Source: Saprospiraceae bacterium (GTDB lineage Bacteria > Bacteroidota > Bacteroidia > Chitinophagales > Saprospiraceae). Taken from it: a DNA stretch of 64,000 bases. The position numbers and the translations under genes are program-made. The notes beneath the pieces were generated by a model. It was given only the letters and a program-made list of their open reading frames with translations. It was not told where the DNA came from and made no database searches. Of the stretch, positions 1-64,000 are shown piece by piece; position 1 is the stretch's first letter; each line of letters opens with the position of its first letter. The stretch lies in NCBI GenBank assembly GCA_029263015.1, contig JAJCYI010000139.1, positions 62,001-126,000 on the forward strand, read 5' to 3'.

Positions 1-118
1 TCCAGGATTGGGTGCCAATGAGCAGGCCGCCTTTGAGGCCAAAGTAAAAACCTTGGGCTTCGGAAGAATGCTTGATGAAAGCAGTTAGGATAATGATAAG
101 TAGAATTCTGATTTTCAT
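1..118 (-). CDS. Outer-membrane beta-barrel protein, N-terminal part only (runs off window)
   Basis: Reading leftward from the ATG at 116-118 gives about 39 residues, starting MKIRILLIIILTAFIKHSSE and followed by AQGFYFGLKGGLLIGTQSW. This is a signal peptide of about 21 residues with an Ala-Gln cleavage site, then an aromatic/glycine pattern typical of the first beta strand of small Bacteroidota porin-family or 'outer membrane protein beta-barrel' proteins. The reading frame is open to the window edge, so the gene continues outside. A TAnnTTTG-type -7 element lies at 160-167 in the right orientation. The exact family cannot be told from so short a piece. Confidence 0.65.
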   Translation of the reverse strand, partial: MKIRILLIIILTAFIKHSSEAQGFYFGLKGGLLIGTQSW

Positions 119-159
119 TGCTGGTACCTTTTTTTGCTGAAGATCAATGGGTTCAAAAA

Positions 160-167
160 CAAAAGTA
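160..167 (-). promoter_or_regulatory. Candidate -7 element for the leftward outer-membrane gene
   Basis: On the minus strand this reads TACTTTTG, a match to the Bacteroidota -7 consensus TAnnTTTG. It lies about 42 bases before the ATG at 118 and just past the 3' end of the LysM gene. No convincing -33 TTTG was found. Confidence 0.4.
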
Positions 168-1424
168 TCATTTTACCTTCAATACCTGACCAATACCGAT
201 GGTAGTTGAATTCAAATTATTCATACGCATCAATTGATCTACGGTGAGGCTGTTGCGCCGGGAAATGCTATAGAGGGTGTCGCCTTTTGCCACTGTGTAA
301 TATAATAAAGTTGCCGGATTTGGTTCTGGTTGAGTTGCGGGGACATCAGGTTGAGTAGTTGGTGGTTCAGGCTCAATGTCAGGATTGTCAGGGATTATAT
401 CATCTTCCATGAAGTCACCGTCAGTGTCGATGAGAACAGGTACTTTTTCTGTTTTGGGTTCACTTGTAAGTTTGGGACGTTCACTTGACTTTACTTTGCA
501 GCCTTTTAGTTTCAGGCGTTCGTCCACTTGTGGCTGTGAGCCAGTGGTTATTCTGTTTCTTCTGTATAATTTGGAAAGTTTGATCCCATATTCCTGTGAA
601 ATGCTGAACATGGTCTCGCCTTCTTTTAGATAATGCCATTTTTGTTTGCCGCGGTAGCGGTTTCGTTTAGGTTGGATGAATACCCGGTAATTATCTGGTA
701 GGGAGTCACTGATTTCTGGCAGGTTTTCATTGTACCTATTTAAAGCATTGACGCTGACGCTGGCTTTCAGTGAAATTTCTTGAAGGGAAATGCCGTTTTT
801 CGCAAATACTACTTTTGCGCCATTGACCTTTCTAAGATCAAGGCCGACAATAGCATCGTTTGGCCTATCAGGGAAGTTGTCATTGGCCATTTTATCGTAC
901 TGGTCTAGACCGTAGGTTTCGATCAGGCTTATCAGTTTTTTATCATAATTGCCGGCAGTGGCATAGCCGGCTTTTTTCAATCCTCTTGCCCAGCGTTTGT
1001 AATTTGTTGCATCTATCCTGAAAAGGAAACCATAGATATGTGCTTTTCTTGGATCCCGCAAAAATTCGGAATGTGCGATGTAAGAATCTTTGGCTTTGCG
1101 GTAGCTTCTGAAACAAGATTTTTTTAAGTTGCCAAACTCGTCGTAGTCATCGTCTTTTTTATGAAAGGTTTTTCCTTTCCAACTGCCTCCACACTTCATC
1201 CCAAAGTGATTGTTTGCTCTGCGGGCAAGTTCACTGCGGCCTGCATTGGACTCTAAAAGGCCTTGTGCCAGCTTGATGCTTGCTGGCACTCCGGATCTTT
1301 CCATTTCCTTGATGGCGATCTTCTTGTACTTTTCAACGTAATTATAAAACTCGCTGCTCTGCGCTAAAGTGACTGACATCGAAAGTGCCAGCATGGAGAT
1401 AATGATTAAAGGCCGGGGGATCAT
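168..1424 (-). CDS. Secreted N-acetylglucosaminidase with LysM repeats
   Basis: A peptidoglycan hydrolase of the glucosaminidase (GH73, FlgJ-like) group, expected to cleave glycan strands in the periplasm or at the cell surface. I start at the second ATG (1424), which gives a clean signal peptide (MIPRPLIIISMLALSMSVTL, then AQ); an upstream ATG at 1466 would add 14 residues before it. Residues about 25-165 carry the glucosaminidase domain, with the catalytic-Glu context GLLESNAGRS and the HFGMKCGGSWKGKT motif. Three LysM-type segments follow: one degenerate (about 195-255), one near 265-310 (HYLKEGETMFSISQEYGI), and a clear one at the C terminus (YTVAKGDTLYSISRRNSLTV). A Pro/Glu/Thr-rich linker separates the last two. 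Length about 418 residues. Domain order matches known Bacteroidota autolysins; the physiological role (cell separation or turnover) is inferred. Confidence 0.85.
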   Translation of the reverse strand: MIPRPLIIISMLALSMSVTLAQSSEFYNYVEKYKKIAIKEMERSGVPASIKLAQGLLESNAGRSELARRANNHFGMKCGGSWKGKTFHKKDDDYDEFGNLKKSCFRSYRKAKDSYIAHSEFLRDPRKAHIYGFLFRIDATNYKRWARGLKKAGYATAGNYDKKLISLIETYGLDQYDKMANDNFPDRPNDAIVGLDLRKVNGAKVVFAKNGISLQEISLKASVSVNALNRYNENLPEISDSLPDNYRVFIQPKRNRYRGKQKWHYLKEGETMFSISQEYGIKLSKLYRRNRITTGSQPQVDERLKLKGCKVKSSERPKLTSEPKTEKVPVLIDTDGDFMEDDIIPDNPDIEPEPPTTQPDVPATQPEPNPATLLYYTVAKGDTLYSISRRNSLTVDQLMRMNNLNSTTIGIGQVLKVK

Positions 1425-1532
1425 AAGATTGTTTTTTTTAATGTGTACCGGAGGATAGAACGTCAAAATATCTGAACGATTATTGACTTATTCCATTTAC
1501 GTGCCCTTTTCAGGTTTTACATGATATTATTG

Positions 1533-1540
1533 CAAATATA
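1533..1540 (-). promoter_or_regulatory. Candidate -7 element upstream of the glucosaminidase gene
   Basis: Minus strand reads TATATTTG (TAnnTTTG). It sits about 110 bases before the chosen start at 1424, so it implies a leader of about 100 nt. No clear -33 box. Confidence 0.3.
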
Positions 1541-1694
1541 TAATGTAAGTCTTGAAATGTTTTGGCCAGTGATGGGTGGGTGTGGAAATGAATGCTCAAA
1601 GAATTCAATTTTAAGCAACGAAATTCAATGAAAAATTTTTCATATTATTTAAAAATCATATTTTAGCATCTTGATTTAGATTGGTGTGTTGGGG

Positions 1695-1749
1695 GGCAAT
1701 AGATAAATAAAATAAAGAGATAGATAACGTATTTTATTTATCTATTGCC
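1695..1749. repeat. Perfect 20-bp inverted repeat (hairpin) in divergent intergenic region
   Basis: Arms 1695-1714 and 1730-1749 are exact reverse complements (GGCAATAGATAAATAAAATA and its complement), with a 15-nt loop. The stem is AT-rich apart from its GGC/GCC base. It lies in the 399-bp gap 1425-1823 between divergent genes, about 75 bases before the NYN-like gene. It could fold in that gene's leader; it is not in position to end the leftward gene. Nothing else was recognised in the gap. Confidence 0.7.
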
Positions 1750-1823
1750 TCTGAAATGTGGCTTTTCACCAATGAAGCACTTAAGCCCACACTATTTACC
1801 TGAGCCAGAATTCAAGAAACAGC

Positions 1824-2507
1824 ATGAACACACAAACCCGTAGGTACGTCTTTGTAGATTATTCCAATCTCTTGGAATACAAATTTAAAAAACTGGAAAA
1901 AGTAGCATCCAGGATTTTTGTTTTTATCGAAGCCAGTCAGGAAAACATTCCACTTTCACTTGTCCGGCAAACCCAAAACGCAGGCAAAAGCCTCCGTTGG
2001 ATCGTTGTAAGTAATGCCACCAAAGGCAAGCTCAATTACCACATTGCATTCATCATGGGCAAACTTCACCAGAAGTTGAGCAAGGATGTCGAGTTTGCGG
2101 TGGTCTCCAATGATGTAGATTTTGACCCACTAATTTTATACATCAATGATTCAGGTAGAAGTTGTCTTCGGGTACAACGCAAGAGTGAAGAAAAGACCTT
2201 TAATGGAGAGCCATCCGGTTTTGATGAAATGGAAGAAGGTGCTTATAATGGGACAGATCTCCTCGGAGGAGAACCGATGGATGTGTTGGTAGAAGATGAA
2301 ATCATTAGTAAAACTGCGGAAGAAACAGTAAAAAGGCTTATCCGGTCAGGCAACCGGCCTGCTGTAGTCAAAACTCTCAAAAATTACATAAATTTGCACT
2401 TCCAGCAAATGTCCCTTTATGGACACATTGATCGCATTTTACAGAAAATGCAAGATGTAAAGGACATTGAAATAAAAGGGAAAGGAGAGGTTGTTTATAA
2501 CTTCTAA
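1824..2507 (+). CDS. PIN/NYN-like nuclease-fold protein with C-terminal winged-helix-like domain
   Basis: A 227-residue protein. The N-terminal half (about 7-120) has the layout of PIN-fold/NYN-like proteins: an early acidic motif VFVDYSN, a central helix KLNYHIAFIMGKLHQKL, then AVVSNDVDFDPLILYI with two Asp at the end of a strand, followed by a Gly-x-x-Cys strand. This is the usual arrangement of metal-binding acidic residues in PIN-like RNases. The C-terminal 60 residues (TAEETVKRLIRSGNRPAVVK to the end) resemble a small OST-HTH/LOTUS or winged-helix domain. Inference: an RNA-binding or RNA-cleaving protein. It lies about 80 bases upstream of frr in the same direction, so it may be co-transcribed with that translation factor. 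Substrate unknown; the PIN fold is likely, activity is not shown. Confidence 0.6.
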   Translation: MNTQTRRYVFVDYSNLLEYKFKKLEKVASRIFVFIEASQENIPLSLVRQTQNAGKSLRWIVVSNATKGKLNYHIAFIMGKLHQKLSKDVEFAVVSNDVDFDPLILYINDSGRSCLRVQRKSEEKTFNGEPSGFDEMEEGAYNGTDLLGGEPMDVLVEDEIISKTAEETVKRLIRSGNRPAVVKTLKNYINLHFQQMSLYGHIDRILQKMQDVKDIEIKGKGEVVYNF

Positions 2508-2588
2508 TCATCAGGTTTACTGGGATTGTTGATGTTTGCTGGCTTTTAATCCATTATTTTACAATAAACATTTAGCAATATCAATACT

Positions 2589-3155
2589 ATGCAATCCGAC
2601 GACATTAAATTACTCATGATGACTGCTGAGGAGGACATGGATAAATCAATTGACCACCTCAAATACGAACTTTCCAAAGTCCGCACGGGCAAAGCATCTA
2701 CTTCTTTGGTTTCTGATATTTTGGTCAGTTATTATGGCTCCAATACACCTATAAGCCAGATAGCCAACGTGAGCACCTCTGATGCACGCACCATTTCAAT
2801 ACAGCCTTGGGAAAAACCCATGCTTTCTGTGATCGAAAAAGCCATCTTCGAGGCCAACCTTGGCATAACTCCAATGAACGATGGCGAGCACATCCGTTTG
2901 GCTATTCCTCCATTGACCGAGGAACGAAGGAGGGGATTGGTGAAAACTTCCAAGAAACTTGGGGAAGATGCCAAAATAGGGATCCGAACCGCCCGCCATA
3001 AAGCACTTGACGGCATCAAGAAAGAAGTAAAAAATGGTTACCCGGAAGATGCTGGGAAATCCCGGGAAAATGAGGTACAGGATTTAGTCAACAAACACAG
3101 CAAGAATGTAGATGACCTGGTGGCTGCAAAAGAAAAAGATGTGATGACCGTTTAA
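2589..3155 (+). CDS. frr: Ribosome recycling factor
   Basis: Ribosome recycling factor, which with EF-G splits the post-termination ribosome. Length 188 residues, normal for the family (about 185). Recognised by the central block (RTGKASTSLVSDILVSYYGS, then TPISQIANVS), the ISIQPWEK motif, the AIPPLTEERRRGLVK motif and the helical C-terminal region. The ATG at 2589 places the start at the usual position. A strong hairpin terminator follows 20 bases after the stop. It is preceded by the PIN/NYN-like gene on the same strand. Confidence 0.96.
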   Translation: MQSDDIKLLMMTAEEDMDKSIDHLKYELSKVRTGKASTSLVSDILVSYYGSNTPISQIANVSTSDARTISIQPWEKPMLSVIEKAIFEANLGITPMNDGEHIRLAIPPLTEERRRGLVKTSKKLGEDAKIGIRTARHKALDGIKKEVKNGYPEDAGKSRENEVQDLVNKHSKNVDDLVAAKEKDVMTV

Positions 3156-3174
3156 TACGATCCTAAAGCGCAGC

Positions 3175-3216
3175 AATAAAAATGGGGCAACTGTCAAAAG
3201 TTGCCCCATTTTTATT
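3175..3216 (+). terminator. Intrinsic terminator after frr (18-bp perfect stem)
   Basis: Arms 3175-3192 and 3199-3216 are exact reverse complements around a 6-nt loop (GTCAAA). The GC core GGGGCAACT/AGTTGCCCC is flanked by A and T runs, so the hairpin can end transcription in both directions. It sits between the convergent ends of frr (3155) and the leftward DUF3843-like gene (3241). Confidence 0.9.
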
Positions 3217-3240
3217 AGGAACAGTTCCAATACCTTGAAG

Positions 3241-4884
3241 TCAAATTGACACTTCAGTCATCAAAGGGTAGTCCGGCCCAAACTCATCGGGGTGGAAAAA
3301 ACGCCAATAATAATGTCGGTCACGGAAAGGGTTTACATTGGAAAGACTGATCGGGTGGACAAAGTTTTCTTTGCCGAATTTTTCGAGGAGGTAATCAGCC
3401 ACGCCAGGCATTATGTTTACAGTCAGGTCATAAAACAGCTCTACTTTTTCTTCAGTACTCAGGTTTTTCTTTTTCAGCAGGATGATAACATCCTGTATGT
3501 CTTGCAAAATTATCATACCTACTCCTTTTACAAAAAACATCCCATAACCACCAGCACCGGAAAGGGTTGAAAAACCGATATTATTTTCTGCTCCGAACAT
3601 TTCCTGGTATTCCTTTTTTCGAAGTTCAAAATCAGGATCTACTTTAGCACCAAGGGAATTATTATAATGCTGTATAATATCCCGGTTGGCATTCTCAAAT
3701 TCTTTCCTGTTAGAAAAAAGCGCCAACGGAGTACCAAACAGGTCAATAAAAGACTCGTACATCTTTTCTGTGTTTTCGCTTAACCTTTGCTGCTGTTCTG
3801 CTGCCAATGACCAAAAGGAAGGGTTGGGTTGGCTCATGGCCTTTTTCTTTTCCTTCTCACTCATTTCCCAACCAGACATTATTCCGGTCAACCACCAGTC
3901 CTCGTTCCAGTGAATCAGGGTCATTATGTAGGTAATGACATTAAATTCATCCTTTGTTATATGCGCCTTGACGGATTTTTTTAACACCAAATATTCCCGT
4001 TCTGTCTTTATGTTTTGAAATTTGTAATAATTGCCAATCACTCCTTTGCAAATGTAATACCCCTGATGGCGTTTTAGGCCGTTAATCGTTTCCCGTACAT
4101 CATCTTCTTCGCAACGAGCCAATTTTGAAAGCCACTCTGGCGGGTTCATAGCAGCAAAAGAACACCTATTAGAGTAAATGAAATCTTCCGTCACCGCGTA
4201 TGACATAGGGGCAATCATCTCAGGCTGATGCTTGTGATCAGAAACTATTTTGGCAGATTCTTCACCCCATTGCGGGCCTAATTCCCATCCCATCAAATAG
4301 GATTGGGTGGATATCCAGAATAATTTATCTTTTAGCTCGAAAAAATCCATATTAGCAGGCACTTCGAGGAAATGTTCATAAAAATCTGCTATCCCTGGCA
4401 CTTCTTCTATCTTGGATTCGAGATAATCGTAAACAAGTTCAGCCAATTCCATAGTATAAATGTGGTCGGGTGCATAAACCCTAGTATCAAGACACTTGGT
4501 TATTACATGCCAGATAAGGTATGCTATATCCTCAATATTTAAGTATTCAGGATCGTATTCAGAGAGGTCATAAAACGGCAGGTAGTAGCCGTGCAGTTCC
4601 TTGTTGTATTCTATGAAGGTTTTCCAAATTCCTATCTCGCAGATAAAATCCTCGAAATAGGAAACCAACATACATGCGAGTTCCTTGCGGTTTTCGCGGG
4701 TCATCTCTCCTTCTGAAAACCAATCCTTGTAGGCTTTCAATATTTTAAAAACCTCGTTACAGCATTTGAGATAATGACGGTCATATCCTTGAATTGATTG
4801 CGTGTACGGTTTGCTCTTTAACCAGTCCTTCATGGATATGTCAAACCCCTTGATTGTTCGGGCTATCTTTTTTTTTCTTTTCAT
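3241..4884 (-). CDS. Conserved Bacteroidota protein of unknown function (DUF3843-like)
   Basis: About 547 residues from the ATG at 4884 (MKRKKKIARTIKGFD); an ATG at 4944 is less likely because its codons would run through the palindrome at 4908-4962. No signal peptide or membrane segment. The N terminus (SMKDWLKSKPYTQSIQGYDR, then HYLKCCNEVFKIL) recalls the start of the DUF3843 family ('I.DWL...PY....TD.YYL.L.N'), which is confined to Bacteroidota and has no assigned activity. The rest is acidic and rich in aromatic residues, with long predicted helices and a Gly-rich turn SGAGGYGMFFVKGVGM near residue 430. No catalytic motif recognised. It stands alone between two hairpins. DUF3843 membership is from memory and should be taken as probable. 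Confidence 0.6.
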   Translation of the reverse strand: MKRKKKIARTIKGFDISMKDWLKSKPYTQSIQGYDRHYLKCCNEVFKILKAYKDWFSEGEMTRENRKELACMLVSYFEDFICEIGIWKTFIEYNKELHGYYLPFYDLSEYDPEYLNIEDIAYLIWHVITKCLDTRVYAPDHIYTMELAELVYDYLESKIEEVPGIADFYEHFLEVPANMDFFELKDKLFWISTQSYLMGWELGPQWGEESAKIVSDHKHQPEMIAPMSYAVTEDFIYSNRCSFAAMNPPEWLSKLARCEEDDVRETINGLKRHQGYYICKGVIGNYYKFQNIKTEREYLVLKKSVKAHITKDEFNVITYIMTLIHWNEDWWLTGIMSGWEMSEKEKKKAMSQPNPSFWSLAAEQQQRLSENTEKMYESFIDLFGTPLALFSNRKEFENANRDIIQHYNNSLGAKVDPDFELRKKEYQEMFGAENNIGFSTLSGAGGYGMFFVKGVGMIILQDIQDVIILLKKKNLSTEEKVELFYDLTVNIMPGVADYLLEKFGKENFVHPISLSNVNPFRDRHYYWRFFHPDEFGPDYPLMTEVSI

Positions 4885-4907
4885 TTTAAAACTTGGACGT
4901 TCATTAC

Positions 4908-4962
4908 TTTCGGCCTTCCGGCAGGGTGGAGATTTAATCCCCACCCTGCCGGAAGGCCGAAA
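4908..4962. repeat. Perfect 22-bp palindrome between leftward genes
   Basis: Arms 4908-4929 and 4941-4962 are exact reverse complements with an 11-nt loop. It lies directly downstream of the BNR-protein fragment (stop at 4966) and upstream of the DUF3843-like gene. No T-run follows on either strand beyond the AAA/TTT edge, so rho-independent termination is possible but not textbook. Its core (GGGTGGAGATTTAATCCCCA, then CCC) is nearly the same as the core of the palindrome at 28742-28792. Confidence 0.8.
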
Positions 4963-4965
4963 AAA

Positions 4966-5844
4966 TCATTCCCCGCCCCACATGGGCAATCTCCCCGGCG
5001 TATATGGCGCTTTTGCGTCCTCAAGTTTCTTTTCTATTTTTTTCAAATCTACTTCTGTCAAACGGTGCAACTGTTCCAATGCAGCCTTGAACTGCTTGCT
5101 GGCGATACGCTGCTGTTCTTGTTGCGTGAAAGTCGGTGCCGAAGTGGATGACCAAACTTCGTAACTCATGCCATATACTCGACTACTGAGCGATGGCCGT
5201 TGAGGTTGGTCGATCGCCGAGGCAACGCCGTCGCCGTAAAAAGTTTTTTGCATATCGTGTAGTTTCTGTTCGAAAGCTTTTACATCTTTCAACAGTTCAG
5301 CCGCTGGTTGGGCAACTGAGTAGGTCGCTTTGCGAATATGCTGCATAGTATTGCCTAATTCGCCAAGGATGGAAGTCGCACCCTGAAAAGTCCGTTCCAG
5401 TTCTGCTGCTTTACGGATGTAACTGTCGAGTGCCAGTTTATCTGTGGCGGGCAGTGTTGAGCCACCGAGGGTCTCCAATTTAAATGGCTGTGGATCAACC
5501 AGTTTGGTTTCTACTCCATTTATTGTCTTTGACAAACTCACCGTGTATTCCCCAGGAAGGGCAAAACCGCCTCCGTCAGGAGATTGCCAAGGCAGGCGTT
5601 GTCGGGAACTGAGCCGTACAGGGTCTTTTGATGGATACCGACCATCCCAAATGATGCGGTTCACCCCTTTGGATACACCCGTTTTTAATTGCTTGACAAT
5701 TTCCCCACTGCTGTTTTGGATGGTGAAAAGGAGGTAAGCATCTTCCTCTTCGCGCTCAGCTTTCAATTCCTCATAAGTCGGATATCGGATATCCTTATCG
5801 TCCTTGATCTGCTTTTTCTCCCACTCTTGTCGCTTCTCTTTCAA
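4966..5844 (-). CDS. C-terminal part of the BNR/VPS10-type repeat protein, separated by a frameshift
   Basis: 292 residues from a TTG at 5844, overlapping the stop of the 814-residue upstream part (TTGA at 5841-5844). In full-length members of this family a beta-sandwich follows the propeller; here it appears as EDAYLLFTIQNSSGEIVKQL, then NRIIWDGRYPSKD, then LPGEYTVSLS, followed by a helical tail (about 150-250). These are typical of the last third of the roughly 1,080-residue 'VPS10/BNR glycosyl hydrolase-like' proteins of Bacteroidota. It has no signal peptide of its own, so it is unlikely to function as a separate exported protein. Either the gene is disrupted, the base call is wrong, or the two parts are made by coupled translation. 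Confidence 0.7.
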   Translation of the reverse strand: MKEKRQEWEKKQIKDDKDIRYPTYEELKAEREEEDAYLLFTIQNSSGEIVKQLKTGVSKGVNRIIWDGRYPSKDPVRLSSRQRLPWQSPDGGGFALPGEYTVSLSKTINGVETKLVDPQPFKLETLGGSTLPATDKLALDSYIRKAAELERTFQGATSILGELGNTMQHIRKATYSVAQPAAELLKDVKAFEQKLHDMQKTFYGDGVASAIDQPQRPSLSSRVYGMSYEVWSSTSAPTFTQQEQQRIASKQFKAALEQLHRLTEVDLKKIEKKLEDAKAPYTPGRLPMWGGE

Positions 5845-8285
5845 TGTTTTATAACGTCTTTAATAAAATAGGTAAACGTTGCTCCAATGGGAGGATTGGG
5901 TGTGGTGAAATAGGAATGGCCTTGAAATCCTTTTCCGGTCGTGTAACCCAATGGGGAGGCTTTGACGAAAACAGTAGCGTCTTTGATGGGTAATATTTTA
6001 GCCTCGTCGTTAAGTTCTCTTTCGTTTAAATAACGCAGCGGAGAATAATCGTCCATTACGTAAAATCCGCGCCCAAAAGTGCCGAGTACGAGATCGTTTT
6101 CCCGTTGTTGAATAGCAATGTCCCGCACGGCAATAGTCGGTAAGCCACTGGCAAGTTTTTTCCAATAGCCACCCCCGTCACGTGTGAAATAGCAACTAAA
6201 TTCAGTTCCGACAAACAACAAATTAGATTCGACATGATCCTCCGCAACAGAGTAGGTAGAGCCGCGTTCAGGCAGATTGGATGAAATGTTTTCCCACGTC
6301 CTGCCTTTGTCACTGCTTTTGAACATGTATGGCTTGAAGTCACCCCGTTTATGGTTATTGAAACATGCATACACTATATTTTCATCGTGCTGGCTGGCAA
6401 GCAGCATGTTCACGTAAGTCATATCGGGCACACCTGCGAAGCTGGAAATTTTGGTCCAGGTGCTGCCGCCATCCTCGGAGATTTGTACCAGCCCATCGTC
6501 CGTTCCGACATAGAGCAAATCTTGGTTGATTGGACTTTCCGAAAAAGCAACGATGGTGCCGTACTCAGAAGTAGAACGGTTTTTTGCCACCGCGTCAATG
6601 CTTTGAATTTGGCCCATAACCTCCAAAGTGTTGCGATCAATTTGCCTCGTCAAATCATCTCCGAGCACCGTCCACGTATTGCCCCGGTCGTCACTACGGA
6701 AGAGCTTGTTGGCCGCAAAATAAATGCGCTTCGGTACATGCGCAGAAGCTAGTAGTGGCGCATCCCAATTCCATCGGAATGCGTTTTCATCAGCTCTTGG
6801 CTGAGGCTGGATACCTGTCATTTCACCACTCGCTTTGTCGTAGCGGGTCAACCCGCCGTACTGATATTGAGCATACACGATATCTGGGTTTCCTGGATCA
6901 ATGGCACTTTCGAAGCCATCGCCCAATTGCGTGACAAACCAGTCGGAATTGGAGATGCCATGCCCGTTACGGGTACGGCTGGGGCCACCGAGGGAATAGT
7001 TGTCCTGTGTGCCGCCATAGATATTGTAAAATGGCTCGGCATTGTCAACTGCTACTTTGTAAAACTGTGTCACGGGAAGGTTGCCTTTGAAATCCCAAGT
7101 CTTTGCATGGTCAAAACTTTCATATACTCCTCCGTCGCAGCCGGCTAACAAATAGTCGGTATCGTCTGGGTCAATATAAATTACATGGTTGTCCACATGC
7201 TTGTATTCCTCGCCCAATTGCTGGAATGATTTCCCGCCATTATAACTAATCATGTTCCAGGTGTTCATTGAATAGATGATGTCAGGATTGGTCGGGTGGC
7301 AGTAGATTTCCATATAATAATTGCCGCTCGTGCTGTGTCCACTCTGCTTTACCCAGCTTGCCCCCCGGTCGGTACTTTTGAAAAAACCGCCTCCTTTCGA
7401 TGCCTCTACAATGGCATAGATGTATTCCGGATTGGCTGGTGAAATAGCTACTGCGATGCGTCCGATATGAGCCCCACTCGGTAAGCCGCTGGCTGCCTTT
7501 GCCCAGGTTTTTCCGCCGTCGGTTGTTTTATACATAGTGCTGCCCGGGCCACCTCCGACATAGGTGAAAACATGCCGCCGACGCTGGTAGGCCGCGGCAT
7601 ACAGTACATCTGGATTGCTTGGGTCCATAATAAGGTCAGTGATACCGGTATGTTCATCAAGGAGTGATTCGCCTGCTGCATTTTTTATCACCTGCTCCCA
7701 GGTCTTCCCACCGTCCACGGTTTTGTATAGTCCCCGGTCGCCACCTTCGCTCCACAATGGCCCGATGGCTGCGACATACACTACATCAGAATTGCGTGGG
7801 TCAACGATGATTTTGCCAACATGCTCCGATTCTTTCAGTCCAGCATGTTCCCAGCTTTTGCCGCCATCCTTCGATTTGTAAATGCCGTCACCATAAGCGA
7901 CTGAGCGCTGATTGTTGTTCTCACCTGTGCCGACCCACACCACATTTGGGTTGTTTGGGTCTAGGGTTACACAGCCGATGGAGTAGGAGCCTTGGCTATC
8001 GAAAATAGGTTTGTAGGTTGTGCCTGCATTGGTGGTTTTCCACACGCCACCGGAGGCTGTCGCCACATAATAAGTGCTGCGTTTTTTGGGGTGTATGGCA
8101 AAGTCGCTGATTCTGCCCGAAGTGACAGCGGGGCCAACGCTGCGCCATTTCAGGCCAATGCCGAGAGTGTCGAGCAGGTGCTTGGGTTCTTCTTTTTTTT
8201 CGTCTTTGTCTTTTTTCTTCTGGGAAAATATATTTGTAGAAAATAAGATAGTAAATGCCAATAACAGGACGAGTGTTCTTTTCAT
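5841..8285 (-). CDS. Secreted BNR/VPS10-like beta-propeller protein (N-terminal part of a frameshifted gene)
   Basis: 814 residues with a signal peptide (MKRTLVLLLAFTILFSTNIF, then SQ). The mature part is made of repeated sialidase-type Asp-box/BNR motifs, for example SKDGGKSWEHAG, TVDGGKTWEQV, TTDGGKTWAKA, SEDGGSTWTKI and SSDKGRTWENI, spaced about 50-100 residues. This is the ten-bladed VPS10/sortilin-like propeller seen in exported Bacteroidota proteins of unknown substrate. It ends FTYFIKDVIKH at a TGA. One extra A in the short A-run just before the stop would continue into DVIKTLKEKRQEWEKK, the start of the downstream fragment, giving one protein of about 1,105 residues. Sialidase activity should not be assumed from the Asp boxes alone. 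Confidence 0.8.
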   Translation of the reverse strand: MKRTLVLLLAFTILFSTNIFSQKKKDKDEKKEEPKHLLDTLGIGLKWRSVGPAVTSGRISDFAIHPKKRSTYYVATASGGVWKTTNAGTTYKPIFDSQGSYSIGCVTLDPNNPNVVWVGTGENNNQRSVAYGDGIYKSKDGGKSWEHAGLKESEHVGKIIVDPRNSDVVYVAAIGPLWSEGGDRGLYKTVDGGKTWEQVIKNAAGESLLDEHTGITDLIMDPSNPDVLYAAAYQRRRHVFTYVGGGPGSTMYKTTDGGKTWAKAASGLPSGAHIGRIAVAISPANPEYIYAIVEASKGGGFFKSTDRGASWVKQSGHSTSGNYYMEIYCHPTNPDIIYSMNTWNMISYNGGKSFQQLGEEYKHVDNHVIYIDPDDTDYLLAGCDGGVYESFDHAKTWDFKGNLPVTQFYKVAVDNAEPFYNIYGGTQDNYSLGGPSRTRNGHGISNSDWFVTQLGDGFESAIDPGNPDIVYAQYQYGGLTRYDKASGEMTGIQPQPRADENAFRWNWDAPLLASAHVPKRIYFAANKLFRSDDRGNTWTVLGDDLTRQIDRNTLEVMGQIQSIDAVAKNRSTSEYGTIVAFSESPINQDLLYVGTDDGLVQISEDGGSTWTKISSFAGVPDMTYVNMLLASQHDENIVYACFNNHKRGDFKPYMFKSSDKGRTWENISSNLPERGSTYSVAEDHVESNLLFVGTEFSCYFTRDGGGYWKKLASGLPTIAVRDIAIQQRENDLVLGTFGRGFYVMDDYSPLRYLNERELNDEAKILPIKDATVFVKASPLGYTTGKGFQGHSYFTTPNPPIGATFTYFIKDVIKH

Positions 8286-8430
8286 GATATTTGTTGATTT
8301 GGTTGAGGGCGGGAAGGTAAGGAAAAATTGGATTTTGAGAAAGGGACATTTAAGCCACAGGTTTTTGATAATGGAAAATTTAGAATGAACGCAGGGCAGT
8401 TAAAATTTAATTGATAATTTAATTGTATTT

Positions 8431-8449
8431 ATTATCAAAATTTGATAAT
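8431..8449. promoter_or_regulatory. Palindromic candidate operator of the HTH-GNAT-TIR operon
   Basis: ATTATCAAA-A-TTTGATAAT: two exact 9-bp arms (8431-8439 and 8441-8449) around one base. The right arm overlaps the candidate -7 box at 8446-8453. A second copy of TTGATAATTT lies at 8411-8420. A palindrome over the -10-like box is the usual arrangement for autoregulation by a HigA-type HTH protein, which is encoded by the second gene of the operon. The link is inference. Confidence 0.5.
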
Positions 8450-8453
8450 TTTG
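8446..8453 (+). promoter_or_regulatory. Candidate -7 box of the accessory operon
   Basis: TAATTTTG matches TAnnTTTG; a TTG at 8423-8425 lies 20 bases upstream, close to the expected -33 spacing. The predicted transcription start (about 8460) supports the ATG at 8474 rather than the one at 8423. Confidence 0.5.
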
Positions 8454-8473
8454 AAATTAATTCCAAACACTTT

Positions 8474-8974
8474 ATGAAACCAATTTTATTAGATAAAAGT
8501 ACGGGAGTCTCTAAAAGAGCTGTTATTCTAAAAGCTGACCTAAAGGGAATGCCGTTGAGAAAAGACGGTTGGCAATTTACATGGAGAAGTCTTGCAAAAA
8601 CAGAGGGTGCCACATTCTATAAAATTGTTTTAAAGGAAACTTCCAACATAATTGAAGGCATTATTATGCTTACTTTGATGCATGGAGAAATGCTTTATCT
8701 AAACAATATTGAAGTGGCACCGCACAATTATGGAAACCGAGGTAAATATGAACATGTAGCTGGTTGTTTATTGGCGTTTGCTTGTAGGGAGAGCATCGCA
8801 AAAGGAAAAGGCAACTACAAGGGCTTTTTGGTTTTAGATAGTAAAACTGAATTGATTGAGTTGTACGAAACCAAATATGGCGCAACCAGGTCTTTGGGGC
8901 ATACGATGTTTATTGATCCAGAGGCGGGTTTTCTTTTGATGGAGAATTACTTAAATATTTCAACAGATTTATAA
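8474..8974 (+). CDS. GNAT-like acetyltransferase-fold protein, first gene of accessory operon
   Basis: 166 residues from the ATG at 8474; an upstream ATG at 8423 would lie inside the promoter. The middle part reads LYLNNIEVAPHNYGNRGKYE, then HVAGCLLAFACRES (75-106), which looks like strand 4 plus the acetyl-CoA-binding loop and helix 3 of GNAT enzymes. It is followed by KGFLVLDSKTELIELYETKY (about 116-135), then GATRSLGHTMFID, like strand 5/helix 4 with the common '..LYEK.GF' pattern. The pyrophosphate loop is not canonical (NRGKYEHVAG). It lies 12 bases upstream of a HigA-like HTH gene, so a toxin role (compare GNAT toxins TacT/AtaT, which pair with RHH rather than HTH antitoxins) is plausible but unproven. 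Local DNA is AT-rich. Confidence 0.5.
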   Translation: MKPILLDKSTGVSKRAVILKADLKGMPLRKDGWQFTWRSLAKTEGATFYKIVLKETSNIIEGIIMLTLMHGEMLYLNNIEVAPHNYGNRGKYEHVAGCLLAFACRESIAKGKGNYKGFLVLDSKTELIELYETKYGATRSLGHTMFIDPEAGFLLMENYLNISTDL

Positions 8975-8986
8975 AACAACTGAGTT

Positions 8987-9481
8987 ATGTCAAAGGATAA
9001 ATTTGTAAATGAAGGTGGGATAAATGGAATCGGACAAGGCGTGGTCAACACAAATAGTGAGTCGTATAAAGCTGTCCGAAAAATGGTTGCCAAAAAATTT
9101 GTGGCTCAAAGTGAAGAGCAACAAACAAAAGTCAACATTTTGTCCCTGCGCTTTCAAATGGAGGATTTTCTGAATGATGAAAATCCATCAGAAATAATCA
9201 AAGTTGGTTCGTTTTTGAATGAATTGATAAAAGCTACCCAGATTAAAAACAAAGACTTTGCTGAATACATTGGCATTAAACCGTCCAATTTGAGCGCCTT
9301 ATTAAAAGGTAATAGGCGCATTAATATTGAACTCGCCTTGAAACTTAATAGTATCTTTCACATTCATCCCATTCTTTGGCTGCACATTCAAAATAAGAAT
9401 GATTTGTTGGGAATAAGAGAAGATACACGTTCCCAATTTAATAAGTACAGCTTGGATGAATTGTTGGAGAGAAGGGCTTGA
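8987..9481 (+). CDS. HigA-like XRE-family HTH regulator/antitoxin
   Basis: 164 residues. The HTH domain spans about 76-140: FLNELIKATQIKNKDFAEYI, then GIKPSNLSALLKGNRRINIE, then LALKLNSIFHIHPILWLHIQ. This is the HigA/addiction-module antidote pattern, including the 'hp.lWL.lQ' ending of that family. The first 75 residues are extra and of unknown role; in HigA-type antitoxins such extensions often contact the partner. It lies 12 bases after the GNAT-like gene and overlaps the next gene by 26 bases, so translation of all three is likely coupled. It probably represses the operon through the palindrome at 8431-8449. Confidence 0.75.
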   Translation: MSKDKFVNEGGINGIGQGVVNTNSESYKAVRKMVAKKFVAQSEEQQTKVNILSLRFQMEDFLNDENPSEIIKVGSFLNELIKATQIKNKDFAEYIGIKPSNLSALLKGNRRINIELALKLNSIFHIHPILWLHIQNKNDLLGIREDTRSQFNKYSLDELLERRA

Positions 9482-10562
9482 AAAATTTAAATTCAGATAC
9501 CCAAACAACGAAATTACCATTGTGAAACTCTTTTTTCAAATTGTCCTTTTCATCATAATTGCAGGCATCATAATGGTTGCCATCGGAGGCAGCGCAGATT
9601 TTTTGGCTTCCTTTACACGCCACCAATTGACCTCGTTTTTTGGGTTGGGAGAATATAGTTTTTGGACAACCCTACTTTTGGTTTTGGTTTTTTTGGTGGC
9701 AGTTGTGTTGTTGATTCCTTTGGTGTTACTGGTTCGCACGAGGTTTGTACGCCCTGTCGTTTTTATTTCATTCAAAAATGTCCATGAAAAAAAAGCCGTT
9801 GAATTAGAAAAGCAATTGAAAAAAGAAGGATTTGGAGTAGAACGACTGGCCTTTTCCAAAAAATATAAACACGACGAAGTGGTTAGTCAAGTTCGTAAGA
9901 AACTACAAAAATCGCATGTGTTGGTGGCCATTCCAGATGCTGAGGAAGCATCCTTTGTGGATGCAGAATTACTGGCTGCTTCTGCTCTGAAAATACCGAT
10001 CGTACTTCTCCGATATCAAGAAAAACAATCTCAGCCCGGCACACTTTTATTAGGTTACCCCGTTTTTGATTTCCGTTCCATTCAAAATCAGCAGTTCGCT
10101 CCCTTGTTCCGGTTTTTGTTGTTCGCCACCCGCCACCGCAAAGATTTTTTCAATCAAATCAGACGGATATTGAAGCAAATGTTAGACCCTGCCATTTTAT
10201 TGGTGCTCGGCATTCTTGTCGGCATTTTTTTATTGATAAAATTTGGTGCCAGGATGCTGCATCAGTTGCTTTCCAAAGTATTGGATTGGGATGTTGGCAA
10301 TTTTTTGGTGGAAGGCGATGACCTGAACCAGTCTGTGCTAATCATGCTGATTGTTGGATTCGCTGCTTATTCCATCGGGAAAGCCTTTTACACCCTGCGC
10401 GTTGCTCGCCAAGTAGTCGTTACGGGAACAGACAGCTATAAAACTTTCAAAGAGGAATTTTCATTTTTGAAAAAGGACAGGGAAATGATGGCGTGTATTC
10501 AGTTGAATGTGTTGGAGGCTAAGGGGAAGGAGGGATTTAATGATAGCAATCTTAGCTATTAA
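9456..10562 (+). CDS. Membrane-anchored TIR-like domain protein
   Basis: 368 residues if started at ATG 9456; a GTG at 9522 (residue 23) is an alternative. Hydrophobic segments lie at about 24-44, 71-93, 246-264 and 292-310. Between the two pairs, residues about 101-190 look like a TIR domain: PVVFISFKNVHEKKAVELEK (strand A plus helix A), then LKKEGFGVERLAF, then VVSQVRKKLQKSHVLVAIPD, then EEASFVDAELLAASALKIPI, then VLLRY. E171 in VDAELLAAS sits where TIR NADases have the catalytic Glu after the S-x-W/F region. TIR domains act as NAD+-degrading effectors or signal generators in several anti-phage systems. The family call rests on pattern only; a non-enzymatic TIR-like fold is the main alternative. 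It overlaps the HTH gene, arguing for one operon. Confidence 0.55.
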   Translation: MNCWREGLEKFKFRYPNNEITIVKLFFQIVLFIIIAGIIMVAIGGSADFLASFTRHQLTSFFGLGEYSFWTTLLLVLVFLVAVVLLIPLVLLVRTRFVRPVVFISFKNVHEKKAVELEKQLKKEGFGVERLAFSKKYKHDEVVSQVRKKLQKSHVLVAIPDAEEASFVDAELLAASALKIPIVLLRYQEKQSQPGTLLLGYPVFDFRSIQNQQFAPLFRFLLFATRHRKDFFNQIRRILKQMLDPAILLVLGILVGIFLLIKFGARMLHQLLSKVLDWDVGNFLVEGDDLNQSVLIMLIVGFAAYSIGKAFYTLRVARQVVVTGTDSYKTFKEEFSFLKKDREMMACIQLNVLEAKGKEGFNDSNLSY

Positions 10563-10618
10563 ACCATAACCACTCATGGCCGACTAAAACCAGTCTCCAT
10601 CTGCATATTGAAAAAGAA

Positions 10619-11140
10619 TCACTCTCCACACTCCTCCGCCCGCGCTACTTCTCCATCCAAATAGCGCCAGCAATCCCCAAAGATCGAGCAGTAGCAAACC
10701 TCTACACTAGCTCGGGAAGAAAAATCCATAGCAGGAATACTCAGGCTGTCGGGGAGTTCGGCAGCGAGTATTTGCAATCGTTCATTGATGGAGATGACGC
10801 TGTTTTTGGCAGAGGAGATCGAGATGGAGCGGTAATCTTTCTGTCGGAGAAGGTCTCGGATAAATTGTTGATAATCAGTTACATCCTCGCCGTCAAGACG
10901 GAGGTGGACGTCCTTAATGATGGCAGGGCCAGTGCCTTTGTTTTGGATAAAAAACTTAAAGGAGTGGTTGCTGTATTGCACAGATGGCTCGATGTAGGGC
11001 CACACGGCAGCGTATTGTTGGTTTCGGAGGATGATGGATTCATAAACGGAAACAGCCAATGCACAAAAGCTGACAAAAATGGCAACAGCTGTCCAAATAT
11101 TGGAGTTGGGCGACGATGATCGCCTTTTGGAGAATGACAT
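10619..11140 (-). CDS. Small membrane-anchored protein of unknown function
   Basis: 173 residues. One N-terminal membrane segment (about 15-35, SNIWTAVAIFVSFCALAVSV) after a basic serine-rich start, then a soluble domain with short beta strands (FKFFIQNKGTGPAIIKDVHL) and a Cys-rich C terminus (SVEVCYCSIFGDCWRYLDGE). The 'W.YIEPSV....FKFFIQNKGTGPAIIK' pattern is common in bacterial proteins with a single TM helix and an Ig-like domain of unknown role. A TAAATTTG -7 element is at 11164-11171. It converges with the TIR-like gene (57-bp gap) and is probably not part of that operon. Confidence 0.6.
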   Translation of the reverse strand: MSFSKRRSSSPNSNIWTAVAIFVSFCALAVSVYESIILRNQQYAAVWPYIEPSVQYSNHSFKFFIQNKGTGPAIIKDVHLRLDGEDVTDYQQFIRDLLRQKDYRSISISSAKNSVISINERLQILAAELPDSLSIPAMDFSSRASVEVCYCSIFGDCWRYLDGEVARAEECGE

Positions 11141-11163
11141 AAAGTTGGGTGATTTGATTTTGG

Positions 11164-11171
11164 CAAATTTA
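11164..11171 (-). promoter_or_regulatory. Candidate -7 element of the small membrane protein gene
   Basis: Minus strand reads TAAATTTG (TAnnTTTG), 23 bases before the ATG at 11140. Confidence 0.4.
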
Positions 11172-11275
11172 GTGAAAATGGCTTTGGACTGTTCGGTAGT
11201 TTAGCATCTATTTAAAATGCTCGGTAAATCCCCGAATTATAGCACTAAAAACAAAATTCCAAATACCTTCACCTC

Positions 11276-12295
11276 ATGAAAAAAATCCTACTCCTTGGCG
11301 GTACCCGTTTCATCGGTCGGGTTTTGATGGAACAATTGTTAGAAAATGGTGACTATAACATTTCTCTCTTTTCTCGTGGCCAAACCAACGCAGAACTCTA
11401 TCCTGACATCCGCCGCATCACGGGCGACCGCACCACTGACGATGTGCTTAAGATCGCAGAGGAAGATTGGGATGTCATTGTTGATATTTCTTGCTATTTC
11501 CCATTATCGCTGCGGCAGTTGTTGCCTGCATTGGAGGGGAAAGTAGGGCGTTATGTGTTTATTTCCACAGGTTCTGTTTTTGACTTAGATAAACTGCAAA
11601 ACAAGGTGCTGGAGGAAAATATGGTACAGTTGGCATTTACTGAGGAGCAATTGCGGGCAGAGGGCGAGTACGTACATTATGGACAGAAAAAAGCAGCCTG
11701 CGAAGCTATGCTTATGTCTGCCGATTGGTTGGACAAAGTGATACTGCGCCCCTCCATCGTCTATGGCCGCTACGACTATACCGACCGATTTTATTATTGG
11801 CTGCACCGCATTCACACGCAGGAAATGGTGTTGCTCCCAATCGAAGGCACCGAAAGCATAAACCTTACCTATGTAGATGATCTAGCGAATATTATTCGGA
11901 AGGTCCTCGAAATGAAAAAGGCAGAAACAGCTTATAATGTTGCTACATATGATGTAATGCCTTTTAGTCAAAAGCTTGAAAGTATCGCTTTTGCCCTCGG
12001 TAAAGAACCAACCTTTTTGAATGTCTCCAAAGGTTTTGCGGAGACTCAAAATATTGAGGCATTCAAAGATTTACCTATTGTCACCAATTTTGATGGGAGG
12101 CATATCATCCAGTTTTCAACTGCAAAAGTCCGGCGTGATTTTGAAGATTGCCTGACACCATTTAAACAGAGTGTGAAGGAAATGGCTGATTTTTATAATA
12201 AGCACGGTTGGCATGTGCCGACAACAGGAATGTCTTTGGAAAGGGAGCACCAGTTGATAAATGCGATTACTTCACCCGACAACTATCCTGCATAG
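11276..12295 (+). CDS. NAD-dependent epimerase/dehydratase (extended SDR family)
   Basis: 339 residues with an N-terminal Rossmann motif (KKILLLGGTRFIGRVLMEQL, i.e. GGTRFIG), a conserved VDIS segment after strand 4, a STGSVFD strand and the catalytic Tyr-x-x-x-Lys pair in YVHYGQKKAACEAML. The downstream SIVYGRYDYTDRFYYWLHRI segment is like the substrate-binding part of sugar epimerases. The GGTRFIG start is typical of the isoflavone-reductase-like/CSP41-like branch rather than classical GalE. Substrate unknown. It lies 30 bases upstream of xth in the same direction. Confidence 0.8.
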   Translation: MKKILLLGGTRFIGRVLMEQLLENGDYNISLFSRGQTNAELYPDIRRITGDRTTDDVLKIAEEDWDVIVDISCYFPLSLRQLLPALEGKVGRYVFISTGSVFDLDKLQNKVLEENMVQLAFTEEQLRAEGEYVHYGQKKAACEAMLMSADWLDKVILRPSIVYGRYDYTDRFYYWLHRIHTQEMVLLPIEGTESINLTYVDDLANIIRKVLEMKKAETAYNVATYDVMPFSQKLESIAFALGKEPTFLNVSKGFAETQNIEAFKDLPIVTNFDGRHIIQFSTAKVRRDFEDCLTPFKQSVKEMADFYNKHGWHVPTTGMSLEREHQLINAITSPDNYPA

Positions 12296-12325
12296 TTCCT
12301 AAACTTGCGTTTCAAAAAATAAACC

Positions 12326-13096
12326 ATGGCAACTTCTATCATTTCATACAACGTCAACGGCATCCGCGCCGCCATCAGAAAAGGTTTCAATGAGTGGCTG
12401 GCAGATTTGTCGCCCGACGTTATTTGTTTGCAGGAATCAAAAGCCCGTCCTGAGCAGGTGGACTTTTCCACTATTGAGGAAATGGGCTATCACCATCACT
12501 GGGTTTCTGCTGAAAAAAAGGGCTACAGTGGCGTGGTCACCATTTCCAAAAAAGAACCTGATCTTGTCGTTGAAGGCTGTGGCATTGGAAAATACGATAG
12601 CGAAGGCCGCATCATCCGCACTGATTTTGGCGACTGGACATTGCTGAACTGTTATTTCCCCTCTGGCACCAGCGGGGAGGAACGGCAGTCTTTTAAATAT
12701 GGATTCCTTGACGATTTTTTTGAATGGGCTAACGAGCTGAAAACAGAACGCCCGAAGCTCATCATCGTGGGCGATTACAATATTGCCCATTCGGAAATGG
12801 ACATCCACAACCCAAAAGGCAATAAAAAGAATTCTGGGTTTTTACCAGAAGAAAGGGCCTGGATGACCAAATGGTTCGAGAGTGGCTTTACCGATGCTTT
12901 CCGTCACGCCAATCCTGAAAAAGTGGAATATAGTTGGTGGAGCTATCGCTTCAACGCCAGAAAGAACAATAAAGGCTGGCGTATTGATTATCAATCAGTA
13001 ACAGATAATTTAAAGGATAAAATAAAAGAGGTTGGGCATTTGGGCAATGCCGTGCACTCGGACCATTGCCCGGTTAAGATGGTGATAGAGATATAA
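12326..13096 (+). CDS. xth: Exodeoxyribonuclease III (AP endonuclease, ExoIII/Xth family)
   Basis: 256 residues, normal length. Motifs of the exonuclease-endonuclease-phosphatase fold are in order: ISYNVNGIRAAIRKG (metal/DNA-binding Asn9/Asn11 region), DVICLQESK (catalytic Glu37), VGDYNIAHSEMD (Asp-x-Asn), the RIDYQSVTDNL segment and the C-terminal SDHCPVKMVI with the catalytic Asp-His. The enzyme repairs abasic sites and removes 3'-blocking groups. Probably co-transcribed with the epimerase gene upstream. Confidence 0.94.
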   Translation: MATSIISYNVNGIRAAIRKGFNEWLADLSPDVICLQESKARPEQVDFSTIEEMGYHHHWVSAEKKGYSGVVTISKKEPDLVVEGCGIGKYDSEGRIIRTDFGDWTLLNCYFPSGTSGEERQSFKYGFLDDFFEWANELKTERPKLIIVGDYNIAHSEMDIHNPKGNKKNSGFLPEERAWMTKWFESGFTDAFRHANPEKVEYSWWSYRFNARKNNKGWRIDYQSVTDNLKDKIKEVGHLGNAVHSDHCPVKMVIEI

Positions 13097-13162
13097 TACA
13101 CCTTCTTTTTGGCCGTTTTTTTTATTGTGAAATATTTATGCCTCACAAATACAAACGGTAAA

Positions 13163-13786
13163 ATGTATAACTCTAAAAAAGCACATCTGCTTCTATTCCT
13201 TTGTTTGTTTCTTATTGTCAGTCAGGAAGGGTTTTCGCAGTTCAAGGTTCTTCCCATGGTTGGGTTTACCAACAGCATGGTCACCGAAAGCCCAGCCATT
13301 CGGCTAACAGAATACAAATACCCTTCTGATTTTAACAAAAAGGATTTTTCGCTGGGAGTTTCCATTCAAAAATATCTGTCAGAGAAATGGTTGGTCAAGT
13401 CTGAATTTCAGTTCGTACAACTGGGGACAAAAACAGAAGGTGACATCATAGGCTCAGACTATGAACTCCTTGCAATTGAGTTGCAATATCTGAACACGGG
13501 AATTAAGCTGTCTAGAACATTTTGGAAAACAATATTCCTTGATTTTGGAATATATAATAGTTTGCTGTTGAAGCACTACAACGATGCAAATGGCTTTGGT
13601 GGATTCACAAGAAATAGAAGTTCTGGCGTTTTTTCTAAAACTGATTTCGGATTAGTGGGAGGGGCCGGGATTGAGAAATGGAACATTAACCTGGGGGTGA
13701 ATTACTTTCACGGCATAAAAAAAATAAGGGAACAAGACCAGAACCGTTTTTTCCAGATATTCCTCGGGTATTTTTTTCAAATATAG
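13163..13786 (+). CDS. Outer-membrane beta-barrel (porin-family) protein
   Basis: 207 residues from the ATG at 13163, which starts a clear signal peptide (MYNSKKAHLLLFLCLFLIVS, then QEGFSQ); an in-frame ATG at 13109 adds 18 residues before it. The mature protein has alternating strands ending in aromatic residues, for example KWLVKSEFQFVQLGTK, TIFLDFGIYNSLLL, WNINLGVNYFHGIKKI, and ends in FFQIFLGYFFQI, a classic terminal strand with C-terminal aromatic/Ile. This fits the 'PorT/outer membrane protein beta-barrel' group of Bacteroidota, roughly eight strands. Function unknown. Confidence 0.75.
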   Translation: MYNSKKAHLLLFLCLFLIVSQEGFSQFKVLPMVGFTNSMVTESPAIRLTEYKYPSDFNKKDFSLGVSIQKYLSEKWLVKSEFQFVQLGTKTEGDIIGSDYELLAIELQYLNTGIKLSRTFWKTIFLDFGIYNSLLLKHYNDANGFGGFTRNRSSGVFSKTDFGLVGGAGIEKWNINLGVNYFHGIKKIREQDQNRFFQIFLGYFFQI

Positions 13787-13814
13787 AAAGGATGGCCATG
13801 GCGTTCCCCAATAG

Positions 13815-14399
13815 TCAGATATTCAAAAGATGCCCCATCAACTCTTGCTTCGTTTTCAGATAAGAATGATTCTCCTCTTTTGGGTCGATGAGCAGCGGCT
13901 TGCGGCTCACGATTTCAATATCCGAATTTTCGATTGCCTCAATTTTAAGTGGATTATTGGTCAGCAGGTGGATGCGCTTGATGCCTAGATCGTTCATTAT
14001 TTCGACAGCCAGGCCATATTGGCGGGCATCTACTTCAAATCCAAGGTGGGTATTGGCATCGACGGTATTGAGGCCTTGATTCTGTAGGTTATACGCTTTC
14101 AATTTGTTGATGAGGCCAATGCCCCTGCCTTCTTGACGGAGGTAAATGACGGCGCCCCCATGTTCGGCAACCATTTCCAGTGCACTCGTCAATTGTTCAC
14201 CACAGTCGCAGCGGCGGGAATGGAACACATCACCTGTCATGCATTCAGAGTGAATGCGCAGGAGGACAGGTTTGGTCACGTCCATATCTTCGTGTGCCAG
14301 GGCCAGATGCGGAGAAGGTTCGTCAGCCGAATCGGCGTAAGCGAAGATGTTAAAATTTCCCCAATCAGTGGGCAGGTATGCTTCTACTTGTCGTTGCAT
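13815..14399 (-). CDS. ribA: GTP cyclohydrolase II
   Basis: Converts GTP to 2,5-diamino-6-ribosylamino-pyrimidinone phosphate, the first committed step of riboflavin synthesis. 194 residues, so the stand-alone enzyme rather than the RibBA fusion. Zinc ligands are C53, C64 and C66 in SECMTGDVFHSRRCDCGEQL. The GTP-binding and catalytic segments are AVIYLRQEGRGIGLINKLKA and the VDANTHLGFEVDARQYGLAV region, followed by LLTNNPLKIEAI. No FMN riboswitch-like structure was recognised upstream, and no other rib genes are in this window. Confidence 0.95.
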   Translation of the reverse strand: MQRQVEAYLPTDWGNFNIFAYADSADEPSPHLALAHEDMDVTKPVLLRIHSECMTGDVFHSRRCDCGEQLTSALEMVAEHGGAVIYLRQEGRGIGLINKLKAYNLQNQGLNTVDANTHLGFEVDARQYGLAVEIMNDLGIKRIHLLTNNPLKIEAIENSDIEIVSRKPLLIDPKEENHSYLKTKQELMGHLLNI

Positions 14400-14602
14400 T
14401 TTAGGACGCTTGGTTCAATTTTCTTCTGGTCAAAGGATGTGGATTATGGGAACACAAGTGGGAGGAATTAGTTTTCGTTTGCTTGCAAAGGTCGATATTT
14501 ACAGGGAAAATACCTATGTTGTGTGAGAAGTAGTCAGACTGGGCAATTTGCCTTTGTTTACACTATGTTCTGCGAACGCAAGTTTATATTCTATCAATAG
14601 AA

Positions 14603-15304
14603 ATGCAAAATCAATTTCCAAAAATATTGCTGGCCGAGGATGATGAAACGCTCGGATACCTCCTGAAAGAATACCTCTCGACCCAGGGATTTGAGATAGA
14701 TTGGACAAAAGATGGTGCAGATGCGCTCCGCCATTTTAATAAAAGCAATTACGACCTGGCCATTCTTGATGTGATGATGCCTGCTCTCGACGGCTTCACC
14801 GTTGCCGAGCTGATCCGCAACCGACAACCTGCCCTGCCCATTATATTCCTGACGGCCAAATCCATGCACAAAGATGTGGAACGGGGCTTCAAGGCCGGTG
14901 CCGACGATTATATCAAAAAACCTGTCAATGAGGAAGAATTAGTGGCTCGGATTCAAGCTGTTTTGAAACGCTCCACATCCATTTCAAGCTCCCAACAATC
15001 CTTTTCTGTTTTCCAGATCGGCGATTATATTTTTGAAAGTGAAAAATGCTGGTTGCGGCACGGCGAAGACGAGAAGGAATTGACCGAGATGGAATCCAAT
15101 CTTTTGAAATTGCTCTGCGAAAGAAAAGGCAGCCTCGTCCGCCGGGAGCAGGTGCTGGAAAAAATGTGGGGACGCCACGATTTCCTTGCCCGCAAGAGTA
15201 TGGACGTTTTCATTTCCCGCTTGCGCAAATATTTATCAAAAGATGAAAAGATTAAAATTGTGAACGTGCACGGGAGTGGCTTTGTGCTGGAAGTGGAAGG
15301 TTAG
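14603..15304 (+). CDS. OmpR/PhoB-family response regulator (RprY-like)
   Basis: 233 residues. The receiver domain (about 6-120) has the acidic pocket LLAEDDE (D13, D14), phosphoacceptor D56 in YDLAILDVMMP, the LTAKS Thr and the KKP Lys near 105. The C-terminal winged-helix (about 140-230) shows LTEMESNLLKLLCERKGSLV, then RREQVLEKMWG and DVFISRLRKYLSKDEKIKIV, then NVHGSGFVLE. No histidine kinase gene is adjacent, so it is an orphan here or pairs with a kinase elsewhere. Similar to RprY of Bacteroides by pattern. Confidence 0.9.
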   Translation: MQNQFPKILLAEDDETLGYLLKEYLSTQGFEIDWTKDGADALRHFNKSNYDLAILDVMMPALDGFTVAELIRNRQPALPIIFLTAKSMHKDVERGFKAGADDYIKKPVNEEELVARIQAVLKRSTSISSSQQSFSVFQIGDYIFESEKCWLRHGEDEKELTEMESNLLKLLCERKGSLVRREQVLEKMWGRHDFLARKSMDVFISRLRKYLSKDEKIKIVNVHGSGFVLEVEG

Positions 15305-15385
15305 GCATGGGTGACGGTGAGGGATTTAGGGAAAGGGTTGTCGTCATTGTTGACGCAAACTGTCCGAACTGCGGAGATGCAATAG

Positions 15386-15510
15386 AAAGAACTGGACAAA
15401 CGGAAAATCCGTATCCATTACGGCGAGGAGGAATACCTACGTGATGAAAAGATCATTGCAAAAATGAAACTGGCGTGATAGTCATTTCCGATACTTCTAC
15501 TGTATTTGGG
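15386..15510 (+). pseudogene. Remnant of a PIN-type toxin-antitoxin pair
   Basis: Two overlapping fragments. From 15386 to a TGA at 15476-15478 the frame reads KELDKRKIRIHYGEEEYLRD, then EKIIAKMKLA, like the C-terminal end of a small antitoxin; an in-frame TAG (15383-15385) cuts it off. A GTG at 15475 overlaps that stop and begins VIVISDTSTVF, matching the first strand of PIN toxins ('MIVISDTSP'), after which similarity is lost. A GTGA stop/start overlap is normal for toxin-antitoxin operons. The remnant ends where the leftward nuclease-like gene (15528) begins, so the rest was probably deleted when that region was rearranged. The 15305-15385 stretch holds nothing recognisable. Confidence 0.45.
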
Positions 15511-15527
15511 ATACGGGCGAATAAATC

Positions 15528-16106
15528 CTACAAGACCGAGACAACCAAATTTTCACCAAAAGGATTGGTCAATTGATTGGTTTGACTGGCAACAAACACG
15601 TTTCTAGCATCGGCCAACCATACCAACTTTTTTTGCAAAAAATCGCTGAGAATTCCTTTAGTTGCAAATATCTGTTTGCCTTCTGCCCCTTCATGTTTGG
15701 AGTTATCTGTTTCCAGCCACAGTACGCACATGATTTCTTTTTCCAAAAGGTGCCCCCGCAGATTTTCCCAATATTCGGATTCGCTGACTGTTGAAGTTTG
15801 GCTGAGGTGGGAAACGAAAACGATGAAATCTTTCATTTTTTCAGCTACCTCGTTTGCCAAAGGGCTTCCTTCCTTTGATCCCAATCGCTCAAAAATTGAC
15901 TGGTGTTCGCTGGCCGGCCGGTTCTTAAAATTTTTAGCTTCAATCAGCACCAGTTTGTTTTTTGAAAACAGCCCAGCGAAGTCAATACAGCTAAGCCCTT
16001 TTGCAAATTTTTTCACATCAGGATTTTCGTCGAACTGAGTCAAATCCGACCAATTTTCGCTGAAATCAAATTGCAACCCAGAGCTTTTGTCTTGGAATGT
16101 GGTCAC
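15528..16106 (-). CDS. Small PD-(D/E)XK nuclease-like protein, partner of the adjacent ATPase
   Basis: 192 residues. The segment CIDFAGLFSKNKLVLIEAKN has the core of the PD-(D/E)XK fold: Asp42, then 13 residues, then Glu56-Ala-Lys58 at the end of a hydrophobic strand (LVLIEAK). A later MKDFIVFVSHLSQTST strand and IMCVLWLETD strand fit the same alpha/beta fold. Not assignable to a named family. It follows the ATPase gene with only 2 bases between stop and start, so the two are translated together. Inference: the ATPase controls a nuclease or DNA-binding activity of this protein, as in two-gene anti-phage systems. Loss of nuclease activity cannot be excluded. Confidence 0.55.
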   Translation of the reverse strand: MTTFQDKSSGLQFDFSENWSDLTQFDENPDVKKFAKGLSCIDFAGLFSKNKLVLIEAKNFKNRPASEHQSIFERLGSKEGSPLANEVAEKMKDFIVFVSHLSQTSTVSESEYWENLRGHLLEKEIMCVLWLETDNSKHEGAEGKQIFATKGILSDFLQKKLVWLADARNVFVASQTNQLTNPFGENLVVSVL

Positions 16107-16108
16107 GT

Positions 16109-17149
16109 TCAGGTGGTTTGAAAGCGTTTAGCTGTAAGTTCCATTTGCAATTCGTGATAGGCGGCGTACTCGTCGAGGATGGCGTTGGACTGAATTTCGG
16201 CCACGGTGTCAGCGTCTTCCGCTTCCGTTCCATTTTCGCCTTTGGAGAGCGCGAAAAACCGCATGGGCGGCACGTTTGGCTCTATGTCCCGGTTTTCAGC
16301 AAAAAGTGAAAGCTGGTGCGTGAGTAGGTAATCGTGGGTAGCCACAAAAACCTGGCAGCCCGCATTGGCCAAAGTAACGAGGAACTTGGTGACGAAGGTG
16401 ATATATTTGGGATTCAGGTTGGCTTCGGGTTCATCCCAGAAAAGGATGGTGTCTTTGGTGAGCGAGCCATTGAGGATGAGCCAAATAATTTGTGCAATTT
16501 TATTAATCCCAGTTGCTTCCAAGGCCGCCTGTAGACCTCCTCCCGTTTTTTGATAAATGTAAAACATATCTCCTTCTAATTGAACCTCAATGCCAAGCTG
16601 TTTTTCGATTTCATCAATCAATTCTTTTGCTTTTTCAAGCCCCTTTCCTTTTAAACGGTACAGTGCGAGTGCCTTTGCCAAAAAGTAAAATGTAGGATCA
16701 ATTGAGCTTTCTCGCTTTTCGTATGCTGCAATAAATCCCTTGAACCAAGATAACATTTCTTGAGAAGGGATGAATAATCCATGATGTCCCATTTCATAAC
16801 TTCCATTTTCTTCTCTTCTGCCACCAACTTGAAAATAAACTTTTTGCCCATTTCTTTTCTCAATTTGAATAAGTGCGTTTTTTGTTCGGGTGTTCTTTTT
16901 TATTAGGTTAACAGGGTCAACAGATTCAGGATAGTAGTTTTTAATGCGAACTCCAGATCGCCATTCGGGCATATCGTCAATTTCCTTGTTTGTTGTCATA
17001 TAAAGCACCTTCAATAAATGCGTCTTTCCTGTACCATTCTCCCCGATAATCACATTGATGCCTGGCGAAAAGTCCATCGCCACTTTGCCAAAGCAAGTGA
17101 AATTTTCCAGTTCCAGCCGTTTAATTTTATTTTTAAAATCTTCTGCCAT
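16109..17149 (-). CDS. OLD/RecF-like ABC-type ATPase, first gene of a two-gene module
   Basis: 346 residues, soluble. It starts IKRLELENFTCFGKVAMDFS, the usual opening of RecF/OLD-type ATPases, followed by Walker A GENGTGKT (36-43). Walker B is ILFWDEPEANLNP with D239 and E240, and the His switch is VFVATHDYLL. The signature region is weak (KTGGGLQAALEATGINKIAQ). The intervening part is short, without the long coiled coil of SMC/Rad50 and without a TOPRIM domain, so it is not a complete OLD nuclease. It is divergent from icmF, with a candidate -7 box at 17169-17176. Together with the PD-(D/E)XK-like partner it forms a compact operon reminiscent of ATPase+nuclease defence systems. Confidence 0.75.
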   Translation of the reverse strand: MAEDFKNKIKRLELENFTCFGKVAMDFSPGINVIIGENGTGKTHLLKVLYMTTNKEIDDMPEWRSGVRIKNYYPESVDPVNLIKKNTRTKNALIQIEKRNGQKVYFQVGGRREENGSYEMGHHGLFIPSQEMLSWFKGFIAAYEKRESSIDPTFYFLAKALALYRLKGKGLEKAKELIDEIEKQLGIEVQLEGDMFYIYQKTGGGLQAALEATGINKIAQIIWLILNGSLTKDTILFWDEPEANLNPKYITFVTKFLVTLANAGCQVFVATHDYLLTHQLSLFAENRDIEPNVPPMRFFALSKGENGTEAEDADTVAEIQSNAILDEYAAYHELQMELTAKRFQTT

Positions 17150-17168
17150 CTTTAATTTTTTGATTGGA

Positions 17169-17176
17169 CAAAGCTA
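17169..17176 (-). promoter_or_regulatory. Candidate -7 element of the ATPase-nuclease operon
   Basis: Minus strand reads TAGCTTTG (TAnnTTTG), 19 bases before the ATG at 17149. Confidence 0.4.
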
Positions 17177-17234
17177 CAAAAAAGCAGGAACGATAACATG
17201 CTCCACCATTAAGGGTAGCCAAACGCTTTTTTCG

Positions 17235-17242
17235 TAATTTTG
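17235..17242 (+). promoter_or_regulatory. Candidate -7 element of icmF
   Basis: TAATTTTG matches TAnnTTTG. It puts the transcription start near 17250, which excludes the in-frame GTG at 17251 as a translation start and supports the ATG at 17350 with a leader of about 100 nt. No cobalamin-riboswitch-like sequence was recognised in that leader. Confidence 0.45.
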
Positions 17243-17349
17243 CAGCTGCTGTGAGCAGAGTCTCACCAAATCTGTTTCTAAAATATACCTCCCAAACCAC
17301 CTCCCGACGAATAAACTACAAGAAAAGATATTTCAAACCAAATTATAAA

Positions 17350-20300
17350 ATGCAAACCATCCTACCATATCATCCAAAAAATAAAATCCGCGTAGTCACT
17401 GCCGCTAGCCTGTTCGACGGCCACGATGCAGCCATCAATATCATGCGTCGCATCATGCAGGCCAGTGGTGCAGAGGTGATCCACCTGGGGCACAACCGCT
17501 CGGTTTATGAAATCGTGAACACGGCCGTGCAGGAAGATGTGCAGGGCATTGCCATCACCAGTTACCAGGGTGGGCACAACGAGTTTTTTAAATACATGTA
17601 CGACCTGTTGCGGGAACGCGGTGCCAGCCACATCAAGATATTTGGCGGCGGCGGCGGCACTATTTTGCCGACCGAGATCGAGGAACTCCAAAAGTATGGT
17701 ATCAATCGCATTTATTCCCCCGACGACGGGCGGGAGCTTGGTCTGCAAGGCATGATAAACGACGTGCTGCAACAATGCGACTTTCCCATTGGGCAAAACC
17801 TCAATGGTGAGGTGCAAAAATTCACTCAAAAAGATACCGTTTCCATTGCCCGGATGATTTCTTGTGCCGAGAACGATACGGAACATTTTAACACGGCAGT
17901 GCGCCCACAATTACAAGCTGTTTTTGATAAAAACCCGACCCTGAAACAAACGCCTGTGCTGGGGATCACTGGAACGGGCGGCGCTGGTAAGTCTAGTTTG
18001 GTGGACGAGATTTTGCGACGCTTCCTCATTGATTTTGATGATAAAACAATAGCTATAATATCGGTCGATCCATCCAAACGGAAATCCGGTGGTGCGCTGT
18101 TGGGCGACCGCATCCGCATGAATGCGGTGAACAATGAACGAGTATTCATGCGCTCCCTGGCTACCCGCCAGTCCAATTTGGCGCTGTCCAAGCACGTGAA
18201 ATCTGCTGTTGAAATATTAAAGGCAGCGGGTTATGACCTCATCGTTTTGGAGACCTCTGGCATCGGACAATCAGATACCGAAATTGTTGACCATTCCGAT
18301 GTTTCACTTTATGTGATGACCCCTGAATTTGGTGCTGCATCGCAATTGGAAAAAATCGATATGATCGATTTTGCAGACATCATCTCCATCAATAAGTTTG
18401 ACAAGCGGGGCGCACAAGATGCCTTGCGGGACGTGCGCAAACAATACCAGCGTGCACATACACTTTTTTCTACCAGCGTCGATGAAATGCCTGTGCATGG
18501 CACCATTGCTTCGCAGTTCAACGATCCTGGCACCAATGTTTTATATGCCAAATTGATCGCTTTATTGAAAGAAAAAAGCAATTCAGAATGGAATTCCAAT
18601 TTCCATGCACCGGAGGAAATGAGTGAAAAAATTTACATCATCCCACCAAAACGGGTACGCTACCTTTCCGAAATTTCAGAAAACAACCGCAGGTACGATG
18701 AATGGGCCGTGGAGCAGGAAGGGTTGGCGAGAAAGCTTTTTTCCATCCATCAAACTGTATTGCACTTGGGAGGAGCAGACCTACTAAATGAAGACGATGC
18801 TGCCGGAGGATCAGGCATTGTCCCTGCCCTTATCGAGCAGTTTGAAAAAGTAAAAAAAGAATTCCATCCTTACCTCTGGGACCTGCTTTTGGGTTGGGAA
18901 GAAAAGAAAAATAACTACACCGCTGACGAATATGTTTATCACGTTCGAGGCAAAGAAATAAGGGTGCCGACGAAAACCGAATCCCTTTCGGGCACTAAAA
19001 TTCCACGGGTCATTTTGCCGAAATTCAAAGACTGGGGAGAGATCGTGAAATGGTCGTTGCAGGAGAATGTACCTGGTGAATTTCCCTATACCGCTGGCGT
19101 TTTCCCATTCAAGAGAAAGGGCGAAGATCCTACCCGCATGTTTGCTGGCGAAGGTGGCCCTGAACGCACGAATCGCCGGTTTCATTACCTTAGTGCAGGT
19201 ATGCCTGCCAGCCGCCTTTCCACGGCATTCGACAGCGTGACGCTTTATGGCGAAGACCCCGACCACCGCCCCGATATTTATGGTAAAATAGGCAATTCGG
19301 GCGTGAGCATCTGTTGCCTCGACGATGCCAAAAAACTTTATTCTGGCTTTGATCTTTGCGATCCCAAGACATCGGTCAGCATGACCATCAACGGGCCGGC
19401 TGCGACGATCTGTGCTTTCTTTATGAATGCAGCCATTGACCAGCAGTGCGAGTTGTATATCAAAGAGCACAATTTGGGACATTTGGTGGAAGCCAAATTG
19501 AAAGAACTGTTTGATAACCAGGGTGTGAACCGCCCTTCCTATTTTGGTGAAATACCAGAGGGGAACAAAGGCTTGGGTTTGATGTTATTGGGAGTGACTG
19601 GAGACCAAATTTTGCCAGCCGATGTTTACAATAAATTGAAAATCAAAGCATTGAGCGCCATTCGAGGTACTGTGCAGGCGGACATTCTAAAAGAAGACCA
19701 GGCGCAGAACACGTGCATTTTCAGTACGGAATTTTCACTCAAACTTATGGGCGATGTACAGGAGTTTTTCACACAAAACAACGTGCGGAATTTCTACTCT
19801 GTTTCCATCTCCGGATATCATATTGCTGAAGCTGGCGCAAACCCGATCACACAATTGGCGTTCACCCTCGCCAATGGTTTTACCTTTGTGGAATACTACT
19901 TGAGCCGGGGCATGAAAATCGATGATTTTGCCCGCAACCTTTCTTTCTTCTTCTCCAATGGCGTCGATCCAGAATATGCTGTTATTGGGCGGGTAGCTCG
20001 ACGCATTTGGTCAAAAGCCATCAAGCATAAATACGGTGCCAACGAGCGTTCCCAAATGCTCAAGTACCACATCCAGACGAGTGGCCGCTCGTTGCACGCC
20101 CAGGAGATTGATTTCAACGACATCCGCACAACCCTGCAAGCACTGTACGCCATTTATGACAACTGTAACTCCCTGCACACCAATGCCTATGACGAGGCGA
20201 TCACCACGCCGACCGAAGAAAGTGTGCGCCGTGCCGTGGCCATCCAAATGATTATTAATCATGAGCTTGGAATGGCAAAAAATGAAAACCCGTTACAAGG

Positions 20301-20763
20301 TGCGTTCATCATCGAGGAACTGACCGACCTGGTGGAAGCAGCTGTCCTATCTGAGTTTGACCGCATCACCGAACGGGGTGGCGTACTGGGTGCGATGGAG
20401 ACCATGTACCAGCGGGGAAAAATACAGGAGGAGAGCCTTTATTACGAGCACCAAAAGCACACTGGTGAATATCCGATTATCGGTGTGAATACTTTCCTCT
20501 CGAAAAGTGGTTCGCCCACAATAATCCCGAAGGAGGTCATCCGCTCGACCGAGGAGGAGAAAATGGCGCAGATCGCTACCCGCGACAATTTGCACAAAGC
20601 GAATGGTGAAAAAACGACGGCTGTACTGAAACGTTTGCAGGAATCGGCGCTGCACAATGAGAATATTTTTTCTGCTTTGATGGAAACCGTAAAAACTTGT
20701 TCACTGGGGCAGATTACAAATGCGTTGTTTGATGTGGGGGGGCAGTACCGGAGGAATATGTAA
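17350..20763 (+). CDS. icmF: Fused isobutyryl-CoA mutase (IcmF): B12 domain + G-protein chaperone + mutase
   Basis: A 1,137-residue adenosylcobalamin enzyme that interconverts isobutyryl-CoA and n-butyryl-CoA (or related acyl-CoAs). Domain order is the one that defines IcmF: B12-binding domain first (about 10-145, with [20 protein letters not shown], the base-off DxHxx motif, and [19 protein letters not shown]). A MeaB-like GTPase follows (P-loop [13 protein letters not shown] from residue 205; [35 protein letters not shown]), then the TIM-barrel mutase domain (about 570-1137; [38 protein letters not shown]). The built-in G-protein loads and protects the cofactor. The ATG at 17350 is chosen because the promoter-like box lies at 17235. 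Unusually, ATPase-nuclease pairs flank it on both sides; the downstream one starts only 30 bases after its stop. Confidence 0.93.
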
Positions 20764-20793
20764 ATTTGGTTTATCTTGCAACAAAAATATAAC

Positions 20794-22149
20794 ATGCAAA
20801 AACTTGTCATAAATTCACAATTCATGGGGGTCAGGCCCTGCGAAATAGAACTTAGGAAATTCATGCTTCTTATTGGTGAGCAAGCAAGTGGTAAGAGTAC
20901 AATTGCCAAATTAATTTATTTTTTTCAGACATTACCAGATGCTTTGTATGAAAATGCTTTACTATCTCTCGCAAAAGGACAAACTAACTTTGAATTTGTG
21001 AAACATATAAATTTGATTGCACGTGATAAGTTTTTAGAAACTTTTGGTCCAACAGCAAGAGCTGATTATTTTGAAGTTTATTTTCATTACGATGATTCTT
21101 CTTTTTTAAAGATATATCAAGGAAAGGATAGGTTGACGTATGCTATATTTGAAGATCATTTTGGGCAAAGTGTTGGCGAACAGATCATTAAATTTTTCAA
21201 TGCTCCTCGTTGGTCGGAAACTGAAAGGTCTGACGAAATATTTCTGCGGCAAGAATTTAAGAGAAATCTGTACAGCGTTTTTTGCCGTAATAATAGCGAC
21301 ATTACCTATGTTATCGCAGAAAGAAATACAGTTGTTGCATATCCTAGTATTTTCGAGGAAATTGTAAGTAGTGAAATCGAAAAATTAGTTGAAGATGAGG
21401 TTAAAGAGCAAGATTTTGAAAAGAGGCAACGGCGAGGCAATGAAAAACTTTTAATGGAATTTGTTAAATGGTCAAAAGGTGTCAGAGAAAATTTTAGAAA
21501 TAATGGACGTACATTCAGAACCGCTGCTATATATTTACTGAATCGAGATATTTTGTATAAGTTAAATCAAATAGCCGAAAGTATCCTTAAAGGAAAATAT
21601 AGAAGTGATGATTATGGAGAACAGATTGAATTAAAAGAAAGTGGTTTAAGGATTTCAATAAAAGACGCTTCTTCTGGCCAGCAAGAAGTTCTGAGGATAA
21701 TCCAAGGCCTATTCCTTGCTATTGGACTTAGAAACCGAAAAGAATTCCTGATCGTCGAAGAGCCCGAAGCACATCTTTTCCCAATTGCCCAAAAACACCT
21801 CATCAATGCATTTGCGCTATTTTTGAATACTATACCCGAAGGAAAGCTTATCATCACAACTCATAGTCCATATATTTTAGCATGTATAAATATTTTATTA
21901 ATGGCCAATTTTACTTCTCAGCAAGATGGAGAGGTATTAAGGAATCGTGTCAATGATAAGATTTCTGCTGATTTTTGGTTAAACCCTGAAAATTTTAATG
22001 CCTATGCCTTAGGTGGTAAAAAATACTGTGTTGACATAAAAGACGAAGCCACAGGATTGATTAGTCAAAATTACCTTGACACTATTTCTGAACAATTGGG
22101 CATCGAGTTCAGCCAATTATATGACCTTTTAACCCAACCTGCCGAATGA
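20794..22149 (+). CDS. OLD/AAA-like ABC-type ATPase, first gene of a second two-gene module
   Basis: 451 residues from the ATG at 20794 (a TTG at 20776 is less likely). Walker A is LLIGEQASGKST (G28-S35); the ABC-like signature is ASSGQQEVLRIIQGLF (S293-Q297); Walker B is FLIVEEPEAHLFP (E322, E323); the His switch is LIITTHSPYILA. The roughly 240 residues between Walker A and the signature are helical and charged and include IAERNTVVAYPSIF. No TOPRIM domain follows, so it is an OLD-family ATPase without its own nuclease. The base composition is clearly more AT-rich than icmF, 30 bases upstream, which suggests separate origin. Its stop overlaps the next start (ATGA, 22146-22149). Confidence 0.75.
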   Translation: MQKLVINSQFMGVRPCEIELRKFMLLIGEQASGKSTIAKLIYFFQTLPDALYENALLSLAKGQTNFEFVKHINLIARDKFLETFGPTARADYFEVYFHYDDSSFLKIYQGKDRLTYAIFEDHFGQSVGEQIIKFFNAPRWSETERSDEIFLRQEFKRNLYSVFCRNNSDITYVIAERNTVVAYPSIFEEIVSSEIEKLVEDEVKEQDFEKRQRRGNEKLLMEFVKWSKGVRENFRNNGRTFRTAAIYLLNRDILYKLNQIAESILKGKYRSDDYGEQIELKESGLRISIKDASSGQQEVLRIIQGLFLAIGLRNRKEFLIVEEPEAHLFPIAQKHLINAFALFLNTIPEGKLIITTHSPYILACINILLMANFTSQQDGEVLRNRVNDKISADFWLNPENFNAYALGGKKYCVDIKDEATGLISQNYLDTISEQLGIEFSQLYDLLTQPAE

Positions 22150-22805
22150 ACACATATAAGGCCAACAGCGAATTGCTGAACGTACTCTTGCAAGGCCGTC
22201 AATACTCACTCAAAGAACAAAATGAGCAAGCCATCTGGATCAATGATATTGCCCAAGTCAATGCCAGATTGGAAATTGAAATTTCTATTGAGGAGCGGGA
22301 AGGCTGGTTAAAAATGTCAAAAGGGGCCGATGAAGGAACATTTGGCTTTCTTCAGCTTGACGGCACAAATGGTGTTTTCAGAATTGCTTCTCCGCCAGTC
22401 GCTGATACAGCGAGGTTTTCTTTTGAGAAAGTATATGGATATGACGAAGAAAAAAAAATTCCAAAGACAAAAACCGTAACAGCGGGTTCATGCGACTGTT
22501 TGTTCCTGAAAACCAAATGGCATTTCTTTGAATTTAAAACAGGTACAACGACTAGAAACAATGCACAGGCCAATGAAAACCGGAAAAAGGCTGAATTGCA
22601 ATTGGGAAGGACATTGACATTTTTCAAAGAACGTGCAGCCAGTCAAAACATACCATTCAACGCTGCTTGCGAATGTGTTTTAGTGACTAACCCATCTTTT
22701 CCAAAAATAAAAGCGGCAAATATCAACCAAGCAATTCGCTTTTTTGGGGAATTTGATGCGCGGCTAACAGAGGTGCAAACAAATCAGATTTATCAAATTT
22801 ACTAA
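22146..22805 (+). CDS. PD-(D/E)XK-like partner of the second ATPase
   Basis: 219 residues, start overlapping the ATPase stop by four bases (ATGA), which indicates coupled translation. The segment SCDCLFLKTKWHFFEFKTGT holds D117 and, 12 positions on, E129-Phe-Lys131, the PD-(D/E)XK pattern D...E-x-K; it is followed by a basic helix (NENRKKAELQLGRTLTFFKE) and an ECVLVTNPSFP strand. The family was not recognised. The architecture (ATPase, then small nuclease-like protein, no gap) is the same as for the genes at 15528-17149, but the two partner proteins show no obvious residue-by-residue similarity beyond the motif. A DNA- or RNA-cleaving effector is the inferred role. Confidence 0.5.
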   Translation: MNTYKANSELLNVLLQGRQYSLKEQNEQAIWINDIAQVNARLEIEISIEEREGWLKMSKGADEGTFGFLQLDGTNGVFRIASPPVADTARFSFEKVYGYDEEKKIPKTKTVTAGSCDCLFLKTKWHFFEFKTGTTTRNNAQANENRKKAELQLGRTLTFFKERAASQNIPFNAACECVLVTNPSFPKIKAANINQAIRFFGEFDARLTEVQTNQIYQIY

Positions 22806-22810
22806 GCCCG

Positions 22811-23575
22811 TCACTCCATCATCGCCACCACCCTTGCCGGAGCAGCCGAAGCCCCCACGATCTTCAACGGAAAAACGGCAACCTTAAACCCCGAATATGG
22901 CAGGGCATCCAGATTCGTCAGTTGCTCGATATGGCAGTATTCCTTATCCCGGCCCACCAAATGGGCCTCCCAAAACAACTCAGAGTTGTTCGTTTCTTTT
23001 GCCTTTTTGATCAAATAAGGCAGCGGTAAATCCCAGCCCCATTGGTCGATTCCCATTACTTTCACCCCCTGGTCGATCAGCCAGTGGGTGGCCTCGGCGC
23101 TCATGCCCGTCCCTTTCTTGAAAAAGTCTTTTGTGCCCATGTGTTTGTCCCGGCCAGTTTTGATCAGCACGATCATGCCTGGGCTGATTTCGAGGTTCTG
23201 GTCTTTCAAAAATTGCTTAATGTCGGCAGCGGTGATGGCCTCGAAATCGGGTTTGTGTTTCATGTCAATGACGATGCCGTCGCCAAAGCACCAATCCAAC
23301 GGCACTTCATCAATAGTTTTGGCTGGCTTTCCGTCGCAAGTGGGGGAATAGTGCCAGGGGGCGTCAATGTGGGTGGTCGAATGCACGCCCAATTTTTGGA
23401 TGCTGTCGTCGGCCCAGCCGACAAATCCTTTTGGGAACAGGCGGAACGGTAGGCCAAAAATCCGCAATAACCATTTTGCTTTGCGATGAGGTTTGTGTTT
23501 TATTTTCACCTTCATAAAAAAAGGGTCGCCGGAGTTGTACTGGATTGGTTTGGACAGGTCTATAATTTTCATCAT
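22811..23575 (-). CDS. Cyclase-family (kynurenine formamidase-like) metal hydrolase
   Basis: 254 residues of the 'cyclase' family (PF04199), metal-dependent amide or lactone hydrolases that include bacterial kynurenine formamidase. The family metal motif appears as LGVHSTTHIDAPWHY (H-S-T-T-H-x-D-x-P-x-H). A second conserved part is GMSAEATHWLIDQGVKVMGI, then DQWGWD. The C-terminal HLVGRDKEYCHIEQLTNLDA, then LPYSGFKVAVFPLKI, matches the family end. No other tryptophan-catabolism gene is near, so the substrate is open. The stop is only 5 bases from the stop of the convergent PD-(D/E)XK-like gene. Confidence 0.85.
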   Translation of the reverse strand: MMKIIDLSKPIQYNSGDPFFMKVKIKHKPHRKAKWLLRIFGLPFRLFPKGFVGWADDSIQKLGVHSTTHIDAPWHYSPTCDGKPAKTIDEVPLDWCFGDGIVIDMKHKPDFEAITAADIKQFLKDQNLEISPGMIVLIKTGRDKHMGTKDFFKKGTGMSAEATHWLIDQGVKVMGIDQWGWDLPLPYLIKKAKETNNSELFWEAHLVGRDKEYCHIEQLTNLDALPYSGFKVAVFPLKIVGASAAPARVVAMME

Positions 23576-23687
23576 GTTTGGATTTTATTTAGTGGCTCAA
23601 GGTAGGAGAAGTTGAAACAATGACCAACCCCTCCATAGAACTTTTTCCTTTTTACATTGTCCTTTTTACTTTCCATAAACAACCAAT

Positions 23688-24491
23688 ATGCATTTAACAG
23701 AAATAAATATATTTCCCATAAAATCAATGGGCGGTATTAGCTTGAAGGAAGCTTTGGTGTTGCCAGCGGGGCTGCAATATGACCGCCGTTGGATGCTGCT
23801 CAACGAGGATGGCAGATTTATGACCCAGCGTCATTTACCAGAAATGGCCAGAATAAAATTTCAATGGAAAGGAAATGGTTTTCAAACAACTTTCAAAGGT
23901 GGGAATTTTGAAACCATTGAAATACCTTTTGAAGTACCGGATGTAGAAGCTGTTACTGGGCAGGTTTGGGATGATCAAGTTTTGGTCAAGGAAATGTCGG
24001 GTAATTTAAGTGGGTGGTTCAGTGAGGTGTTAAAAACCAAATGCCGATTGGTACGTATCGTGGAAAATGCCGTGCGGCATAGCCTGAAAGGCAAGCCAGA
24101 CAAAATATCCAGCTTCGCCGATATTACACCTTTTTTAATTATCGGGGAGGCTTCTTTAGAAGATTTAAATAGCCGAATGGAAATACCGATCTCAATGAGC
24201 AGGTTTAGGTCGAATTTTGTTTTTTCTGGAGGCGAGCCTTACGATGAAGACAATTGGGACACATTTAATATTGGTAATATTAATTTCAAAAAATATAAAA
24301 AATGTGGGCGCTGCAAAGTCACAACCATCGATCAGGAGTCAGGTATTAAAATGGGAGATGAACCATTGAATACTTTAAGTAAATACCGCAAGGAAGAAAA
24401 GCAAATGAATTTTGGATTAAGGGCTTTTTTAAATGAAAATAACATTGGGGATATTGTGAAAATAAATGATGAAATAAAAACTGGAAATTAG
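23688..24491 (+). CDS. MOSC domain protein (YcbX/mARC-like)
   Basis: 267 residues. The N-terminal MOSC_N beta-barrel part reads NIFPIKSMGGISLKEALVLP, then AGLQYDRRWMLLNEDGRFMT, then QR. The MOSC domain has the conserved SMSRFRSNFVFSGGEPYDED, then W segment and the molybdenum-cofactor cysteine in KKCGRCKVTTID. Such proteins hold Mo-cofactor sulfido/Cys-ligated sites and can reduce N-hydroxylated compounds (mARC, YcbX) when partnered with a reductase. No reductase domain is fused here. The start at 23688 gives the normal family N terminus. Confidence 0.87.
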   Translation: MHLTEINIFPIKSMGGISLKEALVLPAGLQYDRRWMLLNEDGRFMTQRHLPEMARIKFQWKGNGFQTTFKGGNFETIEIPFEVPDVEAVTGQVWDDQVLVKEMSGNLSGWFSEVLKTKCRLVRIVENAVRHSLKGKPDKISSFADITPFLIIGEASLEDLNSRMEIPISMSRFRSNFVFSGGEPYDEDNWDTFNIGNINFKKYKKCGRCKVTTIDQESGIKMGDEPLNTLSKYRKEEKQMNFGLRAFLNENNIGDIVKINDEIKTGN

Positions 24492-24570
24492 AAATTAAGA
24501 AATTGGCTTTTACCAATTTTACACTGGAGCAAATTAGTGATTAAAATTTCCAATTTTCAAATAATTTCTA

Positions 24571-24864
24571 ATGAGTAAAAAATACAAAACATATAACATC
24601 CACTGTGGAAAATGTGGCGAATATGTTTTGACCTATCATAAACATGGTGCGGGAAAAGGGATACTGCGCCTTTATTTTTCTAATATATATTCCCCAGAAA
24701 AATTGATTAAAGAATTAAAGGCTGGGTTTTCTAAAATAAAAGAAGCGCCAAATTTATTATGCCCCGAATGTGAGGAATTATTGGGTGTGCCCGCCATTAG
24801 TAAAGGACAGGAATGGGTGTACCGAATGCGGCAGGGATATTTTCATCGGAAATTGCAAAAATGA
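24571..24864 (+). CDS. Small zinc-ribbon-like protein of unknown function
   Basis: 97 residues, basic. Two Cys pairs (C-x-x-C in HCGKCGEY near 12-15 and CPEC near 69-72) are spaced as in zinc ribbons. Between them lies KHGAGKGILRLYFSNIYSPE. The C terminus GQEWVYRMRQGYFHRK is basic and aromatic. Family not recognised; similar short proteins occur beside MOSC or metabolism genes in Bacteroidota. It lies 80 bases after the MOSC gene and could share its transcript. Confidence 0.65.
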   Translation: MSKKYKTYNIHCGKCGEYVLTYHKHGAGKGILRLYFSNIYSPEKLIKELKAGFSKIKEAPNLLCPECEELLGVPAISKGQEWVYRMRQGYFHRKLQK

Positions 24865-24928
24865 ATAAAGAATGAAAGCTTCTAAATAAAGTCAATTTGT
24901 TTCACCACATTTGTAAAAATATCAAACA

Positions 24929-26077
24929 ATGGAAAAAATTAATGTTTTATTCTTCTCCCTTTTCATGCTTACAGTTTATTGTTGTGGGAATTCAACCATA
25001 GAAGAAAAGCCAGCTGTTGCCAATTATTCTATTACTGGAATCGTGTTGAATCCTGGCGAAAATGGAATAGTTGTCCTCTCCACTTTCGATCCTGTGTCAC
25101 AAGAAAAAAATACTTTGGATACAGCAACGATTGGTGCGGACAATAAATATGTCCTGGAATATAACTTCACAGAACCAGACCTTTTCCGATTGGATTTTCC
25201 TGGCCGTCAAAGTGTAATGTTGGCTATTGATGAAGGGCAGAACATGGTCGAGGTAAATGTGGAAGGTGAGCGAAATGGTCAGATTGAAATTAAAGGGTCG
25301 GAGGATAGTGAAAAACTCCTGGGGTACGATAAATTCAGGGCTGAATCAAACCAACGTTTAATTCGGCCAACATATGATGCCATGAGGGAAGCGGCTAAAG
25401 TTGCAGGTGACAATCCGGAAGAAGAAATAAAAGCGGTGGAGGCTTATGTCGAGGCCAGTAAGGCGCACCGCAAAGAACTGATTGATTATACCGAAAAACA
25501 TATAGGCACTTCCGTTGCGCTGTTCGGTACGGTGCTCCGATGGACGGGTGACGACGAAGTAGAAAAGTTAGATAAATTGGTCACGGCTTTTAAAGCTGCA
25601 CATCCCGGTTTGAAAATGACCAAAGTAATGGAAGAAAAAGTGGCTCGATATAAAAAAGTAACGATAGGTGTTGTCGCCCCTGCCATTGCGGAAAATGATA
25701 CAATAGGAAATTTGCTCGACCTGGCCGATGCCAAAGGGAAAGTTACGCTGATTGATTTTTGGGCATCGTGGTGTGGCCCGTGCCTGCGGCAAATACCTGA
25801 TTTAAAAGATGCTTATGCCAATTACCACGAAAAAGGTTTTGAAATATTTGGCGTGTCCGTTGATTCAAAAGCAGAAAAATGGAAATCGTCCATAATTAAA
25901 TATGAAATGAACTGGCCTAATGTTTCAAATTTAAAAGGCTGGGGTTCGGAAGCAGCGGCTTCTTATAATGTAACATTTATTCCATTTAATGTATTGGTTG
26001 ATGAAGATGGAAAAATAATTGCAAAAAATTTGCACAGCAAAGAACTGCAAGGAAAACTAGCAGAATTATTGGATTGA
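24929..26077 (+). CDS. Lipoprotein-type thiol-disulfide oxidoreductase (TlpA/ResA-like, DUF4369 N-terminal)
   Basis: 382 residues. The signal (MEKINVLFFSLFMLTVYCCG) ends in a lipobox-like VYCC, suggesting a lipoprotein. Residues about 30-130 form the beta-rich DUF4369-type domain common before Bacteroidota thioredoxins; a helical stretch follows (130-240). The C-terminal thioredoxin fold has the active site WASWCGPCLRQIPDL with C282 and C285 and the VTFIPFNVLVDEDGKIIA cis-Pro region. Expected to reduce disulfides in the periplasm, for example in cytochrome maturation. Its stop overlaps a possible TTG of the next gene. Confidence 0.85.
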   Translation: MEKINVLFFSLFMLTVYCCGNSTIEEKPAVANYSITGIVLNPGENGIVVLSTFDPVSQEKNTLDTATIGADNKYVLEYNFTEPDLFRLDFPGRQSVMLAIDEGQNMVEVNVEGERNGQIEIKGSEDSEKLLGYDKFRAESNQRLIRPTYDAMREAAKVAGDNPEEEIKAVEAYVEASKAHRKELIDYTEKHIGTSVALFGTVLRWTGDDEVEKLDKLVTAFKAAHPGLKMTKVMEEKVARYKKVTIGVVAPAIAENDTIGNLLDLADAKGKVTLIDFWASWCGPCLRQIPDLKDAYANYHEKGFEIFGVSVDSKAEKWKSSIIKYEMNWPNVSNLKGWGSEAAASYNVTFIPFNVLVDEDGKIIAKNLHSKELQGKLAELLD

Positions 26078-26091
26078 TTTCATTTTTTGAT

Positions 26092-27252
26092 ATGACTAAT
26101 TCATTATTTGTACTTGCGGTATTGTGCCTGATTGTTGTGCTTACTGAATGGCTTGTCCGCCGTACTTTTTTAAAGCATTTCGGAACTGCTTTATTGGTAA
26201 TAATTATTACAGCAATAATTTCAAATATTGGAATTTTGCCTGCGGGGTCATCTGCAATTGATCCTGTACCTGTATATGATGGTATATTTTCTTACCTCGC
26301 ACCGATTTCTATTTTTTGGCTGTTATTGCGGGTCAATTTAAGAGATGTATTAAAGGCGGGCCTGCCATTGGTCGCGTTATTTATTATTGGCTCTTTGGGA
26401 ACGACATTCGGCGTTGTCCTTGGCATGGGTTTAATTAACGGTGAGGAGAACATAGGAGAAAATTACGCGGCAATAGGAGGTATGTTTGCTGGAACTTATA
26501 CAGGAGGAAGTATCAATTTCAATGCAGTAGCGCTGCATTATAATATAGTGAAAGAGGGTCTTTTGTATAGTGGTGCTGTTGCTGTGGATAATATCATAAC
26601 CGCTATTTGGATGGTGGCGACATTGGCCTTTCCACGTCTGCTTTCGCGTTTTTGGACGAAGAAAAAAACACTCGAAAATAAAAACAATGGACCTTTGACC
26701 GGTATTGAAGAAGATACTGAAAACCTTCACCCAATTGATCTGGGAATGGTGTTGGCGATGGGGATCGGGGCACTTTACATTTCCAATATTTTGGCAGAAA
26801 TGACTGCCGTCCCTTCCATCATTATCATTACGGTTATCGCATTGGTTATTGCGCAAGTGCCCGCCGCGAAAAAGATAAAGGGGGCGCAGGTGCTCGGCAT
26901 GTTTTCCGTTTATTTATTCCTGGCGGTGATCGGGGCATTTTGCGACGTGCAAGCATTAGGGCAATTGGGATCACTTGGGGTTGTATTGTTTGTCATGGCC
27001 ACCACCGCAGTTGTGATCCACGGCCTTTTGACATATGGTGCTGCGCGGGTCATGAAAATGGATTTGGAGATGGCATCAGTTGTTTCACAGGCAAATATCG
27101 GTGGCGGTACATCGGCGTTGGCATTGGCCCGAAGCCTCGGACGGCAAGACTTGGTACTGCCAGCTGTGCTGCTGGGCTCACTTGGAAATGCACTTGGAAC
27201 ATTTTTAGGATTTTGGTTGGCAGAACAAGTGTTGCCATGGATGGTGGGATAG
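26092..27252 (+). CDS. DUF819-family integral membrane protein
   Basis: About 386 residues from the ATG at 26092; a TTG at 26074 overlapping the previous stop is an alternative. Around ten hydrophobic segments, for example SLFVLAVLCLIVVLTEWLV, LVALFIIGSLGTTFGVVLGM, VLGMFSVYLFLAVIGAFCDV. The conserved small-residue blocks GGMFAGTYTGGSINFNAVAL and ANIGGGTSALALARSLGRQD are hallmarks of DUF819, thought to be a transporter-like family with an inverted repeat. Substrate unknown. It lies 14 bases after the TlpA-like gene and is probably co-transcribed. Confidence 0.85.
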   Translation: MTNSLFVLAVLCLIVVLTEWLVRRTFLKHFGTALLVIIITAIISNIGILPAGSSAIDPVPVYDGIFSYLAPISIFWLLLRVNLRDVLKAGLPLVALFIIGSLGTTFGVVLGMGLINGEENIGENYAAIGGMFAGTYTGGSINFNAVALHYNIVKEGLLYSGAVAVDNIITAIWMVATLAFPRLLSRFWTKKKTLENKNNGPLTGIEEDTENLHPIDLGMVLAMGIGALYISNILAEMTAVPSIIIITVIALVIAQVPAAKKIKGAQVLGMFSVYLFLAVIGAFCDVQALGQLGSLGVVLFVMATTAVVIHGLLTYGAARVMKMDLEMASVVSQANIGGGTSALALARSLGRQDLVLPAVLLGSLGNALGTFLGFWLAEQVLPWMVG

Positions 27253-27292
27253 GAGGAATTAAAATTAAAATTAAAATAGAAATGAAAATGAA

Positions 27293-27520
27293 ATTCTCTA
27301 CCGTGCACTTTTTTGAATTTTACCAAATGTCGCCGATCGGACCGCCGCTTAGGCGATCCGACCGATCTTTGGAATAGATGGCCGCAGAAATAAACGGTGT
27401 ATCCGTTCTAAATTGTTCGATCGGATCGGCTAGACGCCGGTCCGATCGGGCAGCGCCAAGTAATTTGTCAATTGAGTCTACTTGAATTGATTAAATTTAA
27501 AAAGTGTGCGGTAGAGAGAA
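27293..27520. repeat. About 230-bp intergenic element with inverted ends and two internal hairpins
   Basis: Imperfect inverted ends CTCTACCGTGCACTTTTT (27296-27313) and its partner, the reverse complement of 27499-27516, match at 16 of 18 positions. Inside are two hairpins: 27335-27367 (GATCGGACCGCC-GCTTA-GGCGATCCGACCGATC) and 27418-27450 (CGATCGGATCGGC-TAGAC-GCCGGTCCGATCG). Their mismatches are mostly A/G or C/T, which still pair as G-U in RNA. Outside lie GAAATGAAAATG tracts on both sides (27280-27291, 27518-27532, and complement at 27574-27595). The element fills the 384-bp gap 27253-27636. No protein is encoded. Confidence 0.65.
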
Positions 27521-27613
27521 ATGAAAATGAAAAGACATGGATTTATTGTGAAATCTAAATCTCAACGGCGCCCTTTTCATTTTCATTTCAATTTTCATTA
27601 AGCCGCTCTTATG

Positions 27614-27621
27614 TATTTTTG
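27614..27621 (+). promoter_or_regulatory. Candidate -7 element of the endonuclease I gene
   Basis: TATTTTTG matches TAnnTTTG. It overlaps an in-frame TTG at 27619, ruling that out as the translation start and favouring the ATG at 27637. Confidence 0.5.
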
Positions 27622-27636
27622 CCAAAAATTAACTTG

Positions 27637-28722
27637 ATGAGATATATCCTGCTTTTTTTCCTTTTCCCCTTTTTCGGAACCATCCTTAAAGCCCAGCACC
27701 AAGATGTCTTTCCCGGTGTGACCGGCGACGATTTGTTGGAGAATCTGGTCGATTCATACAAATCTAATATCCCCCTTGGGCAGGCCAGTGCAAGGGATAC
27801 GTTGTTCGGAGTTGTGTACAATGAAAATGACAGCCTGACATGTGTTTATACAGGTTACAAAATATGGCTCGACCCTGCTGAAGATCCTACTGTGGAAGCA
27901 TTTAGCAAAGGAGTCAACACGGAACACACTTATCCAAAAAGCAATGGCGCAGGAGGTTTGGGGGAAGGCGACATGCATCACCTGTATGCTACGCGGGCAG
28001 AGGTGAACGGTGACAGGGGGAACCTGCCCTTTGGCGAAATACCCGATAGCGAAACCCAATCCTGGTATTACCTCGATCAGGAACAGTCATCCATCCCTTC
28101 TTCTAACATTGACCTGTACAGCGAGCGGAGAGGTGGGTTTTTTGAGCCACCCGAAGCACACAAAGGCAATGTGGCCCGGGCCATGATGTACTTTTATACC
28201 ATGTACAAAGAGGAGGCAGATTTGGCCAACCCCATTTTTTTTGAAACCCAGCGGCAAACTTTTTGCCAATGGCATTTCCTCGATCCAGTTGACCCGACAG
28301 AATGGAGTCGTACCTGGAAAATAGCAGAACACCAGAACGGCAAACCCAATCCCTTTGTGCTGGATTGTACTTTGCCAGAGCGATCCTATTGCGAGGATTT
28401 TGGGCAGAACTGTACCCCGAATGCCACATCTCAAATTGATGAAGGAATTCTTTTTTCGTTAAATACCATTACGCCAAACCCCATGCATGAGGGAGCGACT
28501 TTCTGTTATTCATTGGGTAGAACAGGCGATGTGACTTTGGAAATTATTGACTTGAAAGGTGTAAAACTTTGCGCAATAAATATTGGCCAGCAAGCTGCTG
28601 GAGAGCATTCGTTTTATTGGAAAAATAAAAATGAGGTTGCAGTTGGTACAGTGATTTGTAGGCTTGTTTTAAAAATGAAAGACCGAGAATTGGTTGTCTC
28701 CAAAAAAGCAATAATTTATTAA
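27637..28722 (+). CDS. Secreted endonuclease I with T9SS type A sorting domain
   Basis: 361 residues. Signal peptide MRYILLFFLFPFFGTILKAQ. The nuclease domain (PF04231, E. coli EndA/Vibrio Vvn type) shows the catalytic segment NTEHTYPKSNGAGGLGEGDM, then HHLYATRAEVNGDRGNLPFG, with His in EHTYP and the Asn/Glu metal site in the VNGDRGNLPFG and GNVARAMMYFYTMY parts. The C-terminal 80 residues (ITPNPMHEGATFCYSLGRTG, then DVTLEIIDLKGVKL, ending SKKAIIY) form a type A T9SS sorting domain, so the enzyme is exported across the outer membrane and likely degrades extracellular DNA or RNA for nutrients. Confidence 0.9.
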   Translation: MRYILLFFLFPFFGTILKAQHQDVFPGVTGDDLLENLVDSYKSNIPLGQASARDTLFGVVYNENDSLTCVYTGYKIWLDPAEDPTVEAFSKGVNTEHTYPKSNGAGGLGEGDMHHLYATRAEVNGDRGNLPFGEIPDSETQSWYYLDQEQSSIPSSNIDLYSERRGGFFEPPEAHKGNVARAMMYFYTMYKEEADLANPIFFETQRQTFCQWHFLDPVDPTEWSRTWKIAEHQNGKPNPFVLDCTLPERSYCEDFGQNCTPNATSQIDEGILFSLNTITPNPMHEGATFCYSLGRTGDVTLEIIDLKGVKLCAINIGQQAAGEHSFYWKNKNEVAVGTVICRLVLKMKDRELVVSKKAIIY

Positions 28723-28741
28723 AGGGAGGGAAAAATCACGC

Positions 28742-28792
28742 ACCCCTTTCCAAAAGGGTGGGAATTAAATTCCCACCCTTTTGGAAAGGGGT
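28742..28792. terminator. Bidirectional terminator-like palindrome (25-bp arms)
   Basis: Arms 28742-28766 and 28768-28792 are exact reverse complements around a single central base (28767). It lies between the convergent endonuclease I and coiled-coil genes; a T-rich run (28797-28804) follows on the plus strand. Core GGGTGGGAATTAAATTCCCA, then CCC, resembles the core at 4915-4948 region while the outer stem is unrelated. Confidence 0.8.
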
Positions 28793-28801
28793 CAACGTTT
28801 T

Positions 28802-29827
28802 TTATTTCAATTCAAAATTTCCTAAGCCAGATAAGTACCCTTTATTATAGATTTCAACATTGTACTTGCCTTTTTGGAAAGAGGTGTTTGGCTTCCAATT
28901 GAAACACAATTGTGTTTCGTCGTTGGCATAATCATATTCAGCTACTTGGGTAAAAGGTATCTGCTCGCCTGTGTTGTTATTGAAAATCTCACCGCTTCCG
29001 AGTTCCTCGACTGCCAATGTTTCTCCTGTTGGGTTGATGATGCGGATAAAAAATTCCTCATTGTCAGGCTTCACTATGTCGTTTACGATAGTAGTGAAAC
29101 AGACCTTTAGTTGATCGGTTTTTTTAGCTGCTTTCTGGTCGGCGGTCTTGCCATTTTTCCGAACTTTCTGAGGGGTGATGCGCACTCCTTTTACCTGTAC
29201 CACGGAACCAATTTCGACCGATTTGCTCAATCGTTCTTTGTCGTTGACCAGTTGTGCCTTGGCAATGGCAAGTTGTTCATTTTCGCCGAGCTTGGCCTGT
29301 AAAGAATAGTTCAGGCTGTCACGAGCATCTTTGAGCAAGCTGTTTTCTTGTGAAAGGAATTCTTGGTCTGCCCCCAACTGCTCAATATCGGCAATGAACC
29401 CCGCCAATCTTGCCTTCAGGTTCTTGATTTCAGCGCGGGCTGCGTCGTATTGACGTTTGTCGCGGAGCAGTCCTGAAATTTGGTTTTTCTGCGACTGGAT
29501 CTCCATCTTTTGCTGGTCGATCAATGCGTTGATCTGCTCATTGTCGCCTTTTAAGTTATCGAGTTCTGCGATGGCTCCATTGAATTTCTTTTCAAGTTCC
29601 GAGCGCAAGTTTTCTGCTTCCTGCAACTCAGCGACCTTTTGTTCGAGTGCCCGTGTAGCGCTCATGCTGTTATAGGTTAGCCATGCCACGACAACAAGCA
29701 ATAAAAAACCAACCGCCACAATAATGGGCTGCAAGTTGTTTTTTGGTTTTCTGGGCGGAATTTGAGATGTGCTTGGGATGGCCGATTGTTGTGCTCCGCT
29801 TTTTTTTGGATCATTAGTAGGAATCAT
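28802..29827 (-). CDS. Membrane-anchored coiled-coil protein of unknown function
   Basis: 341 residues. A short Pro/Ser-rich cytoplasmic tail, one membrane segment (about 34-52, PIIVAVGFLLLVVVAWLTYN), a long coiled coil (about 57-190, e.g. RALEQKVAELQEAENLRSEL) and a C-terminal beta domain (210-341: TDQLKVCFTTIVNDIVKPDN, then EEFFIRIINPTGETLAVEEL) that resembles an Ig-like fold. This build is frequent in Bacteroidota and is annotated as hypothetical. A role linking the inner membrane to the periplasm is inference. It converges with endonuclease I across the palindrome at 28742-28792. Confidence 0.7.
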   Translation of the reverse strand: MIPTNDPKKSGAQQSAIPSTSQIPPRKPKNNLQPIIVAVGFLLLVVVAWLTYNSMSATRALEQKVAELQEAENLRSELEKKFNGAIAELDNLKGDNEQINALIDQQKMEIQSQKNQISGLLRDKRQYDAARAEIKNLKARLAGFIADIEQLGADQEFLSQENSLLKDARDSLNYSLQAKLGENEQLAIAKAQLVNDKERLSKSVEIGSVVQVKGVRITPQKVRKNGKTADQKAAKKTDQLKVCFTTIVNDIVKPDNEEFFIRIINPTGETLAVEELGSGEIFNNNTGEQIPFTQVAEYDYANDETQLCFNWKPNTSFQKGKYNVEIYNKGYLSGLGNFELK

Positions 29828-30107
29828 AGATGTTTGTTTTAATTCTCCTGAACCGTAAACATTTGGGAATGCTGTTCAGAAGTGCCTGGTTTTTAAGTGA
29901 TTAGCGGTTTCGGTTATGTAAAGGTGGCCGCTAAAAAGAATGTTCGATAAGGAGGGTTAAAGGTAATGGTTTTTTATGAACCCCTTTGTTTAGAGGTTTG
30001 AATAAATGTTTGAAATACAGTGTTTTATAAAACCACCTTCTTCGATACTTGAGGAATAAAATTATTTGAAAAATTAACTTCCTGGATAGCATCGCCGCTT
30101 TATTTCT

Positions 30108-30115
30108 TACTTTTG
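30108..30115 (+). promoter_or_regulatory. Candidate -7 element of the small TPR-like gene
   Basis: TACTTTTG matches TAnnTTTG; the predicted start of transcription (about 30122) supports the ATG at 30143 over an in-frame TTG at 30113. Confidence 0.45.
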
Positions 30116-30142
30116 CCAACCTTTTTTCAAAACAACAATTCT

Positions 30143-30760
30143 ATGTTCACGATAAACATCTACCTGCGTTTTGCCTTGATTGGCTTGTGCCTTATTGGAG
30201 GCACGATCATGGCTTTTTTCCTTGGCTTTTGGTATTCCTTTCCTGTATTGCTTGCTGGCCTTGTTTTATTGGGTGGGTATGTCCTTCTGGGTACTGTACA
30301 ATCCTCCGCTGTTTTTATGCAGGACACCGATTTCATCGGTGCTGAAAAGCGCTTGGATCTCACTCTGAATCCAAAATGGCTTTATGTTTCCAACCGCGCT
30401 TATTACTATATAATGAAAGGAACGATCGCCCAAGGGTTGGGGCGGAACGAAGAAGCAGAAAAATGGCTCAAATATGCACAAACCCTCAAGCTCCCTACGG
30501 ACAACGAAAAGGCTGCCGTGCAATTGCAATTGGCAGGTGCTGCTGCGCAAAAAGACCGCTGGAACCAGGTCAAATTGTACATCAAAGAAATAAAACAACT
30601 GAATGTGACCGAACAGACTCTCAAAGATCAGGTCAAACAATTTGAAAAAGCGATCAAGGACAGCGGACAGTTACGGGCTGCCCGCCGCATGGGCCAAATG
30701 CCAAAGGGTGGCATGCCGATGAAGCCAGGGGGCAAGCGCAGGAGGCCGAAGATGAAGTGA
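30143..30760 (+). CDS. Membrane protein with TPR-like cytoplasmic domain
   Basis: 205 residues. Two N-terminal membrane helices (about 7-26 and 29-50, IYLRFALIGLCLIGGTIMAF, then GFWYSFPVLLAGLVLLGGYV) are followed by about two TPR-like helical hairpins (QDTDFIGAEKRLDLTLNPKW, then YYYIMKGTIAQGLGRNEEAE). The tail is very basic (MPMKPGGKRRRPKMK). No enzyme motif. Small proteins of this build occur across Bacteroidota with unknown role. Confidence 0.65.
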   Translation: MFTINIYLRFALIGLCLIGGTIMAFFLGFWYSFPVLLAGLVLLGGYVLLGTVQSSAVFMQDTDFIGAEKRLDLTLNPKWLYVSNRAYYYIMKGTIAQGLGRNEEAEKWLKYAQTLKLPTDNEKAAVQLQLAGAAAQKDRWNQVKLYIKEIKQLNVTEQTLKDQVKQFEKAIKDSGQLRAARRMGQMPKGGMPMKPGGKRRRPKMK

Positions 30761-30811
30761 GGGTTTTTGAGTGATGAGTGGGGCTTCTAAAGTTCAACCC
30801 CCTAATTCGCA

Positions 30812-32755
30812 TTATTTATATTTCAGGCCGAAGCCAAATTCAAATAGCGGTGCTTCACTATCGTAAGGAACATCTGTCTTTTGATTCCTGACAGCTTCCA
30901 TTGATGAAGGCATCTCAAATGGTAATTTCCCTTTTGGTGCTGCATTGCCAAACAGTACCTCACAAACAGATTTATCACTTGCGCCAAAATCCGCAATCAG
31001 TACTTTAGACTTATCGGCAATTTCGGGAATGACAGCAGGACGGTCTAAATATATATCCACAATGGTCGGAACAGTATTTAGCAAATTCAAGATTTTATCC
31101 TTTACATTTCCTTTGAAATCTAAATCTCCATGATGAAATCCTTTCGCAAATTGATTATTGGTCTCAACCGGATACCAAGGTGTATCTATTCTTATAATTG
31201 CTAAATCGGCTTCTTGTGGCGTTTTTACCAGAGTGGCATAATTTGCGACAATAGAGCTGTCCATATTTTCTACATAGACTTTCAGTTTGTTTTTTTCAAG
31301 AGGAAGCAAGCCGTCTTCATTTTTAAGCAAGGTCATTGCAATTTGCTGGCTGTTTTCACCAAGTTGGCGGGATTTTTCATTTCCAACTATTTCCCCGATT
31401 TTGCTTTCGTCCACAAATGGATTGTCAAAAAGCCCTAATTGAAATTTTTGCCTCAACAACCTTTTTATTGAAATATCAATGCGGTCTTCGGAGACCTTTC
31501 CTTCCTCGACCAGGCGGACAACCAATTCTGGACGATTTTCTCCACCAAATTGGTCACAACCTGCCTCTATTACTTTCATCACTCTTTCAGCTTCACTTAA
31601 ATGCTCTGCCCCCCAGGCTCTTGCTGGCCAAACCACATCGGGTCCCAATGGGAGGTCTGTGATCAAGCCCCAATCTGTGCAGACCACCCCATCGTATTTA
31701 TAGTGCCCGCGCAATAGATCTGTGATTATCTTCTTGTTGTAGGCCATCGCAACTTCTTCTCCTGTTTGACCTGTCGGCACGCCATAATAGGGCATAATTG
31801 CTGCAGTCCCAACCTCAAATGCAGCTTCAAATGGAATCAGGTGATAGTCGAAATTATCGCCAGGATAAACCTGACCTTTCTGAAATTCAAAATGTGGATC
31901 CAGCCCTTCCTTTTGAGGGCCTCCGCCTGGAAAATGTTTGGTCATACAAGCTATGCTTTCCTCAGTGAGTTCACCTCCCTGCATACCTTCGATATATGCT
32001 TTTACCAAGTTAGCGGTGAGTTGTGCATCTTCCCCGAAAGTTCCGCTAATCCTTGACCAGCGAGGCTCTGTAGCAAGGTCTATTTGTGGGTGCAATGCCT
32101 CCCGTATTCCAATGGCCAAATATTCTTGGCGCACTATTTCGGCAAATTCTTTTACTAATTTTTCGTCCCCAATAGCTGCCAGCCCAAGTGTTTCACAAAA
32201 CTGGGAAAACCCTTTGGCCGCTAAGGAAAAAATATTTTTACTGAAATGATGGCGCGGGTCAGAGGCTATGGTAATGGGAATTCCCAATCGGGTCTGCTCG
32301 GCGTACAGTTGCAATTTATTGTACCATTTTGCAAATATTACCGGATCTCCAGGAATGCTCCAAATATTGAAATGAGCCATCTTAAGATTTGAAATATTAT
32401 CAATGGCTGTAGGCATTCTTGCTGCGGGGCCGCTCCCCCCTTCTTTTTTTTCGAGCGAAGCATCTTCATTTACTGCTGCACCATTAATAAACATCATCCC
32501 TGCTTTTTCTTCCAGTGTCATTTGGCTGAGCAAATCTTCAATCCTTGCCTCAATAGGTTGATTGATATCTTCGTAAATGTCCAATTGGCCGTCACTGTTT
32601 AAATCTCGAAAGACTTTCCCGTCAATCTCGGATTTGATTTTAGTTTTTTCTAAAACTATTTGAGAGATTGCCTTTTTTTCAGTACCCACATTTGAATCCT
32701 GACAACTTACCATCAATAATAAAATAAAGAATAATTGGATTTTTATAATTTTCAT
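30812..32755 (-). CDS. Glycoside hydrolase family 3 protein (beta-glucosidase-like lipoprotein)
   Basis: 647 residues. The signal MKIIKIQLFFILLLMVSC ends in a lipobox cysteine (C18), so it is probably a lipoprotein. An EF-hand-like calcium loop follows (DLNSDGQLDIYED, 51-63). The GH3 barrel shows RIEDLLSQMTLEEKAGMMFI, ATEPRWSRISGTFGEDAQLT, the MTKHFPGGG motif and the nucleophile D361 in VVCTDWGLITD. The second domain (about 470-647) holds the usual alpha/beta sandwich, and the protein ends EAPLFEFGFGLKY without a fibronectin-like third domain. Expected to remove glucose or related sugars from the non-reducing end of glycans. It stands alone, not in a SusCD-type locus. Confidence 0.88.
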   Translation of the reverse strand: MKIIKIQLFFILLLMVSCQDSNVGTEKKAISQIVLEKTKIKSEIDGKVFRDLNSDGQLDIYEDINQPIEARIEDLLSQMTLEEKAGMMFINGAAVNEDASLEKKEGGSGPAARMPTAIDNISNLKMAHFNIWSIPGDPVIFAKWYNKLQLYAEQTRLGIPITIASDPRHHFSKNIFSLAAKGFSQFCETLGLAAIGDEKLVKEFAEIVRQEYLAIGIREALHPQIDLATEPRWSRISGTFGEDAQLTANLVKAYIEGMQGGELTEESIACMTKHFPGGGPQKEGLDPHFEFQKGQVYPGDNFDYHLIPFEAAFEVGTAAIMPYYGVPTGQTGEEVAMAYNKKIITDLLRGHYKYDGVVCTDWGLITDLPLGPDVVWPARAWGAEHLSEAERVMKVIEAGCDQFGGENRPELVVRLVEEGKVSEDRIDISIKRLLRQKFQLGLFDNPFVDESKIGEIVGNEKSRQLGENSQQIAMTLLKNEDGLLPLEKNKLKVYVENMDSSIVANYATLVKTPQEADLAIIRIDTPWYPVETNNQFAKGFHHGDLDFKGNVKDKILNLLNTVPTIVDIYLDRPAVIPEIADKSKVLIADFGASDKSVCEVLFGNAAPKGKLPFEMPSSMEAVRNQKTDVPYDSEAPLFEFGFGLKYK

Positions 32756-32831
32756 GTGTTTGAATTATTGATTTAAAAATAAAGGATTTGATTTCCGTAA
32801 AACAACTATTGGTATCGCCATTGCCTTTGTC

Positions 32832-32857
32832 GTTGCAAGTTTGGCGCAGCGTAACTT
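32832..32857 (+). repeat. 26-bp intergenic element, copy 1
   Basis: GTTGCAAGTTTGGCGCAGCG, then TAACTT. It is itself imperfectly palindromic (AAGTT...AACTT). The reverse complement at 52351-52376 matches it at 24 of 26 positions, both differences being transitions. It lies between the GH3 start and the dacB end. Confidence 0.7.
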
Positions 32858-32862
32858 AACCT

Positions 32863-34218
32863 TCAATTCTCCATATACACCTGCCTTAGCACCCGCTCCA
32901 TTTCTTTTTTAATAGTACCTGTTTTGGTCGTGAAATTATTGTGCATAAAGCTGAATATCAGTAGCTTGCCCTGGCTGGTGAGCAGGTAACCACTCAGGCA
33001 GTGGTTGTTGCGCAGGGTGCCTGTTTTTGCAAAAATATAAGGACTGCCCCCATTGCGGTAATATTTTTCAATGGTGCCCGACACACCTCCAGCCGGAAAG
33101 ATATTCAACAGGCGTTGCCTTGGTATTTTCTTGTAAATTTTATCCAAAATGCCAACTAGGCTCCGCGGTGTTATCAAGTTGTACCTTGACAAGCCCGAGC
33201 CATCTACCCATTTTGGTTCGTCAGGCAAATCGGAGAGGAGCGAGTCAATTGAAAAATTGATTACTTGCTCGGTATTCATGTTTCCAAATTTTTGCCCAGA
33301 ACAAAGCAGCATCAATTGTTCGGCAATGAAATTGTCGCTTTCCTGCATCATCAGCCGGTATAGGCTATCGGCTTTGAGGCTGTACAAAATACCTGCATCG
33401 GGTGGCGGCATCATCTTTTCATCCAACAAATGGACGGGGCGGTGCAACGTGTCCGATAATATTTTAATCAAAAATTCAGGCGTGGCACGGAAAGGGGCAT
33501 GCCAGTCGAAATGGCCTCCCCCTGCTGCATAGTTGTTGTAATAAAACTGGTTATCGAATTCTGCCCTCCCTATGTAGTCATCATCTTGTAGGGATGATTC
33601 GTGGAAAAGGTAGTTTTCCAAGAAAGCAGGAGCCACTTTCATGCCCTCGGTGGTATCGTTTTGCACGAAATGAGCCGCATTGCCGTAAACCGGAAAAGGT
33701 GATTTTTCGGGCTGGTAGGAATAAGGATAGTCGCTCCACATCCATCCTTCTCCATAACGGGCGTCATTAAAATTGGCCGGACAGAAAAGCAGTGCTTCCG
33801 GCCTGTTTTTCAAAAAATCAAATACCTTATTGCTTTGGGTCAAATGTGGGTTGAGGAAAGAAGGATCGCCCGTGCCCCAAAAGATCATCAGATCGCCTTG
33901 CTTTTTGTATTGGATGGCAGGGATGGAGTCCCCCAACAAATGCAGACTGGTGAAAAAAGTCAGGATTTTGGTGTTGGAGGCGGGCGTAAAATATTTATCC
34001 GAATTGTACTCGTAAATCATTTTCCCCTCCTCAGGATCGTACAATGCAAATCCTGTAAAACTCTTGCTGAAAATGCTAGAGCGCTCCAAATGCAGGTCAG
34101 ATGCAGCTGTAAATGGAAGGGATGTCATCGTTTGTTGCCGTTGCCTTTTCCTTTTTTGGGCAGTGGCTTCGCTGGGCAACAAAAGCAGGGTTACGATTAA
34201 AATAGCAAGAAACCTCAT
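32863..34218 (-). CDS. dacB: D-alanyl-D-alanine carboxypeptidase/endopeptidase (PBP4, peptidase S13)
   Basis: 451 residues from the ATG at 34218, which begins a signal peptide (MRFLAILIVTLLLLPSEATA, then Q); a longer reading to 34335 would precede it with 39 extra residues. Penicillin-binding motifs are in order: SxxK as TPASNTKIL (S81, K84), SxN as QESDNFIAEQLM, and KTG as FAKTGTLRN. The large insertion between SxxK and SxN is typical of class C PBP4/S13 enzymes, which trim or cut peptidoglycan peptides in the periplasm. Start region preceded by no clear promoter; the gap 34219-34554 (336 bp) shows nothing else I can name. Confidence 0.92.
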   Translation of the reverse strand: MRFLAILIVTLLLLPSEATAQKRKRQRQQTMTSLPFTAASDLHLERSSIFSKSFTGFALYDPEEGKMIYEYNSDKYFTPASNTKILTFFTSLHLLGDSIPAIQYKKQGDLMIFWGTGDPSFLNPHLTQSNKVFDFLKNRPEALLFCPANFNDARYGEGWMWSDYPYSYQPEKSPFPVYGNAAHFVQNDTTEGMKVAPAFLENYLFHESSLQDDDYIGRAEFDNQFYYNNYAAGGGHFDWHAPFRATPEFLIKILSDTLHRPVHLLDEKMMPPPDAGILYSLKADSLYRLMMQESDNFIAEQLMLLCSGQKFGNMNTEQVINFSIDSLLSDLPDEPKWVDGSGLSRYNLITPRSLVGILDKIYKKIPRQRLLNIFPAGGVSGTIEKYYRNGGSPYIFAKTGTLRNNHCLSGYLLTSQGKLLIFSFMHNNFTTKTGTIKKEMERVLRQVYMEN

Positions 34219-34554
34219 GGGTAGTGAATTAGGGACGGTTAAAAAAATCATGGCGGGCAATTGCCACTTCATGATGCTTTTTGCGGAAAGATAGGAAATG
34301 GTTTTTGGTTCTTTGTTTTTAAAACTCCCAACCATTTCTGAGTATGACAGGAATTTATGGGAGTGTCCAAAAATGGACAGGGAATGTTCAACCTCGTACG
34401 AATAGGAGAAATAGAATGAACGTAAATATTGTATAAAAAACTGAAAACCAGTAATTTACACCTATGGCACACCCATTGATAAAACCAAAACGGATAAAAG
34501 ATTGGAAGGAGTGGGGGTGGTTATAACTGCGCCCGCTCTTACTTTTTTAAGAGG

Positions 34555-35802
34555 TTAAGATGTAGTTTGCTTCTTTTTCAGCCACACCACTCCGATGATG
34601 CCGACCAAAAATATCAATACCGCTAACAATTCTGCCTGTGTTGGCTGAAAAGGCAGGAAGTCATATTTCACATTTACCCGGATTTTTTCAATAAAAAAGC
34701 GCTCCACTCCATTCAAGATCAAATAGATGAAAAAGAGTGTGCCCGGAACGAAATTCTTTTTGCGGATGGCCCATAAAAAGCCACCGATCATGAACGACAT
34801 GATGACTTCGTAAAATGGGGTTGGATAAACTTTGTCTGCAATGAAATGGCAATAACGGATGCCGCAGGCTTCGGCACAACGATTCTCAATTGGGTAACCC
34901 CTTGAGCTGGAGAATACCTCCGAATTACAGCCTTCTACCAAACCCCCTGCCATCTCAATGAACCCATCAGCGGTGTTGGCATTGTTCACATTATTTGGGA
35001 AATCATAAGACCACATCCAGTCAGGCAAAAACCACCAGTCGGGCATTGCCTCAGCTACGATGCCCCAGTCTCCATCACCTGCCAATTGGCAGCCAATGCG
35101 GCCAACACCATAAGCTAAAATAAGTGCTGGAGCCACTGCGTCAAGTGTGGGCCAGAAGGGGATGTTGTGTTTTTTTGTGTACCATGTGCAAGCAAGATAG
35201 CCACCTATCAGACCACCATAAATAGCCAGGCCGCTGCCCGAGAAAAAAGTACCAATTGGGTCGGCCATAAAACCTGAAGGTTCTTCTAAAATGGCAAATA
35301 CCTTGGCTCCGAGGATGCCGCCGACTGCGGCCATCATGGTCAGGTCAGCGATGCGGTCGTGTGGGTAAACTTCCGTGATCTCTACTTTTGGCTTTGCCAA
35401 TGCCTTCTTCTTTTTATCCCAGTAAATCAGCCCGGCAAATAAGACAGCAAGGACAACCCCTCCAAGTATGTTTCCTTTTGAGGAGAGCAAAACCCCAGCG
35501 GCATCTTGTTGGAATTCATCAAAATGTTGGTACATGTACAAGCCTTTGAAACCAACGATGAAACCAAAAATGGCATTGGAAACCAGTTCGCCCATTTTGG
35601 CAGGTTCACCACTTATTATTTTAACTTTGGCAGCTTGGTAAATGCCCAAGCCAGCTTTTCGTTTCAATTCCATGTAAAAGAACAAGGCTGCCGTGAGGAA
35701 GGCAAACATGAGCATGACCCCAAAGGTCTTGAAGATGGAAGTCCAGTTGTCTGGCTCCGTGCCAAAAAGATCGTGGAATAGGTAAGAAAGGTCTGGGTAC
35801 AT
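34555..35802 (-). CDS. lgt: Prolipoprotein diacylglyceryl transferase
   Basis: Transfers diacylglycerol from phosphatidylglycerol to the lipobox cysteine of prolipoproteins in the inner membrane. 415 residues with about seven hydrophobic segments. The Lgt signature is AYGVGRIGCQLAGDGDWGI, and the substrate-binding loop GLAIYGGLIGG replaces the HGGL of E. coli Lgt, as is common in Bacteroidota. Longer than the E. coli enzyme (291) because of an insertion after the signature (about 235-310, with Cys residues near NRCAEACGIRYCHF), also seen in relatives. It serves the lipoproteins predicted elsewhere in this window. Confidence 0.92.
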   Translation of the reverse strand: MYPDLSYLFHDLFGTEPDNWTSIFKTFGVMLMFAFLTAALFFYMELKRKAGLGIYQAAKVKIISGEPAKMGELVSNAIFGFIVGFKGLYMYQHFDEFQQDAAGVLLSSKGNILGGVVLAVLFAGLIYWDKKKKALAKPKVEITEVYPHDRIADLTMMAAVGGILGAKVFAILEEPSGFMADPIGTFFSGSGLAIYGGLIGGYLACTWYTKKHNIPFWPTLDAVAPALILAYGVGRIGCQLAGDGDWGIVAEAMPDWWFLPDWMWSYDFPNNVNNANTADGFIEMAGGLVEGCNSEVFSSSRGYPIENRCAEACGIRYCHFIADKVYPTPFYEVIMSFMIGGFLWAIRKKNFVPGTLFFIYLILNGVERFFIEKIRVNVKYDFLPFQPTQAELLAVLIFLVGIIGVVWLKKKQTTS

Positions 35803-35909
35803 TATTTTTCGAAATTGGAAATCATATTTCCAAAAGCGGAGCTTTTCAAGAAAGCGTCGCTTTTAAGAGTTTAAACGATCCTTAGTGTTTTATTCTCTCA
35901 GAATGAACG

Positions 35910-35917
35910 CAAAGATA
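35910..35917 (-). promoter_or_regulatory. Candidate -7 element upstream of lgt
   Basis: Minus strand reads TATCTTTG (TAnnTTTG), about 110 bases before the ATG at 35802. Confidence 0.35.
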
Positions 35918-35984
35918 GAAAATGATGAAAGTCATTCACCATTTGTTAACCTTCAAGAAGACTGAATAATCCATGGTAGTGGAT

Positions 35985-36024
35985 ATTGATGAACGATGAT
36001 TGATACGGCGCATCGTTCATCAAT
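35985..36024 (-). terminator. Hairpin after the ferritin gene
   Basis: Arms 35985-35998 (ATTGATGAACGATG) and 36011-36024 are exact reverse complements with a 12-nt loop, starting 11 bases past the ferritin stop. No T-run follows, so termination by this hairpin alone is uncertain. Confidence 0.5.
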
Positions 36025-36034
36025 CATCAATAAC

Positions 36035-36559
36035 TTATTCAGCTTCAGCTTCGGCAGTCGCTGCCTGAATATTAATGGATTCCAATTCCTTGTCGATAAA
36101 ATAAAGGCTTTGAGGGCCATCGCCAATTAGGTTGATACGATCGAGTACATTTCGCATGAGGGCTTCTTCTTCGCGTTGTTCGTTCACGTACCATTGTAGG
36201 AAAGTTTGGGTAGAATAGTCATTTTCCTTTGACGCTAGTTCGATAAGGTTATTGATGCATTTGGTTACTTTCTGTTCGTGTGCATAAACTGTCTTGAATA
36301 TTTCCTGTACCGATTTGAATTGGCGGGGTGGCTCCTGGATACCAGGTGTAAGGGCAAGGCCATCCACGTCGGCGAGGTATTCAAAAATCTTCATCATGTG
36401 CAGCCTTTCCTCGTCCGATTGTCGTATCAGGAATTGGTAACAGCCACTTAGGCCTTTATTGTCGCACCAAACGGCCATTGACAAATAAAGAAAGGATGCA
36501 TATCCTTCCAGGCTGATTTGCTCGTTTAGCGCCGCTTCCATATTTTTTGAAATCATCAT
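36035..36559 (-). CDS. ftnA: Ferritin (bacterial non-haem, FtnA-like)
   Basis: 174 residues forming a four-helix iron-storage subunit. Ferroxidase-centre residues are visible as E18 (SLEGYASFLYLSMAVWC), E51 and H54 (DEERLHMM) and E95 (VYAHEQKVTKCI), with a further acidic site in WYVNEQREEEALM. The FYLS..W pattern of helix A and the GLALTPGIQEPP BC loop match bacterial ferritins rather than bacterioferritin (no haem Met in the usual place). The C-terminal AATAEAEAE tail is an extra acidic end. Divergent from parA; the 270-bp gap holds the parA -7 box and nothing else recognised (no clear Fur box). Confidence 0.93.
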   Translation of the reverse strand: MMISKNMEAALNEQISLEGYASFLYLSMAVWCDNKGLSGCYQFLIRQSDEERLHMMKIFEYLADVDGLALTPGIQEPPRQFKSVQEIFKTVYAHEQKVTKCINNLIELASKENDYSTQTFLQWYVNEQREEEALMRNVLDRINLIGDGPQSLYFIDKELESINIQAATAEAEAE

Positions 36560-36776
36560 CCTTATTGCTTGTTTATTGAAAAATGCTGCAAGTTAGGGGT
36601 TGTTTTATTTTTTCACTTTTACTTTGGAGGTGTATTTAAATAAATGTGCATTTTTTTGTTACTGTTGCTTTTAAGCGAATGGCTCAGGCCATTTATGGTT
36701 CAGGCGTTGGTAGCAAGGTTTTGACCAGAAAAAGGGCATGTGGAAAACTCAAATCTAAAAGACCAATTTAAATAGC

Positions 36777-36784
36777 TAAATTTG
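36777..36784 (+). promoter_or_regulatory. Candidate -7 element of the parA gene
   Basis: TAAATTTG matches TAnnTTTG, 45 bases before the ATG at 36830. Confidence 0.45.
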
Positions 36785-36829
36785 CCCAACTCATTCATAT
36801 TTTTAGATACAAATTAGGTAAACGAACAT

Positions 36830-37588
36830 ATGGGAATAGTAATCTCACTTTTAAACCATAAGGGAGGGGTTGGTAAAACAACCAGTGTTATCAACATAGG
36901 GGCCGCCATGGCCGTATTGGGAAAAAAGGTCTTACTGATCGACCTCGACCCCCAGGCAAACCTTTCCCTTTCTTTGGGCGTGCCTCGGCAGCCCAATACT
37001 ATTTACGAGGCGCTGAGGGGAGAGTCGGAACTTGAGCCTTTCACAGTCAAGGAAGGGCTTGATATAGTCATGTCAACTTTGGATTTATCGGGCGCAGAAA
37101 TGGAGCTTATCAATGAAGCGGGGAGGGAATATATCCTGCGGGAACTGTTTGAGCCGGTAAAAGAAGAATATGATTTCATTATTATCGACTGCCCACCATC
37201 GCTTGGCCTACTCACTTTGAACGCACTTGCTGCAAGCCGTTATGTGTATATACCATTGCAGACCCAATTCCTTGCATTGCAGGGCTTGGCCAAGATCAAG
37301 CAGGTGATCGACAAAGTGAGATTCCGCCTCAATAAGGAATTGGACATTGGAGGTGTTATTGCTACTATGTACGATAGTCGTAAAATCTTGAACCGTGACG
37401 TTGTGGAAACCATCAAAAAATACTTTGGCGAAAAGGTGTTTGAAACGATGATTCGTGATAATGTTGCCTTGGCTGAAGCACCAGCACAGCGCAAAGATAT
37501 ATTCCGTTATAACAAGAACAGTATTGGGGCAAAAGACTATATGAGCCTTTGCAAGGAAATATTGGAAAGAGTAGAAGTGCCGGTGTGA
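36830..37588 (+). CDS. parA: ParA/Soj-family ATPase
   Basis: 252 residues. The deviant Walker A is HKGGVGKTTSVINIG (Lys at both ends, as in ParA/MinD), with LIDLDPQANLSLSLG (Walker A') and DFIIIDCPPSLGLLTLNALA (Walker B). No N-terminal HTH, so it is a small ParA that binds DNA non-specifically and is moved by a partner protein. The C-terminal half (QLTQFLALQGLAK-type helix and the VIATMYDSRKILNRDVVETI region) matches chromosomal Soj. The following gene encodes an RHH protein likely to be its partner, 146 bases downstream. No parB gene with a ParB/Spo0J domain is next to it. Confidence 0.9.
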   Translation: MGIVISLLNHKGGVGKTTSVINIGAAMAVLGKKVLLIDLDPQANLSLSLGVPRQPNTIYEALRGESELEPFTVKEGLDIVMSTLDLSGAEMELINEAGREYILRELFEPVKEEYDFIIIDCPPSLGLLTLNALAASRYVYIPLQTQFLALQGLAKIKQVIDKVRFRLNKELDIGGVIATMYDSRKILNRDVVETIKKYFGEKVFETMIRDNVALAEAPAQRKDIFRYNKNSIGAKDYMSLCKEILERVEVPV

Positions 37589-37604
37589 CAATGGATTTAG
37601 ACAT

Positions 37605-37637
37605 TAGACAAATAGACGTTAGACAATAGATTTCAGA
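37605..37637 (+). repeat. TTAGACATTAGAC-type intergenic repeat
   Basis: A run of near-repeats of TTAGAC/ATTAGAC/AATAGAC between parA and its partner gene, followed at 37684-37704 by CTAATTTCTAATTTCTAAAG. The same word family forms the inverted repeats at 45323-45466 and 47077-47152. Confidence 0.5.
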
Positions 37638-37734
37638 CACTTGGTATAAATATTATTTCGTAAAACATTGATAGTCAAATATTCTCTCTAATTTCTAATT
37701 TCTAAAGACCAGTTTATAACCAACCCAGAAGAAA

Positions 37735-38238
37735 TTGAGCAAGAAGAAATTTACCGATGGCCTTGAAAGTTTGTTCTCTACTGACACGAAAGGAGATGTC
37801 AGTGGCAAGGGGACTGCTTTCCTGAGAACGCCCTCTGATAAAAAGGATGGGAATACGCCTCAAAAGCGTTCTTCTTCGCGTAAAAATTTCACCACGGACC
37901 TCGATTCACTTTTGGAAGAGGCCCTACAAGAAAGTTTTGAAGAGAAGATGGCCGAAAGGGAAGCTGGGAAAAGCAGCGGAAAACCTCGATACCAAAATCC
38001 GACACGGAGGCCGATGACGGGTTTGGACGTATTGATCCGCCGCACAGTTGAATCTGGAGAAATAGAAGAAAACCACAAAGAAGGTACCAAGCGCCTTACC
38101 GTTACTTTTCACAAGAGTAAAATAGTGAAGTTGAAAAAAATTGCCCGTCTCGAAAAAGCTTATTTGAAAGATATTTTGGGCGGCTTGGTTGACGAGTATA
38201 TTCAGCGCTACGAGCAGGAAAAAGGGAGCGTACAATAA
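37735..38238 (+). CDS. ParA-partner-like protein with ribbon-helix-helix C terminus and three short repeated motifs
   Basis: 167 residues from a TTG (no ATG is available near the conserved N terminus). The C-terminal part (about 118-162: TKRLTVTFHKSKIVKLKKIA, then RLEKAYLKDILGGLVDEYIQ) reads as a strand plus two helices, the ribbon-helix-helix DNA-binding fold. The first 100 residues are charged and probably disordered, with one short motif three times: KKFTDGLESLF (4-14), KNFTTDLDSLL (50-60) and RPMTGLDVLI (92-101), roughly [F/M]-T-x(0-2)-L-[D/E]-x-L. Lys/Arg next to such motifs recall the short basic peptides by which partners stimulate ParA ATPases. Inference: an adaptor linking ParA to DNA. 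Function not proven. Confidence 0.6.
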   Translation: MSKKKFTDGLESLFSTDTKGDVSGKGTAFLRTPSDKKDGNTPQKRSSSRKNFTTDLDSLLEEALQESFEEKMAEREAGKSSGKPRYQNPTRRPMTGLDVLIRRTVESGEIEENHKEGTKRLTVTFHKSKIVKLKKIARLEKAYLKDILGGLVDEYIQRYEQEKGSVQ

Positions 38239-41200
38239 TCACCTGACCAAAGTCACCCCTCCATAGAACTCCTTCATTTTACCATCTTTAAATTTTACAA
38301 CAGCCTTCCAAGCGAAAACCGCAGGGTTCATTGGCTTGTCCTCGAAATTGCCATTCCACCCAAAATGAGGATTGTTGGGCGGAAAGTCTGATTGATGAAA
38401 AACCTGGTTGCCCCACCGGTCAAAGATCATGAAGGAGGCCACTTCGTCCACATCTTTTCCAGCATAAAAAATAAGCAGGTCGTTCACATTGTCGCCATTT
38501 GGTGAGAAGCCAGTAGGTACATAAAATGGATGTTCTTCATTTACAATAACGGTTACATCATCCATTGCCCAACAGCCCGTTGTATCAAAAACCTTAATAT
38601 GGTAAGTGGTGGTTTCTAGTGGGAAAACCAGTTGGTCGAGGCAAGAGGGGCATTCAACAGAATCGGGCAGGTTCGTCCAAATGATTGAATCCAGTTCGTT
38701 CAAATCGAGGTTGGTCTGTGCCTCCAGCTCGGCACTTTCACCCTGATTGATGTGAATATCATCTCCAAGTTCCACCAGCACTTCGTTGGAAAATAAAATG
38801 GAAACGGATGTTTCCCAATAACAGCCGTTGACATCTTCCACCAGCAGGTCGTAAGGCCCAGGATCGAGGTAACTGAACTGGGGGAAGGTGACAAAAATAT
38901 CGTCATTCAATGAATATATATAAGGTGGAGTGCCGCCTAAAACGCTGTCAATGAAGATAGTTCCCTCAAAATCAATGCAGTCAGGATGATCGAAAGAAAG
39001 TAATACATCGTCGATGGGTATGGCATTGGCGGTCACGGTGGTGGTGTCCGAAGCGGTACAACCATTGTCCAATTTCCTTACGGTCAAATAATATTGTCCA
39101 GCCGCATCCACATCAGTAACAAGTGCATTCGGCGTAAAAATAGTGCCCGCTGTATTGGTTGTCCATTGATAGGTGACAGAATCGGTGGTCGAGCCTTCTC
39201 CTGAAACCAAGATCCGCAAATTATCGCAATCCAACTGACCGAGCGACGATGCCACAGCAGTTGGCTGGCTGATGTCCTGCGAGACAATAATGCTGCTGTC
39301 ACCCTCGCAGCCATTGGTGGTGTCGGTGATGGTTACATTGTAAATTCCCTGCTGGTTGACAGTCGGGATTGGCGTGTTTTCATTCAAGATTGTGCCAGGG
39401 CCGCTCCAGGTGTATTCAAAAATGGGTTGATTGGTTGGTGGCAGTACCTCTATTTGAACGGACGTGGAATCACAGGTCAGTTCATTCGCTGGCATAACCT
39501 GCACAAAAGGGGCTTCGAGGTCTTCATCTACGAAAATGGTTTCTTCGTTGGTGCAACCTGTTCGGGTATGAGTTGCCAAAAGGATATAGGTGCCGCCGCT
39601 ATCAATGGTCACGTTAGGTGAATTTGTTCCAAAAACAATATGGCCGTCTATTGTTGACCAAAAATAATCCACACTGTCAATCGGGGTGGAAGTGCTGCCG
39701 CTAAACACAAGCTGCTGTACATCGCAAGTGATGAGCGGGGTTTGCGAAGCGGTAATGTTGGCAATGGGTGAAATAGTGTCCAAACTGACCAAAACCGTGT
39801 CGGTGACCACGCAACCATTACTAGTGTCTGATACTTCCAAAATATACGTCCCGCTTGCATTTATCAATGGCAGCACGGAACTCGTATCGGATAAGATGCC
39901 AGGCCCCGTCCAATTGTAAATAATGTCTGCCCCAACCTGTGAACTTGTACCATCAAGGTTCATTTCAGTTCGGGTGCAGGTCAGTGTCGAATCAGGGCCA
40001 GCATCGGCAATGGGGATGTCCGCATCAACGGTAATATTAACAGAAGTGGTGTCTTTGCATTGGTTGAACTGGTCGGTTACGATCAGTTGATAATTTCCGG
40101 CAGAGTCAATGATAGGCACTGCTGTCATTTCACCAAATAGAAAATGCCCATCTAAGGTTGACCATTCAAAATCAAGTTGGCCATTGGGCGTTGAATTGTT
40201 GCCGTTGAGTTGCAATTGCAAGTTTTGGCAGTTGATCTCTTGGGCGCTACCCGCGTTGGCTACTGGTGGTGTTATCTCCTCAACCACTTCGATCGAAGCC
40301 ATTGATGTACAATTATTTACCAAGTCCGTTACCGTTAGTTCATAAATGCCAGGGCAATTGACAGATGGTTGTAAAATGTCCGTTGCACTGGTGAAACAAC
40401 CGTTTGTTGTGGACCAATCAAAAACCAGTACACCAGAACCTGCCTGAACAATTACTGCTTGGATAGTAAAAACGGTATCCACGCAAGTGTAAAAAAGGTC
40501 GTCCCCAACATTTACCTGGGGGAAAGCATCGTCTGCCGAAACCGTCGCCGTGTCGGTTGTACCGCACCCGTTCAGGGGGTTGGTGACGGTGAAATAATAA
40601 TCCCCTGGGGCACAGGCATTGATGTCCTCCACATCGGGCGGGCTGCAAATGTCCCCTCCATCTGTTGTCCAAAGAAAGGACATGCCAGGCAGGCTGGTCG
40701 AGCCATTTAAAAGCACAGTGTTGGCTGCACAGGTGATTTGCTCGTCAGGGCCAGCATCGGCGTCTGGAAAATTCAAGTCAAGGCCTATTTCGGCGGAATC
40801 GATTGAAAAACAACCAGTTATCGTGTCGGTTACTAAAATTTCATAGATGCCTACGGCATCAATTTCGGGGGAGGTCGTCGTTTCACCATTCAAAATATTG
40901 CCGTTAGAGGTGCTCCAAAAATAGACGATACCAGCGCCAGGTTCAGAATTGGTCCCGTCCAATATTAATGTGTTATCAATACAGTTGAGGTCGTCGTCAG
41001 GCCCAGCATCAGCAACAGGCACAAAGCTGTTGTCAACAACATCGACATCACAGAATGTACTGAACACCGCTCCATTTGGATAGGTCCTCGAAACGGTCAG
41101 GCGATAAATGCCGCTTTGGTCAGCACAGGCCATCTCGGTCGTTTCACCTCCGCATAAATTACCCGTGAGGGCAGTCCAGAAATAAGAAATGTCGGTACCT

Positions 41201-44200
41201 TGCGATGAGCCAAAGGCATTAAGCGCTACGGTATCTGTATTACAATCCAGTACATCTGTTACCGTGGCAGCACAGTTTGGCTCACAATTGACTGGCGCAA
41301 AAACGGTTGCTGAGTCGGTCGCCGTGCAAAGGTTGTTTTCGTTCGTTACAGTGAAATAAAAAATGTCTTCGACATTGTTGGCATTGACAGTGGCAATGAG
41401 TGAGCTGCTGCCACCTAAAACAGTACCACCTGGCGATGACCATTCAAAAGAAAGGTTGCCACCAAGTGGGGTCACGGTGGCGGACAATACCGTATCTGTC
41501 GCTCCACATGCCATCTGTATATTATCCACTTCAATATTGGCGCTGACTTGGAAATCTTCTAACTGCACTTCCACATTGTCGAATGCGGTGCAGCCGTTCG
41601 ATTGATCTCTCACGAACAATTCATAAGTTCCAGCCCCGAAAATTTCTACATTCAGTACATTTATTGACGAACAAAAAGAGCCTTCCAAGCTGGCCCATTC
41701 ATACACGATATTTGGCCCCTGTGAAGAACCGCTCGCATCCAATTGGTAACAGGTGTCGAGTTCTGGGCAGTTCAATGTCAGCAAGAAATCCCCAGCATCG
41801 GCAATGGGCGGTGTGCTGTCCGAAAATATTTGCACGGTATCATAAGCCGTCAATCCGACGGCAAGATTGGTGATTGCAAGCACATAAGTACCTTCTGTCA
41901 AAACAGGGGCAGCCCAGTCAGAAACATTTTGTAAAATATTTCCAGGAATCAAAAACCACTCGTGAGAAAAATTGGGACCATCGCTCCCAGTCGCCAAAAG
42001 GGTATCCACGATGGGGTTGCAAAAGACCAAACCATCGGCACCCGCATCTACCAAGGGCATACAGGCGGCGGTGTCTAAAGTAACCAGGACTGTATCGAAA
42101 CTAACGCAAGCGGTTTGAGTATCAGTCACTTCCAGCACATACATACCCATTGAATCCACAGCGGGTGAAATACTATTTTGACCCGAAACAAGAATGCCGT
42201 TCGTGGTTGTCCATTGATACAAAATATTGGCCCCAGCGTCAGAAAGCGAGCCATCCAAAATAGCTTGCCCGGTCGTGCAATCCAGCAAGGCATCTGGCCC
42301 TGCACTGGCAAAAGGCGGTGTTGAACCCTCTGTGACAATAACTTGTGCGGTGTCCTCACAAAAAGCAAAGTTCAGGATGAAATAAAAGGTGTCGGGATAA
42401 TTTATTTCCGTCATTGTATTTCCAGAAATGACCTGTCCAGCAGCGTTTTGCCACTCAAAAAGAGAGAAGGGCTCGATGACAGAATTGCTTGCGTCGAGCG
42501 TGAAAACAGAATCTTGGCAATTTATTTCACCCAAAGAATCCACCACGTTGGCGGCGAGCGGAACGAGGTCGTCCACCACCACTGCTGAATCAATAGCTGT
42601 GCAGCCGCTCAGTACATCAGTGACGGTCAGGTAATAAATCCCAGCAGAATCAACAGTTGCAAACGGTTCGTCCGTGACAGAGGTGAACGAGCCGCCAAGT
42701 GTACTTGTCCATTCGTATATGATGTTGTTGCCGATGGAGCTTCCGATGCCGCCAATGTCTTCATTTATATTGGTGCAACTGATCGTGTCAGGCCCATTTC
42801 CCGCATCGGAAAATGGTTGAAATATGTATTCAAAAATTGTGACTGATGTTGTGTCCGAGCAACCATTCACTGTGTTTGAAATAACCAAAGAGATTGGCCC
42901 TGGTTGGGTCACGGTGGCAATGGGCGTGCCCTGCCCGCTTGCGATGTTCCCGACCCAAATAAAAGTGGTGTTTTGCGTATTCAATGAAACGCTCCCGTCT
43001 AGCACCACGGAATCGTTGATGCAAGTAAGCGAATCAGGGCCAGGGATGTCGATGATGGCCTGGGGTGTGAGAGAATCTACTGATACTTGAACAAAACTGG
43101 TGTCCTGGCAAGCATTGACTAGGTCAGTGACAATTAATTCATAAATACCTGGTTCATCGACTTCTGGTGTAGCGATGTTATTGGGAGATAAAATATTGCC
43201 GGGCATGGATGTCCAGAAGAAAGAAATATTTCCCGAAGGAGAAGAATTCGCACCATTTAAAAGTACCGTTGGTACGGTGCAGGAGAGAGTCGTATCCGAG
43301 CCTGCATTGGCGCTGGGCGAAACCATGTTTTGAAATATTTCTACCTGATCGGTATCCGTGCAACCGTTCTCCGTGTTTGTTATCAGCAATTCGTAAATAC
43401 CTGGTTCTGTTATTGTTGTGATTGGTAAAAGGGTGTCAGAGACTGGGCCGGCCCATTGGTAGGTCAGGTTGGAACCACCAGTTGAATTGCTTGCATCCAA
43501 TTGTACGGAAACGACTCCGCAGGTCAGCAAGTCGGGTGAAATGGCGGTGGCGACCGCAGTTGGCAGGTCAACATCTTCAATGACCATAACGGAGTCAATG
43601 GCACTACAGCCGAGGGCCGTTACCGTTACCCAATAAGTGCCAGGAGCATCAACACTAATACTTGCCGTGTTGTCTCCATTCGGGAAATTTCCAACATCGG
43701 TTGTCCACTGGTAACTCAATGTGCCAAGCGTGGTATTAGCATTGGCTGTTAAGGTTATTTCGGTAACGGTACAGGTCAACGTGTCTGGCGGAAGAATGGA
43801 AACATCCACTTCCATCACGGTCAAGTCCAAATGAACAATGCTGTCGCAGCCAAGTAAATTGGTAGTGAGCGTATCTGTCGAAATACCAGTATTGGCATAA
43901 GGCGTTAACCCCACCCAGACTGTATCGCCCAAACAAATGGTGTCGGTCAAACTTATTTCAATAGGCTGCAAAACGGTTAGGTCCAGCAGCACGGTGCTGT
44001 CGCAGCCAAAGCGGTTTTGCATCAGGATTTCATACATGCCAGAAAGGTCAAAAGTGTCTGTTCCTACCACATATTCTTCCTCCGTGCAAATGGTAACCAC
44101 CGTCTCAGTTGTATCTGGATTGAGCACCGTCAGGGTTAGGTTAACAATGCTATCACAACCTCCAAAAGAAGTCAGTGTGTCTGCATAAATGCCTGTTGTG

Positions 44201-45243
44201 AAATAAGGTATTGAGCCTATGAAAACCGAATCGCCAACGCAAATGGTATCTACCAAATTGGCAGGAGGGGAGGGGGTGAAAATATTGACAATAATGCAAT
44301 TCGTATCTATGTCCCCACAAAAATCGGGTACTGGCCCACTCAAGTTGTTGAAAATATCCACAGCAGAAATCATGCTGCCGATAGCAGGGATCTGCAATGA
44401 ATCTTCCCACAAAAAAGACAGTCCACAGACCTGGTATGTTCCCAAAGGATAGGTACGCAAGTCGGTTAGGCTATCATAAGCGATCAGTGTTCCATTCTGG
44501 AAAATGGTATAACTATAAGCATATTCTGTGGGGTTCGGGACGACTGCACCATATAATGGTTCTGGTGTGAGCAGTAGCGCACTATCGCTCTCGCAGGCAT
44601 TGATGTTTGGTTCAAAAGCAAGGTTGCCAGCATCTGCCTCACAGCAAAAAAGGCCCGATTGGTCGCACAGGATAATTTCAAAATCGAAGATGGTGCCGCC
44701 GTTGAACATGGCAGTGTTGTCCATTTCCAAACACCACTGGCCATTGGCCGGGCCGGAATTGAAGTCCTCCAAACAACCTGAAAATGGCAAATAAGTCCCA
44801 GTCATCATGGCATTGGGCCAGTTGCAATCAGAAGGGCAGTCATCAAAGATGCAAGGCAAGGCGCAGTTGTTGATGGTGTCGGGTTCACAAGTTTCGCCAC
44901 AAGGCAGAAAGAGAATGTTCCAGGTGGAAATGGGTGTCCAATTATTGCAAAATCCTGTCGTGCCAGTCAATTGAACCTGTGTGCCGTTGGGGGCCGTCAG
45001 CGTCATATCAAGTCCCCCGATCTGGTCGTGTTCAAAATTGACTGATACGCCGCACACACCTTGCGCTGGGTTGGACAGGCTGTTGTTGAATGCATCCGTT
45101 ATTTCATAACAGACTTGTGTAGTGCCACTTGGTGGAATTGTTATCGGGCAGTTTCCTTCGTCCGCGCAGCCACAGTTTTGCGCAGCGAGCGGCAAAACAA
45201 AAGTAGTGAGTGTGGCAAGTATAAGCAGCGGAATACGGCGCAT
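38239..45243 (-). CDS. Giant T9SS type B surface protein with about 19 Ig/PKD-like repeats
   Basis: 2,334 residues. Signal peptide MRRIPLLILATLTTFVLPLA, then AQ. An N-terminal domain (about 25-200) with VNFEHDQIGGLDMTLTAPNG and GQWCLEMDNTAMFNGGTIFD looks like a proprotein-convertase P domain. Three short 45-residue units follow (e.g. DTICVGDSVFIGSIPYFTTG, then IYADTLTSFGGCDSIVNL), then about 19 tandem repeats of about 84 residues with the pattern ADAGPD..L.C....LDG..S..G....Y.W.T..G.I......P.V...G.Y.L.VTDT..GC...D. Near the end come a SprB-like repeat (GGTPPYIYSLNDDI) and a gliding motility-associated C-terminal domain (VPTGFSPNGDNVNDLLIFYA, then FDRWGNQVFHQ, ending GGVTLVR), the type B T9SS signal. 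Probably an adhesin or matrix protein exposed on the cell surface. Confidence 0.88.
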   Translation of the reverse strand: MRRIPLLILATLTTFVLPLAAQNCGCADEGNCPITIPPSGTTQVCYEITDAFNNSLSNPAQGVCGVSVNFEHDQIGGLDMTLTAPNGTQVQLTGTTGFCNNWTPISTWNILFLPCGETCEPDTINNCALPCIFDDCPSDCNWPNAMMTGTYLPFSGCLEDFNSGPANGQWCLEMDNTAMFNGGTIFDFEIILCDQSGLFCCEADAGNLAFEPNINACESDSALLLTPEPLYGAVVPNPTEYAYSYTIFQNGTLIAYDSLTDLRTYPLGTYQVCGLSFLWEDSLQIPAIGSMISAVDIFNNLSGPVPDFCGDIDTNCIIVNIFTPSPPANLVDTICVGDSVFIGSIPYFTTGIYADTLTSFGGCDSIVNLTLTVLNPDTTETVVTICTEEEYVVGTDTFDLSGMYEILMQNRFGCDSTVLLDLTVLQPIEISLTDTICLGDTVWVGLTPYANTGISTDTLTTNLLGCDSIVHLDLTVMEVDVSILPPDTLTCTVTEITLTANANTTLGTLSYQWTTDVGNFPNGDNTASISVDAPGTYWVTVTALGCSAIDSVMVIEDVDLPTAVATAISPDLLTCGVVSVQLDASNSTGGSNLTYQWAGPVSDTLLPITTITEPGIYELLITNTENGCTDTDQVEIFQNMVSPSANAGSDTTLSCTVPTVLLNGANSSPSGNISFFWTSMPGNILSPNNIATPEVDEPGIYELIVTDLVNACQDTSFVQVSVDSLTPQAIIDIPGPDSLTCINDSVVLDGSVSLNTQNTTFIWVGNIASGQGTPIATVTQPGPISLVISNTVNGCSDTTSVTIFEYIFQPFSDAGNGPDTISCTNINEDIGGIGSSIGNNIIYEWTSTLGGSFTSVTDEPFATVDSAGIYYLTVTDVLSGCTAIDSAVVVDDLVPLAANVVDSLGEINCQDSVFTLDASNSVIEPFSLFEWQNAAGQVISGNTMTEINYPDTFYFILNFAFCEDTAQVIVTEGSTPPFASAGPDALLDCTTGQAILDGSLSDAGANILYQWTTTNGILVSGQNSISPAVDSMGMYVLEVTDTQTACVSFDTVLVTLDTAACMPLVDAGADGLVFCNPIVDTLLATGSDGPNFSHEWFLIPGNILQNVSDWAAPVLTEGTYVLAITNLAVGLTAYDTVQIFSDSTPPIADAGDFLLTLNCPELDTCYQLDASGSSQGPNIVYEWASLEGSFCSSINVLNVEIFGAGTYELFVRDQSNGCTAFDNVEVQLEDFQVSANIEVDNIQMACGATDTVLSATVTPLGGNLSFEWSSPGGTVLGGSSSLIATVNANNVEDIFYFTVTNENNLCTATDSATVFAPVNCEPNCAATVTDVLDCNTDTVALNAFGSSQGTDISYFWTALTGNLCGGETTEMACADQSGIYRLTVSRTYPNGAVFSTFCDVDVVDNSFVPVADAGPDDDLNCIDNTLILDGTNSEPGAGIVYFWSTSNGNILNGETTTSPEIDAVGIYEILVTDTITGCFSIDSAEIGLDLNFPDADAGPDEQITCAANTVLLNGSTSLPGMSFLWTTDGGDICSPPDVEDINACAPGDYYFTVTNPLNGCGTTDTATVSADDAFPQVNVGDDLFYTCVDTVFTIQAVIVQAGSGVLVFDWSTTNGCFTSATDILQPSVNCPGIYELTVTDLVNNCTSMASIEVVEEITPPVANAGSAQEINCQNLQLQLNGNNSTPNGQLDFEWSTLDGHFLFGEMTAVPIIDSAGNYQLIVTDQFNQCKDTTSVNITVDADIPIADAGPDSTLTCTRTEMNLDGTSSQVGADIIYNWTGPGILSDTSSVLPLINASGTYILEVSDTSNGCVVTDTVLVSLDTISPIANITASQTPLITCDVQQLVFSGSTSTPIDSVDYFWSTIDGHIVFGTNSPNVTIDSGGTYILLATHTRTGCTNEETIFVDEDLEAPFVQVMPANELTCDSTSVQIEVLPPTNQPIFEYTWSGPGTILNENTPIPTVNQQGIYNVTITDTTNGCEGDSSIIVSQDISQPTAVASSLGQLDCDNLRILVSGEGSTTDSVTYQWTTNTAGTIFTPNALVTDVDAAGQYYLTVRKLDNGCTASDTTTVTANAIPIDDVLLSFDHPDCIDFEGTIFIDSVLGGTPPYIYSLNDDIFVTFPQFSYLDPGPYDLLVEDVNGCYWETSVSILFSNEVLVELGDDIHINQGESAELEAQTNLDLNELDSIIWTNLPDSVECPSCLDQLVFPLETTTYHIKVFDTTGCWAMDDVTVIVNEEHPFYVPTGFSPNGDNVNDLLIFYAGKDVDEVASFMIFDRWGNQVFHQSDFPPNNPHFGWNGNFEDKPMNPAVFAWKAVVKFKDGKMKEFYGGVTLVR

Positions 45244-45322
45244 GATGGGTTGTAATCAGTTCACGGGATGTCCCAGGTGTTAAAACTATGACAGGTCTTA
45301 CCAGGAAAAAATGTTCGGCTTT

Positions 45323-45466
45323 AAGACATTAGATAATTAGACTGTAGATATTAGATGTTGAAAGGCTGGAAAGAAGCTTGGTTAGAGGTTTTCACAGCCT
45401 TTGTTTGATATACATTAAATAGTCTGGTCTGAATCTAATGTCTATTGTCTAACGGTCTAAAGTCTT
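45323..45466. repeat. Imperfect inverted repeat of TTAGACATTAGA-type sequence
   Basis: Left arm 45323-45357 (starting AAGACATTAGATAATTAGAC) and right arm 45431-45466 (ending TCTAAAGTCTT on the plus strand) are complementary over about 35 bases with several mismatches. It lies in the 622-bp gap 45244-45865 upstream of the 2,334-residue protein gene. A TAnnTTTG on the minus strand (45508-45515, TACTTTTG) could serve that gene with a long leader. Confidence 0.5.
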
Positions 45467-45647
45467 ATTTGATCGATCCTTAAACGGTCGAACAATAAAT
45501 TTATTCAAAAGTAAGGGAAAAAAGGGAATGATACAGCGGGACGAATAGCGATATTGTTGATTTGTTTGCCGTTGAAGTAGCAATTCCCGCTATTTGGAAG
45601 GGGGATAGAAGAGAAGCAACGCTTTTTTTGAAATGTATTTGGATCGA

Positions 45648-45714
45648 GCGGCATAGCCGTCCGACCGCATTTCAGAGTTGGTGTGATCGGATGGCTATGC
45701 CGTCCGATCAATGT
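45648..45714. repeat. Paired REP-like hairpins (third copy, compact)
   Basis: Two adjacent hairpins: GGATCGAGCGGC-ATA-GCCGTCCGACC (about 45643-45669) and GATCGGATGGC-TAT-GCCGTCCGATC (about 45690-45714). Same GATCGGA/TCCGATC words as the loci at 27.3 and 48.1 kb. A third hairpin, GAAGCGACGCTTTT-CTG-AAAAGCGTCGCTTC, follows at about 45745-45776. All are in the 45244-45865 gap. Confidence 0.6.
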
Positions 45715-45865
45715 ATTTTATGGCAGCTTAAATACCAGAAAGCAAGAAGCGACGCTTTTCTGAAAAGCGTCGCTTCTCTTCGTGGCAAAGTTTCGTGTAC
45801 AATTTATTTTAAAACAGAAAACCCCGACCCCTGACTCCTCTCTCTTGACTCCCCCTAGACCTGCC

Positions 45866-47044
45866 TCAATTAAAATAATCTTTCATCTTATCGAAAAATC
45901 CCCGCTCGCCTTTGCCTGGGTCAGGTTTGAAGTTGGGCATCTCCCGCATCTTTTCCAGTAGTTCCTGTTCTTCGTTGGAGAGTTTTTTGGGCGTCCAAAC
46001 ATTCACATGGATCAGTTGGTCGCCATGGTCATAGCTTTGCACAGAAGGTAGCCCTTTACCTTTTAGGCGGAAAATTTTACCTGCCTGGGTGCCTGCGGGC
46101 ACTTTAATTTTCACCCTGCCTTCGATGGTCGGAACTTCAATAGAAGTGCCCAATGCGGCATCGGCAAAGTTGATGAACAGTTCGTGGATAATGTTGAGGC
46201 CATCGCGTTGTAGGTGCTCGTGGGGTATTTCTTCGATGTTGATCAGCAGGTCGCCGGGAGGGCCACCTTTTGCCCCGGAATTCCCGTTGCCCGACATCGA
46301 CAATTGCATGCCTTCAGCCACACCTGCGGGGATTTCTATTTCGATGGCTTCGTTTCCATACGAGAGGCCGCTGCCTTTACAGGTCGAGCAGCTTGCGGTT
46401 ACCATTTCGCCAGATCCCTGGCATGTTGGACAGGTCGTAGTGGTCTGCATTTGTCCGAGGAAAGTATTTCGGATTTGCCTCACTGCCCCCGAACCACGGC
46501 AAGTGCTACAAGTAGCGACAGAATTTTTGTCTTTTGCACCACTGCCACCACAACTGTCACAAGTCCCTTGCTTTTTGACCTTTATTTTTTTCGTGACCCC
46601 TGAAGCGACTTCTTTCAGGGTTAGTTTAACCTTGATCCTGAGGTTGCTTCCGCGCTGTCCCCTCGCCCGGCCTCCTCCGCCGCCACCTCTTCCCCCTCGG
46701 AAAAACTCATCGAATGGACTACCGCCTCCGCCTCCGCCTCCAAAAATATCCCCAAACTGGGAGAAAATATCTTCCATGGTCATGCCACCTCTTCCACCAA
46801 ATCCGCCACCGGCATTTGGATCAACCCCTGCATGGCCGTAACGGTCGTAGCGGGCACGTTTGTCCCCGTCGCTCAATACCTCATAAGCTTCGGCAGCTTC
46901 CTTGAATTTTCCTTCGGCGGCCTTATCGTCAGGATTGCGGTCAGGATGGTGCTTGAGCGCTAATTTACGGTAAGCCTTTTTCAAGGTAGTCTCATCTGAG
47001 TTTTTGGCTACACCCAATATTTCGTAATAATCTCTTTTGGTCAT
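45866..47044 (-). CDS. dnaJ: Chaperone protein DnaJ
   Basis: Co-chaperone that stimulates DnaK ATPase and presents unfolded proteins. 392 residues from the ATG at 47044 ([18 protein letters not shown]); an ATG at 47053 adds three residues. J domain with the HPD motif ([20 protein letters not shown]), a Gly/Phe-rich linker ([20 protein letters not shown]), and four CxxCxGxG zinc motifs: [24 protein letters not shown] and CSTCKGSG. The C-terminal substrate-binding part follows ([20 protein letters not shown]). A complete type I DnaJ. It lies downstream of grpE, separated by a perfect 30-bp inverted repeat; dnaK is not in the window. Confidence 0.97.
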
Positions 47045-47076
47045 TGTTTCCATGTTGAATGGATAGTTGCTGAGGA

Positions 47077-47152
47077 TTTAGATATTAGACTTTAGACAGT
47101 TAGATAAGATTCCGATTCTAAATATCTAACTGTCTAAAGTCTAATATCTAAA
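47077..47152. repeat. Perfect 30-bp inverted repeat between grpE and dnaJ
   Basis: Arms 47077-47106 and 47123-47152 are exact reverse complements, with a 16-nt loop. The arm starts TTTAGATATTAGACTTTAGA and continues CAGTTAGATA. It is AT-rich and made of the same TTAGAC words as the repeats at 37.6 and 45.3 kb. In the transcript running from grpE into dnaJ it would form a long stem about 30 bases before the dnaJ start. Confidence 0.85.
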
Positions 47153-47173
47153 TATCTAATTTCCAATTCCTAG

Positions 47174-47779
47174 TTATTTCCCTACCACGACTTTTGCATG
47201 GCGGATAATCTTATCATTTAAGCGATAGCCTTTTTCGATGGTATCGATCACTTTCCCTTTCATGTCCTTTGACGGGGCAGGTATTTCAGTGATGGCATCG
47301 TGAAATTCGGGGTCAAAAACTTCTCCGTTGGTTTCCATAGGTTCAAGACCTTTTTGCTTAAGCGTGGTGTAAAGTTTTTGATAAACCAACTCAGCTCCTT
47401 CACTCAGTCCGACACCTTCCCCATCTTCTCCAGCAGCGAATTTTTTGGCCCGGTCAAAATCATCAAGCACAGGGAGTAAGGCGGAAAGCGTATCTTGGGC
47501 AGCGGTTTTCATCCACTCCAATTTTTCGCGGATGGAGCGCTTCTTATAGTTGTCAAACTCAGCGACCAGGCGGATGTATTTTTCCTTCAGCTCACCAACT
47601 TGTTGTTTGAGTTCGACCGTTTCGTCAACGGGTTCGGTTTCTTCTTCTGAGGTCTCTTCCCCGGGAAGGTCTTCTGTCAATACTTCTTCGCTTGTTTCTT
47701 TCATATTATCATCAATAATTTCTTGCTCCTGTGTGGCAGCATTATCTTTCTTGGCCATGTTCCGAAGTTTTTTTAGCAT
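47174..47779 (-). CDS. grpE: Nucleotide exchange factor GrpE
   Basis: Exchanges ADP for ATP on DnaK. 201 residues; the start is either 47779 or the MAKKDN Met at 47758. The N-terminal 60 residues are very acidic and disordered (ETSEEVLTEDLPGEETSEEE), then a long coiled-coil helix (ELKQQVGELKEKYIRLVAEF, then DNYKKRSIREKLEWMKTA) and the conserved C-terminal beta part (GEVFDPEFHDAITEIPAPSK, ending KGYRLNDKIIRHAKVVVGK). Upstream of dnaJ in the same direction, as is usual for heat-shock operons. No CIRCE-like element was recognised upstream. Confidence 0.96.
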   Translation of the reverse strand: MLKKLRNMAKKDNAATQEQEIIDDNMKETSEEVLTEDLPGEETSEEETEPVDETVELKQQVGELKEKYIRLVAEFDNYKKRSIREKLEWMKTAAQDTLSALLPVLDDFDRAKKFAAGEDGEGVGLSEGAELVYQKLYTTLKQKGLEPMETNGEVFDPEFHDAITEIPAPSKDMKGKVIDTIEKGYRLNDKIIRHAKVVVGK

Positions 47780-48034
47780 ATTTTTTCCAAATTCTTAATT
47801 CCTTAGGCCCACATGGGCTGTTCACCAAAAAGGGCATGACATCAATTTGTTTGCCATTGGGGATTTACGGTCAAAATGGCAGCTTTTTCAGGGGGTTGAT
47901 TGACACAAAGACACGGCAGGAAAGTATGGCAGAGAAGTAGCCGATCATTTTAAGCATCGGGGAGTGCATTCCAGAAAGTGGAAAGTCCCTAAAAGTGATG
48001 TTAACTTACCCTTTTCTGATGATGCAGCATTGAA

Positions 48035-48178
48035 TGGCCAAGTGTTCCTCGATCGGACCGGCGCTAGCCGATCCGATTGGCCAATTTGGGCAGGGTGACT
48101 GATTTCACAGGGCGCGCGGTCGGATCGCCTTGGCGGCGGTTCGATCGTGTACAGTCCGTTCAATCTAAAAAAAGTGTG
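48035..48178. repeat. Paired REP-like hairpins (second copy) with a shared end sequence
   Basis: Hairpin 1 at about 48053-48081 (CGATCGGACCGGC-GCTA-GCCGATCCGATTGG) and hairpin 2 at about 48117-48147 (CGGTCGGATCGCC-TTG-GCGGCGGTTCGATCG) use the same words as the element at 27.3 kb. The stretch AATCTAAAAAAAGTGTGCCG (48162-48181) resembles the right end of that element (ATTTAAAAAGTGTGCGGTAG). It occupies the 3' side of the 412-bp gap 47780-48191; the rest of the gap holds nothing I can name. Confidence 0.6.
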
Positions 48179-48191
48179 CCGTAAAAGCCAT

Positions 48192-49565
48192 TCACTCCCC
48201 CATGAAATTCCATGACATCGTGGCATATTTGGAAGCGGTAGGATCGCCTGCCATTTTTGCAAAATATTCCCGTCCTTTTGCCTTTTCATCTTTGTCGAAG
48301 TAGTATTTTCCGACAAACCAGTGTGCGGCGCTTTTTTTATAAAAATCTTCAGATTCCAATAGTTGCATCCATTTTTTGTTGGCAGCATCCATTTGACCCT
48401 TTTGGCGTAATGCCCATGCATAGTAAAACAGATAGGTTTCCCGATCTTCTGCATCGAGGTCAAAATGGCGGTTTTCAATTGCTTTAAAAATGCCAATGGC
48501 GGCATCGTACCGTTTGTTGAAGCAATAGGTTTCGGCAGCGTTGAAGGTTGGTAGGAACTCGTCCGTTTCTTTGAATTTCAGGTGGAGCAGTATTTTTATT
48601 GCGTCGCCGAGGTCTTTTTCAATGAGGGCCAGGTAGGTGTCCATGTCAAGGTTGAAGTCCTTGGCTGTCAATATTTTAGCAGTTTCCGCTTCGGTGGAGT
48701 CAGGATTTGATTGCAAAAATTTTTCAATCGGCTTTTTCCATTTTTTTTCGTTTCGGTAAAATTTTAAAACACCCTCATACAGCAGGCCTCCATTGCCAGG
48801 TAGCTGGCGGATCGCTCCCAATGCCGTATCGTAATTTCCCAAAAGTGAACTGAGGAAAAAACCATTGCCAAGGATCGTCTCATCACCATTCGCAAGTTTG
48901 ATCGAGCGATTGATATAAGATTGGGCACTGTCCAACTGGCCAGCAAAAAAATACTCGCCCCCGATGTCGCTCAACAAGCCTATTTGCGCTGGAAAGAGGT
49001 TGGATATTTTTTTATAGACAGCGATGGCCCCGTCAATATCGCCACGTTCTTTCAAGTTGAGGGCATAGGTCGCCAGATGGTGGTGGAGGTCTTCCACATT
49101 CACTACTTTTTCTTTCACAACGGGCAAGTAGGTGAGCAGCTCGTCCCGCATCCCAGAGATGGCATATACCTGGCAAAGGCCGAGGTGCATGTCCTCCCTC
49201 GTGGGGTCGAGCGTGGCGGCAGCTTTCCAGAGTTTGGCTACCCTCGCTGCTGTTTTTTCGTCGAGGGTTACTGGATGTGGTCCTTTTTCCAGGACGGTGA
49301 TATTGTAGATGGATTCATCAAAATTCGGACGTAGCGAAAGCTGTGCTTGTTGCTCTTGGATGTATTGGTTGAGCAGCACATTGCCCTTCATCATGAGCAG
49401 GTCGGTATTCACGGGGTCGTCCACCAGGTAGCGGTTGGTGAGGTTTTCGGCCTCGGCAATTTTTCCCGCTTTGATGAGCAGCCCGATGTCTTCAATGATG
49501 TTCTCCTGCGCAAAAAAAGTGCTTTGAGCAAGGAGGATCAATAACAGGAAGGGAAGTTGTTTCAT
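48192..49565 (-). CDS. Secreted TPR-repeat protein
   Basis: 457 residues from the ATG at 49565, which starts a signal peptide (MKQLPFLLLILLAQSTFFAQ); the frame is open further but would precede the signal. The mature protein is helical with several tetratricopeptide-like pairs, for example GKIAEAENLTNRYLVDDPVN, DIDGAIAVYKKISNLFPAQI, GQLDSAQSYINRSIKLANGD, KRYDAAIGIFKAIENRHFDL and GQMDAANKKWMQLLESEDFY. TPR arrays bind other proteins; partner unknown. Likely periplasmic. Two REP-like hairpins lie just upstream of its start. Confidence 0.75.
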   Translation of the reverse strand: MKQLPFLLLILLAQSTFFAQENIIEDIGLLIKAGKIAEAENLTNRYLVDDPVNTDLLMMKGNVLLNQYIQEQQAQLSLRPNFDESIYNITVLEKGPHPVTLDEKTAARVAKLWKAAATLDPTREDMHLGLCQVYAISGMRDELLTYLPVVKEKVVNVEDLHHHLATYALNLKERGDIDGAIAVYKKISNLFPAQIGLLSDIGGEYFFAGQLDSAQSYINRSIKLANGDETILGNGFFLSSLLGNYDTALGAIRQLPGNGGLLYEGVLKFYRNEKKWKKPIEKFLQSNPDSTEAETAKILTAKDFNLDMDTYLALIEKDLGDAIKILLHLKFKETDEFLPTFNAAETYCFNKRYDAAIGIFKAIENRHFDLDAEDRETYLFYYAWALRQKGQMDAANKKWMQLLESEDFYKKSAAHWFVGKYYFDKDEKAKGREYFAKMAGDPTASKYATMSWNFMGE

Positions 49566-49612
49566 GGCTAAGTTTTGAGCGCATTTCAAATTGATGATTT
49601 CGTTGTTCCCCC

Positions 49613-49706
49613 GGTGTCGGACGCCTTGAGAGGCGTCCGACACCTGTGTGAGAGTCAAGGTTTAATCTGCCTTAGGTGTCGGACGCCCTGCGAGGCGTCG
49701 GACACC
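49613..49706. repeat. Two tandem REP-like hairpins with nearly identical stems
   Basis: Hairpin 1: GGTGTCGGACGCC (49613-49625), loop TTGAGA, exact complement at 49632-49644. Hairpin 2: the same GGTGTCGGACGCC (49675-49687), loop CTGCGA, complement at 49694-49706 with one mismatch. They are 30 bases apart in the upstream region of the TPR gene. They share the TCGGAC core with the other paired hairpins but have their own stem. Confidence 0.75.
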
Positions 49707-49798
49707 AAGGACTATCGGCATTTTGAAATGCACCCGCTGTTTTTCAAATCGATGCTTTATCCCAGGCCGCAAAAATAAGGGTTGCACATCTCCCCCTC

Positions 49799-49983
49799 AG
49801 TTGATTTCCGAAATTTCATTCAATTTGAAAAAAGCAATTTCCGGTTTTGGGATACCGCCCACAGGCAATTTCGGAAATCTTCCATGGAAACAACCGCCAA
49901 GATTTCCGAAATTCGCCCTGAATAAAAGGTGCTCTCTAAGCTTGACTCCCGCCCTGACCTTACTGAAATTTCGGAAATCAACT
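49799..49983. repeat. Nested 185-bp inverted-repeat element
   Basis: Outer arms 49799-49818 (AGTTGATTTCCGAAATTTCA) and 49964-49983 are exact reverse complements (20 bp). Inner arms 49867-49881 (AATTTCGGAAATCTT) and 49899-49913 are also exact (15 bp, 17-nt loop). All four arms use the same word GATTTCCGAAATT. No reading frame of note inside. It lies in the 763-bp gap 49566-50328; the remaining part (49990-50328) holds only a 33-codon open frame (50186-50287) and no recognised feature. Confidence 0.7.
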
Positions 49984-50328
49984 AATGGGGAACTCTCGTG
50001 GAAATATTCCAGAATGAGAAGCCCTGAAAATAACCAATGGCCTTTTTTGATTGCTGGCGCTTATGAATAAGGGTTTTAAATTAGGTGCATGCATTGCTCA
50101 GTTCAGCAGAGTGCCTTATATTAGCGATGGATTTTGAACGAACACACCAAATAAATTATCCTAAACATACTGCTGGAAAACTCCAATGAACCGCTGGATG
50201 GGCAAGGTCATTCGCAGAATTGACTTTTGGGTGGATTCAGAGGTTCGGCTATTTGAATGGATACGCGGAATAGTCCAGCGTATCTAATTAGTTAGCCAGG
50301 AGCAGAGAAAAATAAAACCATTCAAAAT

Positions 50329-52173
50329 ATGAAATTAGCGAAAATACTTGACAAATTAGGTTCAATAGAAAAGAACTCATTCATCAAAATAATTGATCAT
50401 ATAATTTCCAAGAAACCAAAGAACGTCAAGGAAATCGATAAAATATTAAGTTCTGCTGACAAAGGACTTAAATCGGTTGATAGTCAAAACATAGCAAAGA
50501 TATTTTCTTTAACAAAAAACGAATTTCATGAACATTTGAAATGCGAATTTCAAGACACATCGTCTCAACTTGACATTTTAATTGATATAATAATCAGGGA
50601 TGGGAATTGTATAATGAAGCAAGACTGGTTTTCAAGATTATACGAATCAGAACTCAAGCATATTAAAACTAAAATCAAGCAATTAAATATTGAATTTGCG
50701 AATGAAAAATCAAATATTGACGAAAACAGAAAACGTGATTATAATATTTATAAATCTTGCATTTCAACTGCTTATAGTAATGATTTAACAAATAACAGGG
50801 ATGCGAAAATAACATCAGATGAACTTTCGATACTATTGACTCTTTCGAATGTATTAGAACTTTCACAAGAAGAAATTAAGCTAATAAATTATTCCATACT
50901 TCCGATTAAAAAATCAGATATTCAAGATGTAATTAACAGCCTCAAAAACATTGGAGTTATTTTTTATTCAAAGAAGGAAAATGCAATATACGTAGCTGAT
51001 GAAATAATACGTTTATTGCGAAACCTGCGTGAAAAGGAAATTGGAGATAAATTTTTGAGAAGGATATTAAAATTGCTTCGTGAACCTACAATTAACCAGA
51101 TAGCAAAAAGACACAATATTGAAAGAAAACTCAGTAATTCAGCAAAAATTGAAGGAATCATTAAGGAAGGAGTTTCATTTACGAGTTTGCTTAAAAACGG
51201 AATTTATAAAGAGGGGATAACTTTGACTGACAAGAAGAAAAAACTCAACGAACTCTGTGAGAAAGGATTGGACATAAAAAGATTAAAAGGTAATACGCTT
51301 GATGAAAAAATTAAAAGCCTAATCGAATACTTCGAAAATGTTGAGAAAGACGAAAAAATTGGTATTTCATTGGATGGGTTTGAAAAAATGCTTGCTGATC
51401 TCAATCATTCATTGCCCAAACTCAATAAACAAATAAAAGCCCAGTTTGAACTGCAAGACGAGTTTGTCTTGGAGGCTGCTTTTTTGCTTGATTACAATAT
51501 TAAACCGAGAGATATTCTTGATTTAATTGACAAAAAAGATCTATTGAATTTCATTAAAGAAAATGGGGTAAAGCAAAGAGGAGATAATATCTTAAATTCA
51601 CTTGAACATTATAAAGATGCAGAAAATTTGTATCTCGAAAATTTTGAAAATGTTGCATATCGAGACTTAAACACTTTAAAAGAAAATGGCATTTTAATAA
51701 AAGAAAGCGAACTAGGATTAAAGTTCGAAGAACTGACAAAAACAATTTTCTTGAAATTAGGATTTTTTGTTGATGAGAAGCTAAAAAAATCAGTTAATAC
51801 CAATAAGGACATGATTGACATCCTTATCAACTTAGGAAACAACGATGTCATAATCATTGAATGTAAGACTATCAAAGAAAGGGGCTACAATAAATTTAGC
51901 TCTGTTTCAAGACAACTAAAATCATATCAAAAGATAGCTTTGGATAAAAATCTTAGAATCTCTAAAGTATTACTTATTGCACCCGAATTTAGTGACGACT
52001 TCATAACGGATTGTGAAATGGATACTGAAATGAATTTGTCTTTGATTAAAGCCTCATCTCTTTTCAAAATTTTTAATGCTTTCAAAATATCAAAATATGA
52101 AAAATTCCCTCATGTTCTTTTTAGAGATATTGTAATCAATGAGGAACGAATACTTAAAGCACTAAAGAAATAA
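50329..52173 (+). CDS. AT-rich gene for a protein with C-terminal PD-(D/E)XK nuclease domain
   Basis: 614 residues, soluble, highly charged. Residues 1-480 are mostly helical (e.g. SLKNIGVIFYSKKENAIYVA near 205, possibly a winged-helix) and not recognised. The C-terminal domain (about 470-600) is a restriction-endonuclease-like fold: LGLKFEELTKTIFLKLGFFV, then NTNKDMIDILINLGNNDVII, then IECKTIKERG, with D497 and E511-Cys-Lys513 making the PD-(D/E)XK site, followed by SSVSRQLKSYQKIALDKNLR. This is like Mrr/DUF-type nucleases. The gene is clearly lower in GC than both neighbours and is isolated, so recent transfer is likely; a defence role is inference. Alternative: a mobile-element or repair nuclease. 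Confidence 0.6.
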   Translation: MKLAKILDKLGSIEKNSFIKIIDHIISKKPKNVKEIDKILSSADKGLKSVDSQNIAKIFSLTKNEFHEHLKCEFQDTSSQLDILIDIIIRDGNCIMKQDWFSRLYESELKHIKTKIKQLNIEFANEKSNIDENRKRDYNIYKSCISTAYSNDLTNNRDAKITSDELSILLTLSNVLELSQEEIKLINYSILPIKKSDIQDVINSLKNIGVIFYSKKENAIYVADEIIRLLRNLREKEIGDKFLRRILKLLREPTINQIAKRHNIERKLSNSAKIEGIIKEGVSFTSLLKNGIYKEGITLTDKKKKLNELCEKGLDIKRLKGNTLDEKIKSLIEYFENVEKDEKIGISLDGFEKMLADLNHSLPKLNKQIKAQFELQDEFVLEAAFLLDYNIKPRDILDLIDKKDLLNFIKENGVKQRGDNILNSLEHYKDAENLYLENFENVAYRDLNTLKENGILIKESELGLKFEELTKTIFLKLGFFVDEKLKKSVNTNKDMIDILINLGNNDVIIIECKTIKERGYNKFSSVSRQLKSYQKIALDKNLRISKVLLIAPEFSDDFITDCEMDTEMNLSLIKASSLFKIFNAFKISKYEKFPHVLFRDIVINEERILKALKK

Positions 52174-52350
52174 TACTTATGGCTAACAAAGTGTAACACA
52201 AAAGGCAAAATGGAATAATACCCCATCGTCACAAGACTGTTTGTCCCCAACCAAAAAACGGATTGTTATTCCAAGTTCAACGCCAGCGTAACTTAAAATC
52301 TGAAAACAAGCAGCCTGTGACTGCCAAGCAAGGGAGGGCGAGGGCGCTGC

Positions 52351-52376
52351 AAGTTGCGCTGCGCTAAACTTGCAAC
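52351..52376 (-). repeat. 26-bp intergenic element, copy 2
   Basis: Minus strand reads GTTGCAAGTTTAGCGCAGCG, then CAACTT, identical to 32832-32857 at 24 of 26 positions. A partial third form (AGCGTAACTTA) is at 52285-52295. It lies in the 213-bp gap between the AT-rich nuclease gene and the WG-repeat gene. Confidence 0.7.
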
Positions 52377-52386
52377 AACGAGATAA

Positions 52387-53403
52387 TCACTTCTCCTTCC
52401 ACACCACATCGCCATGCTCGTTGATATATGCCCATTGGCCTTTGAAGTTGACCCAGGCCAGGCCATTACGGAAAGGTAAGACTTCTTTAAAAAGAGGTTT
52501 GGTGCGGGTGTTGCCTTTGGCATCAATAAAGCCCCAAAGGCCGTCCTTTTTCACCTGTGCAAAACCTTCGGAAAATACGCCTGCATCATCAAATTGAGGA
52601 GGAATGACGAGTTTTCCTTTTTTATCGGTATAGCCAAATTGGCCGGCCATTTCTATCAACGCCAATGCGCCGCTGAAGTCCCCGGCAAAATCAAATTGTG
52701 GCTCGATGGCCACTTCTCCTTTTGAATTGACAAAGCCATATTTTTCATCTTTGATGGCGACCGTCATATCTTCAAAAAAAGCACCGTTGCTATATTCTTC
52801 GAAAAAGTCAAATTCAGGGTTCAGGAGCATTTTGCCTTTGCGGTCGATCAAGCCCCATTTCCCCTGCCGGACCACCACGGCCACGTTATCCTGAAAAGGC
52901 AGGCAGTTGTCGAAAAGGGGCGGGACGACAAACGCTCCTTTTTTGTCAATATAGCCGAATACCTCACCGGACCTCACCGGCGCCAGGCCATTGTTGAATT
53001 CGCCAGCACCATCGAATTGTGGCTCGATAACATACTTGCCTTCTTTGTCAATGTATCCAAACACACCGTTGGCGACCGGGGCAAGTCCTTCTGAAAAATA
53101 GCCAGCATCGTTGAATTGCACAGGAATGGCCATGCGTCCCCGCTCATCTATGAAGCCCCATTTATTTACCAATTGGACTTTGGCGAGGTGTTCCTCGAAC
53201 AGGCCGATGTGGTTGTAGAATTGACGGATGAGCAGACGCCCGTGCTCATCGAGCGGCACGAGTTTGTCCATAAAGCGCACACGGGAAAACCCATTGTAAA
53301 AGTCCTCTGCTTCTACATACTGTGGTTCGATGATAATATTGCCTATTTCATCCATGAACCCGTACTTACTGTTCTCCCTTATTTTGAAAAGAGGTCTGCT
53401 CAT
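52387..53403 (-). CDS. WG (KWG) repeat protein
   Basis: 338 residues made almost wholly of about nine WG repeats of 30-36 residues, each with an (F/W)G-(F/Y/L)-(I/M/V)-D motif: KYGFMDEIGNIIIEPQY, KWGFIDERGRMAIPVQF, FGYIDKEGKYVIEPQFD, FGYIDKKGAFVVPPLFD, KWGLIDRKGKMLLNPEF, KYGFVNSKGEVAIEPQF, FGYTDKKGKLVIPPQFD, LWGFIDAKGNTRTKPLF and a last QWAYINEHGDVVW. No signal peptide, so cytoplasmic. WG repeats form a beta-rich solenoid of unknown, probably protein-binding, role; they occur alone or fused to enzymes in Bacteroidota. Confidence 0.88.
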   Translation of the reverse strand: MSRPLFKIRENSKYGFMDEIGNIIIEPQYVEAEDFYNGFSRVRFMDKLVPLDEHGRLLIRQFYNHIGLFEEHLAKVQLVNKWGFIDERGRMAIPVQFNDAGYFSEGLAPVANGVFGYIDKEGKYVIEPQFDGAGEFNNGLAPVRSGEVFGYIDKKGAFVVPPLFDNCLPFQDNVAVVVRQGKWGLIDRKGKMLLNPEFDFFEEYSNGAFFEDMTVAIKDEKYGFVNSKGEVAIEPQFDFAGDFSGALALIEMAGQFGYTDKKGKLVIPPQFDDAGVFSEGFAQVKKDGLWGFIDAKGNTRTKPLFKEVLPFRNGLAWVNFKGQWAYINEHGDVVWKEK

Positions 53404-53511
53404 GCTGCTACCTGATAGGGTTTGCGGCGAAGATAGAAAATTTGAAATGAAGGAATAAGGGAATGCGGGGAGGAAGGGGGGAATGTGGAAAAATAACAGT
53501 TTTCAGTTGGC

Positions 53512-53592
53512 AGTATGCAGTGAACAGTATGCAGTTGGCAGTATGCCATTCAGTGAATCCTACTGCCTACTGCCTACTGTTCACTGCATACT
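53512..53592. repeat. Imperfect 32-bp inverted repeat of GCAGTATGCAGT-type sequence
   Basis: Arms 53512-53543 and 53561-53592 are complementary with two mismatches (core AGTATGCAGTGAACAGTA). The left side also contains direct repeats of CAGTTGGCAGTATGC. It ends just before the stop of the S9 peptidase gene (53601) and can form a stem downstream of it. Confidence 0.65.
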
Positions 53593-53600
53593 AAAAACTG

Positions 53601-55580
53601 CTACTCTATCTCCTCAATGTACCCGGCACCGTAAACAGTAATAAAATTGCCGTTTTCAATATCTTCTTTGCGGGGTTCTTTTCTGCCGCCGACATGCTTG
53701 TGCAGAAAATCTTCGGCAATGGCCCAAAAAGAAATCCAGCTTTCGGGCTGCCGATAGTCATGGACTTCTTCGGGGTAATAAAAATAGACGACTTCTTTTC
53801 CGGCGTCGTCCAAAGCTTTTGCAAAATCATCGGCTTGGCTTTGCGGCACCCGCTCATCCAAACTGCCTGTGGTGAGCAGCAGTGGGTTTTTGATATTTTC
53901 AATATAGGTAGTTGGCGAGTGGGCTTTCAAAAGTTCAGCACCTTCTTCTGTATTTGGATCGCCAACCCTGCTGCGCCAAAGATCGTTATCGGAAAATGGA
54001 GTCTGCGAAAATCCTAATAAATCTGAAATGCCATACATCGAGACACCGCAAGCAAACAAATCAGGTGATGTGCCAAGGGCATAATTGGTGGCGTACCCGC
54101 CATACGACCAACCCCAGAGCCCAACTCTTTTTGGGTTTGAAAAACCACTGTGATTCGCCCAAGTCGCCACGTCAACGATGTCGTTGTGCATGGCTTCGCC
54201 CCACTGCAAGTTACCTGCGTCGCAGACTTTTTTGCCAAGTCCGGTCGTGCCACGGAATTCCATATGTATCACCACGTAGCCGCGGTTGGCCAACAATTGG
54301 AAATTGCGGGTATGGAACCAATTGTTCCAATGTGTAACGCCGGCCCAAGGGCCTCCGTGAACATAAATAATGGTTGGTAGCGGTACTCTTGGCGACCCAT
54401 CGGCCATGGCCATTCCAGGCGGTACGTACATGTGGACAGGCAATTTCAAGCTGTCGCGGGTCATAATAGTAAATGCCTTCCGGGTGGCTACTTGATACTC
54501 ATCGAGGTGCGAATAATCGTTGAACAATTCAACCAAACGCTGCTCATTGCGGTGGAACAAATGATAGGAAACAGGGCCTCCCGAAAGCTTTCGAACCAAC
54601 CAAGTCTTGTTGTCTTCACTGGCCTCCACGAAACTCACGCTGTGGTCGAGTTGATTATCTAAAAATTCAAAATCTTTCCGCACCGATTCATCCAAAAAAT
54701 ACCGTCGGGTATCGCCCCAAAGGGCTACCACCGCACCTGGTTTGCCCGAGGGGTCAATAGTGGCGGCATAAGGCAGGATGTCGGCATCGGGGTCGCTGGC
54801 AAGCTCGGAAACATTGCCACTTGCAACATCAATGGCAACTAGGCTGGTTTTGTCTTTTTCAAAATTGTCGGTGGCATAGATTGTTTTTCCATCAATATCC
54901 ACTGATATGATTTTGGAAAGTCCGCCGATAAACATTTCTGGGTTGAAGGGGTATTCAAAAACCGGTTCCCATTGTCCTTCCTGAAGACGGAGGATGGTAT
55001 TTCCACCTAAATCATTGGTCCGCAAGGCAGCCACTTTCGTGAAGTTCTGGTCAAAAAACATTTGCCTGAAGCTATCCATTTTGCCGATCCGCTTCATGGA
55101 GCTGCTGAACAGATCGAGAATGTAAAGCCCACTTTTACGGTTTTCTTTTGCGGTGATATTGGCCAATATTTTATTGGGAAAACGAGCACTCAAATGCATG
55201 AACCTCATGCGGTGGAAAGGAAAAAGGTCCAGTGCCCGCATTTTACGGGATTTGGCAGAAGTGAAATAAACCGTTTGAACAGTATCTTGCTGTACAATGG
55301 CAACGATTCCATTGTCGTAAACAGGGAGGTAGTCCAATATCGCTCCTGTAAATTCTTTTTTCCGCTCAACAGTGGGCGCTCCTGCTTCAATATAAAAAAG
55401 CATGTTATCAGCACCTTCTATATTTTTTTTATAAAAAACCATTTCCCCATCTTTGGAGAGGTGGACGTTGGTCTTGTCCTTTTCTTTGAAGAATAGTTCC
55501 CTCGGAATGAGGTCATATGGGTTTTGTGAAATGAGGAGCCACGCAGGCAGGAGAAAAAAGAGTGTAATGTATGATTTCAT
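53601..55580 (-). CDS. Secreted prolyl oligopeptidase-family (S9) serine peptidase
   Basis: 659 residues. Signal peptide MKSYITLFFLLPAWLLISQN. An N-terminal beta-propeller (about 40-370, e.g. VHLSKDGEMVFYKKNIEGAD) precedes the alpha/beta hydrolase domain: oxyanion region PTIIYVHGGPWAGVTHWNNW, nucleophile S492 in GLWGWSYGGYATNYAL, D575 in TTGSLDERVPQSQADD and a His in YPEEVHDYRQPESW near 608. This order is that of S9 acylaminoacyl/dipeptidyl peptidases. The propeller limits substrates to peptides; likely periplasmic peptide breakdown. A short Gly-poor C-terminal extension follows the hydrolase domain. Confidence 0.9.
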   Translation of the reverse strand: MKSYITLFFLLPAWLLISQNPYDLIPRELFFKEKDKTNVHLSKDGEMVFYKKNIEGADNMLFYIEAGAPTVERKKEFTGAILDYLPVYDNGIVAIVQQDTVQTVYFTSAKSRKMRALDLFPFHRMRFMHLSARFPNKILANITAKENRKSGLYILDLFSSSMKRIGKMDSFRQMFFDQNFTKVAALRTNDLGGNTILRLQEGQWEPVFEYPFNPEMFIGGLSKIISVDIDGKTIYATDNFEKDKTSLVAIDVASGNVSELASDPDADILPYAATIDPSGKPGAVVALWGDTRRYFLDESVRKDFEFLDNQLDHSVSFVEASEDNKTWLVRKLSGGPVSYHLFHRNEQRLVELFNDYSHLDEYQVATRKAFTIMTRDSLKLPVHMYVPPGMAMADGSPRVPLPTIIYVHGGPWAGVTHWNNWFHTRNFQLLANRGYVVIHMEFRGTTGLGKKVCDAGNLQWGEAMHNDIVDVATWANHSGFSNPKRVGLWGWSYGGYATNYALGTSPDLFACGVSMYGISDLLGFSQTPFSDNDLWRSRVGDPNTEEGAELLKAHSPTTYIENIKNPLLLTTGSLDERVPQSQADDFAKALDDAGKEVVYFYYPEEVHDYRQPESWISFWAIAEDFLHKHVGGRKEPRKEDIENGNFITVYGAGYIEEIE

Positions 55581-55675
55581 GCAAAATGATTGTCGGTTGA
55601 AAGGATAGGAACGGTCTTGCTAAATTCAGTAGCTGCGTTTAGCAGCCATTGATATTTTACCTTTAAAGAGCTTTC

Positions 55676-56086
55676 TTATTGTGTCAAATATGCTTGAGCG
55701 GTCATAGCGGGTATCTTAGCGTTTTTAAAGTCTTTGAGGTTTCGGGTAATAATTATGTCTGCTTCGTTTTCCAGAGCAGAGTAGTGCTGTAAACCATCTT
55801 CAAAGTCAGGAAATGATTTGTCATTCAGGGAGAGTTCGATAATCTTATCATTCAAATCCACAACGACTACCAACACTTTAAATCTAGTTAAAATTTCTCT
55901 TGCCAAGGTTGAATTATTCAATTTTGACAAAACATAATTCGTATTTGCAAACGTCAAAGAAGAAACAAATAATTTAACTTTCCCTCTGTCAGCGAGAGAG
56001 AACAACTTTGCTGCGGCCTTATAGAAAGGTTCTCTTTTTGCAAGAAGATCAATCACTATATTTGTATCAATGAACAGATTTGTCAT
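55676..56086 (-). CDS. PIN-domain toxin (VapC-like)
   Basis: 136 residues. PIN fold with the first acidic residue in NLFIDTNIVIDLLAKREPFY, a second near LSLNDKSFPDFEDGLQHYSA (F-x-D-x-x-D-x-L-Q, typical of this branch) and the last in ADIIITRNLKDF. An RNase toxin that cuts tRNA or other RNA in characterised relatives. Its start overlaps the antitoxin stop (ATGA, 56083-56086). Complete, no sign of decay. Confidence 0.87.
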   Translation of the reverse strand: MTNLFIDTNIVIDLLAKREPFYKAAAKLFSLADRGKVKLFVSSLTFANTNYVLSKLNNSTLAREILTRFKVLVVVVDLNDKIIELSLNDKSFPDFEDGLQHYSALENEADIIITRNLKDFKNAKIPAMTAQAYLTQ

Positions 56087-56328
56087 TGGTATTTTTCAAT
56101 AATGTAATTTGTATATTCATCCCGAATATTGAAATCAGTAGGGAGGTCAATTACACCGCTAAGGCTTTTAACCAATGGAGTTATTTCTACTTCCTTAGTT
56201 CTGTTTTCAGCTATTGATTGGAGATAACTCTCTATCAATTTTGATAAACTGATTCTATTTTTCTTAGCATACAATTTTGCGTTTTCAATAACGCCCTCAT
56301 TTAAGCTAAGAGTTAGTTTCTTATCCAT
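56083..56328 (-). CDS. DUF6364/RHH-type antitoxin
   Basis: 81 residues. The N terminus KLTLSLNEGVIENAKLYAKK, then NRISLSKLIESYLQSI, is a ribbon-helix-helix (DUF6364-like); the C-terminal tail (SLSGVIDLPTDFNIRDEYTN, then YIIEKY) is the usual toxin-binding part. First gene of the pair, with four-base overlap to the PIN toxin gene, so antitoxin is made first and both are probably repressed by it. Confidence 0.82.
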   Translation of the reverse strand: MDKKLTLSLNEGVIENAKLYAKKNRISLSKLIESYLQSIAENRTKEVEITPLVKSLSGVIDLPTDFNIRDEYTNYIIEKYQ

Positions 56329-56484
56329 GACTATTTTTTACGTGTAAATTTATATTTATTGTACGTAAGGAACAATGGCTATTCGTTTTTTTTCTATTTG
56401 TGACTAACGTGATTTCAACTGTAAAATTACATGACCTTATCCAAATACGCCCAACCTTTATTTTCTCACACCATTTCCAATAAA

Positions 56485-56521
56485 AAAAGTGACTACCTGT
56501 GAAGCTCAGGTAGTCACTTTT
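56485..56521 (-). terminator. Intrinsic terminator of the 1,969-residue protein gene
   Basis: Arms 56485-56499 and 56507-56521 are exact complements (15 bp, 7-nt loop). On the minus strand the stem is followed by a run of T (complement of 56482-56488). It starts 24 bases after the stop at 56545. Confidence 0.88.
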
Positions 56522-56544
56522 ATGAAAGTTTCCTCAGTTTGAGG

Positions 56545-59500
56545 TTATCTCAATAGGTTGACACCGCCCTCGTATAGCTCGGTGCTACCATCAATAAATT
56601 CTACTTCAATGAACCAGGTAAAGACTGCTGGATTGAGTGTCTCGCCCCTGTGGATACCATTCCATCCATAAGAAGGATCATTTGGCGGGAAGTCTAAGAC
56701 TTGGTGAACCGTTTCGCCCCAGCGGTTGAAGATGAGGAACGAATTGATTTGTACTACGTGGTCTTCATTTGCAAAAATCATGAACCGGTCGTTGATATTG
56801 TCGCCGTTCGGCGAAAAGGCATTGGGGACAAATACCGCCCGTTCTTTGGATACAAATATGGTCACCGCATCGCTATCGGAACAACCGTTGTCTTCCACCG
56901 TGATGGAAAAGGTCGTTTGAAAAAGTGGTGTCGAAACCACATCCAAGCAGGTGTCACAATCGACCAGGTTCGCTGGTTCCCACTGCACCAGGTCGAGGCT
57001 GTCGCCAGGCACAGTGACCACGCCGGTCATATTTACACTTTCACCAAAAGTAATAATGTTGTCGTCGCCTTCAATAGAGACGACTAGTTCCACATTGAGT
57101 TCTTGTGGCTGCTGGATATCGAAGGTCAACATATTTTGACAACCGTTGGCATCCAATATGGTCAGCTCATAAATGCCTGGAACGAGTTGGGTGAAAGCAC
57201 CGGACTGCCCGAATGGCGCACCATTCATTGCATATAAATAAGGAGGCTCGCCTCCAGTTACACTGTTCACAACAATAGCTCCGTCATTTTGACCAAAGCA
57301 ACTGATAGGTACCAATGAAATAACAGGTACAGGGGTTTCTTGGCTCGCTTCGATCACTACGATATCAGAGGAAGAACAATTCAGGTCTGTATTCGTCACC
57401 GTCAGTGTATAAGTGCCAGGCAACGAAACGATTGGGTTCACAATAGTAGGATCGCCTGGAAACGCACCAAAATTGGCTTCCCATAAATAGGTGATGTTGC
57501 TGCCAGAAGGGTTGCCCGTGCCGCCAAGTTGGATGTCTGTTTCACCGTCCAGGCAGGTCAATGTGCCTCCTGCACCAGCATCGGCGACAGGTGGTGCTAT
57601 TATTTCAACAACCATATTTTCTGTAAAAATACAGTTCGTATTTTCTTCATAAGTATAAGTCAAGGTGTGTGTGCCAACGCCTGCACTTGCCGGATTGAGA
57701 AATCCGTTTGTTACACCAGGCCCACTCCAAGTGCCTGTACCTGTACCACTGCCTCCTGTAACTATCGCTTCAAGAGGTAAAGGGTTTGCAATTGCATTGA
57801 AGCAAAGAGGATCAACAGGTGTGAGATCAATGGTTACATCTGGGCAATCGGCTGCCGTGCAATTGGCGAGGACCACAGGAGTAATGCAAACCGTATTGCC
57901 ATTTGCGATGACTTGTATACTCACTTCGTCGCCGGGCATCAGGTTTCCAACAAAATAAGAACCGGGTGGGGTGTATGTGCCGGAAGGCCCTGAAAGCACT
58001 GTTATTTCATAATCGGTTGCGCCTGGAACATCTGTCCAGTTGAAGGTAACGGTATTGACGGTCACATCGCAATCAATGACAGGGTCAGCCAGTTGCGGCG
58101 TCACTTGCACATCTTGTGTGAACTGTTGTGAAACGCATCCATCTTGCTCGACGGTCAATGACAGGGAATAAGTGCCAGGCATGTCCCATGAAATGGTCTG
58201 TTGAGCCACATCCAAAATTCCTCCGTCCAAATCCCAGGTGAAATCAGCATCAAGAGCAGCATTGCCAGTATAAACCAACGCTGCGCTACCTGTTTCACAA
58301 ATGGTTGGAGTGGCTGTAAAATCAGCCGTAGGTTCCGCAAAAACCTCCACGGTGGTGGAGCTTAAGTAAGAGCAATTACCTTCTTTGTAACTGAATGTGA
58401 CGGTGTGCAGGCCAATGCCGGCTACCGTTGGGTCGAAGATGCCTAAGTCCTGATCAATGATGCCATCTCCTGTCCAACTTTCAACGCCCGTTCCATTTCC
58501 GCCAATTACAATGGCCTCAAAATCAATCAGGGTTCCGGTGCTGATACAGACCGAAGTTGAATCAGGCATAAGTTCAATATCTATGGTTGGGCAATCAATT
58601 GCCTCACAAGTTTCTTCGATGGTGATAGGCGGACAAGCGCCATCTCCAGAAATGGTCAAGGCGATGGTCACTTCTTCATTTGGCTGCAAGCCGTCAAAAA
58701 AGTAAGTGTCCGGTGGGGTGAACGTGCCGATTTGTCCTGATAAAACCTCCACTTGGTAATCGGTTGCCCCAGCAATTGTTGGCCAAGTGAATTCGAGGGT
58801 TGAAGTAGTTGAGTTGCAGGAAATAAGTGGAGCAATAAGCGGCGCATCTATTTGTATTTCTGACTCAAAAATATCTGATACACAGCCATTTGCATTTTCT
58901 ACAACCAAAGAAATGGTGTGTGTGCCATTGCCCGCCCAAATGATGTCGTGTGGACCTTGACCAGTGCCAGGCATGGCAGTTCCCGTTCCGAAATCCCAGT
59001 TGAAAGTCAGTCCTGGGACGACTGGGCCATCAAAGGAAAGGGTTAGTTCATCATCCTCACAAATTGGTGAATTTGTGGTGAAACTGGCTATCGGTAACCC
59101 ATAGACATAAATGCTGAAATCCTCTGTGTAAATGCAATTTTCTTCTTTATAGATTGCCGTCACTACATTTTCTCCCAGCACCCCAGCCTGTGGATCAAAT
59201 GTTCCAGCAAGGGTATCAATAATGCCATCACCCATCCAGCTCAGAGTGCCGCCTCCCATGCCTCCGGTTATTGTTGGGACAAGGTTGAATGAGGTGACCG
59301 TGGTGTCCAGGCATATATCATTTATTGGTTCAATTTCGATGGTCAAATTATCGTCGCAATCATTGGCGATGCAGTTGGCTTGTTCCGACGAACTTCCGCA
59401 TGGCCCACTCCCATTGGCTATTACTTCTATCGAAATAACATCACCTGGATCGAGCCCGGAGAACAAAATAGAGGTATCAGAAGTGGGTGTGCCGCCCATG

Positions 59501-62454
59501 CCAAGGAGTACATTTACAGTATAATCTATTGCTCCGGGGACGGGGTCCCAGAAAAATTCAACAGTGGAAGTATTGCCATCGCAGGTGATCTGTGGTAAAG
59601 GCAGGGGCGTTTCGACATTCACCAATTGACTGGCGGTGTCAGAAATACATCCATTTTCTTCGACCCTAAGTAAAATAGGGTAACTGCCGCCGTCAGCCCA
59701 AGTGACTGTATGAGGGCCAGGGCCTGTGCCCGGCACTGCTGTCCCTCCATTGAAATCCCATGTGAAATCAGCATTTGAAGATGCATTACCAATGTAATTG
59801 ATGGTGGAAGATGCATCCAAGCAGATAGGGTCAGTGACTGTAAAGTCTGCTGTTGGCTGTGGAAAAACATTGATGACCATGGAAGAATTGTACAGACAGG
59901 TACCTTCCTCATAAGTCACCAAAATGTTGTTTGGGCCAACGTTTGCATTATCGGGGTTGAATGTTCCAGAAATAGGATTGACGCCTGGCCCAGTAAAAGT
60001 ATAAACACCTGAATCGTCGCCACCTGTTTGGGTAGCGATCAGCGTTATGGTTGACTGCGTACCGTCCAAACAGATGTCGGGTACAGGTTGTACGGTGATC
60101 GTGATTTGGGGGCAATCCTGCGCGGTGCAGGTTATTTGGGTTGTTGTATTGCCGCAAGCATTCCCTGAAATGGCTTCTACAAAAATGGAAACCTGTTCAC
60201 CAGCACTCAAGCCAGATACCAAATAGGAGGTGTCTGAAGTCATCGTTCCGAAAGGCCCAATGGCTACATTGACGTTGTATCCGTTGGCGCCGGGCACGGC
60301 GTTCCATGTAAATAAAATAATGTCCACGCTTGGACTACAATTCACAACAGGTTCAGGAAGTGGAGGATCTATTTGAACCGTGTGGCTCACCGAGGTCGAA
60401 GTGCAGCCATTGTCAGTCACCACCAAGGTTATTATCTTGCTTCCACTTGTTGCCCAGGTGACCTGGTGAGGCCCTGGCCCTGTGCCAGGGATGGCCGTTC
60501 CTCCACTGAAGTTCCAGTTAAACGTGCCACTCGTGTCCACTGCACCCAAGTAAGTGATAAGGGTTGTATCGGTCTGGCAAACGGGGGAGTCAACTTCAAA
60601 ATCAGCAATTGGAAGGGCATTGACAGAGAGGATTACACTTGTTTCATCAGAACAACTGCCTACCGTGCCAAGGATATAATAAGTCGTGGAATCGGCTGGC
60701 GAAACGATCGTGCTCGGCAATTCATTCGCTGGCGTTGCTGGGGTGGCATTATGGAAAGTTAGGGTAGCCCCAGTATTATTTAAGTCAACAATATTGAGCG
60801 AAGCCAGGTCGAATGTGTCACCTACACAAATCGAAGGTGGTGTGCCGTTTACTTGAAGGTCAGGGTCTTCCACACTACCCGTCACGGTGACTTCGGTTGT
60901 CGCAAAGCAAGCTGGGTTTAATGCATTGTTTTCAATGGTCAATGAATAAACCCCTGGTGCAGATACCAGAATAGCAGGGTCTGTACTCATAAGATTGTTA
61001 GGGCCAGTCCACATGTAATTGACGCCAACCGGGATAGACGATGCACCATTTAGAAAGAAAGAAGTATTGGTACAGCTCAAGGCCGGAGGCGGATTAGGGA
61101 AAATAAATGCCTCTGTTATTTCCTCAAACATTAAATAAGTAACCACACTATCACAACCTTGATAACTTTCAAAGGTGATGGAGTGCGGACCAGGGGGGCA
61201 ATAAATTATTCCATTTAATTCCATGCATTCACCAGGGCAGAGAGTCGTATCTGTGGTAGTAGGTGGAATGAAAATGGGTATCATTACCACATTGATGATG
61301 CTATCGCAGCCAAGCACGGATTCAAATACCACTTCGCCTGATTGGCAGACTTCCACACTACCGAGCATGATACATTCTCCTAAACAAACGAAAGTTTCGA
61401 GCACAGTCGGCGGTATCACCTCTCCGATCGTGACTGTGATGCAGTCGTCAGAAATATCGGCACAGAACGGGGCGGTAGTTCCTGCCAACAAAGTTTGTGT
61501 GGCTTGAAGATCCATGCCGACAAGTGTCTGAATTTCTCCGATTGCGATAGTCAAATAGGACAAACCACAGACATCATAGACTCCTGGGGGCTGGAACGAC
61601 ATATCCGCGGTGGGGTTGACCTGTACGATCACGCCATTTTGCGAAAGCACATAAGCATAACTATACTCTCCGGCAGGAGGCTCTTCGTTGCTTCCATTGT
61701 AGTTGGGTTCAAGGTCGAGATTTAGGCTGGGATCGCCAAAACAAGAAGACACATCGTCAGCATCGAGCGATCCGCCTTCGGCATTGCAAACGGTACATAT
61801 TTGAACGCCGCAAGAAAAATCCAGGGAAAAATTGTTCAGGGTACCGATATCAGCGGCACATATATCATTGACAGTAAGCGTCCAAGTGCCATTGGCAGGA
61901 TTTCCGGGGATGTTGAAATCGTTCAAGTTGCAAGTGGGCGCTTCGGCAGCACCGCTAACTGGATCCGAAACGCCGCCGCAGGGAACAGTGAAGCTGCCTG
62001 TCATGCAACAGGTGCCACTGAAACATGGTCCAGAAGTAGCACAATCGTATTCTGTATTATTAGTTAAGGGATTTCCGACGCCGACATCAATACACACATC
62101 GAGGTTGTCGGCATCGGTCCCACATCCACCAAAGTTGTTGTCGAGGTCGGCCATTACCAGATAATTCACACCGCTGGGTGAGGTAAGGGCCACGGAAAGA
62201 TCGCCCACCCAAGTATGGGTGATGCTGAAACAAACTTGGGTCAAAGGACAAGCTCCTAAATCATTTGGCCCATCAACGGTCACGTCAAGCGTTCCGAAAA
62301 ATGTACCATTGTCTTCAATGGGCACCGGGCAGTTGCCCGTAGTAATGCAGTCGCAAGGTTGGGCTAATAGGGGGGTGGTTACAAAAAAGAGCAGCATGAT
62401 TCCCACAAACCGTATAAATGGTCTCATTAACAAGTGTGTTTTATTCTGTTCCAA
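56545..62454 (-). CDS. Giant T9SS type B surface protein with repeated Ig-PKD-Fn3-like modules
   Basis: 1,969 residues; signal peptide within MEQNKTHLLMRPFIRFVGIM, then LLFFVTTPLLAQ (an internal start at 62427 is possible). A P-domain-like region (about 35-215; LSVALTSPSGVNYLVMADLD, GTWTLTVNDICAADIGTLNN) is followed by short C-x-G-x-C units. Then come four to five copies of a roughly 240-residue module: an Ig-like part (ICLD...GTG...F.P..AG.G...V.Y.EGNC.Y), a PKD domain (PTADFTVTDPICLDASSTIN, FTWDFNGGTAVPGTGPGPHT) and an Fn3-like part (WDPVPGAIDYTVNVLLGMGG). A SprB-like repeat (GGEPPYLYAMNGAPFGQSGA) and the type B sorting domain (VPNAFSPNGDNINDRFMIFA, ending GGVNLLR) close it. Probable adhesin. 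Confidence 0.88.
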   Translation of the reverse strand: MEQNKTHLLMRPFIRFVGIMLLFFVTTPLLAQPCDCITTGNCPVPIEDNGTFFGTLDVTVDGPNDLGACPLTQVCFSITHTWVGDLSVALTSPSGVNYLVMADLDNNFGGCGTDADNLDVCIDVGVGNPLTNNTEYDCATSGPCFSGTCCMTGSFTVPCGGVSDPVSGAAEAPTCNLNDFNIPGNPANGTWTLTVNDICAADIGTLNNFSLDFSCGVQICTVCNAEGGSLDADDVSSCFGDPSLNLDLEPNYNGSNEEPPAGEYSYAYVLSQNGVIVQVNPTADMSFQPPGVYDVCGLSYLTIAIGEIQTLVGMDLQATQTLLAGTTAPFCADISDDCITVTIGEVIPPTVLETFVCLGECIMLGSVEVCQSGEVVFESVLGCDSIINVVMIPIFIPPTTTDTTLCPGECMELNGIIYCPPGPHSITFESYQGCDSVVTYLMFEEITEAFIFPNPPPALSCTNTSFFLNGASSIPVGVNYMWTGPNNLMSTDPAILVSAPGVYSLTIENNALNPACFATTEVTVTGSVEDPDLQVNGTPPSICVGDTFDLASLNIVDLNNTGATLTFHNATPATPANELPSTIVSPADSTTYYILGTVGSCSDETSVILSVNALPIADFEVDSPVCQTDTTLITYLGAVDTSGTFNWNFSGGTAIPGTGPGPHQVTWATSGSKIITLVVTDNGCTSTSVSHTVQIDPPLPEPVVNCSPSVDIILFTWNAVPGANGYNVNVAIGPFGTMTSDTSYLVSGLSAGEQVSIFVEAISGNACGNTTTQITCTAQDCPQITITVQPVPDICLDGTQSTITLIATQTGGDDSGVYTFTGPGVNPISGTFNPDNANVGPNNILVTYEEGTCLYNSSMVINVFPQPTADFTVTDPICLDASSTINYIGNASSNADFTWDFNGGTAVPGTGPGPHTVTWADGGSYPILLRVEENGCISDTASQLVNVETPLPLPQITCDGNTSTVEFFWDPVPGAIDYTVNVLLGMGGTPTSDTSILFSGLDPGDVISIEVIANGSGPCGSSSEQANCIANDCDDNLTIEIEPINDICLDTTVTSFNLVPTITGGMGGGTLSWMGDGIIDTLAGTFDPQAGVLGENVVTAIYKEENCIYTEDFSIYVYGLPIASFTTNSPICEDDELTLSFDGPVVPGLTFNWDFGTGTAMPGTGQGPHDIIWAGNGTHTISLVVENANGCVSDIFESEIQIDAPLIAPLISCNSTTSTLEFTWPTIAGATDYQVEVLSGQIGTFTPPDTYFFDGLQPNEEVTIALTISGDGACPPITIEETCEAIDCPTIDIELMPDSTSVCISTGTLIDFEAIVIGGNGTGVESWTGDGIIDQDLGIFDPTVAGIGLHTVTFSYKEGNCSYLSSTTVEVFAEPTADFTATPTICETGSAALVYTGNAALDADFTWDLDGGILDVAQQTISWDMPGTYSLSLTVEQDGCVSQQFTQDVQVTPQLADPVIDCDVTVNTVTFNWTDVPGATDYEITVLSGPSGTYTPPGSYFVGNLMPGDEVSIQVIANGNTVCITPVVLANCTAADCPDVTIDLTPVDPLCFNAIANPLPLEAIVTGGSGTGTGTWSGPGVTNGFLNPASAGVGTHTLTYTYEENTNCIFTENMVVEIIAPPVADAGAGGTLTCLDGETDIQLGGTGNPSGSNITYLWEANFGAFPGDPTIVNPIVSLPGTYTLTVTNTDLNCSSSDIVVIEASQETPVPVISLVPISCFGQNDGAIVVNSVTGGEPPYLYAMNGAPFGQSGAFTQLVPGIYELTILDANGCQNMLTFDIQQPQELNVELVVSIEGDDNIITFGESVNMTGVVTVPGDSLDLVQWEPANLVDCDTCLDVVSTPLFQTTFSITVEDNGCSDSDAVTIFVSKERAVFVPNAFSPNGDNINDRFMIFANEDHVVQINSFLIFNRWGETVHQVLDFPPNDPSYGWNGIHRGETLNPAVFTWFIEVEFIDGSTELYEGGVNLLR

Positions 62455-62739
62455 AATACTGGACAGGGCATGCCTGAGCCAGCCATAATTGAGTGTTGGT
62501 AGTACTGGGGTTTGAGAATAGTTCTATCTAAAAAGCTTCGCACGCTGCACCTGTTTAATTTAAAAGTCAGGGCATTAGTTTTACCGTCAAGTTTTTGGAA
62601 AATTGATCATTTCATGGTGTAAGGGTCTGGAAAAAGATTGTCTCGGAATATTTTCTACTTAACAGAACTTAAGGATTAAGGAGACGCAGATTTTTTTGAG
62701 TGTACTGGAATTTCAACCATATTTTATAAAATATGTGCG

Positions 62740-62747
62740 CAAAGATA
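62740..62747 (-). promoter_or_regulatory. Candidate -7 element for the 1,969-residue protein gene
   Basis: Minus strand reads TATCTTTG (TAnnTTTG), about 285 bases before the start, implying a long leader. The 638-bp gap 62455-63092 also holds the terminator at 62953-62985; nothing else recognised. Confidence 0.35.
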
Positions 62748-62952
62748 GATTTACCCTTACTTTTTAGAGAATGAAAGCCGTTTTTTTATTGCAAAATATT
62801 GAACAAAACGGTTGTTCTAAATAATGCTTGCCTGTCGGAATAAGAAGACCTGCTGATAGATAGTGACAATTTTTTTACCAAAAAACCTTAATAGGGGAGT
62901 TGTCTGACAAGAAAGCCAACATTTACAGGAAGTTGGAATGGCCAGAAAATAA

Positions 62953-62985
62953 AAAAGGTGACGGCAATTGCTGCCGACACCTTTT
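62953..62985 (-). terminator. Intrinsic terminator of the partial T9SS protein gene
   Basis: Arms 62953-62966 (AAAAGGTGACGGCA) and 62972-62985 pair with one mismatch around a 5-nt loop; on the minus strand a T-run follows. It lies about 110 bases after the stop at 63093. Confidence 0.8.
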
Positions 62986-63092
62986 CGAAATTTTATCAAT
63001 TGCTATTATTCTTTATTTGAATTCCAAAACTTGATTGTCGCTTGCTCTATGATTTAAAATTTCTCAGTTTCAAATTTAAACACCGTTTTTAT

Positions 63093-64000
63093 TTACCTGA
63101 CAAGAAGCACATCCCCTTTTAACATTTTTTTCGACCCATCCACAAGTTCCACTTCGGCAAACCATACAAACACGCCGGGGTTCATTTCTTTTCCGTCCAA
63201 TGTGCCGTCCCAGTCTTTGCCAATGTCACCAGCAAGGTAGTCTCCATGAGAGGATACCATTTCGCCCCACCTATCGAAGACTTTAAACGAGTTGATTTTT
63301 AGAACCCTTGGACCAGGGTACAATTGAAACACATCGTTTACATTGTCACCATTTGGAGAGAAGATATTGGGTACATAAACTGCATTTTTGAATTCGACAT
63401 TAATAATCAGTTCGTCCGAAACAGAACAGCCATTGAGATAAACGGTGACGGTGAACGTTGTAGTTTCCGTCGGAGATGCCATTGGGTTCAGGCAATCGGG
63501 ACAACTCAATAGTTCTGAATTTGACCAATTGACCGAGTCGATCAAGTCTTCTGGTATGCTCAACACAGTCAATAATTGGATTGACTCACCTTCCTCTATA
63601 TGATTTCTACCAACAAGGTTAGCAGTCAGGTCAACGAACAAATCGCCCGTTGCTTCGACCTCAAAATCTGTCTCGCTTTCGCAACCCACGGCATCAATGA
63701 CTGCCAAATTATAATTGCCAGGCAGAAGGAATGGAAATGTATCTGTTTCGACAAACGGTTCGTCGTTTAACGAAAATAAAAACGGCCCAATTCCCCCATT
63801 CACATTATCGATGATGAGGGTCGTGTTTTGGCCGCTGCAATCAGGGGTTGAAAAAGATATGTTGAGTTCAGGAATATCTTGAGTGGAAATGACCACTACT
63901 TCATCGGTGCTTGAACAGCCCAGCTCAAGGTCGATAACCGTCAAAGTATAAGTTCCTGGCTCTGTGACCTCAGGCCTTAGTATGGTGGTGTTATCTGGTA
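63093..64000 (-). CDS. T9SS type B surface protein, C-terminal part only (runs off window)
   Basis: The frame is open to the window edge; about 302 residues are visible. It begins within an Ig/PKD-like repeat (PEVTEPGTYTLTVIDLELGC), followed by a SprB-like repeat (NGGIGPFLFSLNDEPFVETD), a linker (LIDSVNWSNSELLSCPDCLN) and the gliding motility-associated type B sorting domain (VPNIFSPNGDNVNDVFQLYP, then FDRWGEMVSSHGDY, ending GDVLLVR). Same C-terminal domain order as the two complete giants, so a third member of the set, next to the 1,969-residue one and in the same direction. Confidence 0.87.
   Translation of the reverse strand, partial: PDNTTILRPEVTEPGTYTLTVIDLELGCSSTDEVVVISTQDIPELNISFSTPDCSGQNTTLIIDNVNGGIGPFLFSLNDEPFVETDTFPFLLPGNYNLAVIDAVGCESETDFEVEATGDLFVDLTANLVGRNHIEEGESIQLLTVLSIPEDLIDSVNWSNSELLSCPDCLNPMASPTETTTFTVTVYLNGCSVSDELIINVEFKNAVYVPNIFSPNGDNVNDVFQLYPGPRVLKINSFKVFDRWGEMVSSHGDYLAGDIGKDWDGTLDGKEMNPGVFVWFAEVELVDGSKKMLKGDVLLVR

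Follow-up and report, generated by a model that had tools for sequence, protein, structure and literature searches.

The window analyzed here, a stretch of 64,000 nucleotides, belongs to the 6.95-Mb draft genome (245 contigs) of a Saprospiraceae bacterium. Its 8401 to 10562 region carries three ORFs on one strand (Table 1), which an initial annotation had taken for a single regulated toxic module coding for a GNAT-like protein, a HigA-like HTH protein, and a membrane-anchored TIR-like protein. The common strand and the 12 bases between the stop of gene 1 (8974) and the ATG of gene 2 (8987) are confirmed by the coordinates. The longest ORF for gene 1 begins at TTG 8423; because this start would render a palindrome at 8432 to 8448 coding, and because the relatives of the gene align from ATG 8474, the latter is most likely the start. 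The start of gene 3 is probably GTG 9522, the point from which its relatives align (the relative at locus L041 has a GTG there and that at L039 an ATG), and therefore genes 2 and 3 would be separated by a 40-base gap rather than overlapping. The 26-base overlap described initially is valid for ATG 9456 alone, a doubtful start codon.

Table 1. Features of the three-gene locus, with positions in the window
Feature	Position	Strand	Basis or remark
Palindrome, presumed operator for genes 1 and 2	8432..8448	.	17 bp, TTATCAA-AAT-TTGATAA; recurrence upstream of relatives
Gene 1, GNAT-like protein, presumed toxin, 166 aa	8474..8974	+	Relatives and sister subfamily linked to GNATs
Gene 2, HigA/Xre-type HTH protein, presumed antitoxin and repressor, 164 aa	8987..9481	+	TIGR02607, HTH_3; follows gene 1 relatives
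Gene 3, TIR-like membrane protein, apparently an independent neighbor	9522..10562	+	346 aa from GTG 9522; 368 aa from ATG 9456
TIR-like domain of gene 3	9759..10091	+	Residues 102-212 from ATG 9456; PF13676, profile comparison
E171 codon, candidate catalytic Glu of gene 3	9966..9968	+	E149 when counted from GTG 9522; invariant in four family members

Genes 1 and 2 have G+C contents of 36.5% and 35.8%, below the range of the eight other genes measured (40.5 to 48.7%), and that of gene 3 is 41.4%. A scan for sigma-70 promoters yielded 7 sites, with 6.8 expected. The scan for terminator-like sites, which returned 4 over the stretch against 2.8 expected, detected none in the gap separating genes 2 and 3, and the nearest (9576 to 9593) lies within gene 3; genes 1 to 3 may be transcribed from one promoter. 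To look for an empty site, the flanking genes were sought in other genomes: the downstream epimerase gene was matched in none of eight, and the upstream gene was present in all five genomes of the genus that were searched. Inspection by eye of the stretches beside the best copies of the upstream gene revealed no relative of genes 1 to 3; the neighbors of these copies differ, and no clean empty site was seen among them.

The protein encoded by gene 1 retrieved no match up to an E value of 1 from Pfam, NCBIfam, PADLOC, or PHROGs, and its comparison with solved structures gave nothing better than a chance-level E of 0.75. An alignment of 31 members revealed the invariant positions F35, G62, G87, S107, G117, L127, Y131, and L155, and several that are nearly so, including E80, N85, and G97. 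Y131 aligns with the motif-B-type tyrosine of GNATs, and, as judged by eye, a longer conserved loop takes the place of the usual CoA-loop signature. The gene 1 profile matched one built from 17 GNAT proteins of the same genome (19 genome matches less L077, which has no ORF, and L092) only weakly, with E 0.061 and probability 0.9, and cross-controls gave E 0.39 and 0.62. Homology between gene 1 and a sister subfamily of 23 loci is clear (E 5.6e-55), and the profile of this subfamily aligns with the same-genome GNATs over 139 columns (E 1e-4, probability 57; TIR control, E 0.37). One sister member, L027, alone among 31 members, matches the Acetyltransf_10 model (PF13673; E 9.4e-5; 22.8 bits, under the cut-off of 23.6). 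Chance-level Pfam matches of gene 1 relatives, among them DUF1132 (E 0.0023 in L030) and Viral_Rep, were disregarded. The GNAT-like nature claimed initially thus has indirect support, through the match of the sister subfamily to GNATs, and gene 1 itself shows no direct GNAT match. On this basis, we infer that gene 1 is GNAT derived, with a noncanonical CoA loop.

Relatives of gene 1 were detected in 91 of the 298 genomes of the family sample, with a patchy distribution that includes as many as 6 places in a single genome and some copies interrupted by internal stops, as is usual for toxin-antitoxin cassettes. They were also found in 27 of the 395 genomes of the phylum sample and, among named genomes, at seven loci, from Saprospiraceae, Neolewinella, a member of Chitinophagaceae, and two unclassified Bacteroidota genomes. 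The collection of phages yielded no match, and four plasmid records, two of which we examined, carry distant relatives with 30 to 32% identity.

The initial assignment of gene 2 to the HigA-type HTH proteins, with an N-terminal extension, holds. It matches TIGR02607 (HigA) over residues 71 to 144, passing narrowly at 48.2 bits versus a cut-off of 47.7, and HTH_3 with E 9.6e-6, and the approximately 70 residues ahead of the HTH are recognizably common to seven aligned relatives by eye. It also weakly matches five HTH-type models of PADLOC (best, PDC-M69A, E 1.7e-5), such as any HTH domain of this kind may give. Of the 66 loci where gene 1 has a relative, 44 have a homologous HTH ORF directly downstream on the same strand, a count that excludes L016, whose HTH ORF sits on the opposite strand, and that corresponds to 38 distinct genes; at the other 22 loci there is no such ORF directly downstream. 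In the sister subfamily, an HTH ORF follows the gene 1 homolog at 22 of 23 loci (20 of them new), overlapping it by 4 to 50 bases in 20 cases when the longest ORF is taken. The genome under study itself has a second GNAT-HTH pair on another contig (L123), with no TIR gene. Adjacent, codirectional genes for an acetyltransferase-type protein and an Xre/HTH protein are therefore kept as a pair across 38 distinct and 20 sister loci.

Ahead of gene 1 lies the palindrome TTATCAA-N3-TTGATAA. The pattern TTATCAANNNTTGATAA is present at a single place across the genome, and its reversed control pattern occurs at none. The relaxed form TTATC-N(3-11)-GATAA was found upstream of 11 of 30 relatives, always with the 17-bp spacing TTATC-N7-GATAA. 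In 300 dinucleotide shuffles it averaged 0.10 regions and reached 2 at most, and among 1042 other tiles taken from these loci, 6 satisfy the same relaxed rule. Half-sites are present in 18 of the 30 upstream regions, versus a shuffled mean of 2.66 and a maximum of 8. The shuffle test covered 30 of the 38 distinct loci, leaving aside L005, L007, L027, and L030 as divergent or broken and L051, L057, L059, and L064 as broken, cut, or having little DNA. When all 38 distinct loci are taken, a count that carries no shuffle control, the 17-bp form lies upstream at 13, and 25 are without an exact palindrome. An operator-like site thus recurs ahead of this operon, and we presume from its sequence and position that it is an autoregulatory operator, as an autorepressing HTH antitoxin would need.

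Gene 3 matches the TIR_2 model (PF13676) over residues 102 to 212 with E 2.6e-5 and 25.1 bits, under the 28-bit cut-off; in the genome search it reached 27.9 bits, or 28.2 with its neighbors in frame. All four members of its family match the model (best E, 2.6e-7), and the family profile matches that of seven TIR proteins of the same genome (E 1.9e-5, probability 77.7), which were seven of nine genome matches after L100, gene 3 itself, and L101 were left out. E171 is invariant across the four family members, as are F167, V168, and D169, and in the profile comparison it aligns by eye with a glutamate of the TIR protein L093, which we take to be the catalytic position of TIR NADases. Hydropathy by the Kyte-Doolittle scale alone, numbered from ATG 9456, places hydrophobic stretches at 17 to 53, 62 to 104, 237 to 269, and 290 to 312, which flank the TIR-like domain in pairs, and a further stretch just above the threshold at 167 to 185, within the domain. 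Both the paired membrane segments and the acidic residue at the TIR glutamate position had been noted at the outset, and both observations stand, with the addition of the marginal internal stretch. Gene 3 therefore looks like a membrane protein with a TIR-like domain and a candidate NADase residue in place. Against solved structures it gave chance-level matches only, including a weak similarity of the TIR region to Blasticidin M (E 0.41), and neither the protein nor two of its relatives matched any PADLOC model.

Relatives of gene 3 are rare. In the 298 family genomes they were found in five: its own, three of one other genus (36 to 43% identity), and one with a poor match. Profile searches of 398 family genomes retrieved the genome of gene 3 itself, those three again, and two marginal matches; among both 395 phylum genomes and 14 genomes of the genus, they retrieved the genome of gene 3 alone. 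All candidates were scored in the genus search; in the phylum and family profile searches, scoring covered at most five first-look candidates for each genome and may have passed over a weak relative. The candidates G617 (E 5.5e-4), which sits in a transporter-like ORF, and G566 and G643 (E 7.9e-4 and 9.7e-4) are marginal and were set aside. Searches of plasmids yielded no match and those of viral contigs no relative. According to the translations, the three good relatives are neighbored by an ion exchanger and a regulator-like gene (L039), by kinase-like and UvrC-like genes (L040), and by peptidase-like genes (L041), with no GNAT or HTH ORF seen within about 1.5 kb of them.

The linkage of the three genes is not conserved. 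None of the 37 other distinct GNAT-HTH pairs, of which 34 have more than 1000 bases of DNA after gene 1, carries the TIR gene, and neither do the 20 added pairs of the sister subfamily nor the 13 other genomes of the genus that were searched. The three-gene arrangement is therefore known from this genome alone, an outcome that the initial annotation had itself named beforehand as counting against its reading. Gene 3 looks like an independent neighbor and not a conserved part of the pair, and for this reason a three-gene defense system is unsupported. The eight neighboring proteins scanned with PADLOC do not look like a defense island; among them, only a response-regulator-like protein (14603 to 15304) gave weak matches, to SduA (E 2.7e-5) and PDC-M60B.

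On the basis of these sequence comparisons, we consider it reasonably likely that genes 1 and 2 constitute a GNAT-Xre-type cassette resembling type II toxin-antitoxin pairs, with the toxin gene first and the HTH protein as repressor, and that gene 3 is an independent neighbor. The notion of a regulated toxic module thus survives as a toxin-type reading of genes 1 and 2 but not for the three genes as one system. In such a cassette, the HTH protein would bind the palindrome and repress the operon, and would also hold the GNAT-like protein inactive through direct binding; its loss would free the enzyme and slow growth. By analogy with other GNAT toxins, the freed enzyme might act by acylating aminoacyl-tRNA, a target to which we would give somewhat less than an even chance.

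Pairs of this kind are in print, and the initial view that no such set had been described holds only in part. GNAT-Xre pairs were listed in 2009 among new toxin-antitoxin-like pairs, in a survey whose account leaned to a resistance role over a bona fide toxin-antitoxin pair (PMC2701414), and one of them, PacTA of Pseudomonas aeruginosa, is reported to be toxic (PMC9561280). The abstract of the PacTA paper attributes translation arrest to the acetylation of aminoacyl-tRNAs, and its discussion states that the substrate needs more study (PMC9561280). Because GNAT-Xre pairs were thus predicted and then studied as PacTA, genes 1 and 2 are a divergent form of an established type of gene pair, and the evidence for their operator is good. 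As in these pairs, an acetyltransferase-type protein adjoins an Xre/HTH protein, and gene 2, like PacA as described, has an extra N-terminal part ahead of a C-terminal HTH. The differences are that this part comprises just about 70 residues in gene 2, that gene 1 matches no GNAT family directly and has a CoA loop of unusual form (PacT being compared by its description only), and that many gene 1 relatives have a small non-HTH partner. The GNAT toxins with DUF1778 antitoxins acetylate aminoacyl-tRNAs (PMC9177977), so that the GNAT-RHH toxins (AtaT, TacT, ItaT, and KacT) would share the supposed mechanism; however, the gene 2 antitoxin is of the HTH and not the RHH/DUF1778 type, and gene 1 is unmatched by these families. 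The "GNAT" of a Bacteroides cfiA element is described as resembling Elp3 and AtaT-type toxins (PMC9138018). In the literature on GNAT-Xre/HTH pairs, GNAT toxins, and TIR proteins with GNATs, neither the gene 1 family nor the three-gene set was recognized among the matches listed, and to this extent the claim of novelty is retained.

HigBA modules have the toxin-first order, which the locus shares along with a HigA-family HTH protein, but gene 1 matches no HigB/RelE model of Pfam or NCBIfam up to E 1. Thoeris and other anti-phage systems have TIR-domain NADase effectors. Gene 3 resembles these in its TIR_2-like domain with the glutamate in place, and differs from them in the position of that domain between two pairs of hydrophobic segments, in having no partner gene that we could find, and in matching no PADLOC model.

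Three other readings were weighed. Genes 1 and 2 could form an acetyltransferase module under its own control that serves metabolism or resistance and is not a toxin-antitoxin pair, as the many substrates of GNATs, the preference of the 2009 survey for resistance in GNAT-Xre operons (PMC2701414), and the occurrence elsewhere of gene 1 relatives with no HTH gene might suggest. We regard this as unlikely in view of the toxin-first order with overlap or near overlap, the patchy multicopy spread with broken copies, the presence of some adjacent partner in most of the distant loci too, and the reported toxicity of PacTA (PMC9561280). That gene 1 adopts an unrelated toxin-like fold would fit its failure to match any family directly, its chance-level structural matches, and the unusual loop at the expected CoA signature, but this is improbable given the GNAT-aligning sister subfamily and the PF13673 match of L027. 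A three-gene defense or abortive-infection module, whose HTH protein would restrain a GNAT toxin as well as a membrane TIR NADase, accords with the common strand, the short gap (or overlap) with no terminator-like site between genes 2 and 3, and the TIR domain with its glutamate, yet it is very improbable when the TIR gene is missing from the 37 other distinct pairs (34 with enough DNA), the 20 sister pairs, and the 13 other genus genomes searched, its three good relatives stand alone, and the neighborhood offers a single protein with weak PADLOC matches.

Within the favored reading of genes 1 and 2 as a GNAT-Xre-type cassette, the loci that lack the HTH gene merit attention. At 23 of 27 further loci, a count made with no shuffle or other statistical control, a small ORF of about 50 to 90 codons closely follows gene 1 in place of the HTH gene; of the remainder, L007, L022, and L023 have a broken gene 1 and no small ORF, and L019 has no gene 1 ORF. 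These small-partner loci come from other Bacteroidota, from plasmids of Paenibacillus, among them pPPM1a of P. polymyxa, and of Treponema (L124 and L125), and from one viral contig (L117). By eye, most of the small proteins share an acidic-hydrophobic start, an L-T-x-x-E motif, and a basic tail, features less apparent in L124 and L125. We tentatively propose, as an idea that is possible rather than probable, that this is a GNAT-derived toxin family with a remodeled CoA loop that has swapped its antitoxin, a HigA-type repressor with its operator versus a small protein of about 50 to 90 residues with no HTH discernible by eye.

That the three-gene defense system does not hold up spares a false lead. 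What remains is a toxin-antitoxin-like family present in 91 of 298 genomes, whose gene 1 protein in the window is named by none of the libraries searched, and whose recurrent operator offers a direct handle for a binding test. If true, the exchange of partners would provide a natural series for how one toxin changes its type of antitoxin, and the alternation between an HTH protein and a small partner would make this question of antitoxin evolution testable.

Downstream of the distant relatives of the GNAT-like gene, the presumed toxin, a small ORF of approximately 50 to 90 codons was found in place of the HTH gene in 23 of the 27 loci scanned (L006, L008-L018, L020, L021, L024-L026, L028, L031, L117, L124, L125, and L145). 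This small ORF is a possible alternative antitoxin. One such relative with its small ORF lies on a viral contig (L117), and genes elsewhere on the same stretch appear phage-like by eye. Among the HTH genes themselves, that of Neolewinella xylanilytica (L034) spans just 133 codons and, when compared with its relatives, diverges from them close to its end, as if truncated.

A second GNAT-HTH pair, this one belonging to the sister subfamily, is encoded on a different contig of the genome under study (L123), and inspection of this locus revealed neither a TIR gene nor the palindrome presumed to be the operator. TIR_2 matches in the same genome number nine (L093-L101), inclusive of the membrane-anchored TIR-like protein; in one of these (L093), the TIR domain is followed by what appear by eye to be BRCT-type repeats.

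In the window, two upstream ORFs together match what is one uninterrupted reading frame, 1104 to 1158 codons long, in the best match from each of five genomes of the genus; hence, the window copy seems to be split, either through a frameshift or through an error in the sequence.

Coordinates of the features discussed
Feature	Location	Strand
Upstream ORF	window 5841-8285	-
Upstream ORF	window 4966-5844	-
Both upstream ORFs (one frame in genus matches)	window 4966-8285	-
N. xylanilytica HTH ORF	L034:5483-5884	
Viral-contig relative of the GNAT-like gene, then small ORF	L117:4902-5604	
Second GNAT-HTH pair	L123:1861-2878	-
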